Shown here in pieces: positions 1 through 64,000 of a stretch of 64,000 bases of DNA. The stretch is from Pirellulales bacterium (GTDB lineage Bacteria; Planctomycetota; Planctomycetia; Pirellulales; DATAWG01), in NCBI GenBank assembly GCA_035939775.1, contig DASZFO010000134.1, forward strand, positions 1 through 64,000, given 5' to 3'. How positions within the stretch are numbered: the stretch's first letter is position 1; each line of letters starts with the position of its first letter. Made by a program: the position numbers and the translations under genes. The notes below the pieces were generated by a model, which was not told the origin of the DNA, searched no databases, and saw nothing but the letters and a program-made list of their open reading frames with translations.

Positions 1-935
1 GCGCTGAGCGCGATCGAGAGCGGCTCGAGCACCGGGGCCTTGGCCACCAGCGACGGCGTGGCGGTCGAGAGGGCCATCGTCACGTCGTTCCAATCCTCGC
101 CGCTCATCTGCTCGATCGAGGCGTTGTACTCGACCATCACCTGCTGATGTTTGGTGTCGGTGCGGGCGTTATACGAAGGAGACCAGTTGGCCCCATCGAC
201 CAGATAGCGAAGCCGCAGCTTGCCCCCGGCCTCTTTCAGATTGACGAACACGACGGCCTCGCGGATCGTCTTGGCCGAACCGCCGGTCAGTACCTCGCGC
301 TGGCGGTTGAGCGTGTTGAGCTTGTCGTTCAAGTCGCGCAATTCAAACATCAGCTTCATCACTTTTGTCGAAATAAGCTGTCGCTGGTCGAAAATGAAGG
401 ATGTTAGTGCCTTGAGCGTCTCTGCGTTCAACACTCCCTTCGTCAATTCCGCGTTCGCAGTCGGAGCGGTGAATTGCTCGAGCTTGTTCAGGTAAGCCGT
501 CTCGGTGTTCAGCAGCGTGGTCTGCGCGTTGTTCATTTGGACCGAATCCTGCACGCCGCGAATCTCGTCGTCCAGCTTGCGGACTTCTTCGCGCACGTCC
601 TGCTCGACCGGCCGGATGCGATACAGCACGCTGCGGACCTCGACCCCGTCCGCGCTCTCGGCATACAGGCTGGCCGGCTGCACCCGTTCGGGCAGTTCGG
701 TGACAACCACCTCGCGCAAGCCCGCTGGGCCGGGCACCTCGATCAACCGAGTGACGAGCGCTTGCCCGCGATAGACGGTCACCTCGTCGAGCTTGCCTTT
801 GGTCGAGAATGAATCGTCTTTGGGCTTTGCGTCGTCCTTCTTGGCGGCAGGATCGTCCGCACCGCGCCCGACGGAAGCGAAGGCCAGCGTGGAAAACAGA
901 CACACCACGGGAATGAATCGGCGAACGGCGTTCAT
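1..935 (-). CDS. MuiA-like DUF4140/DUF4139 secreted protein (3' part beyond window)
   Basis: The reading frame starts at an ATG complementary to 933-935, has an aggag-type ribosome site just upstream, and stays open to base 1, so the C-terminal part is missing. Residues 1-25 form a signal peptide ending near VGRGA. A beta-rich segment follows (LDEVTVYRGQALVTRLIEV), typical of the DUF4140 N-terminal domain, then a charged coiled coil with a long run of E, Q, L and N, and then the beginning of the DUF4139 beta domain (LRLRYLVDGANWSPSY). This order matches the mucoidy-inhibitor MuiA family. The biochemical function of the family is unknown; it is probably periplasmic or on the cell surface. Family assignment is from motif recall only. 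Confidence 0.8.
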   Translation of the reverse strand, partial: MNAVRRFIPVVCLFSTLAFASVGRGADDPAAKKDDAKPKDDSFSTKGKLDEVTVYRGQALVTRLIEVPGPAGLREVVVTELPERVQPASLYAESADGVEVRSVLYRIRPVEQDVREEVRKLDDEIRGVQDSVQMNNAQTTLLNTETAYLNKLEQFTAPTANAELTKGVLNAETLKALTSFIFDQRQLISTKVMKLMFELRDLNDKLNTLNRQREVLTGGSAKTIREAVVFVNLKEAGGKLRLRYLVDGANWSPSYNARTDTKHQQVMVEYNASIEQMSGEDWNDVTMALSTATPSLVAKAPVLEPLSIALS

Positions 936-1094
936 AGTGGGCGCTCCTCAAAAATCGTGTCCGGGATGAAACAACGGGATGGTGAATTCCCACGACTTAG
1001 ACGTATCATAGCCGCGGAAAGTTTCCGGCGATTGACAGATCGCCCTGCATGTTACAGCCGCGTTACAAGCACGGCGGATGCGGCCGGAAGACAA

Positions 1095-2780
1095 TCACAC
1101 GCGCTTGCTCAACCGATCCGCCAGCCGGCGCAGGGCGCTGCTGTGGTCGTCGAGCCCGATATGCGCCTGGATCAGGCTCATGCCATTGGTGTCGGCCAGG
1201 GCGCGGCGGAGCGCTTCGTCGAACTGGCCTTCGGTGCGAACCTCGTAGCCGGCGCCGCCGTTGAAGATTTGCGGCAGCTTATGGTATTGCCACGGGTTGA
1301 TGTCGTTGAAGTTCCCCGGATGCAGCACCCGCTCGGTGCCGTAGCCGCGATTGTCGAGCACGATCACGATCGTCGGGAAGCCGTGCCGGACGATCGTCGA
1401 CAATTCGTTGCAGGTCATTTGGAACGCCCCGTCCCCGACAATGGCGATCACGCGCAGCGTCGGCTGGGCGACCTGCACGCCGAGCGCCGCGGGCACGGCA
1501 AAGCCCATCGACGTGTAATAGGCCGGGGAGATGAACGTCGTGCGGGTGCGGACGACCAATTCCGTCGCCGCGAACAGCGCGTCTCCCACGTCGGCGATGA
1601 TCGCCGTGTCGTCGGTCAAGGATTCGTTCAGCCGGGCCATCAGGCGGGCGATCGTGATCGGGGCGTCGGGCTGGAGCTGAAACCGCTCGTCCCGGCGCTT
1701 TGGCGGCGATGGGAGAGGGCGAGCCGGCGGCCTCGGCCGAGCCGCGGCGAGCGCCCGGATGAAATCCGGCAGCAGCACGCCCTGGAAATGATGATGCCGA
1801 ATCCGGAGCTGCTCGCTCGTGGCGTAAATGCAATTCGCCGAATTGAGGTTGGCAGTGAAGACGCCGAGATTCAGATCGGTCATGAACGTGCCGAGCAAGA
1901 TGACGCAATCGCTCTCCTCGACGAACGTCGTCACCTCCTCGTGCCCCATCGCCCCTTCATACAGGCCGACATAGAGCGGGTGCAATTCGCTGATGACGCT
2001 CTTGCCGAGAATGGTCGCGGCGAAGGCGATGTTCGATCCCTCGGCCAGAGCCACCACGTCGTCTTGCAGACCGAACCGATGGATCTCGACCCCGGCTACG
2101 ATCACCACCCGCTGGCTGCGATTGATCCACTCGATCGCTTCGGCGACTGCCTCGCTCAGTGTTTCCGGTTCGCTCACCGGCTCCAGCGAACGGAACGGAT
2201 AGGGCACGTCGGGGACGACGTTCACCATGTCGCGCGGCAGCTCGATATAGACGGGGCGCTTCGTGCGGGCGGCCGTGTCGAGCACGCGGTCGATCTCCCG
2301 AAACGCGGTCGAAGGCTCGGTCAATTCGGCGCACGCCGCGCAGATCTTCTCGAAGACTTCTGCCTGGGTCCGAAAGTCCTTCACCTTATGGTGCAACAGC
2401 GGATTATTGATCCGCTCGCGCATCCCGGGCGAGCCGCTAATGACGACCACGGCGGATTTTTCCGCATACGCCCCGGCGATCGAATTGCACAGGCTCAATC
2501 CGCCGACGCAATACGTCACGCAAACGGCCCCCATCCCGTTGACCCGCGCATAGGCGTCGGCGGCGAAACCGGCGCAATCCTCGCGCGTGCAGCCGACCAT
2601 ATTGATCGGGCTCTCGTCGAGCATGTGGTAGAAGCTGAGGATGTAATCCCCAGGAATTCCGAACACATCGCGAATGCCGTAATCCTGCAGGCGGCGGATG
2701 AGATACTCGCCGATCGACAGCCCGGCGAGGGTCGTGGCGGCGGAAGTCGCCTGGGCAGCGGCGATGCGCGAACGCGACAT
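1095..2780 (-). CDS. Thiamine-diphosphate-dependent alpha-keto acid decarboxylase (pyruvate/indolepyruvate decarboxylase family)
   Basis: This 561-residue protein has the three-domain layout of TPP enzymes. The N-terminal PYR domain contains the [13 protein letters not shown] motif and the activating glutamate in [20 protein letters not shown] central Rossmann-like domain follows. The C-terminal PP domain has the cofactor motif [11 protein letters not shown] ending in DNRGYGTE. Length and motifs fit pyruvate or indolepyruvate decarboxylases, which convert a 2-keto acid to an aldehyde and CO2 in the cytoplasm. The substrate cannot be fixed from sequence alone; phenylpyruvate and indolepyruvate are alternatives. 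A short Pro/Arg-rich linker near residues 345-365 coincides with a low-complexity DNA tract around 1700-1740. The gene stands alone. Confidence 0.88.
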
Positions 2781-2804
2781 GGCAGACCCTTGATTTTGTG
2801 CTCT

Positions 2805-3068
2805 TCAAGCTCCGCGCGACGATTCCTCATGCGGCGTGTGAGGAACGCATTCGCCGGGCTCCTCGTCCTCGGGATCGCGGCGGCCGCGGCGAATCGCAAG
2901 CGCCGTCAGCCAAACCGCCAGGAAAATTGCCACGCATACGATCGTGGTCAACGAGCGGAGCAGATTATGATTTCGCAAAAAATCGCCGACTGCAAGATAG
3001 ATTCCCCACACCACGAGGCCGCACACGATCCACGGGATGATTTGGCGGTGGGGCTTATTCTCGGGCAT
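2805..3068 (-). CDS. Small two-helix membrane protein, unknown function
   Basis: This is an 87-residue frame starting MPENKPHRQ. It has two clear hydrophobic helices (about residues 10-28 and 40-59) joined by a short polar loop, and a highly charged, probably cytoplasmic tail (RRGRRDPEDEEPGE). The frame stays open further upstream, but the upstream part is not protein-like, so the start at 3068 was chosen. The gene lies 24 bases upstream of the TPP decarboxylase start on the same strand and might be co-transcribed with it. I recognise no family; support comes from the helix pattern and the spacing. Confidence 0.5.
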   Translation of the reverse strand: MPENKPHRQIIPWIVCGLVVWGIYLAVGDFLRNHNLLRSLTTIVCVAIFLAVWLTALAIRRGRRDPEDEEPGECVPHTPHEESSRGA

Positions 3069-3312
3069 AATCGAGCGCAGAAAGGACAGAAAGGAACTGT
3101 GAACCAGCCGTCCATAGTAACCATAGCGGCCGCCAGAGAAGAAGCAAGCCAAGATGGGGCAAGCGGTTCGGCGCGTCGGGCATGACGCGGCGGCGGCTGT
3201 CTCGGAACTCGAATAATTGGTGAAGGCCGAGCGAATCATCGACGCATAGAATTGAATGGCTACAATATTGGCCGATACCCGGATTCTCGGATTCATCTGG
3301 AGGTTAAGAGCC

Positions 3313-3762
3313 ATGAAACAACGGATATTGGTTGCCGATGCTAGCCGAGCGAGGGTTTTCTCCGTTCCCGAAAACAACAAACCGAACCAGCCGTGGCTCT
3401 TGAAGAAGGAACTGGACCATCCGGCAAGCCGCGCCAAGGCGACCGATCTGACCACGGACGTGCCGGGCCGCGTGCGGCAGAGCTTCGGCGCGGGAAGCCG
3501 GCCGGCGATGGATGATCCGACCGATCCCAAGGAAGTCGAGGCCCAGGCGTTCGCCCGGTCGCTCGCCGAGTTCCTAGAGCAGGGTTTCAATCACAATCGG
3601 TTTGAGCAGCTTGTGCTGGTCGCTCCGCCGCATTTTCTCGGCCTGCTGCGGGAGACAGTGTCCGAACAAGTGGCAAATCGGATTCGGCATTCGATCAACA
3701 AAGACTACACGCAATTGCCGGCCCGAGATTTGCCGAGCCATATCAAACTCGGTGAGGAGTGA
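3313..3762 (+). CDS. Host attachment protein family (PF10116-like)
   Basis: This 149-residue soluble protein begins MKQRILVADASRARVFSV, the characteristic opening of the family annotated as required for attachment to host cells. The middle holds a poly-polar segment (DHPASRAKATDLTTDVPGR). The second half has the FAxxLAEFLEQG and LVLVAPPHFLGLLRE motifs and ends in the typical LPARDLPSHI tail. The start was placed at the ATG at 3313 because a GGAGG site (about 3297-3301) lies at good distance; an earlier in-frame ATG at 3256 lacks one. The family name comes from an Agrobacterium adhesion study, and the fold suggests an eRF1/pelota-like nucleotide or RNA binder. The role here is unknown, and there is no operon partner. 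Confidence 0.85.
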   Translation: MKQRILVADASRARVFSVPENNKPNQPWLLKKELDHPASRAKATDLTTDVPGRVRQSFGAGSRPAMDDPTDPKEVEAQAFARSLAEFLEQGFNHNRFEQLVLVAPPHFLGLLRETVSEQVANRIRHSINKDYTQLPARDLPSHIKLGEE

Positions 3763-3825
3763 GGGTCCCGCGGAAACCGACGTAGTCTGGCGAAGTGTGC
3801 GAGACCCTCGCCAAGAATCAATTGG

Positions 3826-4275
3826 CTATCCTTCGGGAAACATCTTGTCGAATGTTGGCCCGTCCAGCAAACTTTTCCACCAGCTTTTCCAGAACGCCCT
3901 CTGGTCTTCAACTGAGACCAAATCCAGATCGCCTCCCGTGGCAAAGATCCCCACGAGATCCGATCTCGTCGACACGCGGCCAAGGTATAGCTTATATGCC
4001 TTCAGACCTCTGCCCATGTCGCGAGCCATCCCCGACGGATAAACATTTCGACTTGCCCCATAACACGCTGGACGATATCCGATTGCTTCGAGTTGATTCC
4101 GAATCTGGCACATCGCTTCGAAGTAATCGAATGCTTCGCCCGTAATCTCGCCATCGTCGTGTCGAAAAGTGAGGCGACATTGGCGATGTGGCAAACCCGG
4201 TACAATCGCGAATACCCCTTGAAAAGTGCCGCCTTGTTGGTGGACCAGTTGAACTGGAAATTGTTCGCTAGCCAT
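3826..4275 (-). CDS. Hypothetical protein (about 149 residues)
   Basis: This is a soluble protein without signal peptide or membrane segment. It starts MASEQFPVQLVHQQGG, with a gagagg ribosome site 9 bases upstream. It combines a beta-rich first half (FQGVFAIVPGLPHRQCRLTFRHDDGEITGEAFDYFEAMCQIRNQLE) with a second half holding an exposed tryptophan pair (FWKSWWKSLLDGPTFDKMF). The beginning resembles small immunity-like or DUF-type proteins with a two-layer fold, but I do not recognise the family. It lies tail to tail with the host-attachment-like gene and 76 bases upstream of bcp on the same strand. Confidence 0.6.
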   Translation of the reverse strand: MASEQFPVQLVHQQGGTFQGVFAIVPGLPHRQCRLTFRHDDGEITGEAFDYFEAMCQIRNQLEAIGYRPACYGASRNVYPSGMARDMGRGLKAYKLYLGRVSTRSDLVGIFATGGDLDLVSVEDQRAFWKSWWKSLLDGPTFDKMFPEG

Positions 4276-4351
4276 TGCGATCAACCTCTCCCGAATCGGG
4301 TTCGCATCCCGACGACCGGAAAGCCCGAGGACTGGGGATCATCCTTGCTCG

Positions 4352-4822
4352 CTAGAGCGTTGCCAGCGCGTCGATCACCTGCTGATCGTGCCCGGCGACT
4401 TTGACGCTCTTCCAGACCTTCGCGATTTTCCCGTCGCAGTCGATCAAGAAGGTCGAGCGTTGGATGCCCATGAACTTCTTGCCGTACATGTTCTTTTCGC
4501 GCCAGGCCCCGTAGCGCTCGGCCACTTTGTGATCGAGGTCGGCCAGGAGCGGGAAATTCAAACTGAATTTGTCGCGAAACTGACCGTGGCTTTCGAGCGT
4601 GTCGGCGCTGATGCCGAATAGCTTTGCCCCGAGTTTGGCGATCTCCGCCTTGCGGTCGCGGAAGGCGCAGGCTTCGGCGGTGCAGCCGGGAGTATCGTCC
4701 TTGGGATAGAAATAGAGCACGACTGGATGCCCCTTCAGCGCCGATAGCTTGACCTTCGTCCCGTTGTCGGAGGAGAGCGTGAAATCCGGCGCCTTATCGC
4801 CTTCCGCGGCCCAATCGCTCAT
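4352..4822 (-). CDS. bcp: Thioredoxin-dependent thiol peroxidase (Bcp/PrxQ peroxiredoxin)
   Basis: This 156-residue cytoplasmic peroxiredoxin reduces hydrogen peroxide and organic hydroperoxides using thioredoxin. The signature FYPKDDTPGCTAEACAFRD is present: Cys47 is the peroxidatic cysteine and Cys52 sits where Bcp-type enzymes carry the resolving cysteine. The later motifs FPLLADLDHKVAERYGAW and RSTFLIDCDGKI also match the AhpC/TSA family. Length is normal for Bcp. The gene is divergent from rsfS, with about 158 bases between them. Confidence 0.95.
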   Translation of the reverse strand: MSDWAAEGDKAPDFTLSSDNGTKVKLSALKGHPVVLYFYPKDDTPGCTAEACAFRDRKAEIAKLGAKLFGISADTLESHGQFRDKFSLNFPLLADLDHKVAERYGAWREKNMYGKKFMGIQRSTFLIDCDGKIAKVWKSVKVAGHDQQVIDALATL

Positions 4823-4980
4823 GATCGAATCTCCCTATTTTCCGGAAGCGAACATTCTATTCAAATCCATTGTCTTCGCCACTGGATTGGCTGAAAGGGT
4901 AGAGTAAAATAGAGATGAAATCCCTTACGCGCCGGCATGCGGAATAGACCGGATGCAGTTTTTCTCACAACGAGGGCCAT

Positions 4981-5394
4981 TTGGCAAGCTCCACCATCCG
5001 TCGGGCGGCGACCCCAGCCGAGCGCCCCGACCGCAGTCTGCAGCTCGCTTTAACTGCCGCCAAAGTCGCGGAAGAGAATCGGGGCCGCGACATCGTCATT
5101 CTCGACATGCGGGAGCTGACTTCCATCTTCGACTACTTCGTGCTGGTGACTGGTTCCAGTCGCCGGCAAATGCACGCCATCAGCGAGGAAATCGACCGCA
5201 CCCTCGAGGAAACTCTAGGCGACCACCGGCTCGGGATCGAAGGCTACGTCGAGGGGCGCTGGATTCTTTTGGATTACGGCGACGTTGTGGTCCACCTCTT
5301 CGACGAGGAAGCCCGCGAGTATTACGCGCTGGAGCACTTGTGGTGCGGTGCGCGGCAGATTCCCCGCGAACCGGCTATCGCGAAACCGAAATAG
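4981..5394 (+). CDS. rsfS: Ribosomal silencing factor RsfS
   Basis: This 137-residue protein binds ribosomal protein L14 and blocks joining of the subunits when nutrients are low. The core motifs of the family are all visible: DIVILDMRELTSIFDYFVLVTG, SRRQMHAISEEI, GYVEGRWILLDYGDVVVHLFDEEAREYYALEHLW. The start is taken as a TTG at 4981 preceded by a gaggg ribosome site, because no in-frame ATG exists upstream of the conserved domain. It is convergent with pheT, whose end lies 23 bases downstream. Confidence 0.93.
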   Translation: MASSTIRRAATPAERPDRSLQLALTAAKVAEENRGRDIVILDMRELTSIFDYFVLVTGSSRRQMHAISEEIDRTLEETLGDHRLGIEGYVEGRWILLDYGDVVVHLFDEEAREYYALEHLWCGARQIPREPAIAKPK

Positions 5395-5417
5395 CGAATC
5401 GACCTTTCCCTCACGCT

Positions 5418-7433
5418 TCAGGCTCGCAACTGAGCGCCATGCGCTTTTGCGCACGCGGCAACTACCGCGTCGCGAGCTTGATCGGCCTCGGCGCTGGTGA
5501 GCGTGGCTTTTCGGCCGCGCAGGATGAGCGTGAACAAGAAGCTCTTCTTGCCGATTCCCAATCGCTCGGGATCGCGATACGTGTCGCGATAGACGAGCTG
5601 CTCGAGATTCTCCCCCGCCGCGGCCTGGATTGTCGCGGCAACGGCGCCCCAGCGAACTTGTTCCGCCAGCACGAGATTGACGTCGCGCTCGACCGCCGGA
5701 TACGGCGACAATTCGCTCGCTTGCGGGGCGAGATTGGCGATACTTTCCAACAGCGCGACGCGAACTTCGGCCACGGTGCTCGGCCCGCGAAGTTCGAATT
5801 GCTTCAAGCCATCCACCCCGATTTCGCCCACATAACCGAATCGCTCGCCGGCAAGCCGCAATTCGCAGGCTCGCCCGGGCGCGAATAATTTGTGCTGAAA
5901 TTCGGTCACTTCGAGCGCGGCGGCTGGATTGAGGCTCTCGAGCACCGCTTCCAGAATCCCCTTTACCGCGAAGAAATCGCGGCCGCTCGTGATCGCCAGC
6001 ATCATCTCCTCGATGGGCAATTCGCCCTCTCGCGGCAAATAGGTGCGAGCGGTCTCAAATAGTTCGACCGGCGGATTGGCGAGCGTTTCATTCGTGCGCC
6101 GCGCGATAAGCAGGCTCGGGATCAAACTCCGCCGCAAGAGATCGGCCCGGCGAAGGATCGGGATGGAAAGCTGCAGAGGCGCGGCGTCGGTCCAGGGGCT
6201 GAACGCCTCGGACGCGGCCGGCTCGACGACGCTGATCGTCATCGCTTCATCCACTCCGGCGGCGGCGAGGACCTGCCGCACCTTCGCCAGCACGAGGTCC
6301 AATCGGCCCCGCGCCGAAGCCGCCATCGGCACTCCGACATCCTCGGGAATCGCATCGTAACCATGAATTCGCGCGACCTCTTCCACCAGATCGATCTCGC
6401 GCGACAGATCGCGCCGCCAGCTCGGAGGAACGACTTCAATCCCCTCGGCATCGGCTCGAACCTCGCGATTGCCGAGCGATGCGAGGATCCGGCGGACCTC
6501 GGCGGGATCGATTTCAATACCGAGGATTCGCTTGAGTTGGGAGAGCCGCAGGACGACTGGTTCGCGAGGAACCGGTTGCCGGCCGACATCAACCACTCCG
6601 CTGGCCAATTCTCCGCCGGCCAACTCCAAGATCAATTCGCAAGCTCGGCGGCTCGCCCAATCGACGCCGTTTGGATCGACGCCGCGCTCGAAGCGATATG
6701 ACGAATCACTGTGCAAGTTCAATCGTCGTGCGGTCGCGCGGATCGAGACGGAAGCGAACTCGGCCGATTCGATGAGCAAATCGGCAGTGCCGGCCGACAC
6801 CTCGGTGTCCGCTCCTCCCATGACGCCGCCGATCGCGACCGCTCGGCGGCGATCCGCGATGACGCACATGCCGGCTTCGAGTTCGTATGACTTGTGGTTG
6901 ATCGCCTCGAACGGCTCGCATGGTCGGGCCGCCCGGACGATGATTTCGCGCCCTTCGAGCTTGGCCAAATCGAAGGCATGCAGCGGCTGGCCCGTCTCCA
7001 TCAGCACGTAGTTCGTGATATCGACGACATTGTTGATTGCAGCGATTCCGAGCGTCGCCAGCCGCGCGACCAGCCACGTCGGGCTAGGACCGACCTTGAC
7101 GCCGCGAATCACACGGGCCGTATACCGCGGGCAAAGCGTCGTGCAATCAAGCGTGACGCGCGTCAACTCCGCGGCAATGGCTTTGCCCTCGCGCGGCTTG
7201 GCCTCGGGCAGCTTGAGCTGCCGACTCAACAGCACCGCCGCCTCGCGGGCGATCCCGATATGCCCCAGGCAATCGGGCCGATTGCTGGTCACCTCGAGAT
7301 CGATGGCCAAGTCTTCGCCGATGCGGCTGGTCTCCTCGTGGTTTAAGCCGGCCAGCATCAACCGCCGCGTCAGCTCTTCAGCCGGCACATCGATCGCCGC
7401 ATAGTCTTTGAGCCAGTTAAAGGAGACGATCAT
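5418..7433 (-). CDS. pheT: Phenylalanine-tRNA ligase beta subunit, lacking the N-terminal EMAP/tRNA-binding domain
   Basis: This 671-residue beta subunit pairs with PheS to charge tRNA-Phe. It starts MIVSFNWLKDY after an aaggag site. It shows B3/B4 editing-domain motifs (RYTARVIRGVKVGPSPTWL, AINNVVDITNYVLMETGQPLHAFD), B5 motifs (YRFERGVDP, PSWRRDLSREIDLVEEVARIHGYDAIP) and a C-terminal anticodon-binding FDX-ACB domain (YPAVERDVNLVL). The roughly 110-residue OB-fold tRNA-binding domain normally inserted after the first 35 residues is absent: MLAGLNHEETSRIGEDLAIDLEVTSNRPDC joins directly where E. coli PheT has the insertion. It is the last gene of the infC-rpmI-rplT-pheS-pheT cluster and starts 25 bases after pheS ends. 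Confidence 0.95.
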   Translation of the reverse strand: MIVSFNWLKDYAAIDVPAEELTRRLMLAGLNHEETSRIGEDLAIDLEVTSNRPDCLGHIGIAREAAVLLSRQLKLPEAKPREGKAIAAELTRVTLDCTTLCPRYTARVIRGVKVGPSPTWLVARLATLGIAAINNVVDITNYVLMETGQPLHAFDLAKLEGREIIVRAARPCEPFEAINHKSYELEAGMCVIADRRRAVAIGGVMGGADTEVSAGTADLLIESAEFASVSIRATARRLNLHSDSSYRFERGVDPNGVDWASRRACELILELAGGELASGVVDVGRQPVPREPVVLRLSQLKRILGIEIDPAEVRRILASLGNREVRADAEGIEVVPPSWRRDLSREIDLVEEVARIHGYDAIPEDVGVPMAASARGRLDLVLAKVRQVLAAAGVDEAMTISVVEPAASEAFSPWTDAAPLQLSIPILRRADLLRRSLIPSLLIARRTNETLANPPVELFETARTYLPREGELPIEEMMLAITSGRDFFAVKGILEAVLESLNPAAALEVTEFQHKLFAPGRACELRLAGERFGYVGEIGVDGLKQFELRGPSTVAEVRVALLESIANLAPQASELSPYPAVERDVNLVLAEQVRWGAVAATIQAAAGENLEQLVYRDTYRDPERLGIGKKSFLFTLILRGRKATLTSAEADQARDAVVAACAKAHGAQLRA

Positions 7434-7458
7434 GGAGAGGGGCGAGGGATGAGGGGTT

Positions 7459-8592
7459 TCAGAACTGATGCAGGAAGCGGATGTCGTTCTTGTAGAATTC
7501 GCGGATGTCGGAGACGCCGTGACGGCGGGCGCAAACGCGTTCAACGCCGAGGCCGAATGCGAAGCCGGTGACTTCTTCCGGATCGTAGCCGACCGCCCGA
7601 AGCACGTTCGGATCGACCATACCGGCGCCCCCCATCTCGATCCACCGCTCTCCCCAGCTCATGTCCACTTCGACGCTGGGCTCGGTGAACGGGAAGAACG
7701 ATGGCCGGAAACGGATATGCACGTCGCGGCCCAAGAAGCTGCGGGCAAACAGCCGCAGAACGCTCTTCAAATCGGCCATCGTCACCTGGCGATCGATCAA
7801 CAGACCTTCGATCTGATGAAACATCGGGTAATGTGTCGCGTCGGCAGTGTCCGGGCGGTAGACTCGCCCCAGGGCGATGATCCGCACCGGTGGCGGCTGC
7901 TGCTCCATGACCCGGATTTGCACCGTGCTCGTTTGGCTGCGCAATAAGAGCGGCGATGACGCGCTCCCCGGCGCTGCGCTCTGGGTCGTGGCTAAACGAC
8001 GGACGGCGCCTGCCACCTGCGTCTTGAGATCTCCGACCTCCGACCTCCGACTGCCTCCTGCCTCCTGCCGCCTGCCGAATTCCCTTCCCGCCGTCGCCAA
8101 GAAAAAATTCTCCAGCGGGTCGCGCGCCGGATGGTCGGCCGGAATGTTCAGCGCCTCGAAATTGTGCCGCTCGTCTTCGATTTCGGGACCGTCCGCCACG
8201 GTGAAACCGAGCCGGCCCATGATCTCTTTGAGTTCTTCGATTGTCTGCGTGATCGGGTGCAGATGGCCGAGCGTCGGGCGAATGCCGGGAAGCGTGGGAT
8301 CGAATGGGGTTGCACCGCCGACAGCCGCAGTCGTGCTCAGTCGCGCTTGCGCCGTGGACAGCGCCGCCTCGAGCGATTGCTTCACGTCGTTGAAACGCTT
8401 GCCAGCCGTCGGCTTGTCGGTGGCGGGCACGGCGCCGAGACCTTTTTGGGCGGCCTTCAGGCGGCCGCTCTTGGCCCCGAGAAACTCGACCCGCGCCGCT
8501 TCGAGCGCATTGGCATCGGGCGCGGCGTCGAAGGCGGCCTGCCCCGCGGCTAAGAGTCGCTCAAGTTCGCCAAGGAAATCCGCTAGAGCCAC
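7459..8592 (-). CDS. pheS: Phenylalanine-tRNA ligase alpha subunit, with a repeat-derived insertion
   Basis: This catalytic subunit of class II PheRS has an N-terminal coiled coil, then motif 2 ([26 protein letters not shown]) and motif 3 ([11 protein letters not shown]), with [12 protein letters not shown] at the C-terminus. It is 377 residues, longer than the usual 330-350. Residues about 163-215 (between DPLENFF and [12 protein letters not shown]) are an Arg/Gly/Ser-rich insertion that breaks the normally contiguous active-site stretch. The DNA under it (8007-8078) is a word-like repeat of cctcctgc and cgacctc units. The frame is intact through it, so the protein is presumably functional with a surface loop. 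Confidence 0.95.
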
Positions 8593-8713
8593 GTTCGCGT
8601 TCTCGATCGTGATTCGTTGGTTCCGCAGGCCGACATCGGCGTGGAGCAGGAATCAACAAGCCCCGATCATAGGATACGCGGAGCGAGGCGCAAAGGAGAA
8701 TGCCGACGACGGA

Positions 8714-9073
8714 TCAGGCCGAGACGAGCGAACTCTTGACCTGTTCGACAATGGCGTCGAATCCGGCCGGATCGCTAAATGCGATTTCGGCCAACGACTT
8801 GCGATCCAAGCCGATTTGTGCTCGCTCGAGGCCATGAATGAATTCGCTGTAGCGCAGGCCGCGCTCGCGGACCGCCGCGTTGATGCGGATAATCCAGAGC
8901 TTGCGGAAATCACGTTTGCGCAGACGGCGGTCGCGGGTGGCGTAGACGCCAGCTCGGATGAGCGCTTCTTTGGCGGTCCGCAGAAGTCGCCGACGACCGC
9001 CGACGTAGCCCTTCACCTTCTGGAAAAGTCGCTTCTTAGCCCGATTACGCGGTACGGCACTTGTAGTTCGCAT
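8714..9073 (-). CDS. rplT: 50S ribosomal protein L20
   Basis: This 119-residue rRNA-binding protein nucleates early 50S assembly. It has the basic N-terminal tail (VPRNRAKKRLFQKVKGYVGGRRRLLRTAKEALIRAGVYATRDRRLRKRDFRKLW) and the globular C-terminal part (LRYSEFIHGLERAQIGLDRKSLAEIA). It lies between rpmI and pheS as in the classic infC-rpmI-rplT order. In other bacteria L20 represses this operon by binding the leader mRNA. The 87-base gap to rpmI holds a strong palindromic repeat. Confidence 0.98.
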   Translation of the reverse strand: MRTTSAVPRNRAKKRLFQKVKGYVGGRRRLLRTAKEALIRAGVYATRDRRLRKRDFRKLWIIRINAAVRERGLRYSEFIHGLERAQIGLDRKSLAEIAFSDPAGFDAIVEQVKSSLVSA

Positions 9074-9160
9074 GGTTCAGATGCTTATGGTCGGTCGGGG
9101 ACTGTCCCCTTTTGTGGAGTCTTCGGAACAAAAGGGGACTGTCCCCTTCGCCGCCAACAC

Positions 9161-9364
9161 TCAGTAGCTGTCGCCCGCCAAGGCAATCGTGATCCGATTG
9201 GCATCCATCCCGTCGAGGACGCGGGTCCCGCGGAGGTTGCGGCGGCGTTTCTTGGTCAACCGGCTATTCAAGTGGCTCGTGCCGGCTTGGCGGTGCATCA
9301 CCTTGCCGCGAGCGGTGATCCGAAACCGCTTCTTGGAACCCTTGTGAGTTTTCTGCTTAGGCAT
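9161..9364 (-). CDS. rpmI: 50S ribosomal protein L35
   Basis: This 67-residue very basic protein starts MPKQKTHKGSKKRFRITARGK and contains HLNSRLTKKRRRNLRG, both diagnostic for L35. The frame extends upstream, but the conserved N-terminus fixes the start at 9364. It lies between infC and rplT on the minus strand. Confidence 0.97.
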   Translation of the reverse strand: MPKQKTHKGSKKRFRITARGKVMHRQAGTSHLNSRLTKKRRRNLRGTRVLDGMDANRITIALAGDSY

Positions 9365-9473
9365 GGTCGTTCGCCAAATGGAGCGATCCGGGCCGCCGGC
9401 AAGCATATCGCTCGCCAGGGGCGGCACCGGAGAATCGCACATTATACGGTTTCCACTGACGGCGAAAAGAGGG

Positions 9474-9974
9474 TTATTTCGGCGAAAGAGTGCAGACGAT
9501 CCGCTTGCCCTGCTGTTGCGGCACCGCGTCGACCTTGCCGATATCTTCAAGCTGCGTCAGGATTTGCTTGATCACGCGATGACCCTCTTCGACATGGGCG
9601 ATCTCGCGACCGCGGAACACGACAGAAATCACCACTTTATCCTTATGGGCCAAAAAGCCGCGGGCCTGATTGACCTTGAAGTCGATATCGTGCTCGCCCG
9701 TCTTCGGCCGCACGCGGATCTCTTTGATCTTGCTGTGATGAATGTGCGTTTTGTGCTGCTTCTTTTTCTGCTGGTATTTGAATTTGCCGAAATCCATGAT
9801 CCGGCAGACCGGCGGCCGCTCGTTAGGGGCGACCTCGACCAAATCCAGGTCGGCCTCGTTCGCAATTTGAATCGCCTGTTCGGTCGGCATGATGCCCAGC
9901 AAGGCGCCGTCGCCCGAAATCACGCGCACGGGAGTGATCCGGATTTGTTCGTTGATCCTCTGTGACCGTTCGAT
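9474..9974 (-). CDS. infC: Translation initiation factor IF-3, predicted AUC start
   Basis: This is a 166-residue protein if started at the ATC complementary to 9972-9974. IF-3 binds the 30S subunit, keeps it free of 50S and checks the start codon. Family motifs are clear: [58 protein letters not shown], and the C-terminal [14 protein letters not shown] and [15 protein letters not shown]. No ATG, GTG or well-spaced TTG fits. A perfect aaggagg lies 8 bases before the ATC codon. In-frame sequence further upstream is not conserved. Rare AUU/AUC starts are known for infC and allow IF-3 to repress its own synthesis. Confidence 0.93.
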
Positions 9975-9989
9975 TGCCAATTCCTCCTT
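9972..9989 (-). promoter_or_regulatory. infC ribosome site and AUC start codon
   Basis: On the minus strand an aaggagg (9983-9989) is followed after 8 bases by ATC (9974-9972). The alternative TTG in the same frame is only 2 bases from the ribosome site, which is too close. This makes AUC the best start. Confidence 0.7.
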
Positions 9990-10142
9990 TGTAAGACTGT
10001 TGGACGAAAACTTCCGCCGCTGCAAGCCAATGCCGCACCGCCGATGGCGCCGCACAACCGAGTAAGTATCGGCTGGCGGCCGGTGTTAAGTCAACGGGTA
10101 TGCGCGCATCACGTCGCCATTCGAAAATATAGCTTGTGCCAT

Positions 10143-10184
10143 TTGAAAGTATGCGTCATAATACGTATAATGATACGTGTAATG
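10143..10184 (+). promoter_or_regulatory. Promoter and tandem 12-bp operator of the mazEF-like pair
   Basis: TTGAAA at 10143-10148 and TATAAT at 10166-10171 are separated by exactly 17 bases. The -10 box is embedded in a direct repeat, atacgtataatg / atacgtgtaatg (10161-10172, 10173-10184), which contains the palindrome ATACGTAT. This is the arrangement expected for autoregulation by the antitoxin-toxin complex. A gagag/gaggag ribosome site follows before the ATG at 10203. Confidence 0.7.
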
Positions 10185-10202
10185 CGAGAGGAGTGCGATA
10201 AA

Positions 10203-10433
10203 ATGCAAAAGAAACTGACTATCACCGTGGACGAACGCGTTTACCAAGGGCTCCACACTGTTGTCGGAAGACGCCGCATCAGTCATTTCATAGAAACCTT
10301 GGTTCGTCCTTTTGTCGTGGGTAAGGACTTGGATCTCGCCTATCGGCAGATGGCCAAGGAAGAGACTCGAGAAGCGGAGGCATTGGAATGGGCGGAAGCC
10401 ACCATCGGGGATATTGGCGATGAAGCGCGGTGA
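10203..10433 (+). CDS. Antitoxin of a MazEF-type module (ribbon-helix-helix-like)
   Basis: This is a 76-residue protein. The N-terminus [34 protein letters not shown] has the strand-helix-helix pattern of a CopG/RHH DNA-binding domain. The acidic C-terminal half ([25 protein letters not shown]) is the probable toxin-binding tail. The start at 10203 is set by a gaggag site and by the end of the promoter region. The frame overlaps the toxin gene by 14 bases, which implies translational coupling. It probably represses its own promoter. Confidence 0.85.
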
Positions 10434-10743
10434 GGTCTGGTGGGTCAATTTCGAGCCGGCCGTCGGCGGCGAGATACGCAAGCAGCGTCCCGCGGTCATC
10501 GTCAGCAACGACGCTTCAAACAAGTATCTCAATCGGGTGCAGGTCATCCCTTTGACCTCCAATGTCGAGCGGTTGTATCCCAGCGAGGCGTACGTGATCG
10601 TTAGGGGCAAGCGGCACAAGGCAATGGCCGACCAGCTTTCGACTATCAGCAAAACCCGCCTCAAGAACTCTCTTGGCCGATTGTCGAAAGTGAGTTTGCA
10701 AGCAGTCGAACAGGCGATCAAAGTTCAGTTGGCGTTGGTTTAG
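10420..10743 (+). CDS. MazF/PemK-type endoribonuclease toxin
   Basis: This is a 107-residue toxin of the CcdB/PemK fold. The signature [31 protein letters not shown] is typical of MazF, including the conserved arginine and the RPAVIVSND strand. It continues with VQVIPLTSN and [12 protein letters not shown], which hold the catalytic region. MazF toxins cleave mRNA at short sequence motifs and stop translation. The gene overlaps the antitoxin by 14 bases and ends 4 bases before the end of convergent thrS. The pair sits on the opposite strand between thrS and infC, two genes that are adjacent in the classic arrangement. Confidence 0.92.
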
Positions 10744-10747
10744 GCGG

Positions 10748-12751
10748 TTAATACTCATTCGCGCTGCCATGATCCGCTGCCACCTTCGGCAGCTTGGCCA
10801 CTTGCCGAACCTGTTTCGATTGCACTTCGGCGGCCAGCTTTTCGATCGCCGTTTCGAGCGGCATCGCCCCTAAATCTCCGTCGATGCGGTCGCGGACCGC
10901 GACAGTTCCCGCGGCCGCTTCCTTGCCGCCGACGACGAACATATAGGGGATCAATTCAAGCTGGGCGTCGCGAATCTTCGAGTTGATTTTTTCAGCCCGA
11001 TAATCGCCGGTCGCCCGGAATCCGGCCGCTCGCAGCTTCGCCTCGACCTCGCGAGCGAATGTCTCCACTTTTTCGCTGAGCGATAGCACGCGCACCTGCT
11101 CCGGCGCAAGCCAGAGCGGAAACGCCCCGGCGAAATGCTCGATCAGCACGCCGACGAATCGCTCCATCGAGCCGAGCGGCGCGCGATGGATCATCACCGG
11201 CCGGTGAGTGTGGTTGTCCGCGCCGACGTATTCCAGGCCAAACCGCTCGGCGCTCGGCAGGTTGTAGTCCAACTGCACGGTGCCAAGCTGCCATTCGCGG
11301 CCGAGGCAATCGGCCACGACGAAATCGACCTTCGGCCCGTAGAACGCTGCCTCGCCGATTTCGGGAATGCAGCCGGGCAGGTTCATCTCGCGGGCCACTT
11401 GCTCGATCGCTCGCTCGGCCTTGTTCCAAGCCTCAGCGCTGCCGACATACTTATCGCTCGACGGGTCGCGGAAGCCGAGCCGGGCGCGATATTCGGTCAG
11501 CCCGAGCGCCTTGAGCACGGTCTGCGTGAAATCGATGCAGCCGCGGAATTCCTCAGCCACTTGATCCTCGGTGCAGAAAATGTGGGCATCATCCTGGGTG
11601 AAGCCGCGCACGCGCGTCAGCCCGCCCAATTCGCCCGACTGCTCGTAGCGATAGACGGTGCCGAACTCCGCCAGCCTCACCGGCAGGTCGCGATAGCTGC
11701 GCGGCTTAGCCTTGTAGATCATGATGTGGTGCGGGCAGTTCATCGGCTTCAGCAGATACTGCTCCTCGTCCGACATCACGATCGGCTTGAATTGGCTGTC
11801 GGCGTAATACGGATAATGGCCGGAGATCTTGTAGAGATCGATCCGAGCGATGTGTGGCGTGTAAACCGGCGTATAGCCGCGGCGGGTCAGCTCTTCCTTC
11901 GTGAAATTCTCCAATAGCCCGCGAATGACGGCCCCTTTCGGCAGCCAGAGGATCAGTCCCGAGCCGATTAGCGGACTGGTGGTGAACAATTCAAGCTGCT
12001 TTCCTAGCACGCGATGGTCGCGGCGCTTCGCCTCCTCGACCGCTTTGAGATAGTTCTCCAAGTCCTCCTTGCTGAACCAGGCGGTGCCGTAGAGCCGCTG
12101 CAACTGCTCGCGCGCCTGGTCCCCTTTCCAATACGCGCCGGCGATATTGAGCAGCTTGAACGCCCCGATCGCCCCGGCGGCCGGAATATGCCGACCACGG
12201 CAAAGATCAATGAATTCCCCTTGGCGGTAGAACGACAGGCTCGCCTGATCTGCCAGTCCTTCCTGGATATGCTCAACCTTGAAATCCTGCCCCAACTCGC
12301 GGCAGAGTTCCAGGGCCTTCGCGCGTGGTTCGTCGATCCGCTCGAACGGCTCGTTCTGCTTGACGATCCGGGCCATCTCCGCCTCGATCGCCGGAAAATC
12401 GGCCTCGGTGAGCGATCGCGGCAGCTTCATGTCGTAATAGAAGCCGTTCTCGGTCGTCGGCCCAAATGCCAATTGCACTCCATCGAACAGCCGCATCACC
12501 GCCCGAGCCATCACATGCGCGCACGAATGCCGCATGATCCGCAGGGCCTCGGGATCGCGTTTGGTGAGCAGTCGCAGAGCGATTTCGCCATCGGTTGGCA
12601 GCGGCGTCGTGGAATCAACCGTCTCGCCATTCACCGCAGCGGCGATTGTCGCCTTGGCCAAGCCGGGACCAATATCGCCGGCCACGTCGATAGGCCGGAC
12701 CCGCTCCTTGTATTCACGCACGCTGCCGTCGGGAAGTTTGACTTTGAGCAT
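10748..12751 (-). CDS. thrS: Threonine-tRNA ligase
   Basis: This is a 667-residue class II synthetase. It has an N-terminal TGS domain ([14 protein letters not shown]), then the second additional/editing domain with the zinc-type HSCAHVMA and CRGRHIP motifs. The catalytic core has motif 2 ([35 protein letters not shown]) and zinc ligands (MNCPHHI). The C-terminal anticodon-binding domain includes [20 protein letters not shown]. Length is normal. It begins 288 bases from divergent argS and is followed by the toxin-antitoxin pair and then infC. Confidence 0.97.
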
Positions 12752-12819
12752 CTGGACTCGGATTCGTTTGGCTCAGTGATTTCGGTGCTATCAAGAATTG
12801 AAAGTGCCGCTCCGCACAT

Positions 12820-12852
12820 CCTCCCTCTGGGAGAGGGCCAGGGTGAGGGAGG
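12820..12852. repeat. Short palindromic repeat, ctccctctgggagaggg type
   Basis: This imperfect inverted repeat (ctccctctgggagagggcc / agggtgagggag) lies in the 287-base gap between divergent thrS and argS. It is of the common bacterial gggagagggccagggtgaggg kind. Nothing else is recognisable in this gap apart from presumed promoters. Confidence 0.5.
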
Positions 12853-13038
12853 TTCGCCGCGCGGGCCGCACGACAAAGAAAAGTATAGAATTGCCGCGGT
12901 TTCCAACAAGTGCGACAAGCGTGGCGGACTCTGAGAGCGTTCACAATATCATCGCAATTGTCGGCCACGTCGGCGGTCATGCTTGCCGAACCAAAACGGC
13001 TTGTTTACTGTCCTCGTCAAGCGATAATCGGTTGCACC

Positions 13039-15030
13039 ATGAACATTCTGACGCAATTGCAAGAACGATTTCGAGCGGCGCTTTCCGCGATGACCGGTGA
13101 TCGGCTCGGTGCGAAGGAATTGGCCGAGTTGGTCGAGATGATTCGGCCGAGTCAGGACCCGAAGTTTGGCGACTATCAGGCCAACTGCGCGATGCCGTTG
13201 GCAAAGAAGCTGGGCCGCCCGCCGCGAGAAATCGCGGCTGACTTGGTCGGCCGGCTTGATCTCGCCGAGTTGTGCAAGCCGCCTGAGATCGCCGGGCCGG
13301 GGTTCATTAATTTGCGGCTCAAGACTGACTGGCTCGAGCGGCAATTGGCGGCCGCCGCGGCTGATTCGCGGCTTGGGATCGAGCCGGTCGCGAAGCCGCG
13401 AACGTTCGTGGTCGACTACTCTGCCCCGAACGTCGCCAAACCGATGCACGTGGGCCACATCCGGTCGACTGTGATCGGCGACAGCTTGTACCGCACGCTC
13501 AAGTTCCTCGGTCACTCGGTGATCGGCGACAACCACATCGGCGACTGGGGCACGCAGTTCGGGATGATTATTTATGGACATAAATATCTTCGCGACGCGT
13601 TTTCTCTTTCCCATTTGAAGCGGAGCGAAGAGCTGGGATTCATCTATAAGAAAGTGAATCAGCTTGTCAGCTACCACGAAGGGCGCGAGCGGCTCCCGAA
13701 ACTTCAGGCGCGGCTGACCGAACAGGAAGCCGCTTTGAATCGCGAGGAATCGAAGGCCGCCGCGGGAGACAAGAAAGCCGAGAAATCGCTCCGGCAATCG
13801 CGCCGCGCGGTCGAAGATGCGAGGAACGAACTCAACGAACTCCAAGTGACGCTGGCCGCAGTCGGAGATGATCCGACTCTCGCGAAACTCGCGGCGGCTC
13901 ATCCGGACATCGGCTGGCGAGTGCAGGAAGAGACGGCCAAGCTGCACGAAGGGGACGCGGAAAATCTGCGCCTCTGGAAGGAGTTTCTTCCCGACTGTCT
14001 TCAAGACATCAGCGAGACGTACGAGCGGCTCGGCGTGCGGTTCGACCACACGCTTGGAGAGAGCTTTTACCACGACCGGCTCTCCGGGGTGGTACAGGAT
14101 CTCTTGAAGCAAGGGATTGCGCGCGTTTCCGAAGGGGCCGTCGGAGTTTTCTCGGACGATCAGCCCGACTCCCCGCCATTCTTGATCCAGAAGCAAGACG
14201 GGGCGTTCTTGTACGCCACGACCGACTTGGCGGCGATCCAATATCGAATGAACGAGTGGCATCCCGACGCGATCCTTTACGTCGTCGATCATCGCCAGAG
14301 CTTGCACTTCCAGCAGCTATTTGTTACGGCGCGGAAATGGGGATACACGCAAGTCGAGCTGCAACATATCAGCTTCGGCACGGTGCTCGGCGACGATGGC
14401 CGGCCCTTCAAAGCCCGCTCGGGAGAGGCAGTCGGTCTGGCCGGCCTGCTGGACGAAGCCGTGACGCGGGCGAAGGCCATCGTCAGCGCGAACGATGACG
14501 CCAAACCGAGCGGGCCGGAGTTGCCGCCCGATGAGCGGCAGCGGGTTGCCGAGGCGGTCGGCATCGGCGCGCTCAAGTATGCCGATCTGTCGCAGAATCG
14601 CACGAGCGATTACGTCTTCAGCTACGACAAAATGCTGGCGATGAACGGCAATACGGCGACCTACATGCAATATGCTCATGCCCGCGTGCGGAGCATCTTT
14701 GCCAAGGGTCAGTTGCAGGCGGGAGGTCCGACGATCGTGGGAGGCAGCGCATTGAAGCTCGAACATCCGGCCGAGCGCGCGCTCGGGCTCGAACTGCTGC
14801 GGTTCTCAGAGGCGCTGGCCGCCGTGGTCAGCGATTATCGGCCGAATCATCTGACGAACTATCTGTTCGCGTTGGCCAATTGCTATTCGACATTTTATGA
14901 ACAATGCCCAGTGCTAAAGGCCGACAATCCCGTTCAGCGCGCAAACCGCCTCATACTTTGCGATCTGACGGCCCGCACGCTGCGGCAGGGCCTCGAATTG
15001 CTAGGAATCGAGGTGGTGGACAAAATGTAG
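13039..15030 (+). CDS. argS: Arginine-tRNA ligase with a long coiled-coil insertion
   Basis: This is a 663-residue class I synthetase; the family is usually about 550-600. It starts MNILTQLQERF. The Arg-specific N-terminal domain is followed by the HIGH box (APNVAKPMHVGHIRST), GDNHIGDWGTQFG, FLIQKQDGAFLYATTDLAAI, the KMSKS-equivalent region (GRPFKARSGEAV), and a C-terminal DALR anticodon-binding domain. Residues about 215-300 form a highly charged insertion (LQARLTEQEAALN, EKSLRQSRRAVEDARNELNELQVTL) that predicts as a coiled-coil hairpin, just before the standard LWKEFLPDCLQDI stretch. The function of the insertion is unknown. Confidence 0.96.
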   Translation: MNILTQLQERFRAALSAMTGDRLGAKELAELVEMIRPSQDPKFGDYQANCAMPLAKKLGRPPREIAADLVGRLDLAELCKPPEIAGPGFINLRLKTDWLERQLAAAAADSRLGIEPVAKPRTFVVDYSAPNVAKPMHVGHIRSTVIGDSLYRTLKFLGHSVIGDNHIGDWGTQFGMIIYGHKYLRDAFSLSHLKRSEELGFIYKKVNQLVSYHEGRERLPKLQARLTEQEAALNREESKAAAGDKKAEKSLRQSRRAVEDARNELNELQVTLAAVGDDPTLAKLAAAHPDIGWRVQEETAKLHEGDAENLRLWKEFLPDCLQDISETYERLGVRFDHTLGESFYHDRLSGVVQDLLKQGIARVSEGAVGVFSDDQPDSPPFLIQKQDGAFLYATTDLAAIQYRMNEWHPDAILYVVDHRQSLHFQQLFVTARKWGYTQVELQHISFGTVLGDDGRPFKARSGEAVGLAGLLDEAVTRAKAIVSANDDAKPSGPELPPDERQRVAEAVGIGALKYADLSQNRTSDYVFSYDKMLAMNGNTATYMQYAHARVRSIFAKGQLQAGGPTIVGGSALKLEHPAERALGLELLRFSEALAAVVSDYRPNHLTNYLFALANCYSTFYEQCPVLKADNPVQRANRLILCDLTARTLRQGLELLGIEVVDKM

Positions 15031-15090
15031 TGTGTTGTCAACAATCCTTTTGTGGATCAAGACTTACGCATTTTTTGACTTGTCGAAAGA

Positions 15091-15119
15091 TTGCAATTCT
15101 CAGCAAATTGTCTTAGAAT
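15091..15119 (+). promoter_or_regulatory. Predicted sigma-70-type promoter for the hemerythrin-like gene
   Basis: TTGCAA at 15091-15096 and TAGAAT at 15114-15119 are separated by 17 bases in an AT-rich patch of the gap after argS. The gene start follows about 137 bases downstream with an aaaggag site. Call by pattern only. Confidence 0.4.
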
Positions 15120-15255
15120 TTAGCGCACCATCTCTCAAGCAAGTCCTGGCCGCTTGCTTTGCCCAGCACTCGTTGGATACACGCAGGATCGCGTTTTGCC
15201 TCCAAGGCGGCGATCGGTTGTTTCGCAATCGCCGCCGTAGAGAAAGGAGTGCGCT

Positions 15256-15732
15256 ATGCTAGCGGCTCAAGGAACTTTAACGATCAATGCTGCCTTCCTC
15301 CAAGAGATCAAGGAGGAGAACCGGGAATTGCGGCAGTTGCTCAACAATTGCGGCACGGCCTTGGCGGCAGAAGGCCGAACGCCGGCCGAGCCAAAGCGAA
15401 TCGTCGAATTGCTGACCAAGCTTCGCGACCAGTTGGCGATGCACTTCGCACTGGAAGAGGCCTACGGCTATTTCGACGACGCGGCCCATGTCACTCCCCA
15501 GCTTTCCGACCGGGCGCTAAAACTCCGAGACGAGCACGGCGATTTGTTTCTGCACCTCGGGGGCATCGTCGATCGCGCCGAACACATGCTCTATCACGAA
15601 CAACCGGAAATGCGACTGGTGAATATCGCCGAAGAATTCACGCAGTTCCAATCCCGATTCCAGGACCACGAAGCGCAAGAGACCGAATTGGTTGTGCAAG
15701 TGTTGCACGACGAGACGGGCTGCGGCGACTGA
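15256..15732 (+). CDS. Hemerythrin-like HHE cation-binding protein
   Basis: This is a 158-residue helical protein. Metal-ligand candidates are spaced as in the HHE domain: H and E in LAMHFALEEAYGYFD, H in LRDEHGDLFLHLGG, and H and E in FQDHEAQETELV. Such four-helix bundles bind a di-iron centre and act in oxygen or nitric oxide sensing, or in iron storage and repair. The start has a good aaaggag site. It is convergent with the FHA-GAF-PP2C gene (7-base gap). The substrate or partner cannot be told from sequence. Confidence 0.75.
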   Translation: MLAAQGTLTINAAFLQEIKEENRELRQLLNNCGTALAAEGRTPAEPKRIVELLTKLRDQLAMHFALEEAYGYFDDAAHVTPQLSDRALKLRDEHGDLFLHLGGIVDRAEHMLYHEQPEMRLVNIAEEFTQFQSRFQDHEAQETELVVQVLHDETGCGD

Positions 15733-15739
15733 GGTGGGC

Positions 15740-17422
15740 TCAGTCTCGCGCGAAGCAGAGCAAGCAAATATCGTCGCTCTGCGGAGTGCCGCCGGTAAAT
15801 CTCTCGACGTCCATCATCAGCCGCCGGCCCAGGGCCTCGACGTGCGGCGCGCCTCGGGCCACCAGATTGTAGACCCCCTTGATCCCGTAGAATTGCCCAC
15901 CGGGGTCAGAGGCTTCGCTGATTCCGTCGGTGTACATGACGACCATGTCGTCGGGCTCCAGCCGCACGGAACAAGCGGCGTACGTCTGCTCGGCATCATA
16001 TCCCAACGGCGGCCCTGCCTCGAGCACGCCAAGTTGTTCCACGGTGCCGGCAAGCCCATGCCGTAATAGAGGCGGGATGTGCCCGGCGTTCACGAGTGTG
16101 AGCATATGCTCGCGCGGATCGAGCACGGCCAACAGAAACGTGATGAACATATCGCCGAGTGTCGGGCCGGCGAACTCGCGATTGAGCCGGCAGATCGCCT
16201 CGACCGGCGTCTTCGACGTGCCGAGGCAAAGCCGCACTTCCGCGCAGAGCCGCGCCATCAACAGCGCGGCCGAGACCCCTTTGCCCGAGACGTCTCCCAC
16301 CGCGACCGCCAATCGCCCGTCGGCCAGTGGCACATAGCCGAAGTAATCGCCCCCGATGTCCTCGGCGGCCCGATAGAAGCTGTAAAATCGATAGCCGGGC
16401 AGGTCCGGGGCTTGCTGCGGGAGGAAATGGAGCTGCACCTGCTGGGCCATCGCCAGTTCGCGCTGGCGGCGATCGAGCTTGATGCTCGCTTCGTGCATGC
16501 GGGCATACTCGACTGCTTGCCCGGCGACAGTGGCCACGCTGATCAGCACGTCGAGGTCTTCCTCCGAGAATTGGCGAAGCGGGTCCCTGGTGTCGATGTG
16601 GATAATCCCCAGCGGTGTATGTGAGGGACCCATCAGGGGCGCGGAAATCATCGAGCTGACCGGGCCTTCGAGCACGGACGACTCCCGTTCGGCGTCGGAG
16701 GTCGCGGTGTCGGTGCTGAGAATTGCCTTTCCCTCGGACATGACGCGCTGAGCGATCGACTGGCTGATCGGACCGAGCGTGAGCGAATCGCTCGGCTCGC
16801 CGCGGCCGCGTTTGACGGCCCGCGGAACCAGCCGCCCGGTCGCCTCGTCGCTGAGCATGATGTAGCCGCGATCGGCCTGCGGAAAGATTTGAAACAGCGA
16901 TTCGATCATGTTGCGCAGAAACACATCGACCTCGAGCGATTTGCCCAAGTTGCGCGTGATTTCGAGCACGGCGCGGAGCTTGGCCTGAGCGCCGACATCG
17001 ACTCGTGCTTCCGCTCGGGCGTCGATCGCGCCAACGATCGTCGTCGAGCGCAGTCCGGTCTGCAAGTCGTCGCCAAGCTGCGGCTTGGGCAGGGCCAGCG
17101 TGGCAGCCGACGAGAACAGGCCGGCTCGCGCCGCGCGCTCGTGAAATTCGAGCACAACGTCGTATAGTCGGATCTTGTCCTCGTCATTCAGCCGCAAGCG
17201 GCCGTTAATCCGCTGGCCGTTGACATAAGTGCCGTTCAGGCTGTTCAGGTCCTCGATGAAAAAGTTGTCGGCATCGCGGACGATCCGCGCGTGCTGCCGC
17301 GAAATACTGCGGATCGGGATCACCAGGTCGCAGAACTGCTCGCGCCCAAGCTGCGTTTGCTCGCGGGCCAATTCGTAGGTCTGCCCGGCAGTCGGGCCGG
17401 AGAGGATGTTGAGCAGCGCCAT
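15740..17422 (-). CDS. FHA-GAF-PP2C (SpoIIE/RsbU-type) signalling phosphatase
   Basis: This is a 560-residue cytoplasmic regulator. Residues about 1-90 form an FHA phosphothreonine-binding domain (LGREQFCDLVIPIRSISRQHARI, NSLNGTYVNGQRI). Residues about 140-310 form a GAF sensor domain. Residues about 330-560 form a PP2C phosphatase of the SpoIIE class, with the metal-binding aspartates in AEDIGGDYFGY, AVGDVSGKGVSAALLMA and MYTDGISEAS. It probably dephosphorylates an anti-anti-sigma factor or a kinase substrate in response to a GAF ligand, with FHA docking on a phosphoprotein made by a Ser/Thr kinase. The start at 17422 is the ATG at the beginning of the FHA fold. Confidence 0.93.
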   Translation of the reverse strand: MALLNILSGPTAGQTYELAREQTQLGREQFCDLVIPIRSISRQHARIVRDADNFFIEDLNSLNGTYVNGQRINGRLRLNDEDKIRLYDVVLEFHERAARAGLFSSAATLALPKPQLGDDLQTGLRSTTIVGAIDARAEARVDVGAQAKLRAVLEITRNLGKSLEVDVFLRNMIESLFQIFPQADRGYIMLSDEATGRLVPRAVKRGRGEPSDSLTLGPISQSIAQRVMSEGKAILSTDTATSDAERESSVLEGPVSSMISAPLMGPSHTPLGIIHIDTRDPLRQFSEEDLDVLISVATVAGQAVEYARMHEASIKLDRRQRELAMAQQVQLHFLPQQAPDLPGYRFYSFYRAAEDIGGDYFGYVPLADGRLAVAVGDVSGKGVSAALLMARLCAEVRLCLGTSKTPVEAICRLNREFAGPTLGDMFITFLLAVLDPREHMLTLVNAGHIPPLLRHGLAGTVEQLGVLEAGPPLGYDAEQTYAACSVRLEPDDMVVMYTDGISEASDPGGQFYGIKGVYNLVARGAPHVEALGRRLMMDVERFTGGTPQSDDICLLCFARD

Positions 17423-17539
17423 GTTCGGAACGTCGCGGACCGCCGGTCGGAGTGGATAAGCGTGCGGAAAGTGAGTGCATCTGCGGCTACTCCGACTCAT
17501 TGTAGTCAATCGGAGATCGAAGCGGAATTCGGGGAGACA

Positions 17540-17618
17540 TGACAGTGACGGGGTGACAAGGTGACCGACCGTCCTTTCGCCTGGTCAGCTTGTCACTCTG
17601 TCACCTTGTCACCTTATC
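17540..17618. repeat. Palindromic repeat of the gtgacaagg family (copy 1)
   Basis: The left arm is built of gtgac/gacaag words and the right arm of the complementary cttgtcac/ctgtcacc words, with a loop of roughly 25 bases. A related element lies at 61451-61523. It fills the gap between the phosphatase and the phospholipase-like gene. Confidence 0.75.
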
Positions 17619-17632
17619 AGCATCCCAGCCGT

Positions 17633-18850
17633 TCATAGCCAGCGGCGAACCGACCATGCCAGCCGGTCGCGGACTCGCTGCCAGAGGGGCCGGCTGCGGA
17701 TTTCCGCAAGGCGAATGCGGCGGCTGTGGGACATTTCGTGCCGGCAAAAGGCGGTCGCCGCGGCGGCCATCGCCCGCGAACGAACCACAGCCAGAAACTC
17801 CAGATTCAATCGCAGGCTGCGCGGATCGAGATTGCAGGAGCCGACGACGGTCCACAACTCGTCGATCACCATCACCTTGCTGTGGAGCATGAAATCCTGC
17901 CGCTCGTAGATTTGAATTCCGCGGGCCAGCAGCCGTTGGCAGAGGTGCCGCGTCGCCCAATGCACGGCTTTCACGTCGCTTTCCGCCGGGACGACCACCC
18001 GCACTTGCACCCCGCGCCGCCGGGCGCGAAGCAATTCGCGCAGCACGCGCCCGACCGGTATGAAATACGCCATCGAAAGCGTGATGTTGCGGCGGGCGCG
18101 GCGGATCAATGGACCGAGAATCCGTGCGACACGTCGCATCCGCCGGCCAGGTCGCGACGCGAAAAAATGGATCGCGTCGTCGCTCACCGCTAGCATCCGG
18201 CCGATTTGCCAGTTCGTGCGACGATCGCGGCGGCGCAAGTGCTTCCAATTCCACAATCGCTCGAACTCCTCGGCGATCACCCCCTGCTTTGGCCCGACCA
18301 GCCGCAGGTGCAGATCGCGCCAGCCCGCCGACGCCGGTAGATTGCGGAGCTTGGCGTCGGACGGGGTGACGATACCACGCTGATCGACGATATTCATCCC
18401 GCCAAAGTACGCCACTCGGTCGTCAACGACCAACAATTTGCGATGGTTCCGACGATTCAGAATCCGGAAGAAACCGAACCGCAACAGATTGTCGCGGATC
18501 GAATGGAAGGTGTGGACCTCGACGCCGCCCGCCGCGAGCCGGTCGAAAAACGCCTGCGGCGTAGTCAGGCTGCCGATGGCGTCGTACATGACGCGAACAT
18601 CGACGCCCGCGGCCGCTCGTTCGAGAAGCGCAGCAGCGATTGCTCGTCCGGCCGCGTCGTCGGCGATCGTGTAGCTTTCGAGCCAGATTCGGCTGTGCGC
18701 GGCGCGAATGTCCTCGATCATCGCCGCAACGAGCGTCGTGGCCCCGTCGAACAGCGTCAAATCGTTCCCGGCCACCTGGACCTTCGGCAATCGGCTATCC
18801 GCGGCCGGATCAAACGCGCTTTCGGAGGTAGGATGATCCAGAATCGACAT
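17633..18850 (-). CDS. Phospholipase D-like protein (cardiolipin synthase type)
   Basis: This is a 405-residue protein with two HKD phosphodiesterase halves. The first half has NHRKLLVVDDRVAYFGGMNI and the second HSKVMVIDELWTVVGSCNLDPRS. The IWLESYTIADD start of the first domain is also typical. There is no N-terminal membrane pair, so it resembles ClsB-type synthases that join phosphatidyl groups to glycerol or phosphatidylglycerol. A PLD-type nuclease is less likely given the layout. The tail is rich in Arg and Trp, which may hold it on the membrane. It is divergent from the LarA-like gene. Confidence 0.88.
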   Translation of the reverse strand: MSILDHPTSESAFDPAADSRLPKVQVAGNDLTLFDGATTLVAAMIEDIRAAHSRIWLESYTIADDAAGRAIAAALLERAAAGVDVRVMYDAIGSLTTPQAFFDRLAAGGVEVHTFHSIRDNLLRFGFFRILNRRNHRKLLVVDDRVAYFGGMNIVDQRGIVTPSDAKLRNLPASAGWRDLHLRLVGPKQGVIAEEFERLWNWKHLRRRDRRTNWQIGRMLAVSDDAIHFFASRPGRRMRRVARILGPLIRRARRNITLSMAYFIPVGRVLRELLRARRRGVQVRVVVPAESDVKAVHWATRHLCQRLLARGIQIYERQDFMLHSKVMVIDELWTVVGSCNLDPRSLRLNLEFLAVVRSRAMAAAATAFCRHEMSHSRRIRLAEIRSRPLWQRVRDRLAWSVRRWL

Positions 18851-18899
18851 GAGAGCCCCGTGGCCAGAAGGTGGATTCTTGCGGCAGACACTGAATTGT

Positions 18900-18937
18900 A
18901 GGAAACGGGGCTAGGGGCTCGGGGTTCGGAACTCGAT
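18900..18937. repeat. Low-complexity gggctaggggctcggg tract
   Basis: This word-like tract of ggggct/aggggctcgg units lies in the 189-base gap between the divergent phospholipase-like and LarA-like genes. The same words recur near 49885 and 50005 beside pckA. Confidence 0.5.
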
Positions 18938-19039
18938 GGACCGAGCGCGAGCGGGACTCGGCATCGCACCCGGCGGATACTATAGTGAGATTGGTTTCCG
19001 CCCAACGCTACGGCAATTGCTTCCCGACCCCCCGCACCT

Positions 19040-20332
19040 ATGGCCTATCCCCAGATGTTTCGCGTGCGGCAGATTTGGGAGCGGCCGCGAGTCGACGACG
19101 TGCCGGCGGCCGTCGAAGCCGAGTTGGCCGGGCTGCGATTGGCAGACAAAGTGCGGCCGGGGCAGACAATCGCCATCGCGGTCGGCAGCCGGGGAATTGC
19201 CGAGATTTCGTCGGTCGTTCGCGGGGTCGTGCGGCACTTCCTGAACCTTGGCGCCCGGCCGTTCATTGTGCCGGCGATGGGCAGCCACGGCGGCGGAACG
19301 GCCGAGGGGCAGCAGCGAATCCTCGAGTCCTACGGCGTCACCGAGGCGTTCTGCGGCGCTCCGATCGGGGCTAGCATGGAAACGGTGGTCGTCGATCAGG
19401 CAGCCGAAGGGTTTCCGATCCGCTTCGATCGCCTCGCCTCCGAGGCCGATCACGTATTTGTCTGCGCGCGCATCAAGCCGCACACCTCGTTCGTCGGCCG
19501 GATCGAAAGCGGGCTGATGAAAATGCTGCTCATCGGACTGGGCAAGCACGATGGGGCCAAAGTCTATCATCGGGCCATCCACGACTTTAGTTTCGAGCAG
19601 ATCGTGCGGAAAGTCGGCGCGCGAGTGATCGAGCGCTGCCGCATTCTCGGGGGTATCGCGGTCGTGGAAAACGCTTACAACGAGGTCGCGCGGTTGACCG
19701 CCGTCGCTCCTGGCGACTTCGAGGCCACCGATGAAGCCCTGCTCAAACTGGCCAAGCAGTGGATGCCGCGGCTGCCGTTCGATTTTGCCCATATCCTGAT
19801 CGTCGACGAAATCGGCAAGAACATTAGCGGCACGGGGATGGACACGAACGTCGTCGGGCGGAAGTTTCGCGACGGCCGGCAAGCTTTGAGCGAAACGCCC
19901 GTCATACGCCGGATCATCGTTCGCGGATTGACGGCCGCCACGCACGGGGTCGCGCACGGCGTCGGGCTGGCAGATTTCTGCACGACGCGCTTGGTTCGAC
20001 AGACGAATCGCGAGGCCACCTGGGTCAACGGGCTGGCGAGCGGCTCGGTGGCCATCTCGGCGTTTCCGCTCTATTTCGAGACCGACCGCGAGCTGCTCGA
20101 CTATTCGCTGGCGATCATCGGTCTGGTCGAGCCGCCGGATGCGAAGGTCCTGTGGATCAAGAACACGCTCGAGGTGGCCGAAGTCGAATGCTCCGCGGCG
20201 TATCTGGAGGAAGCCCGCGAGCGCGCCGATTTGGAGATTCTCAGCGGCCTGCACGACCTACCACTCGATGCGGTAGGCAATCTGCCTCACGAGTGGCAAC
20301 TGGCAAGTGGCAAGCGGCGGGCGGATCGGTAG
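19040..20332 (+). CDS. LarA-like / DUF2088 lactate racemase domain protein
   Basis: This is a 430-residue protein. The motifs AIAVGSRGIAEISSVV, FIVPAMGSHGGGTAEGQ, RIKPHTSFVGRIESGLMKMLLIGLGKHDGA and DEIGKNISGTGMDTNVVGR match the N-terminal domain of nickel-dependent lactate racemases and related DUF2088 proteins. These interconvert 2-hydroxy acid stereoisomers with a nickel-pincer cofactor. Whether it has full LarA activity is open, and no larBCE-type cofactor genes are nearby. The last residues (QLASGKRRADR) are encoded by a caagtggcaag word tract, and the stop TAG is the first triplet of the palindrome at 20330-20415. Confidence 0.82.
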   Translation: MAYPQMFRVRQIWERPRVDDVPAAVEAELAGLRLADKVRPGQTIAIAVGSRGIAEISSVVRGVVRHFLNLGARPFIVPAMGSHGGGTAEGQQRILESYGVTEAFCGAPIGASMETVVVDQAAEGFPIRFDRLASEADHVFVCARIKPHTSFVGRIESGLMKMLLIGLGKHDGAKVYHRAIHDFSFEQIVRKVGARVIERCRILGGIAVVENAYNEVARLTAVAPGDFEATDEALLKLAKQWMPRLPFDFAHILIVDEIGKNISGTGMDTNVVGRKFRDGRQALSETPVIRRIIVRGLTAATHGVAHGVGLADFCTTRLVRQTNREATWVNGLASGSVAISAFPLYFETDRELLDYSLAIIGLVEPPDAKVLWIKNTLEVAEVECSAAYLEEARERADLEILSGLHDLPLDAVGNLPHEWQLASGKRRADR

Positions 20333-20415
20333 GGTGCGTCAAGCGGTTCGTCCGCGCAGACGCACCGTGAACGACCAACGCGCGGTGCGTCTGCGGCGGC
20401 CTTGACGCACCCTAC
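20330..20415. repeat. Palindrome tagggtgcgtcaag, providing stops for both convergent genes
   Basis: The outer 15-base arms are perfect (20329-20343 against 20401-20415), and an inner 12-base arm (gcagacgcaccg / cggtgcgtctgc) is also perfect. The TAG at 20330 ends the LarA-like gene. On the other strand, the TAG complementary to 20412-20414 ends the M50 gene. It may act as a bidirectional terminator. Confidence 0.85.
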
Positions 20416-22673
20416 AATTTGAAATGGAACGTCTGGCCGAACCAGCGCCAGACGCGGCCGCCCAGGCTGACCCAGCGGGTCGCGGAGACTTTCGCGCGAC
20501 CGCGCAGGCCGACGACCAGGAGCTGATTGTCGTCGTCGAGCGGGGCGACCGCCTGATACGACGGAGTAAGCGGCCGCTCGGCGCCCGTGGTGGGATCGGT
20601 CTTGGTTTGCAGATCGCCCCCCGACTTGTGACTCAGCTCGCGCGGGCTGAATTTGAGATCGAGCTTCGAGATTTCGGTGATCTCGCTGGTGAAGGTATCG
20701 CCGGGGAGTTCATCGAGCTTTACGACCACCTTCGATCCTGGCTCTTCACCATTGCGGGCGGCAACCATATCGACGTCGGACTGATCGATCACCAGGGCCG
20801 CTTGCATCTTCTGCGGATCGCCGATCTGGCAAAAGGGCACGTTGAGCTTCAGAAACGCGCCGACGTTTCTCTTTTCCAGCGGAGTCCCCCACCAGGTCGG
20901 CAGCCGCTCCTTATCGTCGCTTTGCGGCTCTGGGACCGGGATCGGCGGAATGACGAAGCCGTCGATCGGGGCGTGCAGCTCGAGATGGTCCAGATCGCGC
21001 TGCTTTTTCGCCAATTCGTCCTTGATCGCATCGAGCGATTCTTGGATGTGCGGAATATCCGAGCCGGCCTGCGGATCGCTAAATCGCTCGCGCTGGAGGC
21101 CGCTCAATTGGGATTCCAATTGGGCGGCTTGGAGCTTCAGGTCAGACACCTTCAATTCGAGATCGGTGTTCTCCAGGCGCGCGAGCAAGTCTCCCTTTTT
21201 CACTTGCTGACCGGCATGAACGCGGACCTCAACAACCGAGCCGGGTTGCTCGACGTAGACCGTCCGGGCGTCTCGGGCTTCGACATCGAGCGTACACATG
21301 ATCCGATATGGCAGCGGCAGGAACAGCACCGCCAGGATCACCGTGCCGATCACCGCCAGCGAAATTCGGAATCGTTCTTTTTTCACTTGTTCCAACCGTC
21401 CGGGGACCCAAAAGAAATGTCCAAGCTTCCACAACGGCCGCACGACCAAACCGCCGATCGCCGCCAATCCGATGATCTGCCCGATGACCTCCAGGCGATA
21501 TGGCTCGAACACCTTTTGGAGAAACATGAGAATCGAAAAGGTGATAAACCAACTATAAGCCGCGGAGGCGACCGAGTACAACGCGAAGAACACCTGATTT
21601 CGCTTCGGCAAAAACGGGTCGTCCGGCTCTTCCATCCCCAAGCACCAGGTCCCCAGCTTGCGGCTTAAGATCGTCGTGGCCTTTTGGCGGAGATTGGGAA
21701 TTTCCGTGAGGTCGGAGAGAATGTAATAGCCGTCGTACCGCAGGAGCGGGTTGGCGTTGAAGATCACCGTGCTCACCGAGCAGACGAACATCGTGTTCAG
21801 GGCCATTTCGTTGACGAACCCCGGCTCGCTAAACCACCACACATAGGTGGCGATCGACGCGATCACTAGCTCGACATACATCCCCGCCGCGCCGATCGAC
21901 GCCCGATGCCATTTGTTCGGCAGCATCCAGGAATCGGACACGTTGCAATACAGGCATGGAGTGAGCACCAGCATCATGAAACCCAGTTCATGGCATTCGC
22001 CGCCGAAATGCTTGCAGCTCAGGCCATGGCCGAATTCATGGCAGACCTTGGTGATCGCGACCGCCAGCGCCAGCCAAAGCCAGTTCCCCTTGGCGAAGAA
22101 TTGATGGAAGCTCGGCAGCTTCGACCAGAATATGTCGAACTGGACCAGCACCAGCGTCAGCGCGGAGAGCGCGAGCAAGACGCAGATCACCAGCGCCGTG
22201 CGCGTGAAGAACCAGGAGACCTTGGGATAGAGCCAGCTAAGAATCCGCTCGGGATCGATTCCCTTGAAGCGGATCGCCAGCACGTTCGAGAGCGTGGCAA
22301 GCCATTCCTGCCGCTTCCGCTCGCCGCGGCGCTTGAGCAACTGCTGGCCTTGCCCCGGCATGTCGGCAATCACCAGGTTGCTGCGGTGCAACATGCCGAC
22401 GAATTGGCCGATCTCCTCGACGCTGATCTGCTGCGGGGCGAACAGGTCTTCGAAGCCGCGCTTCAGATCATCCAGGCTCGCCAGGCCGTCGAGCATCTTG
22501 AGCAGGGCGAATTCTTCTTCCTGAAAGCGGAAGTAGTTCAACCCGATCGGGTCCTTCAGCACCCAATACAGCCGCCCCTGATAGCGCTGCTGATGCGCGG
22601 TCAAATCCGGCCGCATCCGCAACCCCAACGGCCGGGCGGAACTCGAGAGCAGGCTGTCGGCGAGGGAGGGCAA
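20412..22673 (-). CDS. M50 site-2-protease-like / HlyD hybrid membrane protein
   Basis: This is a 753-residue protein. Residues about 30-105 resemble a PqqD-like peptide-binding domain (YWVLKDPIGLNYFRFQEEEFALLKMLDG). Residues about 150-450 form a multi-helix M50 metalloprotease, with the zinc motif HEFGH at 212-216 and the third-ligand motif NANPLLRYDGYY. The C-terminal third is a HlyD/biotinyl-lipoyl adaptor (VRVHAGQQVKKGDLLARLENTDLELK) with a coiled coil. Such proteins are annotated as putative peptide zinc metalloproteases. It is the last gene of the GAF-HlyD / HlyD / M50 operon. The stop is supplied by the palindrome at 20330-20415. Confidence 0.88.
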   Translation of the reverse strand: MPSLADSLLSSSARPLGLRMRPDLTAHQQRYQGRLYWVLKDPIGLNYFRFQEEEFALLKMLDGLASLDDLKRGFEDLFAPQQISVEEIGQFVGMLHRSNLVIADMPGQGQQLLKRRGERKRQEWLATLSNVLAIRFKGIDPERILSWLYPKVSWFFTRTALVICVLLALSALTLVLVQFDIFWSKLPSFHQFFAKGNWLWLALAVAITKVCHEFGHGLSCKHFGGECHELGFMMLVLTPCLYCNVSDSWMLPNKWHRASIGAAGMYVELVIASIATYVWWFSEPGFVNEMALNTMFVCSVSTVIFNANPLLRYDGYYILSDLTEIPNLRQKATTILSRKLGTWCLGMEEPDDPFLPKRNQVFFALYSVASAAYSWFITFSILMFLQKVFEPYRLEVIGQIIGLAAIGGLVVRPLWKLGHFFWVPGRLEQVKKERFRISLAVIGTVILAVLFLPLPYRIMCTLDVEARDARTVYVEQPGSVVEVRVHAGQQVKKGDLLARLENTDLELKVSDLKLQAAQLESQLSGLQRERFSDPQAGSDIPHIQESLDAIKDELAKKQRDLDHLELHAPIDGFVIPPIPVPEPQSDDKERLPTWWGTPLEKRNVGAFLKLNVPFCQIGDPQKMQAALVIDQSDVDMVAARNGEEPGSKVVVKLDELPGDTFTSEITEISKLDLKFSPRELSHKSGGDLQTKTDPTTGAERPLTPSYQAVAPLDDDNQLLVVGLRGRAKVSATRWVSLGGRVWRWFGQTFHFKL

Positions 22674-22714
22674 GTACGAAGTACGAAGGACAAAGGACGA
22701 AAAAAGACGAAGTC
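22672..22714. repeat. Word repeat aagtacgaa/ggacgaa
   Basis: Tandem degenerate units (aagtacgaa, gtacgaagg, acaaaggacga) fill the gap between the HlyD and M50 genes of the same operon, just upstream of the M50 start. Complementary words occur at 54383-54420 and 61624-61655, also just ahead of gene starts. Confidence 0.7.
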
Positions 22715-22777
22715 GTTTAGCCGCAACCCGAGGTCAAACGGAGGGGAGCGCGTCCCCGAATACCGAGCCCCGAGTTC

Positions 22778-23683
22778 CTATTTCGTGTCGATCGTCATGG
22801 TCGCGGTCGCGCCTGGGCGAAGGAGCCAAAGGTCGGTGCGGCCCGGGACGAGGCGGTTATCGACCTCGGCCCACACGCGATAATCGCCCCCCGCTTCAAC
22901 GAGCGGGCTGACGAAGACAACCTTCCCGGTGAACTGCTCCGGCTGGATTTTATGAGCCAGCTTGATCGAGACAACCACATTGCGATCAAGTATGTCTTGT
23001 GGCGAATACACCGCGGAGTTTAAAAAGCCCTCGATGCGGAGCCGGTCCATTCGCAAGATGCGCATGACCGGGTCGCCCGGCTTGACCCATTCGCCCTCGT
23101 GCTGGGGAACCTCGACGACGACGCCATCGAGCGGCGACTTGATCTTGCGATGGGCGATTCCTTCATCGGCGGCGGTGACTTCGGCGGCCTTGGCTTTGGC
23201 CGTGTCCTCGGCGATCTTTTGCTCGAGTTCGGCTTGCTGGATCTGAAATCCAGCCCGCTGATAGTCCAATTCCAGCCGCTTCACCTCCACCAACGGAACG
23301 GAATTCTTGACCTTGTCGTAGGCTTCCTTGTTTTTCTGCCAGGTGTAATAGGCCACGCCCTCCGCGGCCCTTGCATACTTAATATCGACGTCGCTCGTCG
23401 CCTTTTTGCTGGCGGCGTCGAGTTCGCCTTGCGCCTTATCTTTTTCCGCCTTAGGAATGATGTCGTCCATCTGCACGAGCAATTGTCCCTTGGTCACTGC
23501 GTCCCCTCTCTTGGCCTTGAGACTGACGATAACCCCCGCCTCTTGCGAAGGGACTTGGGCCTCTTCGATCAACGAGACGAGGCAGTTTTTCAACGTCGGC
23601 GGTTCTTCGGCCGCGGCAGGCAACCGCCCCGACGACGTAGCGAGCCCCAGGGCAGCCGACAGGATGGCAAATCCGATTCGCAT
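22778..23683 (-). CDS. HlyD/RND-type periplasmic adaptor protein
   Basis: This is a 301-residue exported adaptor. The signal peptide MRIGFAILSAALGLATSSGRLPAAAEE fixes the start at 23683. The lipoyl half-motif (VSLKAKRGDAVTKGQLLVQMDD), a long alpha-helical hairpin rich in A, E, K and Q, the second lipoyl half (IKSPLDGVVVEVPQHEGEWVKPGDPVMRI) and a beta-barrel domain follow. Adaptors of this class bridge an inner-membrane machine to the outer envelope. It starts 8 bases after the GAF-HlyD gene ends and lies 104 bases before the M50 gene. The expected transporter partner (RND or ABC) is absent, which suggests that the M50 protein or a distant gene takes that place. Confidence 0.9.
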   Translation of the reverse strand: MRIGFAILSAALGLATSSGRLPAAAEEPPTLKNCLVSLIEEAQVPSQEAGVIVSLKAKRGDAVTKGQLLVQMDDIIPKAEKDKAQGELDAASKKATSDVDIKYARAAEGVAYYTWQKNKEAYDKVKNSVPLVEVKRLELDYQRAGFQIQQAELEQKIAEDTAKAKAAEVTAADEGIAHRKIKSPLDGVVVEVPQHEGEWVKPGDPVMRILRMDRLRIEGFLNSAVYSPQDILDRNVVVSIKLAHKIQPEQFTGKVVFVSPLVEAGGDYRVWAEVDNRLVPGRTDLWLLRPGATATMTIDTK

Positions 23684-23691
23684 ATGAATCC

Positions 23692-25770
23692 TCAAAACAG
23701 CGGGAACAGAATTCTCTTTTGAACGAACGAAATCACATCGTGGAACCAGCAGTAGCCGATCGAAGCGGTGCCGCAATCGACCTTCACGTTGACCGAAGCT
23801 CCCTGACGCAGCTCGAGCGCGTCGTGCTGCAACTTGTCGACGGTCACTTTGAGAAGCACTACATTGCCCTCTTCACCTTGCACGTGCGCGGAGCGCTCGA
23901 TCTCGAAGACCTTGCCGTAGTGCCGGGTGCCGGTTTCCGTGGCGAGGATATAAGAGGCGTCGAGCCGGGGATCAACCTCATTGCCGGATTCAGCCTTTTC
24001 TTGCGCCGCCTTCTCTTTCTTATCCTTTTCCGCTTTGGCCACGAACCCCATCCGATCTTCCGGCATCAGCACGTCGAGTTCCCATTCTTTATCCGGATTG
24101 GACACGGTCAGGAGCAACTGCCCCATCTCGACCGGGCGGCTGAGCAATTTTTCCCGAATCTGCCAGGTAACGACCTGACCATTGATCGGACTGCGGATTA
24201 CCAATTTGTCCAACTCTTCGCGTAGCAGCTTGAGCTGGGCCTCGTAGCTCGATTCTTGCTCACGGAATTGCATGGCCTCGCTCTTGAGCCGCTCCTGTTC
24301 TTCAAGCGAAAGACGGCTGCGGGCCGCTTCTTGAAGCAACCGCTCCTTGGCGGCCGATTGCGATCGGGCGGCGTTGCGCTTCCCTTCCGTGTCTACCAAC
24401 TTCACATCGAGATCGTTGTTGCGCAATTTGATCAGCGGTTGATCTTTTTTGACCATATCGCCGTGCTGGACGAGAATCTCATCGACGTCGCCCGCCACTT
24501 CGGCAAACACGTCGCGCTTGTCCACCGGCTCGAGCGTCCCCTTCCCCGAAAGCTGGAACTTCATCGGGATAACGAACAGCGCCACGAGCAGCACCAGGAC
24601 GGCGCCGCCGATCGAGAGCGTCTTCGGCAGCGTGCGGGCTTGCACCAACCACCGCGATTTGCCGATCGCTCGCCAGACCGGCATCAGGAAGAGTTCATTG
24701 TGCTCGCGGGCGTTGGAGAGAGCCAGCGCGCTGTGGTCGGTCACGACGTCGATCCGCCGCCGCATGCTCTCGGTCAGATTATCTTCGGTGATCTGCTCGA
24801 TCACCAGCGCGCCGAGAAACTCGGGCGGTTCGTTCTCGTCGTCCTTGTCGCCGCGCGGCCGTTCGAGCGGCAGCACGGCCACCATCTTGGAATGCGATTC
24901 GTCGGCATAAGTTTCGACCGACTCTTCGATCTGCGGCGGGAGGTTCGAGGTGTCGCCGCTATACCAAAGGTCTTCGCCCCCCGCGACGACGATCGACGCC
25001 AGCTTGCCAAGCAGCGTGACCGTGTTCGAGCGGTTGTCGAGCAGTTCCTGCCCGCTGATCGCCTCGACGCGGCAACGATTACCGCGCTTCAGCGCGACGC
25101 TCACTCGGTCGCAGCCGATGAGCCGCCGCCCTTCGTTGGCGATCGTGTAGGCCGTCCGCCGCGGATCGAGCCCTTCGTGAACGAGCCGAGTGAACTGCTC
25201 GAGCTGCGACCACATGATCTGCCGGTCGGCGAACGACCGCAGCCGGCGGGTCTTGAGAAAGTCGCCGGCCAAATCGCACATCTGCATCAGAAACCGCAGA
25301 TAGCCGCGCTCGACCGTCGGCCGGCCGCCGGCCCGCTGAAAGACTTCGACGATCCCCTGCACTTCCTGGTCGCTCTTGAGCGCGCCGAGCACGAGCAGGA
25401 ATTCGGTCGGGTTGGCGGCCTCGCCATTTTCGCCATCGCCGGAGTGCGGTTGCACGAGCAGCCCTTGCCCGTCGGCCGCCACTTTGTGGAGCAAGCGGCC
25501 GTGGCGCAGTTGATCGTCTTCGTTGTCTCCGAGCCGCGCTTGCTGGAGATTCATCTGATAGGCGAGCTTCAGACCGCCCCCCTCGTCGAGCGTCCAAATC
25601 GCGCCGCCGATCGCGGCCAGCGCCGTCACCACCCGCGTGAGAAACCCTTCATAAAACTCGCCGGGCGACATTTCAGAGCGCGAGAGCCCCTCGATCTCAT
25701 GAACCAGCGTGCGAAGCTGCTGCCGCGTCTGGTCGATCAACTCGGGATCAAAGGAGGAGGCAGAACTCAT
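23692..25770 (-). CDS. GAF-domain / HlyD hybrid membrane protein
   Basis: This is a 692-residue protein. The first half (about 1-370) holds two GAF-like sensor regions, including the segment RRTAYTIANEGRRLIGCDRVSVALKRG and the closing helix IDVVTDHSALALSNAREHNELFL. One transmembrane helix follows (LSIGGAVLVLLVALFVIPM, about 395-415). The second half is an adaptor with lipoyl motifs (GDVDEILVQHGDMVKKDQPLIKLRNNDLDVKL; VIRSPINGQVVTWQI) and an EKK-rich linker. A sensor on one face of the membrane and an adaptor on the other suggest signal-gated assembly or export. It is the first gene of the three-gene operon. The 275-base upstream gap holds only a weak hairpin with a T run. Confidence 0.88.
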   Translation of the reverse strand: MSSASSFDPELIDQTRQQLRTLVHEIEGLSRSEMSPGEFYEGFLTRVVTALAAIGGAIWTLDEGGGLKLAYQMNLQQARLGDNEDDQLRHGRLLHKVAADGQGLLVQPHSGDGENGEAANPTEFLLVLGALKSDQEVQGIVEVFQRAGGRPTVERGYLRFLMQMCDLAGDFLKTRRLRSFADRQIMWSQLEQFTRLVHEGLDPRRTAYTIANEGRRLIGCDRVSVALKRGNRCRVEAISGQELLDNRSNTVTLLGKLASIVVAGGEDLWYSGDTSNLPPQIEESVETYADESHSKMVAVLPLERPRGDKDDENEPPEFLGALVIEQITEDNLTESMRRRIDVVTDHSALALSNAREHNELFLMPVWRAIGKSRWLVQARTLPKTLSIGGAVLVLLVALFVIPMKFQLSGKGTLEPVDKRDVFAEVAGDVDEILVQHGDMVKKDQPLIKLRNNDLDVKLVDTEGKRNAARSQSAAKERLLQEAARSRLSLEEQERLKSEAMQFREQESSYEAQLKLLREELDKLVIRSPINGQVVTWQIREKLLSRPVEMGQLLLTVSNPDKEWELDVLMPEDRMGFVAKAEKDKKEKAAQEKAESGNEVDPRLDASYILATETGTRHYGKVFEIERSAHVQGEEGNVVLLKVTVDKLQHDALELRQGASVNVKVDCGTASIGYCWFHDVISFVQKRILFPLF

Positions 25771-26045
25771 AAGGGCGATCGAGGCTCGTCGAGCCGAAGA
25801 GAAAATCGTGCAAGCTAGGAGGGTGGAGTTTCCTGGCCGGAACCGGCAAGTCTTAAGCCAACCCTACCTTGAACTTAAGCCCAGTCGGGCCTTTTTTCGG
25901 GCGTCTGCCGACGATGCACCCGGAGATCCGTTAAAATTGGGTCGAACGTTACCTCATCGTCCGGCCGCTGGCAGCTTCCTTAAATTGAACGATACCGCCG
26001 TCGAATTGCAACCCTATCGGCGCTTTATCAGTCACCGGAGCCAAC

Positions 26046-27221
26046 ATGACAGACCGAGTTGACGACATTTGCCCCCGTCCCGCTAAACTGCCTACGCAAC
26101 CAACCGAGCCGTTGGTTGAGCCGATTTATCCGAGTTCGGTCTACCGCTGCGCTGACCCGGCGCAGGCCGCCGCCATGCTTGCGGGCGAAGCACTTGGCCA
26201 CGTCTACCGCCGCGACGGCCATCCCAATTCCGAACTGCTCGCGGAGAAATGCCGTCAATTGCACGGCGCCCCGCAGGCGGCGATCGCGGCCTCCGGGATG
26301 GGCGCGCTGGCCCTGGCCCTCGTCTCGCAGTGCCAGCAAGGGGATCATATCGTCGTCGGCAATCAGCTTTATGGCCGTAGCTTTCTATTGCTCTGCGACG
26401 AAGCGCGGCGGCTGGGAATCGCGACGACCGTCGTCGACACGTGCGATCTCGAAGCTACGGCAGCCGCAATCATTCCGGCGACTAAGCTGCTCGTCGTCGA
26501 AACGATCACCAATCCACTGCTGCGCGTCTCGGATATTCGCGGCCTCGCCGAAATTGCCCATCGCCGCGGGGCGTTGCTCCTGGTCGATAATACGCTGGCT
26601 TCGCCGCTACTCTGCCGGCCGCTTGAATTCGGCGCCGATCTGGTGCTGGAGAGTCTCACAAAGATCATGAACGGCCACAGCGATGTGCTGCTCGGCTTGC
26701 TCTGCGGTCGCGAAGAGGTCTGGCAGCGGGTGCCGACTACGCTTTCCACTTGGGGCTGGAGCGCCGCGCCGCTCGATTGCTGGCTCGCCGCTCGCGGGCT
26801 CGGCACGCTGCACCTGCGGGCGGAGCGGGCCTCGGCCAACGCGCTCGCCGCGGCTCGATTTCTCGCCGCCCGCCGTGAAGTCGAGATCGTCTACTATCCA
26901 GGACTCGCCGAGCACCATGACCACGAGTTGGCCACGCGGCAGCTCGGCGGCCGGTATGGCTCGTTGGTAACATTCACGCTGCATGGCGGCACGGAGGCGG
27001 CGGCGCGTTTCATTTCCGCGGCACGCCGCATCCCGTTCTGCCCATCGCTCGGGGAACTTTCGACGACCCTCACCCATCCCGAATCCACGAGCCATCGCGC
27101 GATGACCCCAACGGCACGCGAATCGCTCGGCATCAAAGGGGGCACGATCCGCCTCTCGGTCGGCGTGGAGTCGAGCGAGTTCGTTATCGAAGCGCTGATC
27201 GAAGCGCTGGCCGCGGGATAG
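26046..27221 (+). CDS. PLP-dependent transsulfuration enzyme (cystathionine gamma-synthase/lyase family)
   Basis: This is a 391-residue Cys/Met-metabolism PLP enzyme. The lysine that binds the cofactor is K206 in LESLTKIMNGHSD. Family motifs VYRRDGHPNSELLAEKCRQLHGA, VVETITNPLLRVSDI, LLLVDNTLASPLLCRPLEFGAD and the C-terminal IRLSVGVES are present. It could be cystathionine gamma-synthase, a lyase, or O-acetylhomoserine sulfhydrylase; sequence alone does not decide. The start has a ggag site. A pair of small perfect palindromes follows the stop. Confidence 0.88.
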   Translation: MTDRVDDICPRPAKLPTQPTEPLVEPIYPSSVYRCADPAQAAAMLAGEALGHVYRRDGHPNSELLAEKCRQLHGAPQAAIAASGMGALALALVSQCQQGDHIVVGNQLYGRSFLLLCDEARRLGIATTVVDTCDLEATAAAIIPATKLLVVETITNPLLRVSDIRGLAEIAHRRGALLLVDNTLASPLLCRPLEFGADLVLESLTKIMNGHSDVLLGLLCGREEVWQRVPTTLSTWGWSAAPLDCWLAARGLGTLHLRAERASANALAAARFLAARREVEIVYYPGLAEHHDHELATRQLGGRYGSLVTFTLHGGTEAAARFISAARRIPFCPSLGELSTTLTHPESTSHRAMTPTARESLGIKGGTIRLSVGVESSEFVIEALIEALAAG

Positions 27222-27232
27222 CGTATTCGTAG

Positions 27233-27276
27233 CCGACGCTGCCAGCGTCGGTCACGCGGATGCTGGCAGCATCCGC
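27233..27276. repeat. Two adjacent small palindromes after the transsulfuration gene
   Basis: ccgacgctg-c-cagcgtcgg (27233-27251) and gcggatgct-ggc-agcatccgc (27256-27276) each have perfect 9-base arms. The position just past the stop suggests transcript-end processing or a repeat of the gctggcagc type. There is no T run. Confidence 0.65.
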
Positions 27277-27382
27277 CACGCCTCAGCTTTACAAGAAGAA
27301 ATGCAAATGATAGGATAACATTCACTTATGAATGGTCGGCGCGGTTCGTGGCAATCCTTGCAGGGCCGCCCGCAGTTCTCAT

Positions 27383-27430
27383 TTGGAACCTCTCGCAAAA
27401 CTGCCTCGGCGGTTTTGCGAGAGGTTCCAA
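27383..27430. repeat. 23-bp near-perfect hairpin directly upstream of infA
   Basis: Arms 27383-27405 and 27408-27430 are complementary at every position if one G-U pair is allowed, with only 2 bases between them. The structure ends about 5 bases before the infA ribosome site, so it would form in the 5' leader and could affect translation. It may also be a mobile palindromic repeat. Confidence 0.75.
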
Positions 27431-27445
27431 CACCCGGAGATGCCT

Positions 27446-27673
27446 ATGGCGCAGAAAGAAAAAGAAGAAGCGTTGGAGGTTGAGGGCACGGTGCAGCAAG
27501 CGCTGGCCAACACGCGGTTTCGCGTGCAAATCGAAGGGGGCCACATCGTGACCGCCCACGTCGCCGGACGGATGCGAAAAAACTTCATCCGCATCGTGCC
27601 GGGAGACAAAGTCAAAGTCGAACTCTCTCCCTACGATCTCACGAAGGGGCGCATCACGTTCCGAGAACGTTGA
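27446..27673 (+). CDS. infA: Translation initiation factor IF-1
   Basis: This is a 75-residue OB-fold protein that occupies the A site of the 30S subunit during initiation. It has the standard sequence with [51 protein letters not shown] and [11 protein letters not shown]. Two ATGs are possible (27440 and 27446). The second was chosen because the cggag ribosome site is only 1 base from the first but 7 from the second, and the protein then begins [10 protein letters not shown] strong hairpin lies just upstream. Confidence 0.97.
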
Positions 27674-28082
27674 GGGCTGCCTAGCTATCGTGGACGGCGC
27701 GGGACAGCGCCATAATCTTGCGAAATGCGCGGCGCTTGCTTTATGCGCCCATGGAGCGCAATTCATCGGAGTTCCGATGCGTGAATTCCGCGGCCAAGGG
27801 ACGCCAAAAGGCCCAGAATTCTTCCGAATTCGGTTACGGAAATCGCGACGTTCCTCGCCGCTTGCCGCGGCGTAACCTACGCTTGTGCAAACAGTCGGCG
27901 ACCGGCCGGCCCCCTCAGGGGTGGATGCGGCGGCTCGGGGTTTCTGCCAAATTCGGAATCCTTAAAACCTTGCCGTCGCGGCGAGGGTATTAGTTTTCGG
28001 CGTTCCAGCGGCGCGTTGTCGGCAGTCGTATGATCGCCGGCCGCCGCTTTAGATTCCCAATTTTTGTCGAGGAGTTTCCATC
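27674..28082. other. Intergenic region with no recognisable gene
   Basis: These 409 bases between infA and the next secreted-protein gene hold no convincing protein. A 91-codon frame at 27718-27993 has an unbiased composition and no family features. A few aattc palindromic words (about 27757-27835) resemble the repeat at 57276-57350. The promoter for the downstream gene presumably lies here. Confidence 0.5.
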
Positions 28083-29744
28083 GTGCGAAAAACATTGCTC
28101 TCTTTGTTGGCGGTGGCGTTGATGTTGACTGGCGCCGCCCGCTTGTCCGCCCAGGATAAGCCCGTCGCGATTCTGTCCGTGGCCAGTTACGACACGTTGC
28201 AGGCGGACCTGAAATTCGTCGGTCAATTGGCCGACGCCCCCGATCTCGATAAGAGCCTCGACGGAATCATCGCCCTGGTGACGCGCGGCCAAGGTCTCAA
28301 GGGCCTCGACAAATCCAAGCCGCTCGGCCTGGCGGTGTTCATGGACGGGCAGACCCCCAAGGGCTTCGCGTTTCTGCCGATCGCCGATCTGAAAGGATTC
28401 TTGGCGCTGTTTCCCCAGGTGAACGTGCAAGACAGCGACGGCACGCTCGAGATTCAAGGCCCCAACGGCCCGCCGGGCTACGCCACGCAGAAGGGAAGCT
28501 GGGCGTTCATCAGCAACGACAAGGACACGCTGAAATCCGCTCCCGCCGATCCAGAGAAACTGCTCGGCGATCTGAGCAAGGACTATGCGATCGCGGTGCA
28601 ATTCAACGTGCAGAACGTGCCCGCTGATCTGCGCGAGAACGCCACTCAGATCTTCCGAGCGGGCGTCGAAGTCGGCTTGCAGCAGAAGCCGGGCGAGGAC
28701 GACATCGCCTATGAGTTCCGCAAGAAGATGGCCCAAGCCCAACTCAAGCAGATGGAGACTTTGATCAAGGACCTCGATCAGTTCACGATCGGCTGGGCCA
28801 TCGATCCGTCGGCGAAGACCACGAATCTCGATATCAGCTTGACCGCGGTTGCCACTTCGCCGATTGCCAAGCAGTTCGCCGAGATGGCGAATGTGAAGTC
28901 GGATTTCGGCGGGTTCCTGCTTCCGGACGCGGCAATAACGCTTAATGTCTGCTCGAAGTTCGATCAGGCCGACGCCGATCAAGCGATTGCCCTGATCCAG
29001 ACTGCACGGACGAAGGCCAACGAAAGCATCGAGAACGACAGCACGATTCCGAACGAGGAAGGGAAGAAGCAGGCCAAGGAAGTCGTCAGCCAATTGCTCG
29101 ACGTGGCGGAACACACTGTCAAGTCTGGTAAGCTCGACGGGGGCGCCGCCTTGACGATGGAGCCGAACGCGCTTTCATTCGCGGCCGGTGGATTTGTCAA
29201 GGATGGCCCGTCATTGGAAGCAGCCATCAAGAAGCTGGTGGCCCTCGGGGCGGCCGACCCGAACTTCCCCGTCGTGAAGTTCGATATTGAAAACCATAAC
29301 GGGATCAAGATGCACAGCCTCGCGATTCCGATGAACGACGACAACGCCAAGAAAGTCTTCGGCGATACGATGGATGTCTACATCGGCATCGGCGCCGAGA
29401 GCGCCTACGTCGCCTTCGGCAAGAACAGCCTGACGCTGCTCAAGTCGATCATCGACAAGCCGGCCGCCACGGGCCAAAAGAACTATCCGTTCCAGCTCAA
29501 CGTGGCGCTCACGCCCATCTTGGAGTTCATCAACTCTACGAATCCAAATCCGGGCGCGATGATGGCAGCGCAACTGTTATCGGCCACTCCAGGCAAGGAC
29601 CACATCCGACTCACCGCCAGCGTGATCACCAACGGCGTGAACTACCGGATTTCGGCGGAGGAAGGCGTGCTCAAAGCGATCGGCGCCGGAGCGAAGATGG
29701 CCAGCGGCATGGCCGGCGGCGGCGGCAGGCGGCCCGGGCGGTAG
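28083..29744 (+). CDS. Large secreted protein of unknown function
   Basis: This is a 553-residue exported protein. The GTG start follows a gaggag site, and residues 1-22 are a signal peptide (LLSLLAVALMLTGAARLSA). The rest is an alternating alpha/beta protein without cysteines of note apart from one. It has recurring segments in which a domain of about 230 residues seems to be present twice: AVFMDGQTPKGFAFLPIADLKGFLALFPQV in the first half resembles HNGIKMHSLAIPMNDDNAKKVFGD in the second. The C-terminus is Gly/Met/Arg-rich. I do not recognise the family; similar long secreted proteins are frequent in planctomycetes. It is followed by a strong terminator. Confidence 0.75.
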   Translation: MRKTLLSLLAVALMLTGAARLSAQDKPVAILSVASYDTLQADLKFVGQLADAPDLDKSLDGIIALVTRGQGLKGLDKSKPLGLAVFMDGQTPKGFAFLPIADLKGFLALFPQVNVQDSDGTLEIQGPNGPPGYATQKGSWAFISNDKDTLKSAPADPEKLLGDLSKDYAIAVQFNVQNVPADLRENATQIFRAGVEVGLQQKPGEDDIAYEFRKKMAQAQLKQMETLIKDLDQFTIGWAIDPSAKTTNLDISLTAVATSPIAKQFAEMANVKSDFGGFLLPDAAITLNVCSKFDQADADQAIALIQTARTKANESIENDSTIPNEEGKKQAKEVVSQLLDVAEHTVKSGKLDGGAALTMEPNALSFAAGGFVKDGPSLEAAIKKLVALGAADPNFPVVKFDIENHNGIKMHSLAIPMNDDNAKKVFGDTMDVYIGIGAESAYVAFGKNSLTLLKSIIDKPAATGQKNYPFQLNVALTPILEFINSTNPNPGAMMAAQLLSATPGKDHIRLTASVITNGVNYRISAEEGVLKAIGAGAKMASGMAGGGGRRPGR

Positions 29745-29776
29745 TCGCGCGGAAGTCGCCACTTTTATCACCGAGC

Positions 29777-29815
29777 GCGGCACCGGCGGGAAACCTCGCC
29801 GGCGCCGCTTTTTTT
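29777..29815 (+). terminator. Rho-independent terminator after the secreted protein gene
   Basis: A 12-base GC-rich stem (29777-29788 against 29797-29808, one mismatch) with an 8-base loop is followed directly by seven T residues (29809-29815). It lies 32 bases after the stop codon of the upstream gene. Confidence 0.8.
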
Positions 29816-29889
29816 GCGCGCCTGCCTGCGCAGCACATCGTATCGAACCACTTCTCTTCGCTGCGGGTTTGCGGTACGGTTGTGACTAT

Positions 29890-31158
29890 ATGCCTTCCTT
29901 CCCGACCATTCGCACTGAAATCGCCGGCGTTCCGGTTGCCGACCTGGCGCGGCAATTCGGCACGCCGACTTACATCTACGATTCCGCCAAGATCGTCGAG
30001 CGGATCAATGACTTGCGGCAGTTCGACACCATTCGCTATGCCCAAAAGGCTTGCTCGAATCTGGCGATCCTCGACTTGGTGCTCCGCCAGGGGGCGCTCG
30101 TCGATGCCGTGAGCGCTGGGGAAATCCGCCGGGCGCTCTCCGCCGGCTTCCAACCGCATGGCAATCCTCCGCCGCTGGTCTACACGGCCGACCTCTTCGA
30201 TCGCGAGACGCTCGATCTGGTAGTCGAACTGGGGCTGCACGTCAACTGCGGCTCTCCCGACATGATCGACCAACTCGGTGCGCGCGCTCCCGGCAGCCGA
30301 ATCACGCTGCGGATCAACCCCGGCTTCGGCCACGGACATAGCCAGAAGACGAACACCGGCGGCGAGCAATCCAAGCACGGCATCTGGCACGAAGAGCTGA
30401 CTGACTGCCTGCGCCGGGCCGATCGATATGGCTTGGAGATTGCTGGGCTGCACATGCACATCGGATCGGGGACTGATCTCGAACATCTGCGGCACGTTTG
30501 CGAAGCGATGGAGCGCATGGCCCGCGAAGTGGGCCGCTCGCTGACCACGATCAGCGCCGGCGGCGGCTTACCGGTCCCTTATCGCGAGACGCAGTCGTAC
30601 GTTGATCTCGATGCCTATTTCCAACTCTGGGACCAAGTCCGCTGCCGGCTGGCGGAAGCGTTCGGCCACTCGCTGACGCTGGAGATCGAACCGGGGCGGT
30701 ATCTGGTGGCGGAATCAGGTTATCTCTTGACCGAGATTCGCGCGATCAAGCGGATGGGAGACAACACTTTCTATCTTGTCGACGCGGGCTTCAACAATCT
30801 GGCTCGGCCCATCCTGTACGGGGCGTATCATCCGATGTCGATCGTCCCCGCAAAAGGGAACGGTAGCGATCGGGCGCTGCGCGATGTGGTGGTCGGCGGG
30901 CCACTTTGTGAATCGGGCGACATCTTCACGCAGGAGGAAGGGGGTTTCGTCTCGACGCGCGAGCTGCCGGCCGCAGAGGTCGGGGAATGGCTCGTGATGG
31001 AGGTCGCCGGTGCGTACGGCTTCGTGATGGGCTCGAACTACAATTCAAAGCCGCTCGCCGCTGAATTGCTCATCACCGACGGCATGCCGCATTTAGTCCG
31101 CTCGCGCCAGACTTTCGAGGACCTCATCCGCGGCGAAACGATCCCACAGCGGGAATGA
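29890..31158 (+). CDS. Diaminopimelate decarboxylase-like PLP enzyme
   Basis: This is a 422-residue fold-III PLP decarboxylase. Lys53 in YAQKACSN is the cofactor lysine. HMHIGSGTDLEHL, SAGGGLPVPYRE, LEIEPGRYLVAESGYLLTEI and GPLCESGDIF match the LysA/carboxynorspermidine decarboxylase family, and GPLCESGD is the cysteine loop of the dimer active site. LysA would complete lysine biosynthesis. A polyamine route enzyme is possible but less likely. The last codons (RE) and the stop TGA are read from a gaatgacgaatgtc repeat. The start was placed at 29890 because the in-frame upstream codons are not conserved. Confidence 0.88.
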   Translation: MPSFPTIRTEIAGVPVADLARQFGTPTYIYDSAKIVERINDLRQFDTIRYAQKACSNLAILDLVLRQGALVDAVSAGEIRRALSAGFQPHGNPPPLVYTADLFDRETLDLVVELGLHVNCGSPDMIDQLGARAPGSRITLRINPGFGHGHSQKTNTGGEQSKHGIWHEELTDCLRRADRYGLEIAGLHMHIGSGTDLEHLRHVCEAMERMAREVGRSLTTISAGGGLPVPYRETQSYVDLDAYFQLWDQVRCRLAEAFGHSLTLEIEPGRYLVAESGYLLTEIRAIKRMGDNTFYLVDAGFNNLARPILYGAYHPMSIVPAKGNGSDRALRDVVVGGPLCESGDIFTQEEGGFVSTRELPAAEVGEWLVMEVAGAYGFVMGSNYNSKPLAAELLITDGMPHLVRSRQTFEDLIRGETIPQRE

Positions 31159-31287
31159 CGAATGTCGAATGACGAATGTCTAAAGAAGTCCGAATGACTA
31201 ATATCTAAGAGCAAGTGCAACGCAAAGTCCATTCGACATTCGGCCTTCGTCATTTTTTAGACATTCGTCATTAGTCCTTCGTCATTG
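31153..31287. repeat. Large palindromic repeat of gaatgacgaatgtc words (copy 1)
   Basis: The left arm is made of aatgacgaatgtc units and the right arm of their complements (gacattcgtcatt, cttcgtcatt), with a middle segment of about 25 bases. It supplies the TGA stop of the LysA-like gene and ends 2 bases before the stop of sat. The related copy is at 37283-37440. Confidence 0.85.
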
Positions 31288-31289
31288 GC

Positions 31290-32549
31290 CTATTTCCCCG
31301 CCATCGCCGCCGCCAAGATCCGCGAGGTGCTTTCGCGCATGATCCGCGGGTCAACCTGCTTGCCTTCCAGCAACGTCTTGCGGACGTCCTTGCCGGAGAT
31401 GAAGACGGGCTTTTCGTCCTTGTGGTTGTCCATCAGATCGACCCGGCCGGACGAATCGTAATAGGCAGCGAAGCCCACTTTGACCGGCTGAATCTTCAAG
31501 TCCCCCTTCAGCTTGCCGAAAATCTCCTGGGCGTCGAAATCGCCCCAGATCGCCGTGCCGTCGTGATATGGGGCGTCGGCATGTTTGCGGCCGATCACAA
31601 TGTCGGTGAAGCCGAAATTCTGGCGATAGATCGAGTGCATAATGGCTTCCTTCGGCCCGCCATAAAACATCTTGATATCCAGCCCGAGCAGGATCACACG
31701 ATCGGGGACGGATTCGCCGCGCGGTCCCCATAGCGACTGGTCACTATCCCCTTCGCCTAAACCGCGTTGCTCGATGAGCGCTTCGTAGGTGTGCATCCGC
31801 ACATCGGCGTCCACGTCGTCTCCCTTGGTCTCGCCGATGAGCGGGTTGAGGCAGGCGCCGGCGTTGTGCCCCGCCCGCAGCAGCGTTTCGAGACCATAGA
31901 CGAGCGCATATTCGTGCGCGCGATGCAGCGGATTGCGGGTCTGAAAGGCGACGACCCGATTCCAGCCCTTGCTGGCCAGCAGTTTGCGGACCTCGCGCGG
32001 CGAGAGGACGTATTTGCCGAACTTGGGATGCTTCGGCTGCGGCAGCACGCGGATCGTGCCGCCGAGCAGATGCGTCTTGTCGGCATCTCCCTTGAGCACC
32101 ATGTCCGCGCCCGGATGATCCGTGCGCTCGGTGAGATAGACGCTCTTGATGTACTTGGGCTTGTCCCAAGGAAAGATGTCGTTGATCTCCAGCGCCGCGA
32201 CAACGGCCCCGGCCGAATTCACCAGCGCCACGCGCTGGCCGACCTTGAGCTGCGCCGCGAGTTCTTTCGTCACCGGCAAGGCCAACGGGATCGTCCAGGC
32301 ATAGAGCTTCCCTTCGTGCTCGATGACCGATTCATCGAGCACCCGATTGTAAGTGGCGGAATTCATCGGGCCGGTCAGCGGGCTGAGCGCCCCGTCGCCA
32401 AATCGATAGACGGTCGAAAGATCGGCGTCGGAGACCGGCACCTTGGGCAGCCCAGCCGCTTCGGCTTGAAATCGCCCGATTTCCTCGGCAGCGACAGTGC
32501 GACTCAACGGTTCCTTCAAACCACCATGCGGGGGAATCAGATCGGCCAT
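31290..32549 (-). CDS. sat: Sulfate adenylyltransferase (ATP sulfurylase, single-chain type)
   Basis: This is a 419-residue enzyme making adenosine 5'-phosphosulfate from sulfate and ATP. It starts [10 protein letters not shown], as many Sat proteins do. It has the catalytic motif [14 protein letters not shown], the middle motif [24 protein letters not shown], and the late motifs [23 protein letters not shown] and [15 protein letters not shown]. There is no APS-kinase domain. It serves sulfate assimilation or dissimilation; no other sulfur gene lies adjacent. The gene is flanked by two repeat elements. Confidence 0.96.
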
Positions 32550-32572
32550 AGTTCAATACCTCGTTGGTCAGT

Positions 32573-32630
32573 GTAGTAGGCACACTCCGTGCGCCGTAAC
32601 CGCGAACGGCACACGGAGTGTGCCTGCTAC
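32573..32630. repeat. 58-bp palindrome, gtagtaggcacactccgtg family (copy 1)
   Basis: It has near-perfect arms with a short loop. A close copy lies at 33438-33496, and the two flank rsmG on either side. This copy lies in the gap between sat and rsmG. Confidence 0.9.
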
Positions 32631-32705
32631 TTAGTCTGCGACTATGAAGTGGATCAGTATAGGAAAACCCTTCCGGCCGAACAACCGTGGGTCACGCCCA
32701 CGCAA

Positions 32706-33362
32706 TCATTCCCGCGGCCGTATCTCCAGAATCACGCTCTCCGAGTCCGTGCCGGCCAGCGGATACGCCGCGAGCTTGCTCAGCCGCAATCCTTGCATCA
32801 ACCGCCGCTCGCGGGCGGCGGCCCGCTCATCGACCCACGATGGTCCCTTGATCAACAGCAAGCGCGAGAATGAATCCCAATGGGGATTGAACCAGGTCAG
32901 CAGCTTCGCCATCGGCGCCACGGCACGGACGACCAGTGTGTCGAACTCTCCGTCGTCCAAGAGATTCTGCGCCGGCGCATGGCGCACCGCGATCGTCAGT
33001 CCGGCCTCTTTAACGATGGCGTCCAGCGCCCTGGCCTTCTTAGCGACCGAATCAGAAAGCGTCACGGCGAGATCGGGGCGGATCACGGCCAGCAAAACGC
33101 CCGGCAGACCGCCGCCGCTCCCCACGTCGAGCACCCGGTCGCCGGACTCCAGAAACGGCTCCAATTTAACGGCGTCGATCACGTCACGGCGGACGAACTT
33201 TTCATAGTCGGTGTGCCGCGTCAGGTTCAGCCGCTCGTTCCAATCCCAGAGTCGTAGGCAGAAGCGATCGAGCTGCGCGATTTGATCCTCCGGCAGTTCG
33301 ATCCCATGCCGCGCCAGCGCGGCGGTGAGCGTGTCGGCGGCAGGATCGGAGGGGAAAGGCAT
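32706..33362 (-). CDS. rsmG: 16S rRNA (guanine527-N7)-methyltransferase RsmG
   Basis: This is a 218-residue SAM-dependent methyltransferase modifying 16S rRNA. It has LNLTRHTDYEKFVRRDVIDAVKL, the SAM motif RVLDVGSGGGLPGVLLAVIRPDLAVTLSDSVAKKARAL and VVRAVAPMAKLLTWF, which are standard for RsmG. It stands alone rather than next to mnmG or parAB, as it often is elsewhere. Both flanks carry near-identical 58-59 bp palindromes. Confidence 0.95.
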   Translation of the reverse strand: MPFPSDPAADTLTAALARHGIELPEDQIAQLDRFCLRLWDWNERLNLTRHTDYEKFVRRDVIDAVKLEPFLESGDRVLDVGSGGGLPGVLLAVIRPDLAVTLSDSVAKKARALDAIVKEAGLTIAVRHAPAQNLLDDGEFDTLVVRAVAPMAKLLTWFNPHWDSFSRLLLIKGPSWVDERAAARERRLMQGLRLSKLAAYPLAGTDSESVILEIRPRE

Positions 33363-33437
33363 CGACGGTTCGAAGTCAAAGCCGACGTCCGTTAGCCCCG
33401 TGGCTTGCCACGGGATGGAATCGCCGAACGTCGTAAT

Positions 33438-33496
33438 GTAGCAGGCACACTCCGTGTGCCGTCCGCCCGTTGCGGCACACGGAGTGTGCCTACTAC
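33438..33496. repeat. 59-bp palindrome, gtagcaggcacactccgtg family (copy 2)
   Basis: This is a near-identical partner of 32573-32630, differing mostly in the loop (ccgcccgtt against taaccgcga). Ends of both copies read gtagYaggcacactcc inward. It lies upstream of rsmG and just before the ECF sigma gene. Confidence 0.9.
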
Positions 33497-33540
33497 GTTA
33501 GCAGTCGCCGCCGCGCCCCGTCGAGGATAAACTGATTACC

Positions 33541-34182
33541 ATGTGGCCGCAATCGCACGAAACGCAAAAGCTGCTCTCCGACGCTCGGGCCGGAGATGCC
33601 GAGGCGGTCAACCGTCTCCTGGAGCGGCATCGAGCGGCGCTGCGACGGATGATCGACCTGCGAATGGATCACCTCGTGCAGCGGCGCGTCGATGCCAGCG
33701 ACATTGTGCAGGACGTGCTGATCGAGGCCCATCGCCGACTGCAAGACTATCTTGAAGACCCGGTCATGCCGTTTCATCTCTGGCTGCGCCACATGGCCCG
33801 GGATCGACTGATTGACGCCCATCGGCGGCACCGGGTGGCGGCGCGGCGCAGCGTCGACCGCGAGCAGCCGCTGGTGGCCGCCGCCTTCCTCGACCGTTCG
33901 ACGCTCGATCTGGCCGGCGAGCTGAAAGACCCCGAACTCACCCCGGCCGCCGCCGCGACCTGGCATGAGCTACAAATCCGCTTCCAACAAGCGATCGACA
34001 CGATGGACGAACAAGACCGCGAGGTCGTGCTCCTGCGCCACTTCGAGCATCTCTCGAACGGCGATGTCGCCGAAGTCCTCGGCCTCAGCGAACCCGCCGC
34101 CGGCATGCGCTACCTCCGCGCGATGCGCCGGCTGCGCGTGAAGCTACAGGCACCGAAAGATGAACAGGCGGACGACAAATGA
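33541..34182 (+). CDS. ECF-type RNA polymerase sigma factor
   Basis: This is a 213-residue sigma-70-family protein of the planctomycete ECF type. The sigma-2 region (DAEAVNRLLERHRAALRRMIDLRMD, DIVQDVLIEAHRRLQDYL, WLRHMARDRLIDAHRRHRVAARRS) recognises the -10 element, and the sigma-4 helix-turn-helix is in DREVVLLRHFEHLSNGDVAEVLGLSEPAAGMRYLRAMRRLR. No anti-sigma factor is adjacent. A Ser/Thr kinase lies 1.5 kb downstream on the same strand, a pairing common in this phylum, but three unrelated genes separate them. Confidence 0.92.
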   Translation: MWPQSHETQKLLSDARAGDAEAVNRLLERHRAALRRMIDLRMDHLVQRRVDASDIVQDVLIEAHRRLQDYLEDPVMPFHLWLRHMARDRLIDAHRRHRVAARRSVDREQPLVAAAFLDRSTLDLAGELKDPELTPAAAATWHELQIRFQQAIDTMDEQDREVVLLRHFEHLSNGDVAEVLGLSEPAAGMRYLRAMRRLRVKLQAPKDEQADDK

Positions 34183-34279
34183 AAGGTGGCTTGTTGAAGG
34201 GGTTTTCGATCGATGGAACTAGCGGTGGACTGCCCGTCGCGGAACTCTACATTTCGATCGCGGAAATACGTCAGATGAG

Positions 34280-34849
34280 ATGATGGCGAAGCCAACTATG
34301 CGATACCACTTGCGATTAAAGGAGTTTGCCGCTCAGCGTGACCTTGAAGTAGAAGAGGAAGGGTCCGATCTCTCAATTTACTCGCACTGCAAGCGTTATC
34401 GGTACGCATTCGCTAGGACGTGGTTGGCAAAGGGGCCCGTGATGCTTTGGGTGATGATCAATCCCGGCACTGGTGACACTGAGAAGCGGCGGCGACCGAC
34501 CCTCGAGAGATGTATCAACTTCACGCGCTCGTGGGTCTCCGATCCAGCCGGGATAATGCTCGCCAATTTATTTGCCGTTAGGACCAAGAAGGCGAATGGA
34601 CTCCGCAGCATTCAGGATCGAGATCGAGTCGGACAGCACAACTATGACACGTTGGACCTGTTGAGCAAAATCGTTAAACCTAAATGCACGATCTTCGCCT
34701 GGGGCAATTGGGGTGCGCGATACCCGCTGCCGGTCGCGGTGATTCGATTGTTCCGCGAGCCGCAATGCTTAGGCTTAGCGGCGAAGGATCAGCCGTGTCA
34801 TCCGCTTCCAGTGCCAGGCAAAACCACCCCGGTGCCATACCTGCTCTAA
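34280..34849 (+). CDS. DUF1643 family protein
   Basis: This is a 189-residue protein. The block of conserved residues CKRYRYAFARTWLAKGPVMLWVMINPGTGD, RPTLERCINFTRSW and IMLANLFAVRTKKANGL is diagnostic of DUF1643. CTIFAWGNWG and CHPLPVPGKTTPVPY follow near the end. Family function is unknown; members are often found on mobile or accessory DNA. The upstream neighbour is the ECF sigma gene and the downstream neighbour the DUF433/DUF5615 pair. The start at 34280 reads MMAKP; the ATG immediately after it may be used instead. Confidence 0.88.
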   Translation: MMAKPTMRYHLRLKEFAAQRDLEVEEEGSDLSIYSHCKRYRYAFARTWLAKGPVMLWVMINPGTGDTEKRRRPTLERCINFTRSWVSDPAGIMLANLFAVRTKKANGLRSIQDRDRVGQHNYDTLDLLSKIVKPKCTIFAWGNWGARYPLPVAVIRLFREPQCLGLAAKDQPCHPLPVPGKTTPVPYLL

Positions 34850-34967
34850 TAGAGTATTTCGCGGTATACTTTGATCGAGCGGGCGCGCCGCAGAGCTTAA
34901 ATAAGCCGGCTTTGTGTTGAACCTCCACTTGGCGTTCAGCATGAAATACAATTTACGGAGTTTTCCC

Positions 34968-35198
34968 ATGAAAGAGTTGACTCGCATTACCCTCGATCCG
35001 GCCGTCATGGGTGGCAAGGCATGCATCCGCGGCTTGCGGGTCACCGTTGGAACAGTCGTCGGGATGCTGGCGGCGGGACGGTCGCGGAGCGAAATCCTCA
35101 CGGCATACCCCTATCTAGAGCCTGAAGACATCGACGAAGCACTGGCGTATGCGGCTTGGCGCGTCGAGGAGCGAGAGGTCCCGCTGGCTACCGCATGA
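34968..35198 (+). CDS. DUF433 protein (putative antitoxin)
   Basis: This is a 76-residue protein starting MKELTRITLDP, with a ggag site 8 bases upstream. The motifs ITLDPAVMGGKACIRGLRVTVGTVVGMLAAGRS and ILTAYPYLEPEDIDEALAYAAW are typical of DUF433, a winged-helix-like family usually found beside PIN-like DUF5615 proteins. The stop overlaps the next gene's ATG (ATGA), showing tight coupling. It probably acts as the antitoxin and repressor of the pair. Confidence 0.9.
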   Translation: MKELTRITLDPAVMGGKACIRGLRVTVGTVVGMLAAGRSRSEILTAYPYLEPEDIDEALAYAAWRVEEREVPLATA

Positions 35199-35563
35199 GC
35201 ATCAAAATCGTGATCGACATGAATCTGTCTCCCGATTGGGCGCCAGTGCTTGAGCATCACGGTTGGCCGGCGGTCCATTGGTCCAAGGTAGGCGATCCGC
35301 GAGCCATTGACCGGGTCATCATGGACTGGGCGACCGCGAATGACTACGTCGTGTTTACTCACGACCTGGATTTCGGCACGATTCTGGCCCTGACTCACGC
35401 GCAGGGGCCAAGTGTGCTTCAAGTTCGGGCCGAAGATGTGTTGCCGGACCATCTGGAAGGCGTAGTGGTCGCAGCTCTCAAACAGCACGATGCCGACTTG
35501 GCTTCGGGCGCTCTCGTCGTAGTCGACGAACGAAAATGCCGAGTTCGCGTCTTGCCCATTTGA
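35195..35563 (+). CDS. DUF5615 PIN-like protein (putative toxin)
   Basis: This is a 122-residue PIN-like protein. MSIKIVIDMNLSPDWAPVLEHHGWPAVHWSKVGDPRAID and VFTHDLDFGTILALT carry the conserved acidic residues (D8 and the DLDF aspartates) that would bind metal in a nuclease site. DUF5615 proteins are the partners of DUF433 and are probably VapC-like RNases. It overlaps the DUF433 gene by 4 bases and ends about 90 bases before the kinase. Confidence 0.88.
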   Translation: MSIKIVIDMNLSPDWAPVLEHHGWPAVHWSKVGDPRAIDRVIMDWATANDYVVFTHDLDFGTILALTHAQGPSVLQVRAEDVLPDHLEGVVVAALKQHDADLASGALVVVDERKCRVRVLPI

Positions 35564-35649
35564 TGGCGCATCCATGCCCACGCCGACCTGCTGACGCAGG
35601 TGCCCGCATGGGTATGGCGCCCAATTCAGCCCAAAATCCAATTCGACTG

Positions 35650-37302
35650 ATGTCGCTCACTACCGATCAACATGACGAAAAGCTGGCTCGCGTGCTGAAT
35701 GAACTTGCCGACGCGCAGCGGGCGGGGCGGGCGCCGAGTTTGGAGGAGGCGGCGCGGGAGCATCCCGATTTGGCCGATGAGCTGCGCGATCTGTGGGGCG
35801 CGGTGATGGTGGCGGATGCGGTCGCCTCGCATGCTTCCGTGGCCGCGACCAAATCTGCGGCTTCGTCGGCCGAGCCGGCGCCGCTTTTGGAATTGCCGGC
35901 GCGGCTGGGCGACTACGAGCTGCTCGAAGAGATCGGCCGCGGCGGGATGGGGATCGTTTATCGCGCGCGGCAGATCAGCTTGGATCGGATCGTGGCCGTG
36001 AAAATGATCCTGCGGGGAACTCTCGCCTCGCTGGATGATCTGGCCCGCTTTCGGGCCGAGGCGGAAGCGGCCGCGCGGCTCGATCATCCCAATATCGTGC
36101 CGGTCTATGAAGTCGGCGAGATCGAAGGGCAGCCCTATTTCAGCATGAAGTTCGTCGCCGGCACGACGCTCGCCCGGCGGCTGGCCGAGGGGCCGCTCGT
36201 GCCGCGCGAGGCAGCCGCGATCATGCTGCCGGTCGCCCGAGCGATCCACTTCGCCCATCGGCAAGGGCTGTTGCATCGCGACCTCAAGCCCTCGAACATC
36301 CTGATCGACGAAGAGGGGCAGCCGCACATCACCGATTTCGGCCTGGCCAAGCGAATCACCGACAACACCGGGCTCACGCACACCGGAGCGATCATCGGCA
36401 CGCCGAGTTACATGGCCCCCGAGCAGGTCGGCGGCAACCGTGGCGAGATTGGGCCGACGAGCGACGTCTACAGCCTCGGCTCGATCCTATATCAGATGCT
36501 CACTGGCCGGCCGCCGTTTCAGGCCGCCTCCCCGGTCGATACGCTGCTGATGGTGCTCGAGCAAGACCCAGTGCCGCCGCGGCTGTTGAACGTCAAGGCC
36601 GATCGCGACCTGGAAATGATCTCGCTCAAGTGCCTGCAAAAGCCGCCGGACTTGCGCTACCCCTCGGCCGACGCGCTGGCCCACGATCTGACGGCCTATC
36701 TGGCGGGCGACCCGGTCTCCGCCCGCAGCGGCGGCGTGATGCAGGTCATGTCGCGGCTGTTCCGCGAGACGCACCATGCCCCGATTCTCGAAAACTGGGG
36801 CCTGCTCTGGATGTGGCACAGCGTGGTGCTATTCGGCCTCTGCCTGGCGACGAACTTGCTATCGTGGGAGGGCGTCACGAACCGCTGGCTGTATCTCTGG
36901 GTTTGGGCCGGCGGGCTGGCCGTCTGGGCGCCGATCTTCTGGTGGCTGCGAAGGCGCTCCGGGCCGGTCACGTTCATCGAGCGGCAGATCGCGCATCTTT
37001 GGGGCGCGGCAGTGATCGCCAGCGTGCTGTTGTTCATCATCGAATGGATGCTCGACCTGCCGGCGCTCAAGCTATCGCCGGTGCTCGGCCTGCTAGCGGG
37101 GATGGTCTTCTTCGTGAAAGCTGGCATCCTGGACGGGGCGTTTTACTTTCAAGCCGCCGCGCTGTTCTTGACGGCCGGCGTGATGACAATTTGGCCGCAA
37201 TTTGGCGACACGATCTTCGGCCTCGTCTCCGCCGCCTGCTTCTTCATCCCCGGCTGGAAGTATTACCGGCAGCGGCGACGGGGAATGACGAATGCCGAAT
37301 GA
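35650..37302 (+). CDS. Serine/threonine protein kinase with C-terminal membrane domain
   Basis: This is a 550-residue kinase. The catalytic domain spans about residues 90-350, with the glycine-rich loop (LGDYELLEEIGRGGMGIVYRARQ), VAVKMIL lysine, catalytic HRDLKPSNILI, DFGLAK and GTPSYMAPEQ. Before it is a 90-residue acidic region of the kind that docks kinases to sigma partners. After it are several transmembrane helices (from about 390), replacing the PASTA or WD repeats seen elsewhere. It probably phosphorylates a regulator, and the ECF sigma factor upstream is a candidate. The stop TGA and last residues MTNAE come from a gaatgacgaatg repeat element. Confidence 0.92.
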   Translation: MSLTTDQHDEKLARVLNELADAQRAGRAPSLEEAAREHPDLADELRDLWGAVMVADAVASHASVAATKSAASSAEPAPLLELPARLGDYELLEEIGRGGMGIVYRARQISLDRIVAVKMILRGTLASLDDLARFRAEAEAAARLDHPNIVPVYEVGEIEGQPYFSMKFVAGTTLARRLAEGPLVPREAAAIMLPVARAIHFAHRQGLLHRDLKPSNILIDEEGQPHITDFGLAKRITDNTGLTHTGAIIGTPSYMAPEQVGGNRGEIGPTSDVYSLGSILYQMLTGRPPFQAASPVDTLLMVLEQDPVPPRLLNVKADRDLEMISLKCLQKPPDLRYPSADALAHDLTAYLAGDPVSARSGGVMQVMSRLFRETHHAPILENWGLLWMWHSVVLFGLCLATNLLSWEGVTNRWLYLWVWAGGLAVWAPIFWWLRRRSGPVTFIERQIAHLWGAAVIASVLLFIIEWMLDLPALKLSPVLGLLAGMVFFVKAGILDGAFYFQAAALFLTAGVMTIWPQFGDTIFGLVSAACFFIPGWKYYRQRRRGMTNAE

Positions 37303-37440
37303 CGAATGTCTAATGAATGACGAAGCACTAATGTCGAAGATCCGCCGCGGCTGGACGAATCGCAAGCGGTAATGGCGATAAATTCGTCATTCGTGCTTCG
37401 TCATTCTTTCGTCATTTTGTCATTCGCCATTAGACATTCT
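37283..37440. repeat. Large palindromic repeat of gaatgacgaatgtc words (copy 2)
   Basis: The left arm (37283-37337) and right arm (37381-37440) are built of complementary words of the same family as 31153-31287. The left arm encodes the last residues and the stop of the kinase gene. The middle 43 bases look like ordinary sequence. Confidence 0.85.
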
Positions 37441-37531
37441 CCCGCCCTCTCTCCTTGCACGGTCGCTGGGAGCGACTTAGGCTTTATGAACGTGGGCAGG
37501 GGTGAAAATGCGTATGCGGGGAGGAGCGGTT

Positions 37532-39385
37532 ATGTCGCGAAAAATGATCCTGACGGGCCTGTTTGTCGGCCTGACTGCGGGAGCCGTTTTGCTCGGAGCG
37601 TATTCGTCGTGGGGCCAGGAAAAGCCGCCGGCGAAGACCCCGGCCCCGATCAAGCCGCTGCCGCCAGCCAAGCCGATCGAACCGCTCAAGCCGAAGGAGC
37701 CAGCCAAGCCACGACCGGCGGACAAATCGCTCGATGCCGGTCAGCCGACCGTCATGGGATCGATGCCGGACGACGCGACTCGGGCGGCGCTGGCCAAGAA
37801 GGTCGAGTTGGATTTCGCCGATGTCCCGCTGCAAAAGATCGTCGATGCCCTGGCCGCGCAGACCAAGCTGGAAATCATGGTCGCGGCCAAAGATTCGGCC
37901 GCGACCGACGCCGGCCCGAAACAGAATCTGACAGAAAACGGACCACGGACAACGGACCACGGACCAACAACCGCGCCCGACGCCGCCCCGAAGCAGAATC
38001 TGACCGTCCATCTCAAGGGAGTTTCGGCTTTGAGCGCTCTCGATCTCATCTCGCGCGATTTGGGCTGGACGTGGTTCGCCGATGAAGGGGCTGTGGTCAT
38101 CACGAATGATGATCGGCTCCCATCGGTCGCGCAGGTTTACAACGTGCGCGACCTGGTGCTCGCCCATCCAAACTCGACCGGACATGAGGATGAAACGCTC
38201 GACTACGATTATTCATCGCTGGCTGAGGTCATCACCGGGGCGATTTCATCGCCCAATTGGTCGGCCGACGCGAACGTGCTCCAGGATTGCAGCCCCTTCC
38301 ACGGCACCTTCACCCTCGCCCAGGATCAAAAGGTCCAAGACCAAGTCGCCGCGCTCTTGGCCGCCTTGCGCAAATCGCGCGACTTGAAGCCGCAGCAGTA
38401 CGACGCCAGCGTGAACGCCGGCTTGGGAATCTCGCCGACCGATGAGACGGCGATCGACAAGGCGCTGGTGAAAGAGGTCTCCGCGCAGCCCACCGCCGCG
38501 AAGCTCGACGATCTGGCCGAATGGATTCGCAAGGCGTTCGGAATCCCGGTGCATGTGGACGCTCATGCCCGCGAGGCCGGCTTGCCGAACACGGCCGCGG
38601 CGCAGAATGCAACCGCGGTTCCCGACGCAGCAGCAACAAAACCCGCGGCGCCGAACTCGCCCGAGGCGCCGGTGACCGTCGTTGGCTCGCCGCTCGGCCA
38701 GGCGCTCGATATGCTGTTGGAGGATTCCAAGTTGGCGTACACGGTCAAAGATGAGGTGCTGTTGATCACGACCAAGGACGACGAAAAATCGCTGCGCACC
38801 GTGCGCGTCTATCCGGTCGGCGACCTGATCGGCGGCGATTTCGACAAAGACGGCGTCGACGAGGAATACGGCCGGCTGCTCGATGTGATCACCCGGTCCA
38901 TCGATCCCGATTCCTGGGCCTCGCTCGACAAACCCAAGTCGGGCAATGCCTACATCAGCTATCTGCCGACCGGCCGCGCCGTAATTTGCACTCAAACCCG
39001 CGCCGACCACGGGCACGTGGCGGAAATCGTGGCCAAGCTCCGCAAAGCGATCGGCGAGCAGCCCGCCGCGACCGCTCCACAGCCAGCCTCCGCCGACGGT
39101 TCGGCGAAGGAGGGGAACCATCCGCTGAGCATGAAAATCTACAAGCTCAACGCCGACCTTCCGGCGGACGATTTCGTCGCGGTCGTGAAAGACCTCGTCG
39201 AGCCGAAGAGTTGGACCGGCGAAGCCTACATCCACGGCGTCCCCGGCGCGATCGTCGTCAAGCAAACCGGCGCGATCCAAAAGCGCGTCGAGAAGATGCT
39301 GATCGACCTGAATGCCATCCCCGACCCAAAGAAATCGCCACCATCCGGCACGCCGACGCTGGTGGGGAAGCGGAAGGCGATCTAG
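37532..39385 (+). CDS. Exported STN-like protein, repeat insertion inside
   Basis: This is a 617-residue exported protein starting MSRKMILTGLFVGLTAGAVLLGAYSSWG after a ggggagg site. After a Pro/Lys-rich linker come two copies of an STN-like fold (LQKIVDALAAQTKLEIMV with LKGVSALSALDLISRDLGWTWFADEGAVVITND; and PLGQALDMLLEDSKLAYTVKDEVLLITTKDD). Each is followed by a long alpha/beta domain that recalls N-domains of secretins (YNVRDLVLAH and RVYPVGDLIGG). It ends without a beta-barrel. Codons for ENGPRTTDHGPTTAP stem from a repeat insertion flanked by a 26-base duplication. The role is unknown. Confidence 0.72.
   Translation: MSRKMILTGLFVGLTAGAVLLGAYSSWGQEKPPAKTPAPIKPLPPAKPIEPLKPKEPAKPRPADKSLDAGQPTVMGSMPDDATRAALAKKVELDFADVPLQKIVDALAAQTKLEIMVAAKDSAATDAGPKQNLTENGPRTTDHGPTTAPDAAPKQNLTVHLKGVSALSALDLISRDLGWTWFADEGAVVITNDDRLPSVAQVYNVRDLVLAHPNSTGHEDETLDYDYSSLAEVITGAISSPNWSADANVLQDCSPFHGTFTLAQDQKVQDQVAALLAALRKSRDLKPQQYDASVNAGLGISPTDETAIDKALVKEVSAQPTAAKLDDLAEWIRKAFGIPVHVDAHAREAGLPNTAAAQNATAVPDAAATKPAAPNSPEAPVTVVGSPLGQALDMLLEDSKLAYTVKDEVLLITTKDDEKSLRTVRVYPVGDLIGGDFDKDGVDEEYGRLLDVITRSIDPDSWASLDKPKSGNAYISYLPTGRAVICTQTRADHGHVAEIVAKLRKAIGEQPAATAPQPASADGSAKEGNHPLSMKIYKLNADLPADDFVAVVKDLVEPKSWTGEAYIHGVPGAIVVKQTGAIQKRVEKMLIDLNAIPDPKKSPPSGTPTLVGKRKAI
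37915..38005. repeat. In-frame ggaccacggac insertion flanked by direct duplication
   Basis: The word tract gaccacggac/aacggaccac (37936-37971) lies between imperfect copies of a roughly 26-base segment (gacgccggcccgaaacagaa ... and gacgccgccccgaagcagaa ...). In the protein, PKQNLT appears twice. The pattern is that of an insertion with a long target-site duplication, or of a slippage duplication. Confidence 0.7.
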
Positions 39386-39411
39386 CGGCGATTATCTGCC
39401 CCGACGTTTGT

Positions 39412-40284
39412 TTAACGCCAAATCGCACCGACGGGAACGCGTGTCGGTTCCGCTGCAAAAATCGGACGGGCAACACGCGCCACAGTCTGCTGGTCGGCTT
39501 CAAACGCAGGCTCCGGGAGCAATGGCGATGGCAACGAGTGGCTGTCGGAAAACGGCGTTGACTTCACTTTCTCGTTGTGTGCATGCACCATGAGTGCGTG
39601 AAGGGCAATCGTATCGCGGATATTGTATGCCAAGAGCGTTTCAAGGGCCTTGGCGTTTTTCCGCCGTTCGTACTCCCTCCAAAGCAGAACCGCGGCGAAG
39701 CCATCGACGTCCTCCAGGCCCGGGCGAGCAATACCCACTTGGCGTTCGCAGCCCTTCAGACCGCCCTTGATGCCAAGGCTATTAAGCGCATATCTCAAGT
39801 CGATGTGCGCAAGAGGAATATTTACGCAGAAGAATCGCTCGATGAATGGGACATCGAAGCAGCGGCCGTTATAAGTTACCAGCAGAGAATAGTCCAACAA
39901 GTCCTTCGGAAAGTCGTCTAGGTTCTCTCCATTGACGTAGTGGCGGACAGACAGGCCATCGTAAATGACTGCGGTTGTAACTTTGTGCCACGCATACAGC
40001 CCGGTGGTCTCAATGTCCACGAATGCGCAGGAATCGTGGAAGTCGCGGAAAAGTCGCCAGAGCTGACTGCTCGGTAGATTCTCGGCGAAGTATCTGGCGT
40101 TCCGATCCGCGTACTGCCGGCCGGATTCCTCGATATGGCGAGACCACGAATCTCGCCAATGTCGTGGCAGGCATTGCGGTGTCGCTTCACGGACCGCGTT
40201 CCAAGAGGTTATCCCAGTCGACCACAGGGCCCGCTCGGTCGTCTCGCCGATACCAGGAATATGGCAGAAAGTGTTGGTCAACAT
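39412..40284 (-). CDS. RNase-H-like (YprB/PF13482-type) 3'-5' exonuclease
   Basis: This is a 290-residue protein. The N-terminus has a helix-hairpin-helix-like segment (CHIPGIGETTERALWSTGITSWNAV). Then comes the exonuclease domain with DEDD-type acidic motifs: D90 and E92 in CAFVDIETTG, YNGRCFDVPFIERFF, and YNIRDTIALHALM. The start at 40284 lies 13 bases after the end of the upstream nuclease gene, in an operon with it. It probably trims or degrades nucleic acid, in tandem with the Cas4-like partner. Its 3' end is convergent with the STN-like protein gene. Confidence 0.8.
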   Translation of the reverse strand: MLTNTFCHIPGIGETTERALWSTGITSWNAVREATPQCLPRHWRDSWSRHIEESGRQYADRNARYFAENLPSSQLWRLFRDFHDSCAFVDIETTGLYAWHKVTTAVIYDGLSVRHYVNGENLDDFPKDLLDYSLLVTYNGRCFDVPFIERFFCVNIPLAHIDLRYALNSLGIKGGLKGCERQVGIARPGLEDVDGFAAVLLWREYERRKNAKALETLLAYNIRDTIALHALMVHAHNEKVKSTPFSDSHSLPSPLLPEPAFEADQQTVARVARPIFAAEPTRVPVGAIWR

Positions 40285-40297
40285 GGCATCCCTCTCG

Positions 40298-41245
40298 CTA
40301 CTTTGCTTGGCTGATCGAACAGCTTGCGCGAAACTCACATGAATTGCATTTCCACGCCTCCGGGAGACGGGCGATTGCACCAACGTCTACCAAATTGAAT
40401 GCGGACAACGTCCCCTCAGCGTTGGCGATATCCACCGGCTCCTCCCAGGTTTCTGTGGTCTCGTTTTGCAAGACGTGAATCTGTACTCGCTTTTTCGGTC
40501 GGATAAAGAAGTACCCGTACAGGTCGGCTTGGGCGAATGCGACTGGTTTCGTGAAGCTTAGCAGCGACCGGCTTCGAGTGCTTTTGTATTCGTATGCGAA
40601 TTCATCGGTGATACCGTCGGGCATACCCACGACGACGTAGCTCCTCCACGGAAAGTGCCAGCGCATCGTGGGATATTTTTCTGCCCGTAATGCTTGATCG
40701 ATCTTTCCTCGCAACATGGCCTCGTCCCTGGAGACGATGACGCGAACACGGTGCGCCGCTGCATTTTCTTCTTGGAGCTTCCGTTGCAGAGGTCCACGGT
40801 CCGGGTCAACCATCTGAGCTCGGCTGCCGTTTCCGCCCATCCGTCTTATCCTCACAAAGGTCGGACTCGCTTTCGAAAAGTGCCGGTTGCGCTCCGAGGT
40901 CTGTCGCTGATCCTCCTCACAGAGTTTTTGCACATCGGCGAAAGTGATTTTACTTCCGACGCCTAAAAGGGAATCATCATCCGTTGGCAGCGCGTTGATG
41001 ATGCCCAAGCGGTCCGCAAACCTAACGCGGTCAGCCAAATAGGTGGTGAAGAAAGTCAACTCGTTTGCGCGGCTCTTGAGCACCGCTTGTTGTTCGCACC
41101 AGCGCTGTTGAGCCACGTCGGCAATTCCGACAAAGACCAGCCTGTCCCGCGGCGCGCCCCGGCGATCCTTTTCGAGCATTAACAAATGGCGCAGCCATTC
41201 GCGGTTGTTGCAAACCCGAGCCAGACTCCTCATCACTTCGTTCAT
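40298..41245 (-). CDS. Cas4-like PD-(D/E)XK nuclease with probable iron-sulfur cluster
   Basis: This is a 315-residue protein. The N-terminal ARVCNNREWLRHL puts Cys12 in the place of the single first cysteine of Cas4, and the C-terminal KCNSCEFRASC puts Cys300, Cys303 and Cys309 where Cas4 has its last three ligands. In between, VVGMPDGITDEFAYEYKS holds the D...ExK active-site core. The likely role is DNA exonuclease or end processing. It is part of a minus-strand operon with the small regulator (59 bases before) and the RNase-H-like gene (13 bases after). There is no CRISPR array or cas1/cas2 in the window. Confidence 0.75.
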   Translation of the reverse strand: MNEVMRSLARVCNNREWLRHLLMLEKDRRGAPRDRLVFVGIADVAQQRWCEQQAVLKSRANELTFFTTYLADRVRFADRLGIINALPTDDDSLLGVGSKITFADVQKLCEEDQRQTSERNRHFSKASPTFVRIRRMGGNGSRAQMVDPDRGPLQRKLQEENAAAHRVRVIVSRDEAMLRGKIDQALRAEKYPTMRWHFPWRSYVVVGMPDGITDEFAYEYKSTRSRSLLSFTKPVAFAQADLYGYFFIRPKKRVQIHVLQNETTETWEEPVDIANAEGTLSAFNLVDVGAIARLPEAWKCNSCEFRASCSISQAK

Positions 41246-41304
41246 GGCAATTCAAATCGTCGTTTCGGTCGCTATTCGTTTGACGTATCACAAAAACCGC
41301 GGAT

Positions 41305-41901
41305 TCATGCGCTCTTGCTTTTCCGTTTTGCTGTTGCTGATCGTGCGCTCTTAGTCGATTCCGTTTGGCCTGCCGGATTCCGATGCCACCGACGGCGAAA
41401 CGCCAACGTCCACCACGGGTCTTTCTTAATGTCGATTCCCGCGTCCCGTTGCTCCCAAAACCATTGAATTACGGCAATGACGCCCCACGCATGGGCGTAA
41501 TCCAGTTTTCGCAGCGATTCGGCCAGACTTCCGACCGCCGCCTCCCGATCCTTGCTTTCCGATTCCCCAAAATACCACTCGTCACCAGCGCTCTCCAGCC
41601 TGTGTGTGTCTTCAACGGCCGTCGCCAATAGTTCACCTGGATTTGCGAAGTCCGGGTCGAACCGCTTGCCGCGAACCACCGTTGCCAAGAGTGCCCAATC
41701 GTGCAGCCGGTGCTCGAGTACGCGATCGCCGATAAAGTCTGAGTAGGATTCTGAGAATGTGCGGGCGTTATCCGCCATCGCTCGAGAAAGCAAAGCCGCC
41801 CAACATTCCACTGCCTGATTGAGGGCCGGAGCCGAATTGCCTACGATTTCAATCGCTTTTGGGGCGGGATACACCGAGTAACGTGTGTCGGAACGGGCCA
41901 T
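41305..41901 (-). CDS. Hypothetical helical protein, first gene of the nuclease operon
   Basis: This is a 198-residue soluble protein preceded by a strong aaggaggagg ribosome site. The first 40 residues (RYSVYPAPKAIEIVGNSAPALNQAVECWAALLSRAMADNA) have a strand-helix-helix look reminiscent of a CopG-type ribbon-helix-helix, followed by a helical segment and a basic tail (RRRWHRNPAGQTESTKSARSATAKRKSKS). I do not recognise a family. If it is an RHH regulator, the palindrome at 41946-41967 could be its operator. Confidence 0.65.
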   Translation of the reverse strand: MARSDTRYSVYPAPKAIEIVGNSAPALNQAVECWAALLSRAMADNARTFSESYSDFIGDRVLEHRLHDWALLATVVRGKRFDPDFANPGELLATAVEDTHRLESAGDEWYFGESESKDREAAVGSLAESLRKLDYAHAWGVIAVIQWFWEQRDAGIDIKKDPWWTLAFRRRWHRNPAGQTESTKSARSATAKRKSKSA

Positions 41902-41945
41902 AACCTCCTCCTTAATTGACTACAGCTTATCCAGGCGTCGCCAGG

Positions 41946-41967
41946 TTGTCAACATTTATTATGACAA
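41946..41967. promoter_or_regulatory. TTGTCA-N10-TGACAA palindrome at the nuclease-operon promoter
   Basis: A perfect 6-base inverted repeat with a 10-base spacer lies 45 bases upstream of the hypothetical helical gene. On the minus strand one arm reads TTGACA, which fits a -35 box 17 bases from a weak TAAGCT -10. An operator overlapping the promoter is plausible. Confidence 0.4.
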
Positions 41968-42153
41968 AATGGTGACACAGGGATTCGGAGCCTCACGGCT
42001 AGAAGTGCCGAATCGTCGAGTTCAACGATTTATCCACGTCGATTCGTGATATAATCGTCATCCCGCATTTATTCTGTCGCCGGGTTTCATTCCGATTGGT
42101 GGCGCCCGCTGCCGATTGCCCCACCTTTTCGCTGACTGATAGAAAACGACCAA

Positions 42154-44673
<2,520 letters not shown>

Positions 44674-44701
44674 TTGCTCTAAAGAGTGAATTACGAGGAA
44701 G

Positions 44702-44783
44702 TTTTTATGAGGAACCCAGGAAGGCAGGAGAGTGGATTTAGAATCCGAGGCTCGTTTCCTGGATTCCTGGTCTCCTCATAAAA
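44702..44783. repeat. 82-bp palindrome, tttttatgaggaacccagg family (copy 1)
   Basis: Left arm tttttatgaggaacccaggaa and right arm ttcctggtctcctcataaaa are largely complementary, with words ccaggaa/ggcagg in between. It lies between the DUF1549 and DUF1501 genes, 13 bases before the latter's ATG. It resembles 47421-47506 and the half copy at 62590-62620. Confidence 0.9.
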
Positions 44784-44795
44784 CATGGTGTTGCT

Positions 44796-46271
44796 ATGGA
44801 CCTGCGCATTGAGCAATTGAAGGCGACGACGCGGCGCTACTTCTTTCAGCGCTCGGCGACGGGGATCGGCGCCGTGGCGCTGGCGGCGCTGGCGAATGAG
44901 GGGCTTTTCGCTGGAGATGCGCCGCAAGCCGCGGCAACAATCCCCGCCGCGGCCGCCAATCCGCTGGCGCCTAAGCCGCCGCACTTCCCAGCCACGGCGA
45001 AGCATGTGATCTATTTGCACATGGCCGGCGCGCCGTCGCAGCCGGAGCTGTTCGACTTTAAGCCGAAGCTGATCGAATTGAACGGCCAACTTTGTCCCGA
45101 GTCGCTTTACAAGAAGGAGCGGTTCGCGTTCATCAAGGGAGTGCCGAAGATGCTCGGCACGCCGTACAAATTCGCCCGTCACGGCGAGTCGGGGATCGAA
45201 TTGTCCGAGCTGCTGCCGAATCTGGCGAAAGTGGCCGACGACATCGCCGTGGTGAAGTCGATGGTCACCGATCAGTTCAACCACGCCCCGGCGCAGATTT
45301 TCTTGAACACCGGCTCGCCATTCATTGGCCGGCCGAGCATGGGCTCTTGGCTCACCTATGGCCTGGGGAGCGAAAGCGAGAACCTGCCCGGCTTCGTCGT
45401 TTTGCTCTCCGGGCCGAACGGCCCCGACGGCGGCACGTCGCTGTGGGGAAGCGGCTTTCTGCCGAGCATTTATCAAGGAGTGCAGTTCCGTTCGCAAGGC
45501 GATCCGGTGCTATATGTCTCGAACCCGCCGGGGATGGATGCCGCCCTGCGCCGCCGCTCGCTCGATGCGCTCCGCGATCTGAACCGCATGCAGCTTGCCG
45601 AAATCGGCGATCCGGAAACGCTCACGCGGATCGAGCAATACGAAATGGCCTACCGGATGCAGAGTTCCGTGCCGGAGCTGATGGACATTCACGCGGAGCC
45701 GCAGTCGATTCACGAACTGTACGGCACGGAACCGGGCAAAGTGTCGTTCGCGAACAATTGCCTCTTGGCCCGGCGGCTCGTCGAGCGCGGCGTGCGGTTC
45801 GTGCAGCTTTATCATTGGGGCTGGGACAGCCACGGCACGAGCGCGGGGGACGACATCATGCACTCGCTCCCCGAGCGCTGCCGGCAGTGCGAAAAGGCCA
45901 GCGCCGCGCTCGTGCAAGACCTCAAGCAGCGCGGGCTGCTCGATAGCACCCTCGTCGTGTGGGGCGGCGAATTCGGCCGCACCCCGATGAACGAAGAGCG
46001 CAACGGCTCAAAATTCCTCGGCCGCGATCATCATCCGCATTGCTTTTCAATCTGGATGGCCGGCGGAGGCATCAAGCCGGGCTTCACGCTCGGCGAGACC
46101 GACGAGCTGGGCTACCACGTGACCGAAGACAGAGTCCACGTCCACGACCTGCAAGCCACGATCCTGCGCTGCCTGGGACTCGACCACACGAAGTTGACCT
46201 ACCAATACCAAGGCCGCCCGTTCCGCCTGACGGACGTTTACGGCAACGTGGTCAAGAAGCTGTTGGCGTGA
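44796..46271 (+). CDS. DUF1501 sulfatase-like exported protein
   Basis: This is a 491-residue protein. The N-terminus carries a twin-arginine signal ([24 protein letters not shown]). The body has [105 protein letters not shown] and [35 protein letters not shown]. This is the standard DUF1501 pattern of alkaline-phosphatase fold. It forms the usual pair with the DUF1549 gene 122 bases before it. It overlaps CbiM tail to tail by 20 bases. Confidence 0.94.
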
Positions 46272-47244
46272 AAGGCCGCGACAGCCGGCGCGATTCGGCT
46301 GAGGCAGCGATCATCCGCCGCATCAGGATGCTCGACACGCCGGCCGCGGAAAATGCCGCCGCCACGCCGATTGCCCCGGCCAGCGCGATCCCGAGCGCCG
46401 GCGATTCGATGCCGGCCAGCTTGTAGTCAGTGATCGGCGTGGAGACGAGCCGCGCTCCCCCTTGCTCAGCGAGTCCCAAGCGGCCGGCGACTCTCTCCAG
46501 CCCGTCGGGCGCGGTTGAAGCCCAGGGAGCCAGCATAAGCGCAATGAGCAGCGCTGCCGCGAAACCGATCGTCGATGCTTTGCGCCAGCCAGTGGTCGAA
46601 CTCGCGCCAAGTTGCCGCGATGAATCGTACAGCATGGCAGGCGCAATGCGCATCAGCAGCACGATGACGGCCGCAGTGATCAATGCCTCGCAAACGCCCA
46701 TCAGGGCATGCACGCTGACCATCGCCGGCAGCACATCACCGAAGCGAAATGTCCCGGCGGCGGCCAGTTCGCACGAACAGAGCGCGGCGGCGGCGATCAC
46801 AGTGACCCAGCTCGCCGCCGCGGCCGCGACCACTTTTCCCAGTGGGCTCGACGCGAAGCGCTGAATGCCCTGGTAAGCCGCGTAGCCGAACATCGACCCG
46901 ATCACGCCCATGTCCAGGATATTCGCCCCGAGCGTCGAAACTCCGCCGTCGCCGAACAGCAGGCATTGCACGGCGAGCACGATCGCGATCGCCCATGTTC
47001 CGAGCCACGGACCGAGAATCGCCCCGGCGAGAACACCGCCAATCAAATGCCCGGATGTCCCAGCGGCGATCGGAAAACTGACCATCTGCGCGGCGAAGAT
47101 CCCGGCGCTAGTGGCGGCCAAAAGCCGCGCCGACGGGCCTCCCTCGCGCCGGGCTTGAATCGCGGCAAACGCCAGCGCCCCGGCCGCCGCCACGGATGTG
47201 ACCGCACAGGTGGTCGGGTCCAAATAATGATCGGGCAGGTGCAT
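46252..47244 (-). CDS. CbiM-like cobalt/nickel ECF transporter component with fused PDGLE domain
   Basis: This is a 330-residue membrane protein starting MHLPDHYLD. CbiM motifs include [15 protein letters not shown] at the N-terminus (usually MHIPDGFL) and [62 protein letters not shown] segment ([16 protein letters not shown]) and a last helix form the CbiN-like part. It would select Co2+ or Ni2+ for an ECF transporter, but no CbiQ or CbiO is in the window. The next 180 bases upstream carry no riboswitch consensus I could confirm. It overlaps the DUF1501 end by 20 bases. Confidence 0.88.
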
Positions 47245-47420
47245 CGTTGATTCCTTCGCTGATTGAACAGGCGAGCACGAAACCTTGAATCCATGCCAGT
47301 TCCCATTCTGCCGAACGAGCGAACTCGTGGCAAGCTGGGTTTCGAGTCCCCTTGCAGGCTGAGAATCCGGCGTCAATGATGTAACGATTGTCGATACTCC
47401 GGCGTGATTGTTGAAAGGCT

Positions 47421-47506
47421 TTTTTATGAGGAGGCCAGGAATCCAGGAGGAAGGCTCACGATTCAAAACCGTTCCTCTCCTGCCTTCCTGGCTTCCTCAT
47501 AAAAAC
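47421..47506. repeat. 86-bp palindrome, ttttttatgaggaggccagg family (copy 2)
   Basis: Left arm ttttttatgaggaggccagg and right arm cctggcttcctcataaaaa are complementary in most positions, with the same ccaggaa/gaagg words as copy 1. It lies in the divergent gap between cbiM and ftr. Confidence 0.9.
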
Positions 47507-47538
47507 TCTTCTTACTTTTGGTCTGCAACGGCGCTTGG

Positions 47539-48444
47539 ATGTATATTGGCTCAACTTTAATCGAAGCGACATTTGCCGAGGCGTTTCGGTTGCGTTTCGT
47601 GCGATTGGTCGTCACGGCACACGACGATTATTGGCGGCGGGCCGCGGCCGGCGAGGCGACCGGCTACGCCAGCTCGATTATCGGCTGCGATGCCGAGGCC
47701 GGGATCGAGCGCTGGCTCGAGCCGGAGGAAACGCCCGACCGCCGGCCGGGAGTGGCGCTCCTGGCGTTCGGGTTTTCGACCGAGAGCCTCGGCAAGGCGA
47801 TTCTGGCGCGCACCGGGCAATGCCTGATGACCTGTCCGAGCACGGCGGTTTACGATGGATTGCCCGACGCGACGGATCGCGTGCCGCTAGGCCGACTGCT
47901 GCGGTTCTTCGGCGACGGCCATCAGAAGAGCAAGCTGATCGGCTCTCGGCGGTATTGGCGAATTCCGGTGATGGACGGCGAGTTCCTGGTCGAGGAATCG
48001 CTGGGCGTCGAAAAAGGAATCGGTGGCGGAAATGTGCTGATTCAAGGCACGTCGCTCGAAGGCACGCTCGACGCCGCACGCCGCGGCATCGCGGCCATCG
48101 CGCCACTGCCGGGCGTGATCGCGCCGTTTCCCGGCGGCGTCGCGCGCAGCGGCAGCAAAGTCGGCTCGCGCTACAAAGCGCTCAAGGCCTCGACCGCCGA
48201 GGCCTTCTGCCCGACGCTCTGCGGCCGGGTCGAAAGCCAATTGCATCCGGAGGCGAATTACTGCCTAGAGATCGTGATCGACGGGATTGACGAAGCGGCG
48301 ATCCGCCGCGCAATGACCGTCGCGATTCGCGCCGCGGTGGGACCGGAAATCGTCGCCATCTCCGCCGGTAACTACGGCGGCAAGCTGGGAAAGTTTCATT
48401 TCCAGTTGCGCGAGCTGCTGGCGGCGGGAGAGAGTGGCAAGTGA
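47539..48444 (+). CDS. ftr: Formylmethanofuran:tetrahydromethanopterin formyltransferase (Ftr/FhcD)
   Basis: This is a 301-residue enzyme of C1 transfer between methanofuran and tetrahydromethanopterin analogues. Family signatures are clear: MYIGSTLIEATFAEAF, RLVVTAHDDYW, ATGYASSIIGCDAEAGIERWL, RTGQCLMTCPSTAVYDG, RYWRIPVMDGEFLVEESLGVEKGIGGGNVLIQG, APFPGGVARSGSKVGSRYKA, CPTLCGRV and AGNYGGKLGKFHF. Planctomycetes are among the few bacteria with this pathway. The last residues (ESGK) and the stop come from a gtggcaagtgac word tract. No other H4MPT gene is in the window. Confidence 0.93.
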   Translation: MYIGSTLIEATFAEAFRLRFVRLVVTAHDDYWRRAAAGEATGYASSIIGCDAEAGIERWLEPEETPDRRPGVALLAFGFSTESLGKAILARTGQCLMTCPSTAVYDGLPDATDRVPLGRLLRFFGDGHQKSKLIGSRRYWRIPVMDGEFLVEESLGVEKGIGGGNVLIQGTSLEGTLDAARRGIAAIAPLPGVIAPFPGGVARSGSKVGSRYKALKASTAEAFCPTLCGRVESQLHPEANYCLEIVIDGIDEAAIRRAMTVAIRAAVGPEIVAISAGNYGGKLGKFHFQLRELLAAGESGK

Positions 48445-48459
48445 CAAGTGGCAAGTGTT
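48434..48459. repeat. gtggcaagtgac word tract at the 3' end of ftr
   Basis: Tandem gtggcaagt / gtgacaagt units run through the ftr stop codon. Similar words lie at the 3' end of the LarA-like gene (20294-20314). Confidence 0.6.
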
Positions 48460-48522
48460 GTGCGACGCCGGCGTTGTCGAATGAGCACGTTTTTTCGATG
48501 CAGTGTCGCTAGAATTTGGGAC

Positions 48523-49876
<1,354 letters not shown>

Positions 49877-49882
49877 GCGGAG

Positions 49883-50036
49883 GGGGCTCGGGACTGGGGG
49901 CTAGGGGCTCGGAAATGGCTGCCGCTTCGCGGCGAACGCGTGAGATCATCGTAGTTGGTGTGCCTGACCTTCGTGAACGCGCCGAGTCCGCTTGCGCGTC
50001 CCCTAGTCCCCAGCCCCCAGTCCCTAGCCCCTAGGA
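49883..50036. repeat. Split palindrome of ggggctaggggctcgg words between glnB and pckA
   Basis: The left tract (49883-49913) and right tract (50001-50035) are complementary words separated by about 87 bases of ordinary sequence. The right tract provides the last codons and TAG stop of pckA. Confidence 0.75.
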
Positions 50037-51607
50037 GCGGCCGAGCGGATTTCGTCGCTGGCTTGGTCGGCGTATTTGGCAAAGTTCTGCTGGAAGAGCG
50101 CGGCGAGATTTTTGGCTGCCGTGCGGTAGGCCGCCGGATCGGGCCACGTCTTCTCGGGTTGCAGCATCTCGTCGGGAACGCTGGGGCAGCGCACTGGCGC
50201 CGCTAGCCCGAAGATCGGATCGGTAACAGTCGGACTGTCCGCCAGCGCGCCGCTGTGGATGGCGTCGATGATGGCCCGCGTGTAGGCCAACTTCATCCGC
50301 GAGCCGACTCCATACGCCCCGCCGGACCAACCGGTATTCACCAGCCAGGTTTGCGCCCCGTGTTTCTTGAGCTTCGCGGCCAGCATCTCGGCGTAGACCG
50401 TCGGATGCCGCACGAGGAATGCCGCGCTGAAGCAAGCGGAGAACGCCGCCTGCGGCTCCTTCACGCCCACCTCCGTGCCGGCCACGCGGGCCGTGTAGCC
50501 GCTGATGAAGTGGTACATCGCGTGGGCCGGAGTGAGCTTGCTCACCGGCGGCAGCACGCCCGAGGCGTCGCAGGTAAGAAAGATAACGTTCCGCGGATGG
50601 CCGCCGACGCAGGGAATCTTGGCGTTCGGAATGTAATCGATCGGATAGGCCGCGCGCGTGTTCTCGGTGATCGCCGCGCTCGAGAAATCAACATCGCGCG
50701 TCATGGGATCGAAGACCGTGTTCTCCAGCACCGTGCCGAATCGAATCGCGTCGTAGATCTCTGGCTCATTTTCCGCCGAGAGATGAATGCACTTCGCGTA
50801 GCAACCCCCTTCGATGTTGAAGACTCCGTCGTCGCTCCAACCATGCTCGTCGTCGCCGATGAGCCGCCGACGCGGGTCGGCGGACAGCGTTGTTTTTCCC
50901 GTCCCCGAGAGGCCGAAGAAGAGCGAGACATCGCCTGCGGGACCTTCGTTCGCCGAGCAGTGCATCGACAGCACACCATGCTGCGGCAGCACGTAGTGCA
51001 TGAGCGTGAAGATGCCCTTCTTCATTTCGCCGGCATACTCGGTGCCGAGGATCACATACTCGCGCCGCTCGAGGCTCAGCGCGATGCTCGTCTTCGACGT
51101 CATCTGGTTCGTGTGCGGATTGGCGGGAAACTGGCCGGCGTTGAAGATCACATAATCCGGATCGCCGAACGAATCGAGTTCGGCCCGGGTCGGGCGCAGC
51201 AGCATGTCGTGCATGAACAGAGCGTGATATGCCCGAGCGCAGATCACGCGAATCTTCAGCCGATGCCGCGGGTCCCAGCCGGCGAACCCGTCGAGGACGT
51301 AGACCGTGTCGCGGGTGTTCAGATAGTCGATGGCCCGCTGACGGTTGATGATGAAAATGTCTTCGCCGAGCTTGATATTGACCGGTCCCCACCAGATATC
51401 CGCGCTGCTGTCCGGATGATCGACGATCCGCTTATCGAGCGGGCTGCGGCCCGTCTTGGCGCCGGAGCGAACGACGATCGCCCCGCTGGAAACGACTGCC
51501 GCCTTCTCGTTGATGATGGCGTCTTCGTAAAGCCGCGCCGGCGCCGCATTGCGAACGACGGTCCCGGCCTCGATCTCGTAGCGACTCAAGTCAAGAGATG
51601 TCGGCAT
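50024..51607 (-). CDS. pckA: Phosphoenolpyruvate carboxykinase (ATP)
   Basis: This is a 527-residue gluconeogenic enzyme converting oxaloacetate and ATP to PEP. It has the ATP P-loop [42 protein letters not shown] (metal-binding and catalytic), [42 protein letters not shown] and [23 protein letters not shown]. Length is normal for the family. The start at 51607 matches the conserved N-terminus ([15 protein letters not shown]). The last residues (APRG) and the stop lie in a word-like repeat of ggggctag type. Confidence 0.97.
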
Positions 51608-51829
51608 CCAAGGTTTTCCTTTCCCGCTTCGACCGCGACCAATCGAGCACAAATCCGTTCGGCAGCCGAGATTATACGGCGATCGCGCTTGCGGTGTCAG
51701 GGCAGTTGCGGCCCCCATCGCGCTACCCCGCCAATGTGCTCACCGATTTCGCTCTGAACTAGTGGGCAGTTCAGTTAGGGCGGTCGAATCGGTCAGAACG
51801 AATGAGCAAACACGCCTCGTCTCTGATGC

Positions 51830-52276
51830 CTATGGCACCCCAACGAGCGCCGGGTCGAGAATCGTAGCGTCGGCAAAACGTTTGAAATCAGCGACGTTGA
51901 AAGTGAGAATGTGCGTGAGTCCGTGACGCAGCATTGCAGCGACGAGTCGGGCGTCGTGGGCGGGCTTGCCTCGTGTTTCGGTCGCCGCGACAAGTTGCTG
52001 CCAGCGCAGATAAATCCCGCGTTCGTCGAGCAGAAGCGGGAAGAAACGCTGCGCTTGAAGCAACTCAGACATCGCTTGGTGGCAAGAGAGGTCCAAGCCA
52101 TTGTTCTCAAGTGGGCGCGTGCAGACTACCCAGAATTCGTACAAGACCAGTGGCACCACGACCAACTCGTGGTCGGCGCGGTCGAGTGTGGCCAGTGCGT
52201 TGACCACAATTGGATATTGCGTATGGTTTGGCTGCACCAAGCGCGCCAAGATATTCGTGTCCACCAGAATTCGCAT
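51830..52276 (-). CDS. VapC-type PIN-domain toxin
   Basis: This is a 148-residue PIN nuclease. MRILVDTNILARLVQPNH has the first acidic residue (D6), PLVLYEFWVVCTRPLENNGL the second, GKPAHDARLVAAMLRHGLTHILTFNVADFKRF the third and fourth. These are the four acidic metal-binding residues of PIN RNases. Start ATG overlaps the TAA stop of the upstream antitoxin by one base. Targets are unknown; VapC toxins often cut tRNA or rRNA. Confidence 0.9.
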   Translation of the reverse strand: MRILVDTNILARLVQPNHTQYPIVVNALATLDRADHELVVVPLVLYEFWVVCTRPLENNGLDLSCHQAMSELLQAQRFFPLLLDERGIYLRWQQLVAATETRGKPAHDARLVAAMLRHGLTHILTFNVADFKRFADATILDPALVGVP

Positions 52277-52536
52277 TAGCCACGGTCGGGATAAATGCTT
52301 TCGCGGCTATCGTCGACAAAATGATTGACGGGCGGATGGCTTTCGGCCCATGCTTTGAGTTCCGAAAACCACTGTTCGCGCGGCGGGCGCGGCGGGGACG
52401 AGGCCGCTGCCGGCGGGCCCGCTAGTGTGCTTTCCACCGCTTGCAGAATGAACGACTCAACATTCTGGCCGGCTGCGCTGGCATGCAGGCGCAATTGATC
52501 TTCAAGCTGCTGCGGAATATTGAGTTGCAGATTCAT
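52276..52536 (-). CDS. VapB-like antitoxin
   Basis: This is an 86-residue protein. MNLQLNIPQQLEDQLRLHASAAGQNVESFILQAVESTLAG has the strand-helix-helix pattern of an RHH domain. The tail (ELKAWAESHPPVNHFVDDSRESIYPDRG), with a DDSRESIY motif, is typical of antitoxins that wrap around PIN toxins. An alternative start lies 12 bases upstream (MVKPMNLQ). The stop overlaps the vapC ATG by one base. Confidence 0.85.
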   Translation of the reverse strand: MNLQLNIPQQLEDQLRLHASAAGQNVESFILQAVESTLAGPPAAASSPPRPPREQWFSELKAWAESHPPVNHFVDDSRESIYPDRG

Positions 52537-52677
52537 CGGTTTCACCATTCCCCTCGCCCAATTGTACCAAAACGCAAGCCGTCGGTCAGGCCGGAAACGA
52601 CGCGGGATAGCGCGGCTCAGAGTTGATGTGTCCGGCATTTTGCCCTGCGCGGTCGACTGAGATTGCGAAGAGACGTG

Positions 52678-53331
52678 CTATCCGCGGCGATAATTCGCCA
52701 CATACTCGGGCAGCTCAATTCCGCCCATCAAACGAGAATCCGCGAGCGCCGACTCGGCCATTTGTTTCAGCGGCAAGACGCCGGCCCAGACTGGGAAGTC
52801 ATAGTCATCTTCGTCGTCGATTGGGCCGCCGGTGCGGGTCTTGGCCGATGCACTTTCGATGGCCACGCTGACGACTGTCGTCGCTTCGAGTTCCTGCGCG
52901 TTCGGCCGCCGCGCTTCGGCCCAGCGGCCGGGCGCCACGTGGTTGGTGATGATCTCCAGCGCGCGCAGCTTGTCTTCCGGAGTTACCAACTCATGACCGC
53001 GGCCGAATACGACGGCCGAGCGGTAGTTGAGGGAATGATGAAACGCCGAGCGGGCGAAGACGATTCCATCCAGGATGGTCATCGCCACACAGATCGGATT
53101 GCCCGCGGCAACGTGCTTGAGCAGGCGGCTGGCTTTGGCTCCGTGGAGCAGCAGCGTCTCGTCCGACCGAGCGTGAATGGTGGGGATGACAAACGGCTGT
53201 TCCTCCTCGACGAACCCGACATGGCAGATCAGAGCCTCGTCGATGATTCGGTGGATGACGTCGCGGTCGTAGCTGGCACGCTTTGCCAGGCGCTTGACTT
53301 GATTTCGACTGGTTACGGAAAACTCGGGCAT
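52678..53331 (-). CDS. Pyridoxamine 5'-phosphate oxidase-like flavin-binding protein
   Basis: This is a 217-residue protein of the PNPOx-like split-barrel family. RDVIHRIIDEALICHVGFVEEEQPFVIPTIHARSDETLLLHGAKASRLL matches the pattern of nitroimidazole-resistance and PNPOx-related proteins, which bind FMN or F420. SALNYRSAVVFGRG-like motifs (HHSLNYRSAVVFGRGHEL) follow. Function might be a flavin- or F420-dependent reduction or a regulatory role. It is divergent from the ABC transporter operon. Confidence 0.85.
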   Translation of the reverse strand: MPEFSVTSRNQVKRLAKRASYDRDVIHRIIDEALICHVGFVEEEQPFVIPTIHARSDETLLLHGAKASRLLKHVAAGNPICVAMTILDGIVFARSAFHHSLNYRSAVVFGRGHELVTPEDKLRALEIITNHVAPGRWAEARRPNAQELEATTVVSVAIESASAKTRTGGPIDDEDDYDFPVWAGVLPLKQMAESALADSRLMGGIELPEYVANYRRG

Positions 53332-53659
53332 GGAATCAAGTCCTCAGACGGGACCAATTGGCCGGTTACAACGCCGCCCTACTATCAGATCGACAATCTA
53401 TGTTCATTGCGAGCGCAGTGCAGTAGAGACGCCGAACCCAGTAAAGGTTCGGGCCGTAGAATGTCCGGTTCAGGGCCAACAGGGATGATTGGCCGACGGT
53501 GCCGTAGATGCAATGGAATTGCTCTTGTCTCGCGACTCTAACGTGTTATTATCGAAGCGGTTCCGTCGCGGGCGATTGACGGGAGCGGGCTTCGCGGCGC
53601 GCGGCTCGTCGGTAAGCCCATAGTTGAAATCCCAAGCAAGCCCTTCGCTACTTCCGAGC
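53332..53659. other. 328-base divergent intergenic region
   Basis: No gene is visible. Near 53525-53552 a possible promoter reads towards the ABC operon. About 53580-53625 is GC-rich and could fold. The rest shows no repeat or recognisable site. Confidence 0.5.
53525..53552 (+). promoter_or_regulatory. Possible promoter of the ABC-DUF3299 operon
   Basis: TTGTCT (53525-53530) and TATTAT (53547-53552) are 16 bases apart. The -10 lies in acgtgttattatcg, whose TGTTATTAT part resembles half of a Zur/Fur-type site. Weak evidence. Confidence 0.3.
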
Positions 53660-54373
53660 ATGCTGCGCCTTCAAAACGTCAAGAAATCGTTCCGCGAACC
53701 GGAAGGCGACATATTGCCGATTCTCGATATCGAGCTGTTTGAGGTCGCGGCGGGGGAGCAGGCGGTTTTAGTCGGCCGAAGCGGATGCGGAAAGTCGACG
53801 CTGCTGCACATCATCTCGGGCATCACGCGGGCCGATCAAGGCAAGATCGAGATCGACGGGCTCGATATTGGTCGGCTGCCGGAAACGGCGCGCGATCGGT
53901 TTCGAGCCGATAAGCTGGGATACATCTTCCAGACGTTCAATCTACTGCCGGGTTTTTCGGCGCTGGAAAACGTGCTGCTGGGGATGGCCTTCGCCACCGG
54001 CAAACCGGATGTCGCTCGCGGCCGGCATTTGCTCGAGCGAGTCGGGCTGGGGCACCGGATAAAGCACAAGCCGTCGATGCTCTCGGTGGGCGAGCAGCAG
54101 CGAGTGGCCGTGGCTCGGGCCTTGGCGAACCGGCCGAAGCTGCTCTTGGCCGACGAGCCGACGGCGAACGTCGATACTCGCCATCAACAGCAGATCATCG
54201 ATCTGATCCGCGAGACATGCCATGAAGAAAACGTCGCGCTCGTGCTGGTGACGCACACGCCAGAGGTTGCCCGGCAGTTTCCGCGCGTGGACAATTTGGA
54301 GGATTTCAACCGTGCGCTTACGAACGGCGTCGCGTCGGGCGACGCCACGCGCTCGCCTTCAGCTCGCGGCTAA
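53660..54373 (+). CDS. ABC transporter ATP-binding protein (LolD/MacB-like)
   Basis: This is a 237-residue ATPase. The Walker A motif is GRSGCGKST, the Q-loop FQTFNLLPGFSALENV, the signature LSVGEQQRVAVARALANRPKLLLADEPTANVD with Walker B, and the H-loop LVTHTPE. This type powers LolCDE or MacAB-like systems that move substrates at the periplasmic face without classical transport. The start at 53660 (MLRLQNV) fits the family; an earlier in-frame start (53624) is less likely. The permease follows after 48 bases. Confidence 0.95.
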   Translation: MLRLQNVKKSFREPEGDILPILDIELFEVAAGEQAVLVGRSGCGKSTLLHIISGITRADQGKIEIDGLDIGRLPETARDRFRADKLGYIFQTFNLLPGFSALENVLLGMAFATGKPDVARGRHLLERVGLGHRIKHKPSMLSVGEQQRVAVARALANRPKLLLADEPTANVDTRHQQQIIDLIRETCHEENVALVLVTHTPEVARQFPRVDNLEDFNRALTNGVASGDATRSPSARG

Positions 54374-54382
54374 ACGTATTAT

Positions 54383-54420
54383 TCGCACTTCGCACTTCGC
54401 CCTTCGTACTTCGTCCTTGT
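54383..54420. repeat. cgcacttcgccttcgtac word tract between ABC ATPase and permease
   Basis: Tandem cttcg and acttcgtc words (complement of the aagtacgaa family at 22672-22714) fill the gap between the two ABC genes and end just before the permease ATG. They may overlap its ribosome site. Confidence 0.65.
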
Positions 54421-54421
54421 T

Positions 54422-55750
54422 ATGTCGCTCTGGAAAATCGCCTGGCGCAGTATTCAGCAGCGGTCGCTCTCCTCCGCGTTGACGGGGCTTTCGATGGCAC
54501 TGGGGGTGACGCTCGTCGTTACCGTGCTCGTCGTGGGGGTCGTAGTTAAGAACTCATTTCAGTCGGGCAATGGGCTGGGCTACAACATGATCGTCGGCGC
54601 CAAGGGAGGCCGGTTGGATCTGCTCCTAAACACGGTCTACTATCTCAACCGGCCGATCGAAAACATCCCCTGGGATTATTACAAGCAGTTTCTCCCCGCC
54701 GCCGCACATAAGGATGGCAAGCCGGGCAAATACTCCGACTACGTCGAGCTGGCGATACCGGTCTGCCTGGGGGACGTGGTCGGCGAGAGCGGTCAATATC
54801 GCGTGGTGGGGACCACGCCCGAGATGTTCAGGAAGCTGCTGAAGAAGAGCGACGACGAAAACCTCTTCTCCGAGGGAGAGAACTTCAAGCAGAACGAATT
54901 CGAGACCGCAGTCGTTGGAGCCGAGGTTGCCAAGCATTTGAACCTGCACAAGGGAGACAAATTCAAGCCCCAGCACGGCGTCGGCGGGGATTTCCACAAC
55001 GCCTTCACGATTGTGGGCGTTCTAAAGCGAATGGGCACGCCGAACGATCGGGCGGCGTTCGTGAATATGGAAGGGTTCTTCTTGATTCCCGATCACGCTC
55101 GCGGGCACGTCGAGGAAGCGCCGGCAAAACCCGGCGAAGACAACTCAGCCGAAGTGCTCAAGGAGCCGCTGCCCGAGGATCAGCGGGAAGTCACGGCCAT
55201 CTTGATCCGCAATGCCAGCGTGGGGGGCGCGCCCGCCGAGCTGGTGGCGCCCGACCTGATGAAGGCGGTCAACAAGGACTTCACCGCCCAGGCAATCCAG
55301 CCGATCCGCGAAATCAGCGTGCTGAACGACACTTTCATCCGCCCCACGCAGATGCTGATGCTGGTGCTTAGCGTGCTGATCGTGATTGTGGCCGGTGTCG
55401 GAATCATGGTGAGCATCTATAATTCCATGAGTGAGCGGCGGCACGAGATTGCCGTGATGCGTGCGCTGGGGGCGCGGCCAGTCACGGTGATGTTCATCGT
55501 GCTCCTGGAGTCGATCCTGCTGGCGCTGGGGGGCGGTCTGCTGGGTTGGTTCGCGGGGCACTTACTCGTTGGCGCGGCGGCGCCGATCATTACCGACTAT
55601 ACTGGAGTGGCGGTCGCGTTCTTGCAGTTTGCTCCGTATGAGTTAGTTTTAATACCTGGGCTGGTCGCCCTGGCATCGCTGGTGGGATATCTACCGGCGC
55701 TGGCCGCTTATAGGACCGACGTTGGCAAAGCGCTCACGGCGACTCCGTGA
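54422..55750 (+). CDS. FtsX/MacB-like ABC transporter permease
   Basis: This is a 442-residue permease. It has the N-terminal helix (ALTGLSMALGVTLVVTVLVVGVVV), a large periplasmic domain (about residues 45-305) with no obvious TM, and three C-terminal helices (MLMLVLSVLIVIVAGVGIMVSIYNSMSERRHEIAVMRALGARPVTVM; LLESILLALGGGLLGWFAGHLL; LVALASLVGYLPALAAYRTDVGKAL). This is the MacB/LolC layout. It probably extracts or transfers lipids, lipoproteins or metal-bound peptides. Two downstream DUF3299 proteins and a CPFC-motif protein accompany it. Confidence 0.93.
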   Translation: MSLWKIAWRSIQQRSLSSALTGLSMALGVTLVVTVLVVGVVVKNSFQSGNGLGYNMIVGAKGGRLDLLLNTVYYLNRPIENIPWDYYKQFLPAAAHKDGKPGKYSDYVELAIPVCLGDVVGESGQYRVVGTTPEMFRKLLKKSDDENLFSEGENFKQNEFETAVVGAEVAKHLNLHKGDKFKPQHGVGGDFHNAFTIVGVLKRMGTPNDRAAFVNMEGFFLIPDHARGHVEEAPAKPGEDNSAEVLKEPLPEDQREVTAILIRNASVGGAPAELVAPDLMKAVNKDFTAQAIQPIREISVLNDTFIRPTQMLMLVLSVLIVIVAGVGIMVSIYNSMSERRHEIAVMRALGARPVTVMFIVLLESILLALGGGLLGWFAGHLLVGAAAPIITDYTGVAVAFLQFAPYELVLIPGLVALASLVGYLPALAAYRTDVGKALTATP

Positions 55751-55771
55751 GCCGCAAAAGGAGAATCGGAT

Positions 55772-57268
55772 ATGACACGATGGAATAGATTGACGGCCAC
55801 TGGTTTCGCGCTAGTCGGGCTGTTGTCTGCATTTCCAATTGCGGCTCGGGCGTGCCCTTTCTGCGGGGCGGTGAAATCGACGTTTGCCCAAGAGATCAAG
55901 GCCGTCGACGTGGCGGTGATCGCGAAGCTCGTGGTAATTCCGAAACGGGCCGAATCGAAAGAGGGCGAACTGAACATCGACCCGCCGACGGCCAAATTTG
56001 AAATCGTCGAGGTGCTCAAAGGCGCGGATCTGGTGGTCGGCGAAAAGCAAATCGAGGTCGTCTATTTCGACGACAAGCCCATCGGCACTGAATTTCTCAT
56101 CGAGGGCGCGCAGCCGCCGGTCATCGCTTGGACGCCGCCGGTCGCGCTGACTCCGCGCAGCCACAAGTATCTCGCCGAGCTGATGAAGTTGCCCGACGAT
56201 TGGTCGAAGCGGTTGCCGTATTTGATGAGCTACCTGGGAGACAAAGAGGAGTTGCTCGACAGCGACGCCTACGATGAATTCGCGTTGGCCCCGTACGCGG
56301 CCCTCAAATCGATCAAAGACCTGATGCCGCACGACACGTTGGTCAAGCGCATTCAGGACCCGGACGAAAAGCCCAGCCGCCGCCGCTTGTATCTGACGAT
56401 GCTCGGCGTTTGCGGCAGCGCCAACGATCTGCCGATGCTGGAAGAGTTGCTCCGCGCGAAGGACCCGAAATTCAAGGCCGGGCTCGACGCGACCGTCGCC
56501 TGTTATTTGGTGCTCCGCGGCGCGGACGGGCTGCCGTTCATCGAAGACATGTTTCTCAAGAAAGAGACCGACGAATACACCGACATCTATTCGGTCGTGA
56601 TGGCGCTGCGGATTCTCGGGCAGGAGAAGGACGCGCCGATCCCCCTGCCGCGGATCGTGCAGTCGATGCGGCTGGTGCTCGATCATCCGCGGGTGGCCGA
56701 TCAAGCGATCATGGACCTGGCCCGCTGGCAGGATTGGAGCGTCATGGACCGGATCGTCGAGTTGTTCAAGAGCAAGGATTCGGAAGTGACGAGCTGGGTG
56801 CGCGTGCCAGTGGTCAACTATTTGCGGGCCTGCCCGTTGCCAAAGGCGAAAGACTACATCGCCGAATTGCGGAAGATCGATCCGAAATCGGTCCGTCAAT
56901 CCGAGACGCTGTATCCGATCGGGCCGGAGGTCCAGGATCCATCTGGCCAGCCTCCCGCGGCAGCGACTCGAGCCACGTCGGAAAAAGCCAAAGCGGGCGC
57001 CGGCAACTCGCAGTCGAACAATTCCAGCACGCCGAAGCCGGCCGCAAATGCGACGGCCGATTCATCTACCCCGGCGCAAGCCAAGCCCGAACCGTCCGCG
57101 GCGGCGCCGGCGGTTGCCGCTCAGTCTGAAAAGAGGAGCGATTCCTCGGCGCTCGAATCCCGCTCGTGGTACATCATCGTTCCGGCGGCCGTCCTGGGGG
57201 CGTTCATCTTGCTGCTCGTCGCCCGCGGTCCAAGGGCGAAATCGGAAACGACGCGTTCGGGAAAATGA
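55772..57268 (+). CDS. Exported protein with CPFC motif and C-terminal membrane anchor
   Basis: This is a 498-residue protein. The signal peptide (about residues 1-28) ends in ARACPFCGAVKSTFAQEIKAVDVAVIAKL, where the CPFC motif suggests a metal or disulfide site. The body has helical repeat-like segments (LPMLEELLRAKDPKFKAGLDATVACYLVLRGADGLPFIEDMFLKKETDEYTDIYSVVMALRILG) that look like HEAT-type repeats. A low-complexity Ala/Pro/Ser linker and a TM anchor (WYIIVPAAVLGAFILLLVARG) close it. It is in the ABC-DUF3299 operon; the family is not known to me. Confidence 0.78.
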   Translation: MTRWNRLTATGFALVGLLSAFPIAARACPFCGAVKSTFAQEIKAVDVAVIAKLVVIPKRAESKEGELNIDPPTAKFEIVEVLKGADLVVGEKQIEVVYFDDKPIGTEFLIEGAQPPVIAWTPPVALTPRSHKYLAELMKLPDDWSKRLPYLMSYLGDKEELLDSDAYDEFALAPYAALKSIKDLMPHDTLVKRIQDPDEKPSRRRLYLTMLGVCGSANDLPMLEELLRAKDPKFKAGLDATVACYLVLRGADGLPFIEDMFLKKETDEYTDIYSVVMALRILGQEKDAPIPLPRIVQSMRLVLDHPRVADQAIMDLARWQDWSVMDRIVELFKSKDSEVTSWVRVPVVNYLRACPLPKAKDYIAELRKIDPKSVRQSETLYPIGPEVQDPSGQPPAAATRATSEKAKAGAGNSQSNNSSTPKPAANATADSSTPAQAKPEPSAAAPAVAAQSEKRSDSSALESRSWYIIVPAAVLGAFILLLVARGPRAKSETTRSGK

Positions 57269-57275
57269 AATTGAC

Positions 57276-57350
57276 TGTAGCGGAATTCGTCAGAATTCCG
57301 GGATCGACGGTGTGGCTACGACGACTGAATTCTGGCGAATTCAGCTACGG
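57276..57350. repeat. Palindrome of tgtagcggaattcgtcag words
   Basis: Left arm tgtagcggaattcgtcagaa and right arm ctggcgaattcagctacg with internal gaattc units are complementary in most positions. It fills the gap between the CPFC protein gene and the first DUF3299 gene. Confidence 0.75.
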
Positions 57351-57367
57351 ACAGTTGAGCGGATGTT

Positions 57368-58051
57368 ATGAGCACTGATGTAGACGTTGGCGAGCGAATC
57401 CAGGCCGAGCTTGTCGAGCAGGAACCCGAGCAGTATCGCGCGCTTTGCTCGGCAGCGGTGGTCGCGCTCGTTTTCGGATTGCTGTCGCTCTCGGCACTGA
57501 TGGACTATTGGCTCGTCGTCGTGCCCGCGGTCGGAGTCATCTGGGGCATCATTGCCCTGCGGCAGATTCGCGCTCGGGCTGGCGAACTGACCGGCAGGGG
57601 CCTGGCCGCATGTGGAATTGGCCTGTCAAGCGTGCTCTTGTTCGCCGGGCCGACATGGGTTTATTACGACGAGATGAGCCAAGTCCCGCCCGGATATCAG
57701 TGGATTAGCTACGACGAGTTGCAGCCGAACCCCAACGTGCTCGGCGAACCGGTCCCGAAATCGGCGATCGATCTCAATGGCAAAAAGATCTTCATCAAGG
57801 GCTTTGTTTTCGCCGGCAGTCAGAGCGAGGGGATCAAGAAATTCGTGCTCGTGCGCGATGCCGGCACCTGCTGCTTCGGCGGCAATCCGAAGATCACCGA
57901 TCGGATCGTGGTCGATCTGGCCTCCGCGGGAGGGATGATGTATACGAAGCAGATCGCCCGCGTGTCCGGCGTGTTCCGCGTCACGCCGAGCCGGGCTCCC
58001 GGCGGGATCGGCGCCGTTTATTATCACCTGGATCAGGCCGAACTGCGATGA
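57368..58051 (+). CDS. Membrane DUF3299 protein 1
   Basis: This is a 227-residue protein. Two helices near the N-terminus (ALCSAAVVALVFGLLSLSALM; YWLVVVPAVGVIWGIIALRQIRARAGELTGRGLAACGIGLSSVLLFAG) form a DUF4190-like membrane domain. The rest is a DUF3299-like domain with KIFIKGFVFAGSQSEGIKKFVLVRDAGTCCFGGNPKITDRIVVDL. The paired cysteines in TCCFG are the likely metal or redox site. The stop overlaps the next ATG by four bases (ATGA). It is paralogous to the next gene. Confidence 0.82.
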   Translation: MSTDVDVGERIQAELVEQEPEQYRALCSAAVVALVFGLLSLSALMDYWLVVVPAVGVIWGIIALRQIRARAGELTGRGLAACGIGLSSVLLFAGPTWVYYDEMSQVPPGYQWISYDELQPNPNVLGEPVPKSAIDLNGKKIFIKGFVFAGSQSEGIKKFVLVRDAGTCCFGGNPKITDRIVVDLASAGGMMYTKQIARVSGVFRVTPSRAPGGIGAVYYHLDQAELR

Positions 58052-58686
58052 ACGCCAAAACCAAAGAAAGGGGACGCGGCTCTTTTCCGATCCCGCTTCT
58101 CAGGCTGGTCTTGGCGGCAAACATCGCTCTTGCGTCGTTGATCGTCTGCGTCGCCGGTTGTCAGGATTCGAGGTTGCCGGCGGCATCTCGGCCGGTCTCC
58201 GAACCCGCTGATCGATCCGGCTCGGCCATCCCATCCGGCGCATCCGATCAGGCGGTCCCCCGAACCGGCGCTCCGCAGACCGGCCAGGCCGCTCCGACTC
58301 CGGTTCGACCGCAAGCGATTCGCGACATTTCGTTCGACGCGGTGAAGCTAAACCTGAAAAAGGGGGACCCGTTCAAGCGGACCTTAATCACCCCGGCGAT
58401 CGAAAAACTGGACGGCAGCCGGATTCGCATTCGCGGTTACATTCTCCCGCCGTTTCAGCAGACGGGGTTGGCGCATTTCGTATTGGTGCGCGACAACATG
58501 GCCTGCTGTTTCGGCCCTGGAGCAGCGATTTACGATTCGATGATCGTTGACCTCCGGCCGGGCGTGACGACCGACTACACAGTCTCCCCGATCGCGGTCG
58601 AAGGGACCTTCAACATTCGCGAGGTGGAAGGTCCCGGCGGCAACGCCATTTCGATCTATCACGTGACAGGGGAGAAAGTGGAATAG
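58048..58686 (+). CDS. DUF3299 lipoprotein 2
   Basis: This is a 212-residue lipoprotein. The signal ends in the lipobox CVAGC with Cys38 as lipid site. After a Pro/Ser-rich linker the DUF3299 domain has RIRIRGYILPPFQQTGLAHFVLVRDNMACCFGPGAAIYDSMIVDLRPG, sharing the FVLVRDxxxCCFG motif with the previous gene. The family occurs beside ABC transporters in Pseudomonas (PA4064-PA4066, reported as Zur-regulated). It could collect a metal-binding ligand at the outer leaflet. Start overlaps the previous gene by four bases. Confidence 0.85.
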   Translation: MNAKTKERGRGSFPIPLLRLVLAANIALASLIVCVAGCQDSRLPAASRPVSEPADRSGSAIPSGASDQAVPRTGAPQTGQAAPTPVRPQAIRDISFDAVKLNLKKGDPFKRTLITPAIEKLDGSRIRIRGYILPPFQQTGLAHFVLVRDNMACCFGPGAAIYDSMIVDLRPGVTTDYTVSPIAVEGTFNIREVEGPGGNAISIYHVTGEKVE

Positions 58687-58846
58687 GGGCCAGAGGCTGG
58701 AGGCCAGAGGCCAGGGGACGCGCAAGCGGAGGGAGCCGTTTTTTGAATCGCCAAAATCTCTTGGAAATTGCTGCCTCTCCCGATTCGCCACCCGCGGGGC
58801 GGCCCTGTCCTGGCTCTTGGCCTCTGTGCTCCGGCCTCCTGCCCGC
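58685..58846. repeat. Split palindrome of ggccagaggctggagg words around the lnt start
   Basis: The left tract (58685-58720) has ggccagaggc/ggaggccag words; the right tract (58801-58846) has the complementary ctggctcttggcctc/cggcctcc words. The right tract lies in the N-terminal part of the lnt reading frame. The intervening sequence includes the start codon and ribosome site. Confidence 0.6.
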
Positions 58847-60434
58847 CCTCGCGGGCAGCCTACTGATGTGGGCCGCGTTGCCGCCGCTTGATCTTTGGCC
58901 GCTGGCGTGGATTGCGCCGGTTCCGTGGCTGCTCTTGGTGCGGCAAGAGCGGCTAACTGGCCGCCGCCCATACGGCGCGCTGTGGCTGGCCGGGTTCGTG
59001 TTCTGGATCGGCGCGCTTCACTGGCTGCGGTTGCCGCATTGGGCAACGAGCTTCGGCTGGATCGCTCTGTCGTTTTATCTGGCCTTCTATATTCCGGTGT
59101 TCGTCGGGCTGACGCGAGTCGCAGTGCATCGGCTGGGGATCTCGATCGTCGTCGCCGCGCCGATCGTGTTCACCGGATTGGAATTAGCCAAGGGGCATCT
59201 CTTGAGCGGCTTCACGATGGGGAGCCTTGGCCATACACAATTTCGCTGGCTGGCGTTCATTCAAATCGCCGACATCATTAGCGGCTACGGCGTTGGCGGA
59301 CTGGTGATTCTCGGCGCCGCTTGCATCGCCCGAATGTTCCCCTGGGACTGCCGCCGCCTCGCAATCTGGCCGTTGGCGCCCCTGGCGGCGATGCTCGCGG
59401 TTACGCTCGCCTACGGACACCATCGTTTGGCCGAGTCCACTGCCGCGACCGGAGGGCCGACCGCTCGCGTGGCGCTGATCCAAGGTTCGATCGACATCAC
59501 GATGAAGCTCGATCCGAGCGCGGCGCAGCAAATCTATAACGACTACATGCGCCTATCGCACTCAGCCATCAATCAGGCGGCTCGCGACTCCGGCCGACCG
59601 CTCGATCTGATCGTCTGGCCGGAAACGATGTTCCGCGTGACGCTCTGCTCGCTGGCGCAGGGCGCTAAGCCGTCCGAGGGAGTGTCGCTGCAGGACTTCA
59701 ACGACCGGGTTGCCGAGGTCAATGCGCTCATTAAGGCCACTGCGCGCGATCTCGGCGCGCCGCTGCTCTTGGGAATCGACCGCTTGCACTGGCTCACCGA
59801 CGGGCGGAGCGAGCATTTCAACTCCGGCCTGTTCGTCGCCGCCGATGGCCGGCAACTCGGGCATTACGACAAGATGCACCTGGTGATGTTCGGCGAGTTC
59901 GTGCCGTTTGCCGAAATGTTTCCGTTCCTGTATCACCTCACGCCGCTGCCCGGCGGTCTGACGCCCGGCAAAGAGCCGCTTGCCGAGGAGATTCACGGCC
60001 TGCGATTCGCCCCGAGCATTTGTTATGAGACGACCATTCCGCATCTCATTCGCCGGCAGGTGATCGAGCCGCGCGAGCGCGGCGCGGAGCCTGACGTGCT
60101 GGTGAATCTCACGAACGACGGTTGGTTCTGGGGCTCCAGCGAACTCGATCTGCACCTGATGTGCGCCGTGTTCCGGGCCATCGAATGCCGCAAGCCGGTG
60201 CTGATCGCGGCCAATACGGGCTTCTCAGCCTGGATTGACTCGTCGGGCCGCATCATTCAACAAGCCCCGCGGCGCGCGGAAGGCATCATCATCGCCGACG
60301 TCGCGCGCGATCCCCGCGGCAGCTTCTACCTGGATTTCGGCGATTTGCCGTCGGCCGTCTGCCTGCTAGCGTGCGCGTCACTTGCGGCGATTGGTTTTTG
60401 GAGCAGGCGGAAACGGAGAGAACAGAGAGCGTAA
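58743..60434 (+). CDS. lnt: Apolipoprotein N-acyltransferase
   Basis: This is a 563-residue membrane enzyme adding a third acyl chain to lipoproteins. The N-terminal half has multiple TM helices (LLPALAGSLLMWAALPPLDLWPLAWIAPVPWLLLV and others), and the C-terminal half is a nitrilase-like domain with catalytic Glu (DLIVWPETMFRV), Lys (GHYDKMHLVMFGEFVPF) and Cys (FAPSICYETTIPHLI), then LVNLTNDGWFWGSSELDLHLMCAVFRAIECRKPVLIAANTGFSAWID. The start is a TTG at 58743 after ggagg. It follows the DUF3299 lipoprotein in the same direction. Its N-terminus is shaped by a repeat tract. Confidence 0.94.
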   Translation: MNRQNLLEIAASPDSPPAGRPCPGSWPLCSGLLPALAGSLLMWAALPPLDLWPLAWIAPVPWLLLVRQERLTGRRPYGALWLAGFVFWIGALHWLRLPHWATSFGWIALSFYLAFYIPVFVGLTRVAVHRLGISIVVAAPIVFTGLELAKGHLLSGFTMGSLGHTQFRWLAFIQIADIISGYGVGGLVILGAACIARMFPWDCRRLAIWPLAPLAAMLAVTLAYGHHRLAESTAATGGPTARVALIQGSIDITMKLDPSAAQQIYNDYMRLSHSAINQAARDSGRPLDLIVWPETMFRVTLCSLAQGAKPSEGVSLQDFNDRVAEVNALIKATARDLGAPLLLGIDRLHWLTDGRSEHFNSGLFVAADGRQLGHYDKMHLVMFGEFVPFAEMFPFLYHLTPLPGGLTPGKEPLAEEIHGLRFAPSICYETTIPHLIRRQVIEPRERGAEPDVLVNLTNDGWFWGSSELDLHLMCAVFRAIECRKPVLIAANTGFSAWIDSSGRIIQQAPRRAEGIIIADVARDPRGSFYLDFGDLPSAVCLLACASLAAIGFWSRRKRREQRA

Positions 60435-60628
60435 ATTCCAAAGCGAATCCTCCGATTGCTCCTGTTCATTCTGATATGTCATTCGCTGGGCGGGCGTTGT
60501 GCGCCTCGCGGGCTCTTGCCCAATTCTCCGAACCTATCTTTACATGCCCTGCGAATTCCACTACTTTTCGCGCCCCGAGATTGCTATTCGGACTGGTTCG
60601 CTGTCCAATCCCCCGTCGCGTGTGACTT

Positions 60629-61414
60629 ATGAAGAAATCTTACTTGCTCCTTGCGTCTCAGCTGACATTCGCGGCTCTCTTGACGGTTGTCCCTAGTTGG
60701 GTTCGGGCCGATGACTTTCGGATCGAGTCGAAAATCTTCGTCGGCAAGGAGACCGAACCGTCGAGCGAAACTTTGACTCTGTTCCGCGGCGGACAGATTT
60801 ACGACTTTCTCACGAAGCCCGGCGAGACGACCGTGTTCGACAAGCCGCGCGGCCGCGTGATCTTGCTCGATCCGGTCAGAAAAGTGCGGACGGAGATCAA
60901 GACCGATCGTCTCACGGCCTTTAGCGAGGAGTTGAAGGTTTGGGCCGGCCGACAGACCGATCCGTTTCTCAAGTTTGCGGCCGATCCGCGATTCGATCAA
61001 TCGCTCGACCCAGCCGGCGAGCTGGTTTTCAGCAGCCAGTTCATCAACTACCGCGTGGCCACGATCAAGGCCAACACGGAAACCGTCGCGCAGCAATACC
61101 TTGAATTCGCCGATTCCTACTCCCGGCTCAACGCGCTGACGAACCCCGGCAGCGTGCCGCCGTTTCCGCGGTTGGCGATCAACGCCGTATTGTTCAAGAC
61201 GCAACTGATTCCCGAGCGCGTGCAAGTGACGATGCCGGCCCGTCAGCGGTTCGGCGGCAAGACGACCACCATGCACAGCGAGCACTCCGTCGCCTGGCGG
61301 CTCCTCGAATCCGACCTGCAAAGGATCAGCGAGGCGGACGAGGAACTGGTGACCTTCACCCAGGTGCCGCTCGAGCAGTACCTGCGCACGAGCACGGCCG
61401 ACGCGAAGCGCTGA
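60629..61414 (+). CDS. Exported hypothetical protein
   Basis: This is a 261-residue protein with a signal peptide (MKKSYLLLASQLTFAALLTVVPSWVRA). It has no further TM segments. The mature part is alpha/beta with FRIESKIFVGKETEPSSETLTLFRGGQIYDFLTKPGETTVFDKPRGRVILLD at the start and VQVTMPARQRFGGKTTTMHSEHSVAWRLLESDLQRI near the end. I know no family. The 194-base gap after lnt shows no feature besides possible promoter. Confidence 0.7.
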   Translation: MKKSYLLLASQLTFAALLTVVPSWVRADDFRIESKIFVGKETEPSSETLTLFRGGQIYDFLTKPGETTVFDKPRGRVILLDPVRKVRTEIKTDRLTAFSEELKVWAGRQTDPFLKFAADPRFDQSLDPAGELVFSSQFINYRVATIKANTETVAQQYLEFADSYSRLNALTNPGSVPPFPRLAINAVLFKTQLIPERVQVTMPARQRFGGKTTTMHSEHSVAWRLLESDLQRISEADEELVTFTQVPLEQYLRTSTADAKR

Positions 61415-61450
61415 TGTCTCGGTCGGCCGCCATTGCGGACGATGTATGAA

Positions 61451-61523
61451 GTGGTGACAAGGCGACATGGTGAGGTGCCGCGTTCGCGCGAAACTTGTCA
61501 CCTTGTCACCCGGTCACCTTGCC
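61451..61523. repeat. Palindromic repeat of the gtgacaagg family (copy 2)
   Basis: Left arm gtggtgacaaggcgac (61451-61475) and right arm cttgtcaccttgtcacc (61494-61523) are largely complementary, with words of the same kind as 17540-17618. It lies in the gap before the PmoA-like gene. Confidence 0.75.
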
Positions 61524-61623
61524 ATGCCCTGGCCCTTCAAGCCTGTCTTGCCGTACCCGCTCGCTTTCGGCCGCCGCTGCTTTCGCCGGCCTTTTCACGG
61601 AGCTATAATCTGTTCCGCCGCCC

Positions 61624-61655
61624 GCGTCTTTCGTCCTTTGTACTTCGTACTTTCA
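61624..61655. repeat. cgtctttcgtcctttgtacttcg word tract before the PmoA-like gene
   Basis: Words of the ttcgtc/tacttcgtac family end 2 bases before the ATG at 61658. No classical ribosome site is left in that interval, so translation may be weak or use another signal. Related tracts: 22672-22714 and 54383-54420. Confidence 0.6.
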
Positions 61656-61657
61656 CC

Positions 61658-62626
61658 ATGCGCTACATCTCCACCCTATCTTGCGCCGCCGTTGTTCTCA
61701 CGGTTGTTTCGGCTCGCTCGGCGACGTTCACCGCCGAGAAAACCGATCGCGGAGTGACCGTTAAGATCGGTGGGCAATTGTTCACCGAGTATTTGATCCG
61801 CTCGGCCACGAAGCCGATTCTCTGGCCGATTGTCGGGCCGACCGGCAAGCCGATGACCCGCGCTTATCCGATGGAGAAGGGCAAAGGAGAAGCGACCGAC
61901 CATCCGCATCAACGCTCGCTCTGGTTCACGCATGGCGAAGTGAACGGCGTCAGCTTCTGGGAAGAGACCGCTAAGGCCGGCTCGATCCGGCATCGCGATT
62001 TTCTCGAAGTGCGCGGCGGCGACGACGCTCGAATCGTCACGCGCAACGACTGGATCACGCCGGACCAAAAGAAAATGTGCGAAGACGAGCGGAAATTCGT
62101 ATTCCGCCTCGACGGCGACCAACGGCTCATCGACTTTTCGGTGGTGGTCACGGCCAGCGAAGGGCCGCTCACCTTCGGCGACACGAAGGAAGGAAGCTTC
62201 GGCATGCGCGTGGCGCATTCGATGGCGGTCGACACCAAGAAAGGAGGCCGGATCATCAATAGCGAGGGACAGACGGACGCAGCCACTTGGGGCCAGCCGG
62301 CCGCCTGGGTCGATTATCACGGGCCAATCGATGGCGAGGAAGTCGGCATCGCCATTCTCAATCATCCTTCGAGCTTGCGCTATCCGAATCGCTGGCACGT
62401 GCGCCCTTACGGCCTGTTCGCCGCCAATCCATTCGGGCAAAAGGGGTTCGGCGCCTCGTCCGGCCCCGGCGGCCCGTACACGATCGAGCAGGGCAAATCC
62501 TTCACCCTCCGCTTCCGTGTAGTCCTCCACCGCGGCGACGAGAAAACGGCCCACATCGCCGATGACTTCGCGGCTTATGCGAAGGAGGATTTTATGAGAA
62601 AGCCAGGAGAGCAGGAAGGGAAATAG
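61658..62626 (+). CDS. PmoA-like DUF6807 exported protein
   Basis: This is a 322-residue exported protein. The signal peptide (residues 1-22) is followed by the hallmark motif DHPHQRSLWFTHGEVNGVSFW and GPLTFGDTKEGSFGMRVAHSMAV, with VGIAILNHPSSLRYPNRWHVRPYGLFAANPFGQ. This matches the DUF6807/PmoA family, named for similarity to a methane oxygenase subunit but abundant in planctomycetes with sugar-breakdown genes. The last residues (MRKPGEQEGK) and the stop stem from a half copy of the tttttatgagg repeat. Confidence 0.88.
   Translation: MRYISTLSCAAVVLTVVSARSATFTAEKTDRGVTVKIGGQLFTEYLIRSATKPILWPIVGPTGKPMTRAYPMEKGKGEATDHPHQRSLWFTHGEVNGVSFWEETAKAGSIRHRDFLEVRGGDDARIVTRNDWITPDQKKMCEDERKFVFRLDGDQRLIDFSVVVTASEGPLTFGDTKEGSFGMRVAHSMAVDTKKGGRIINSEGQTDAATWGQPAAWVDYHGPIDGEEVGIAILNHPSSLRYPNRWHVRPYGLFAANPFGQKGFGASSGPGGPYTIEQGKSFTLRFRVVLHRGDEKTAHIADDFAAYAKEDFMRKPGEQEGK
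62590..62620. repeat. Half copy of the tttttatgaggaacccagg palindrome
   Basis: ttttatgagaaagccaggag followed by agcaggaaggg matches the left arm of 44702-44783 and 47421-47506. Only one arm is present, in frame at the 3' end of the PmoA-like gene. Confidence 0.75.
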
Positions 62627-62736
62627 GGCCCGGGACAGGCGCTGATCGACGGGAAAGTGCGCATCGATTCGGCCTGAAAATCGCCGCAGTGATTTTTTCT
62701 GTTCGCCCAGCTAGAATTGAGGCGGAGGTTTTGCCC

Positions 62737-62979
62737 ATGACGCAATTCGATTCGATCCTTTCTGCCGCATCGCAACTTCCGATTGCCGACCGACTCCGCT
62801 TGATCGACGCCTTGGCCTCGACCGTCCCGGACGATTGTGCGCCGCCACTGTCGCCAGAATGGCTGGCCGAGATTGAGCGAAGATCTGCCGAGATTGATTC
62901 CGGCGCCGTTTCGCCGATCGCCTGGGAGCGGGTCCGGGAAGATCTGTTCAAGAAGGTCGGGTTGGACCGTGCGGATTGA
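62737..62979 (+). CDS. RelB-like addiction module antitoxin
   Basis: This is an 80-residue protein starting MTQFDSILSAASQLPIADRLRLIDALASTV after a ggcggagg site. It follows the small-antitoxin pattern of TIGR02574 (putative addiction module component) with LSPEWLAEIERRSAEIDSGAVSPIAWERVREDLFKKVGL. Its end overlaps the ParE-like gene by 11 bases. Given the broken partner, it may now be a lone antitoxin. Confidence 0.85.
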   Translation: MTQFDSILSAASQLPIADRLRLIDALASTVPDDCAPPLSPEWLAEIERRSAEIDSGAVSPIAWERVREDLFKKVGLDRAD

Positions 62980-63259
62980 CTTTCATCCCGATGCCACTCT
63001 CGAACTGAGCGAGGCGGCGGATTGGTATCTCGAACAGAGCCCTAGCGTGGCGCAACGTTTCGCGATTGCTGTGGAACGAACTCTTGAAAAAATCGCGAGC
63101 GATCCGTTGCGATTCGCGATTGTTGGAAAGAGTAAACGAGCGTGATCCGTGGAACGATTCCCCTTTCAAATCGTCTTTCGAATCGATCCTCATCGCTTGT
63201 GCGTCATCGCCGTGGCTCACGCAAAGCGGCGGCCCGGCTATTGGCGGCATCGCAAGTAG
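62969..63259 (+). pseudogene. ParE/RelE-type toxin interrupted by a TGA codon
   Basis: The frame starts with a GTG at 62969: RIDFHPDATLELSEAADWYLEQSPSVAQRFAIAVERTLEKIASDPLRFAIVGKSKRA, then TGA at 63143-63145. The same frame continues through [37 protein letters not shown] to a TAG at 63257-63259, which is the C-terminal half of a ParE toxin (the RRPGYW motif). The protein is therefore truncated at about 58 of 96 residues. Read-through or a sequencing error are alternatives. Confidence 0.82.
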
Positions 63260-63318
63260 AAGGATCAATTGAGAAAAGCTTAGTCTCGTCGAATGCTTGT
63301 GCAATTGAGGATGCTCGG

Positions 63319-64000
63319 ATGTCTCAGCGGCAAAATGGATACAAACCTGACCCTGAGCTATTGCCGCTCATTAAGGAAGGCTTCAACTCGATTGAGGACG
63401 GGCGAGTTTCGGAGCACGATTTGATCGTCGAGGAACTCTTCGCACATCTTGAAAAGATGGCGTCCGAGAACCCCGATCCGGATTTGATGTTGCAAATGGA
63501 AGCGGATCGGTGCGAGGGCGCCGGCGATTGGCAGGGGGCCGAGGCGGCGTACCAGCAGGCGCTTGATAGAGCCATTCTATCAGGCACCGAAGCGCGCCAA
63601 TACAAAGCCCTGTCCAACCTGTCCGGCCTACATGCGTTGCTCGACAACGAGGCCAAGGCGATTGAGTTAGCCCGGGCGGCAACTGGTGCCGCGCGCAACG
63701 CCAACCTGGCGATGCTTTTGAGCATGGCGCTTGAGCAGCAGGCCGCGTGCGAGCTTTACTTCAATCTGGCGTCGGAGGCCTTGACCGCTGCCGACGAGGC
63801 CCTGCGGTTGGTCGAGAGCGGCACGATGCATGACCTACGTCGCGGTCGTTGCCTCGTTCTTCGCGCAAATTGCCGCATGGCTTCGAGGGATCAACGCGCT
63901 GCGGGAGTTGACCTCGATGCCGCATGGCAATACCTTGAGCCGTGGTCCGCGAGCCAAATGGCCGCCGGCGCGCATTCTGCACTCGGAAGCTGGTGGTCGA
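63319..64000 (+). CDS. Tetratricopeptide-like protein (partial)
   Basis: This open frame runs from an ATG at 63319 to the window end without a stop; at least 227 residues. There is a gagg site 8 bases upstream. The protein is helical with pairs of amphipathic helices (GDWQGAEAAYQQALDRAILSGTEARQYKALSNLSGLHALLDNEAKAIELARAATGAA), a TPR-like pattern. No signal peptide or TM. It may bind another protein; no family assignment. Confidence 0.7.
   Translation, partial: MSQRQNGYKPDPELLPLIKEGFNSIEDGRVSEHDLIVEELFAHLEKMASENPDPDLMLQMEADRCEGAGDWQGAEAAYQQALDRAILSGTEARQYKALSNLSGLHALLDNEAKAIELARAATGAARNANLAMLLSMALEQQAACELYFNLASEALTAADEALRLVESGTMHDLRRGRCLVLRANCRMASRDQRAAGVDLDAAWQYLEPWSASQMAAGAHSALGSWWS

Follow-up and report, generated by a model that had tools for sequence, protein, structure and literature searches.

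Classical type I secretion (HlyB-HlyD-TolC) exports very large, repeat-rich proteins devoid of a Sec signal peptide through HlyD-type adaptors and a TolC-like OEP, and the system described here resembles it in all of these respects. It differs in that no ABC transporter is found, either in the operon or among the conserved neighbours of its core loci, in that a SecA-like ATPase is present and an M50 protease is fused to an adaptor, and in that the candidate signal lies at the N-terminus, not at the C-terminus. Accessory SecA2 systems rely on an additional, divergent SecA that serves particular, frequently large surface proteins, whereas the SecA considered here is proposed to work with adaptors, an M50 protein and an OEP in diderm bacteria. 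The metalloproteases of the daptide and YydH-LiaK RiPP pathways share with the M50 protein a PqqD-M50 arrangement and an HExxH...NPxxxxDG site. In contrast, the M50 protein is fused to HlyD and scores below the family cut-off, and no precursor peptide was found for it. The LEPR-XLL motif (NCBIfam NF012209) is known at the N-terminus of giant proteins; the literature found on it names no export route, and its link to the present machine is a proposal made here.

Kamneva, Poudel and Ward (2015; PMC4452313) reported a planctomycete locus that, like the present one, encodes GAF-HlyD, HlyD and Peptidase_M50-HlyD proteins together. There, the trio is linked to a secondary SecA_DEAD protein without SecA_SW and sometimes to an OEP; the M50 protein was suggested as a possible pore, and no cargo was named. 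Because of this report, the first-pass annotation of the operon as a possible undescribed machine does not hold. Unlike the 2015 locus, the trio analysed here has neither SecA nor OEP nearby, and SecA is unlinked in most genomes of the order. We add a likely cargo class, the giant LEPR-XLL proteins; this assignment is probably new, the trio and its SecA having already been described. Some of the largest bacterial proteins are encoded by planctomycetes and some proteobacteria, and no described route for their export was found. The proposed tie of these giants to a conserved SecA-M50-HlyD machine, through a shared N-terminal tag, makes both sides directly testable and offers a candidate function for a locus left without one since 2015.

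Composition of the operon

The window, a 64,000-nucleotide stretch of a Pirellulales genome, contains the GAF-HlyD, HlyD and M50-HlyD genes as three neighbours on the minus strand (20412-25770), which bears out the operon as originally annotated. The features are listed in Table 1.

Table 1. Features of the GAF-HlyD, HlyD and M50-HlyD operon in window coordinates.
Feature	Coordinates	Strand	Remark
GAF-GAF-TM-HlyD sensor/adaptor hybrid, operon gene 1	23692..25770	-	692 aa
Two GAF-like domains, residues about 9-362, predicted cytoplasmic	24685..25746	-	AF2 model; Pfam GAF sub-threshold
Single predicted TM helix, residues 381-400, separating GAF from adaptor parts	24571..24630	-	AF2 secondary structure
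Periplasmic adaptor (HlyD/MacA-like) part of gene 1, residues 402-670	23761..24567	-	
Free HlyD-type adaptor, gene 2, signal-peptide-like N-terminal segment	22778..23683	-	preferred start ATG 23683
PqqD-like / M50 intramembrane metalloprotease / HlyD hybrid, gene 3	20412..22673	-	753 aa
PqqD/RRE-like N-terminal domain, residues 18-103	22365..22622	-	AF2 fold; PF05402 in homologues
HEFGH zinc/catalytic motif, residues 212-216, H, E and H invariant	22026..22040	-	71 of 71 homologues
NANPLLRYDG motif, presumed third zinc ligand D314 invariant	21729..21758	-	71 of 71 homologues

The product of gene 1 carries HlyD_3 and lipoyl domains, and its Pfam GAF match (residues 202-351) reaches 21.7 bits, slightly below the cut-off of 22.4. 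Its AlphaFold model (pLDDT 88) comprises two GAF-like domains, one TM helix and an adaptor domain; Foldseek matched the model to MacA and AcrA, and to the GAF domain of PDE5A at rank 50. The open frame of gene 2 spans 23776-22778 on the minus strand. Translation likely starts at the internal ATG at 23683 rather than at 23776; this start yields a signal-peptide-like N-terminus and lies about 9 bp past the end of gene 1.

Gene 3 encodes a protein with lipoyl/HlyD matches and a Peptidase_M50 match of 25.2 bits, below the cut-off of 27.2. The sub-threshold GAF and M50 calls of this copy are supported by the structure models and by homologues. The N-terminus of the gene 3 model forms a sheet and three helices, PF05402 matches 15 of 38 homologues (best E 3.8e-6) with this copy not above threshold, and RefSeq relatives are labelled 'PqqD family peptide modification chaperone'; the PqqD assignment is putative, drawing on the homologues and the predicted fold. 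The HExxH motif and the distal aspartate sit in helices of the model, as a feature of the M50 or site-2 type, and both are retained in all 71 homologues (22-67% identity). A degenerate zinc site, named beforehand as a finding that would count against the annotation, is ruled out by this conservation. Sequence and fold searches of the PDB returned chiefly adaptor-type matches, together with a weak M50 match to MJ0392 (3b4r, E 0.012), and nothing informative on mechanism. A scan for promoters and terminators gave matches that, apart from noise, did not exceed those in shuffled sequences.

Conservation of the trio and its candidate partners

Within the order, 73 of 78 genomes carry an M50 homologue, as do 63 of the 64 good genomes, a conservation far above chance that agrees with the earlier impression of the trio as common in planctomycetes. 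Across families, most core (group A) loci that were read keep the gene order GAF-HlyD, HlyD, M50-HlyD, the ORF filter leaving one of the three genes uncalled in some loci. Rhodopirellula rubra, Roseimaritima and Singulisphaera are among the named genomes that show it too. No further neighbour family is conserved across the core loci. The genome under study also encodes a second M50-HlyD (L005, 45%; C61, 16260-18452) and a second GAF-HlyD (37%; locus L006, C71, 6991-12676), the latter next to a divergent OEP lipoprotein whose long tail is rich in proline and glutamine; these two loci perhaps represent a second machine split in two.

The first-pass annotation had pointed out the lack of an RND or ABC pump. 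This stands for the operon itself: neither type was found near the trio, and none of the neighbour families conserved at core loci is a transporter. It does not stand for the genomes as a whole, in which a secondary SecA and a TolC-like OEP are nearly universal and sometimes adjacent to the trio. The secondary SecA is probably the missing pump. Searched for with the SecA_DEAD protein of a paralogous locus, this short protein, distinct from the canonical SecA, is present in 72 of the order's 78 genomes (best E <= 1e-68, as read from the score table), and in the genome under study it is encoded on contig C38, outside the window operon. P0011, the one secondary SecA homologue scanned, lacks the SecA_SW domain and matches SecA2 models with scores below the cut-off. 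The TolC-like OEP family was detected in 39 of 40 genomes searched with residues 1-640 of a 1113-aa protein, and the copies of this genome reside on C71 and C65. Since both partners are near universal within the order, their co-occurrence there carries little weight.

Among paralogous loci, the trio is accompanied by an OEP in some and by a SecA_DEAD protein in others. SecA lies upstream of the trio and co-directional with it in L155, L158, L163 (whose M50 gene was not called by the ORF filter), L170 and L176, and it adjoins the trio in L053, L057, L120 and L121. In a 159-genome sample of the phylum, with SecA matches classified manually by ORF length and by how far the match extends, a secondary SecA is present in about 21 of the 34 genomes with M50-HlyD, as opposed to at most 4 of the 125 without; none was detected in the other 13 M50-HlyD genomes.

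Association with LEPR-XLL proteins

Giant genes recur beside M50-HlyD loci, and many of their products begin with a basic stretch followed by the motif LE-x-R-x-L-L. A LEPR ORF is present in five of six paralogue loci of the TolC type (OEP-linked), compared with one of 20 control loci (p=0.0005). The controls, 20 regions of these genomes placed at fixed round coordinates, contain a single LEPR ORF in 398 kb, which rules out random background as the source of the LEPR proteins. The loose motif by itself is weak, being present in 3 of 161 control ORFs. Within the 20-kb core loci, LEPR ORFs were found in 3 of 20 cases versus 1 of 20 controls, an excess that is not significant (p=0.30). Among the 57 named loci having at least 3 kb of downstream sequence, six carry a co-directional LEPR ORF no more than 7 kb downstream of the M50 gene, L184 being doubtful, against 0.46 expected, and this downstream excess is significant. 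Core loci with a LEPR gene closely downstream are L049/L161, L160 and L165, and in G016 it lies within 8 kb. Neither the window nor its operon contains a LEPR gene or a linked giant. In the distant planctomycete loci of G231 and G111, giant, adaptor and M50 genes follow one another in one direction.

The association extends across the phylum. With a LEPR profile built from the same order and cut-offs picked after the results were known, 16 of the 34 genomes that encode M50-HlyD have matches at E<0.002, versus 0 of the 125 without; at E<0.01 the counts are 21 of 34 versus 6 of 125. Outside the class of the window organism, the numbers are 11 of 25 and 0 of 125. As the genomes are related, Fisher p-values overstate the evidence and are indicative only. 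The genome under study has about 34 matches at E<=0.1, the most of any in the phylum sample. Twenty-four of 25 LEPR N-termini are basic and lack a signal-peptide-like hydrophobic stretch, and five LEPR proteins of this genome contain extracellular-type domains, including fn3, dockerin, NPCBM, laminin G, beta-helix and kelch.

Loci on Pseudomonadota plasmids were located by tblastn with a divergent M50-HlyD. Their operons begin with the giant gene, continue with small DUF3467 or TolC genes, and then encode the adaptors and the PqqD/M50 protein, often together with SecA. A LEPR motif, located in the giant or in the DUF4347 gene just before it, was found in all 12 operons with a readable N-terminus, a set that is not fully independent, four of them being from Azospirillum. 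In Alisedimentitalea, the motif precedes the annotated start, in the same reading frame. The set excludes Azospirillum ramasamyi and Ensifer, where the N-terminus is out of range, and the unannotated Cupriavidus locus; the Rhizobium johnstonii locus has no giant within the stretch read. RefSeq names the giants of Thalassospira marina and Pontibrevibacter 'LEPR-XLL domain-containing protein', and the Thalassospira and G231 giants score 27.5 and 18.8 bits against NF012209 (cut-off 17). A search of the literature on DUF4347 found nothing about export. The evidence on substrates is strongest for the paralogous and proteobacterial loci.

Two families of small proteins accompany the giants. In L065, L067, L069, L070 and L080, the gene for a small secreted protein of about 210-350 aa (family cluster C6) separates the M50 gene from the LEPR giant; the one member scanned has no Pfam or NCBIfam match. 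In the proteobacterial loci L222, L228, L231, L233 and L234, a small DUF3467 gene directly follows the giant gene, and its product is possibly a chaperone or regulator.

Proposed export model and alternative readings

At the level of sequence, the data establish the parts, their conservation, their co-occurrence with SecA and LEPR proteins, and their adjacency. The trio's machine is best read as a relative of type I secretion that is driven by SecA and dispenses with an ABC transporter, and the original suggestion of export through the adaptors is thereby retained. We consider it probable that the operon provides the inner-membrane and periplasmic part of a type-I-like exporter, with the SecA encoded on C38 as motor, the TolC-like OEP of C65 and/or C71 as exit, and LEPR-XLL proteins as the likely cargo. 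The latter are likely large surface or extracellular proteins without a Sec signal peptide, in which a basic N-terminus precedes LEPR-XLL. Recognition of the LEPR N-terminus would fall to the PqqD-like domain of the M50 protein in the cytosol, perhaps in concert with SecA. SecA would then drive the unfolded chain across the inner membrane, with SecYEG or the membrane domain of M50 as the channel, and the conserved zinc site could cut off the signal near the LEPR-XLL(S/A)A motif. Judging from their folds, the three adaptors may assemble into a mixed periplasmic conduit reaching the OEP, while the GAF pair may regulate the export machine. More broadly, and with a confidence that falls somewhat short of even, we propose that proteins of thousands to more than 10,000 residues reach the cell surface through an exporter that spans both membranes and uses no ABC pump. 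Its SecA-type motor, PqqD-fused intramembrane protease and three adaptors would recognize the N-terminal LEPR-XLL tag and remove it; this would be the general route for giant surface proteins in Pirellulales, and a plasmid-borne one in Pseudomonadota.

The strongest challenge to this cargo assignment concerns the core form of the same machine, whose main cargo could be different, such as envelope or cell-wall proteins that bear no LEPR tag, leaving the LEPR proteins to the TolC/SecA-linked paralogues. The core form far exceeds the paralogues in conservation and in most cases lacks a LEPR or OEP gene next to it, and this genome carries the second M50-HlyD and the OEP-linked second GAF-HlyD described above. 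Given the LEPR genes closely downstream of several core loci, including the one in G016, we regard such a division of labour as unlikely. The first-pass annotation had envisaged cleavage of a small membrane-bound peptide, which corresponds to RiPP-type maturation and export: the M50 protein would trim the leader of a small modified peptide, as in daptide or YydH-like pathways, and the adaptors would pass the product on. PqqD-like domains bind RiPP leaders, and the M50 part matches the daptide metalloprotease model NF041824 with 179.6 bits and YydH/LiaK with 49.5 bits. The former score is nevertheless below the curated cut-off of 300, no small ORF family occurs in more than 2 of 20 trio loci, and no modification-enzyme family is found among the conserved neighbours of the core loci. 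The recurrent neighbours of M50-HlyD loci are giant proteins instead, which makes a small-peptide substrate distinctly improbable.

Readings without protein export fare worse. An intact M50 site and GAF domains on a membrane protein are what regulated intramembrane proteolysis would call for, with a GAF-controlled site-2 protease freeing a membrane-anchored regulator and the adaptor domains acting merely as periplasmic sensors. This is very improbable: no conserved anti-sigma or regulator gene lies near the core loci, and three adaptor domains with SecA and OEP partners point to transport. The nearest solved folds (MacA, MexA, AcrA and EmrA) would equally suit adaptors serving an ordinary small-molecule efflux pump of the ABC, RND or MFS type encoded elsewhere. 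Such pumps are absent from the conserved core-locus neighbours and are not directly associated with the trio in the annotated Pseudomonadota operons, and an M50/PqqD fusion is not a pump feature, so that this reading is the least credible of all.

Several other genes of the window lie in the vicinity of the operon. A FHA-GAF-SpoIIE phosphatase, likely a signalling protein, is encoded a few kb away (15740-17509). A Cys/Met-type PLP enzyme gene (26046-27221) is divergent from the operon, and a protein without a Pfam match is encoded at 28083-29744; homologues of both are also located close to the trio in certain other families of this order.
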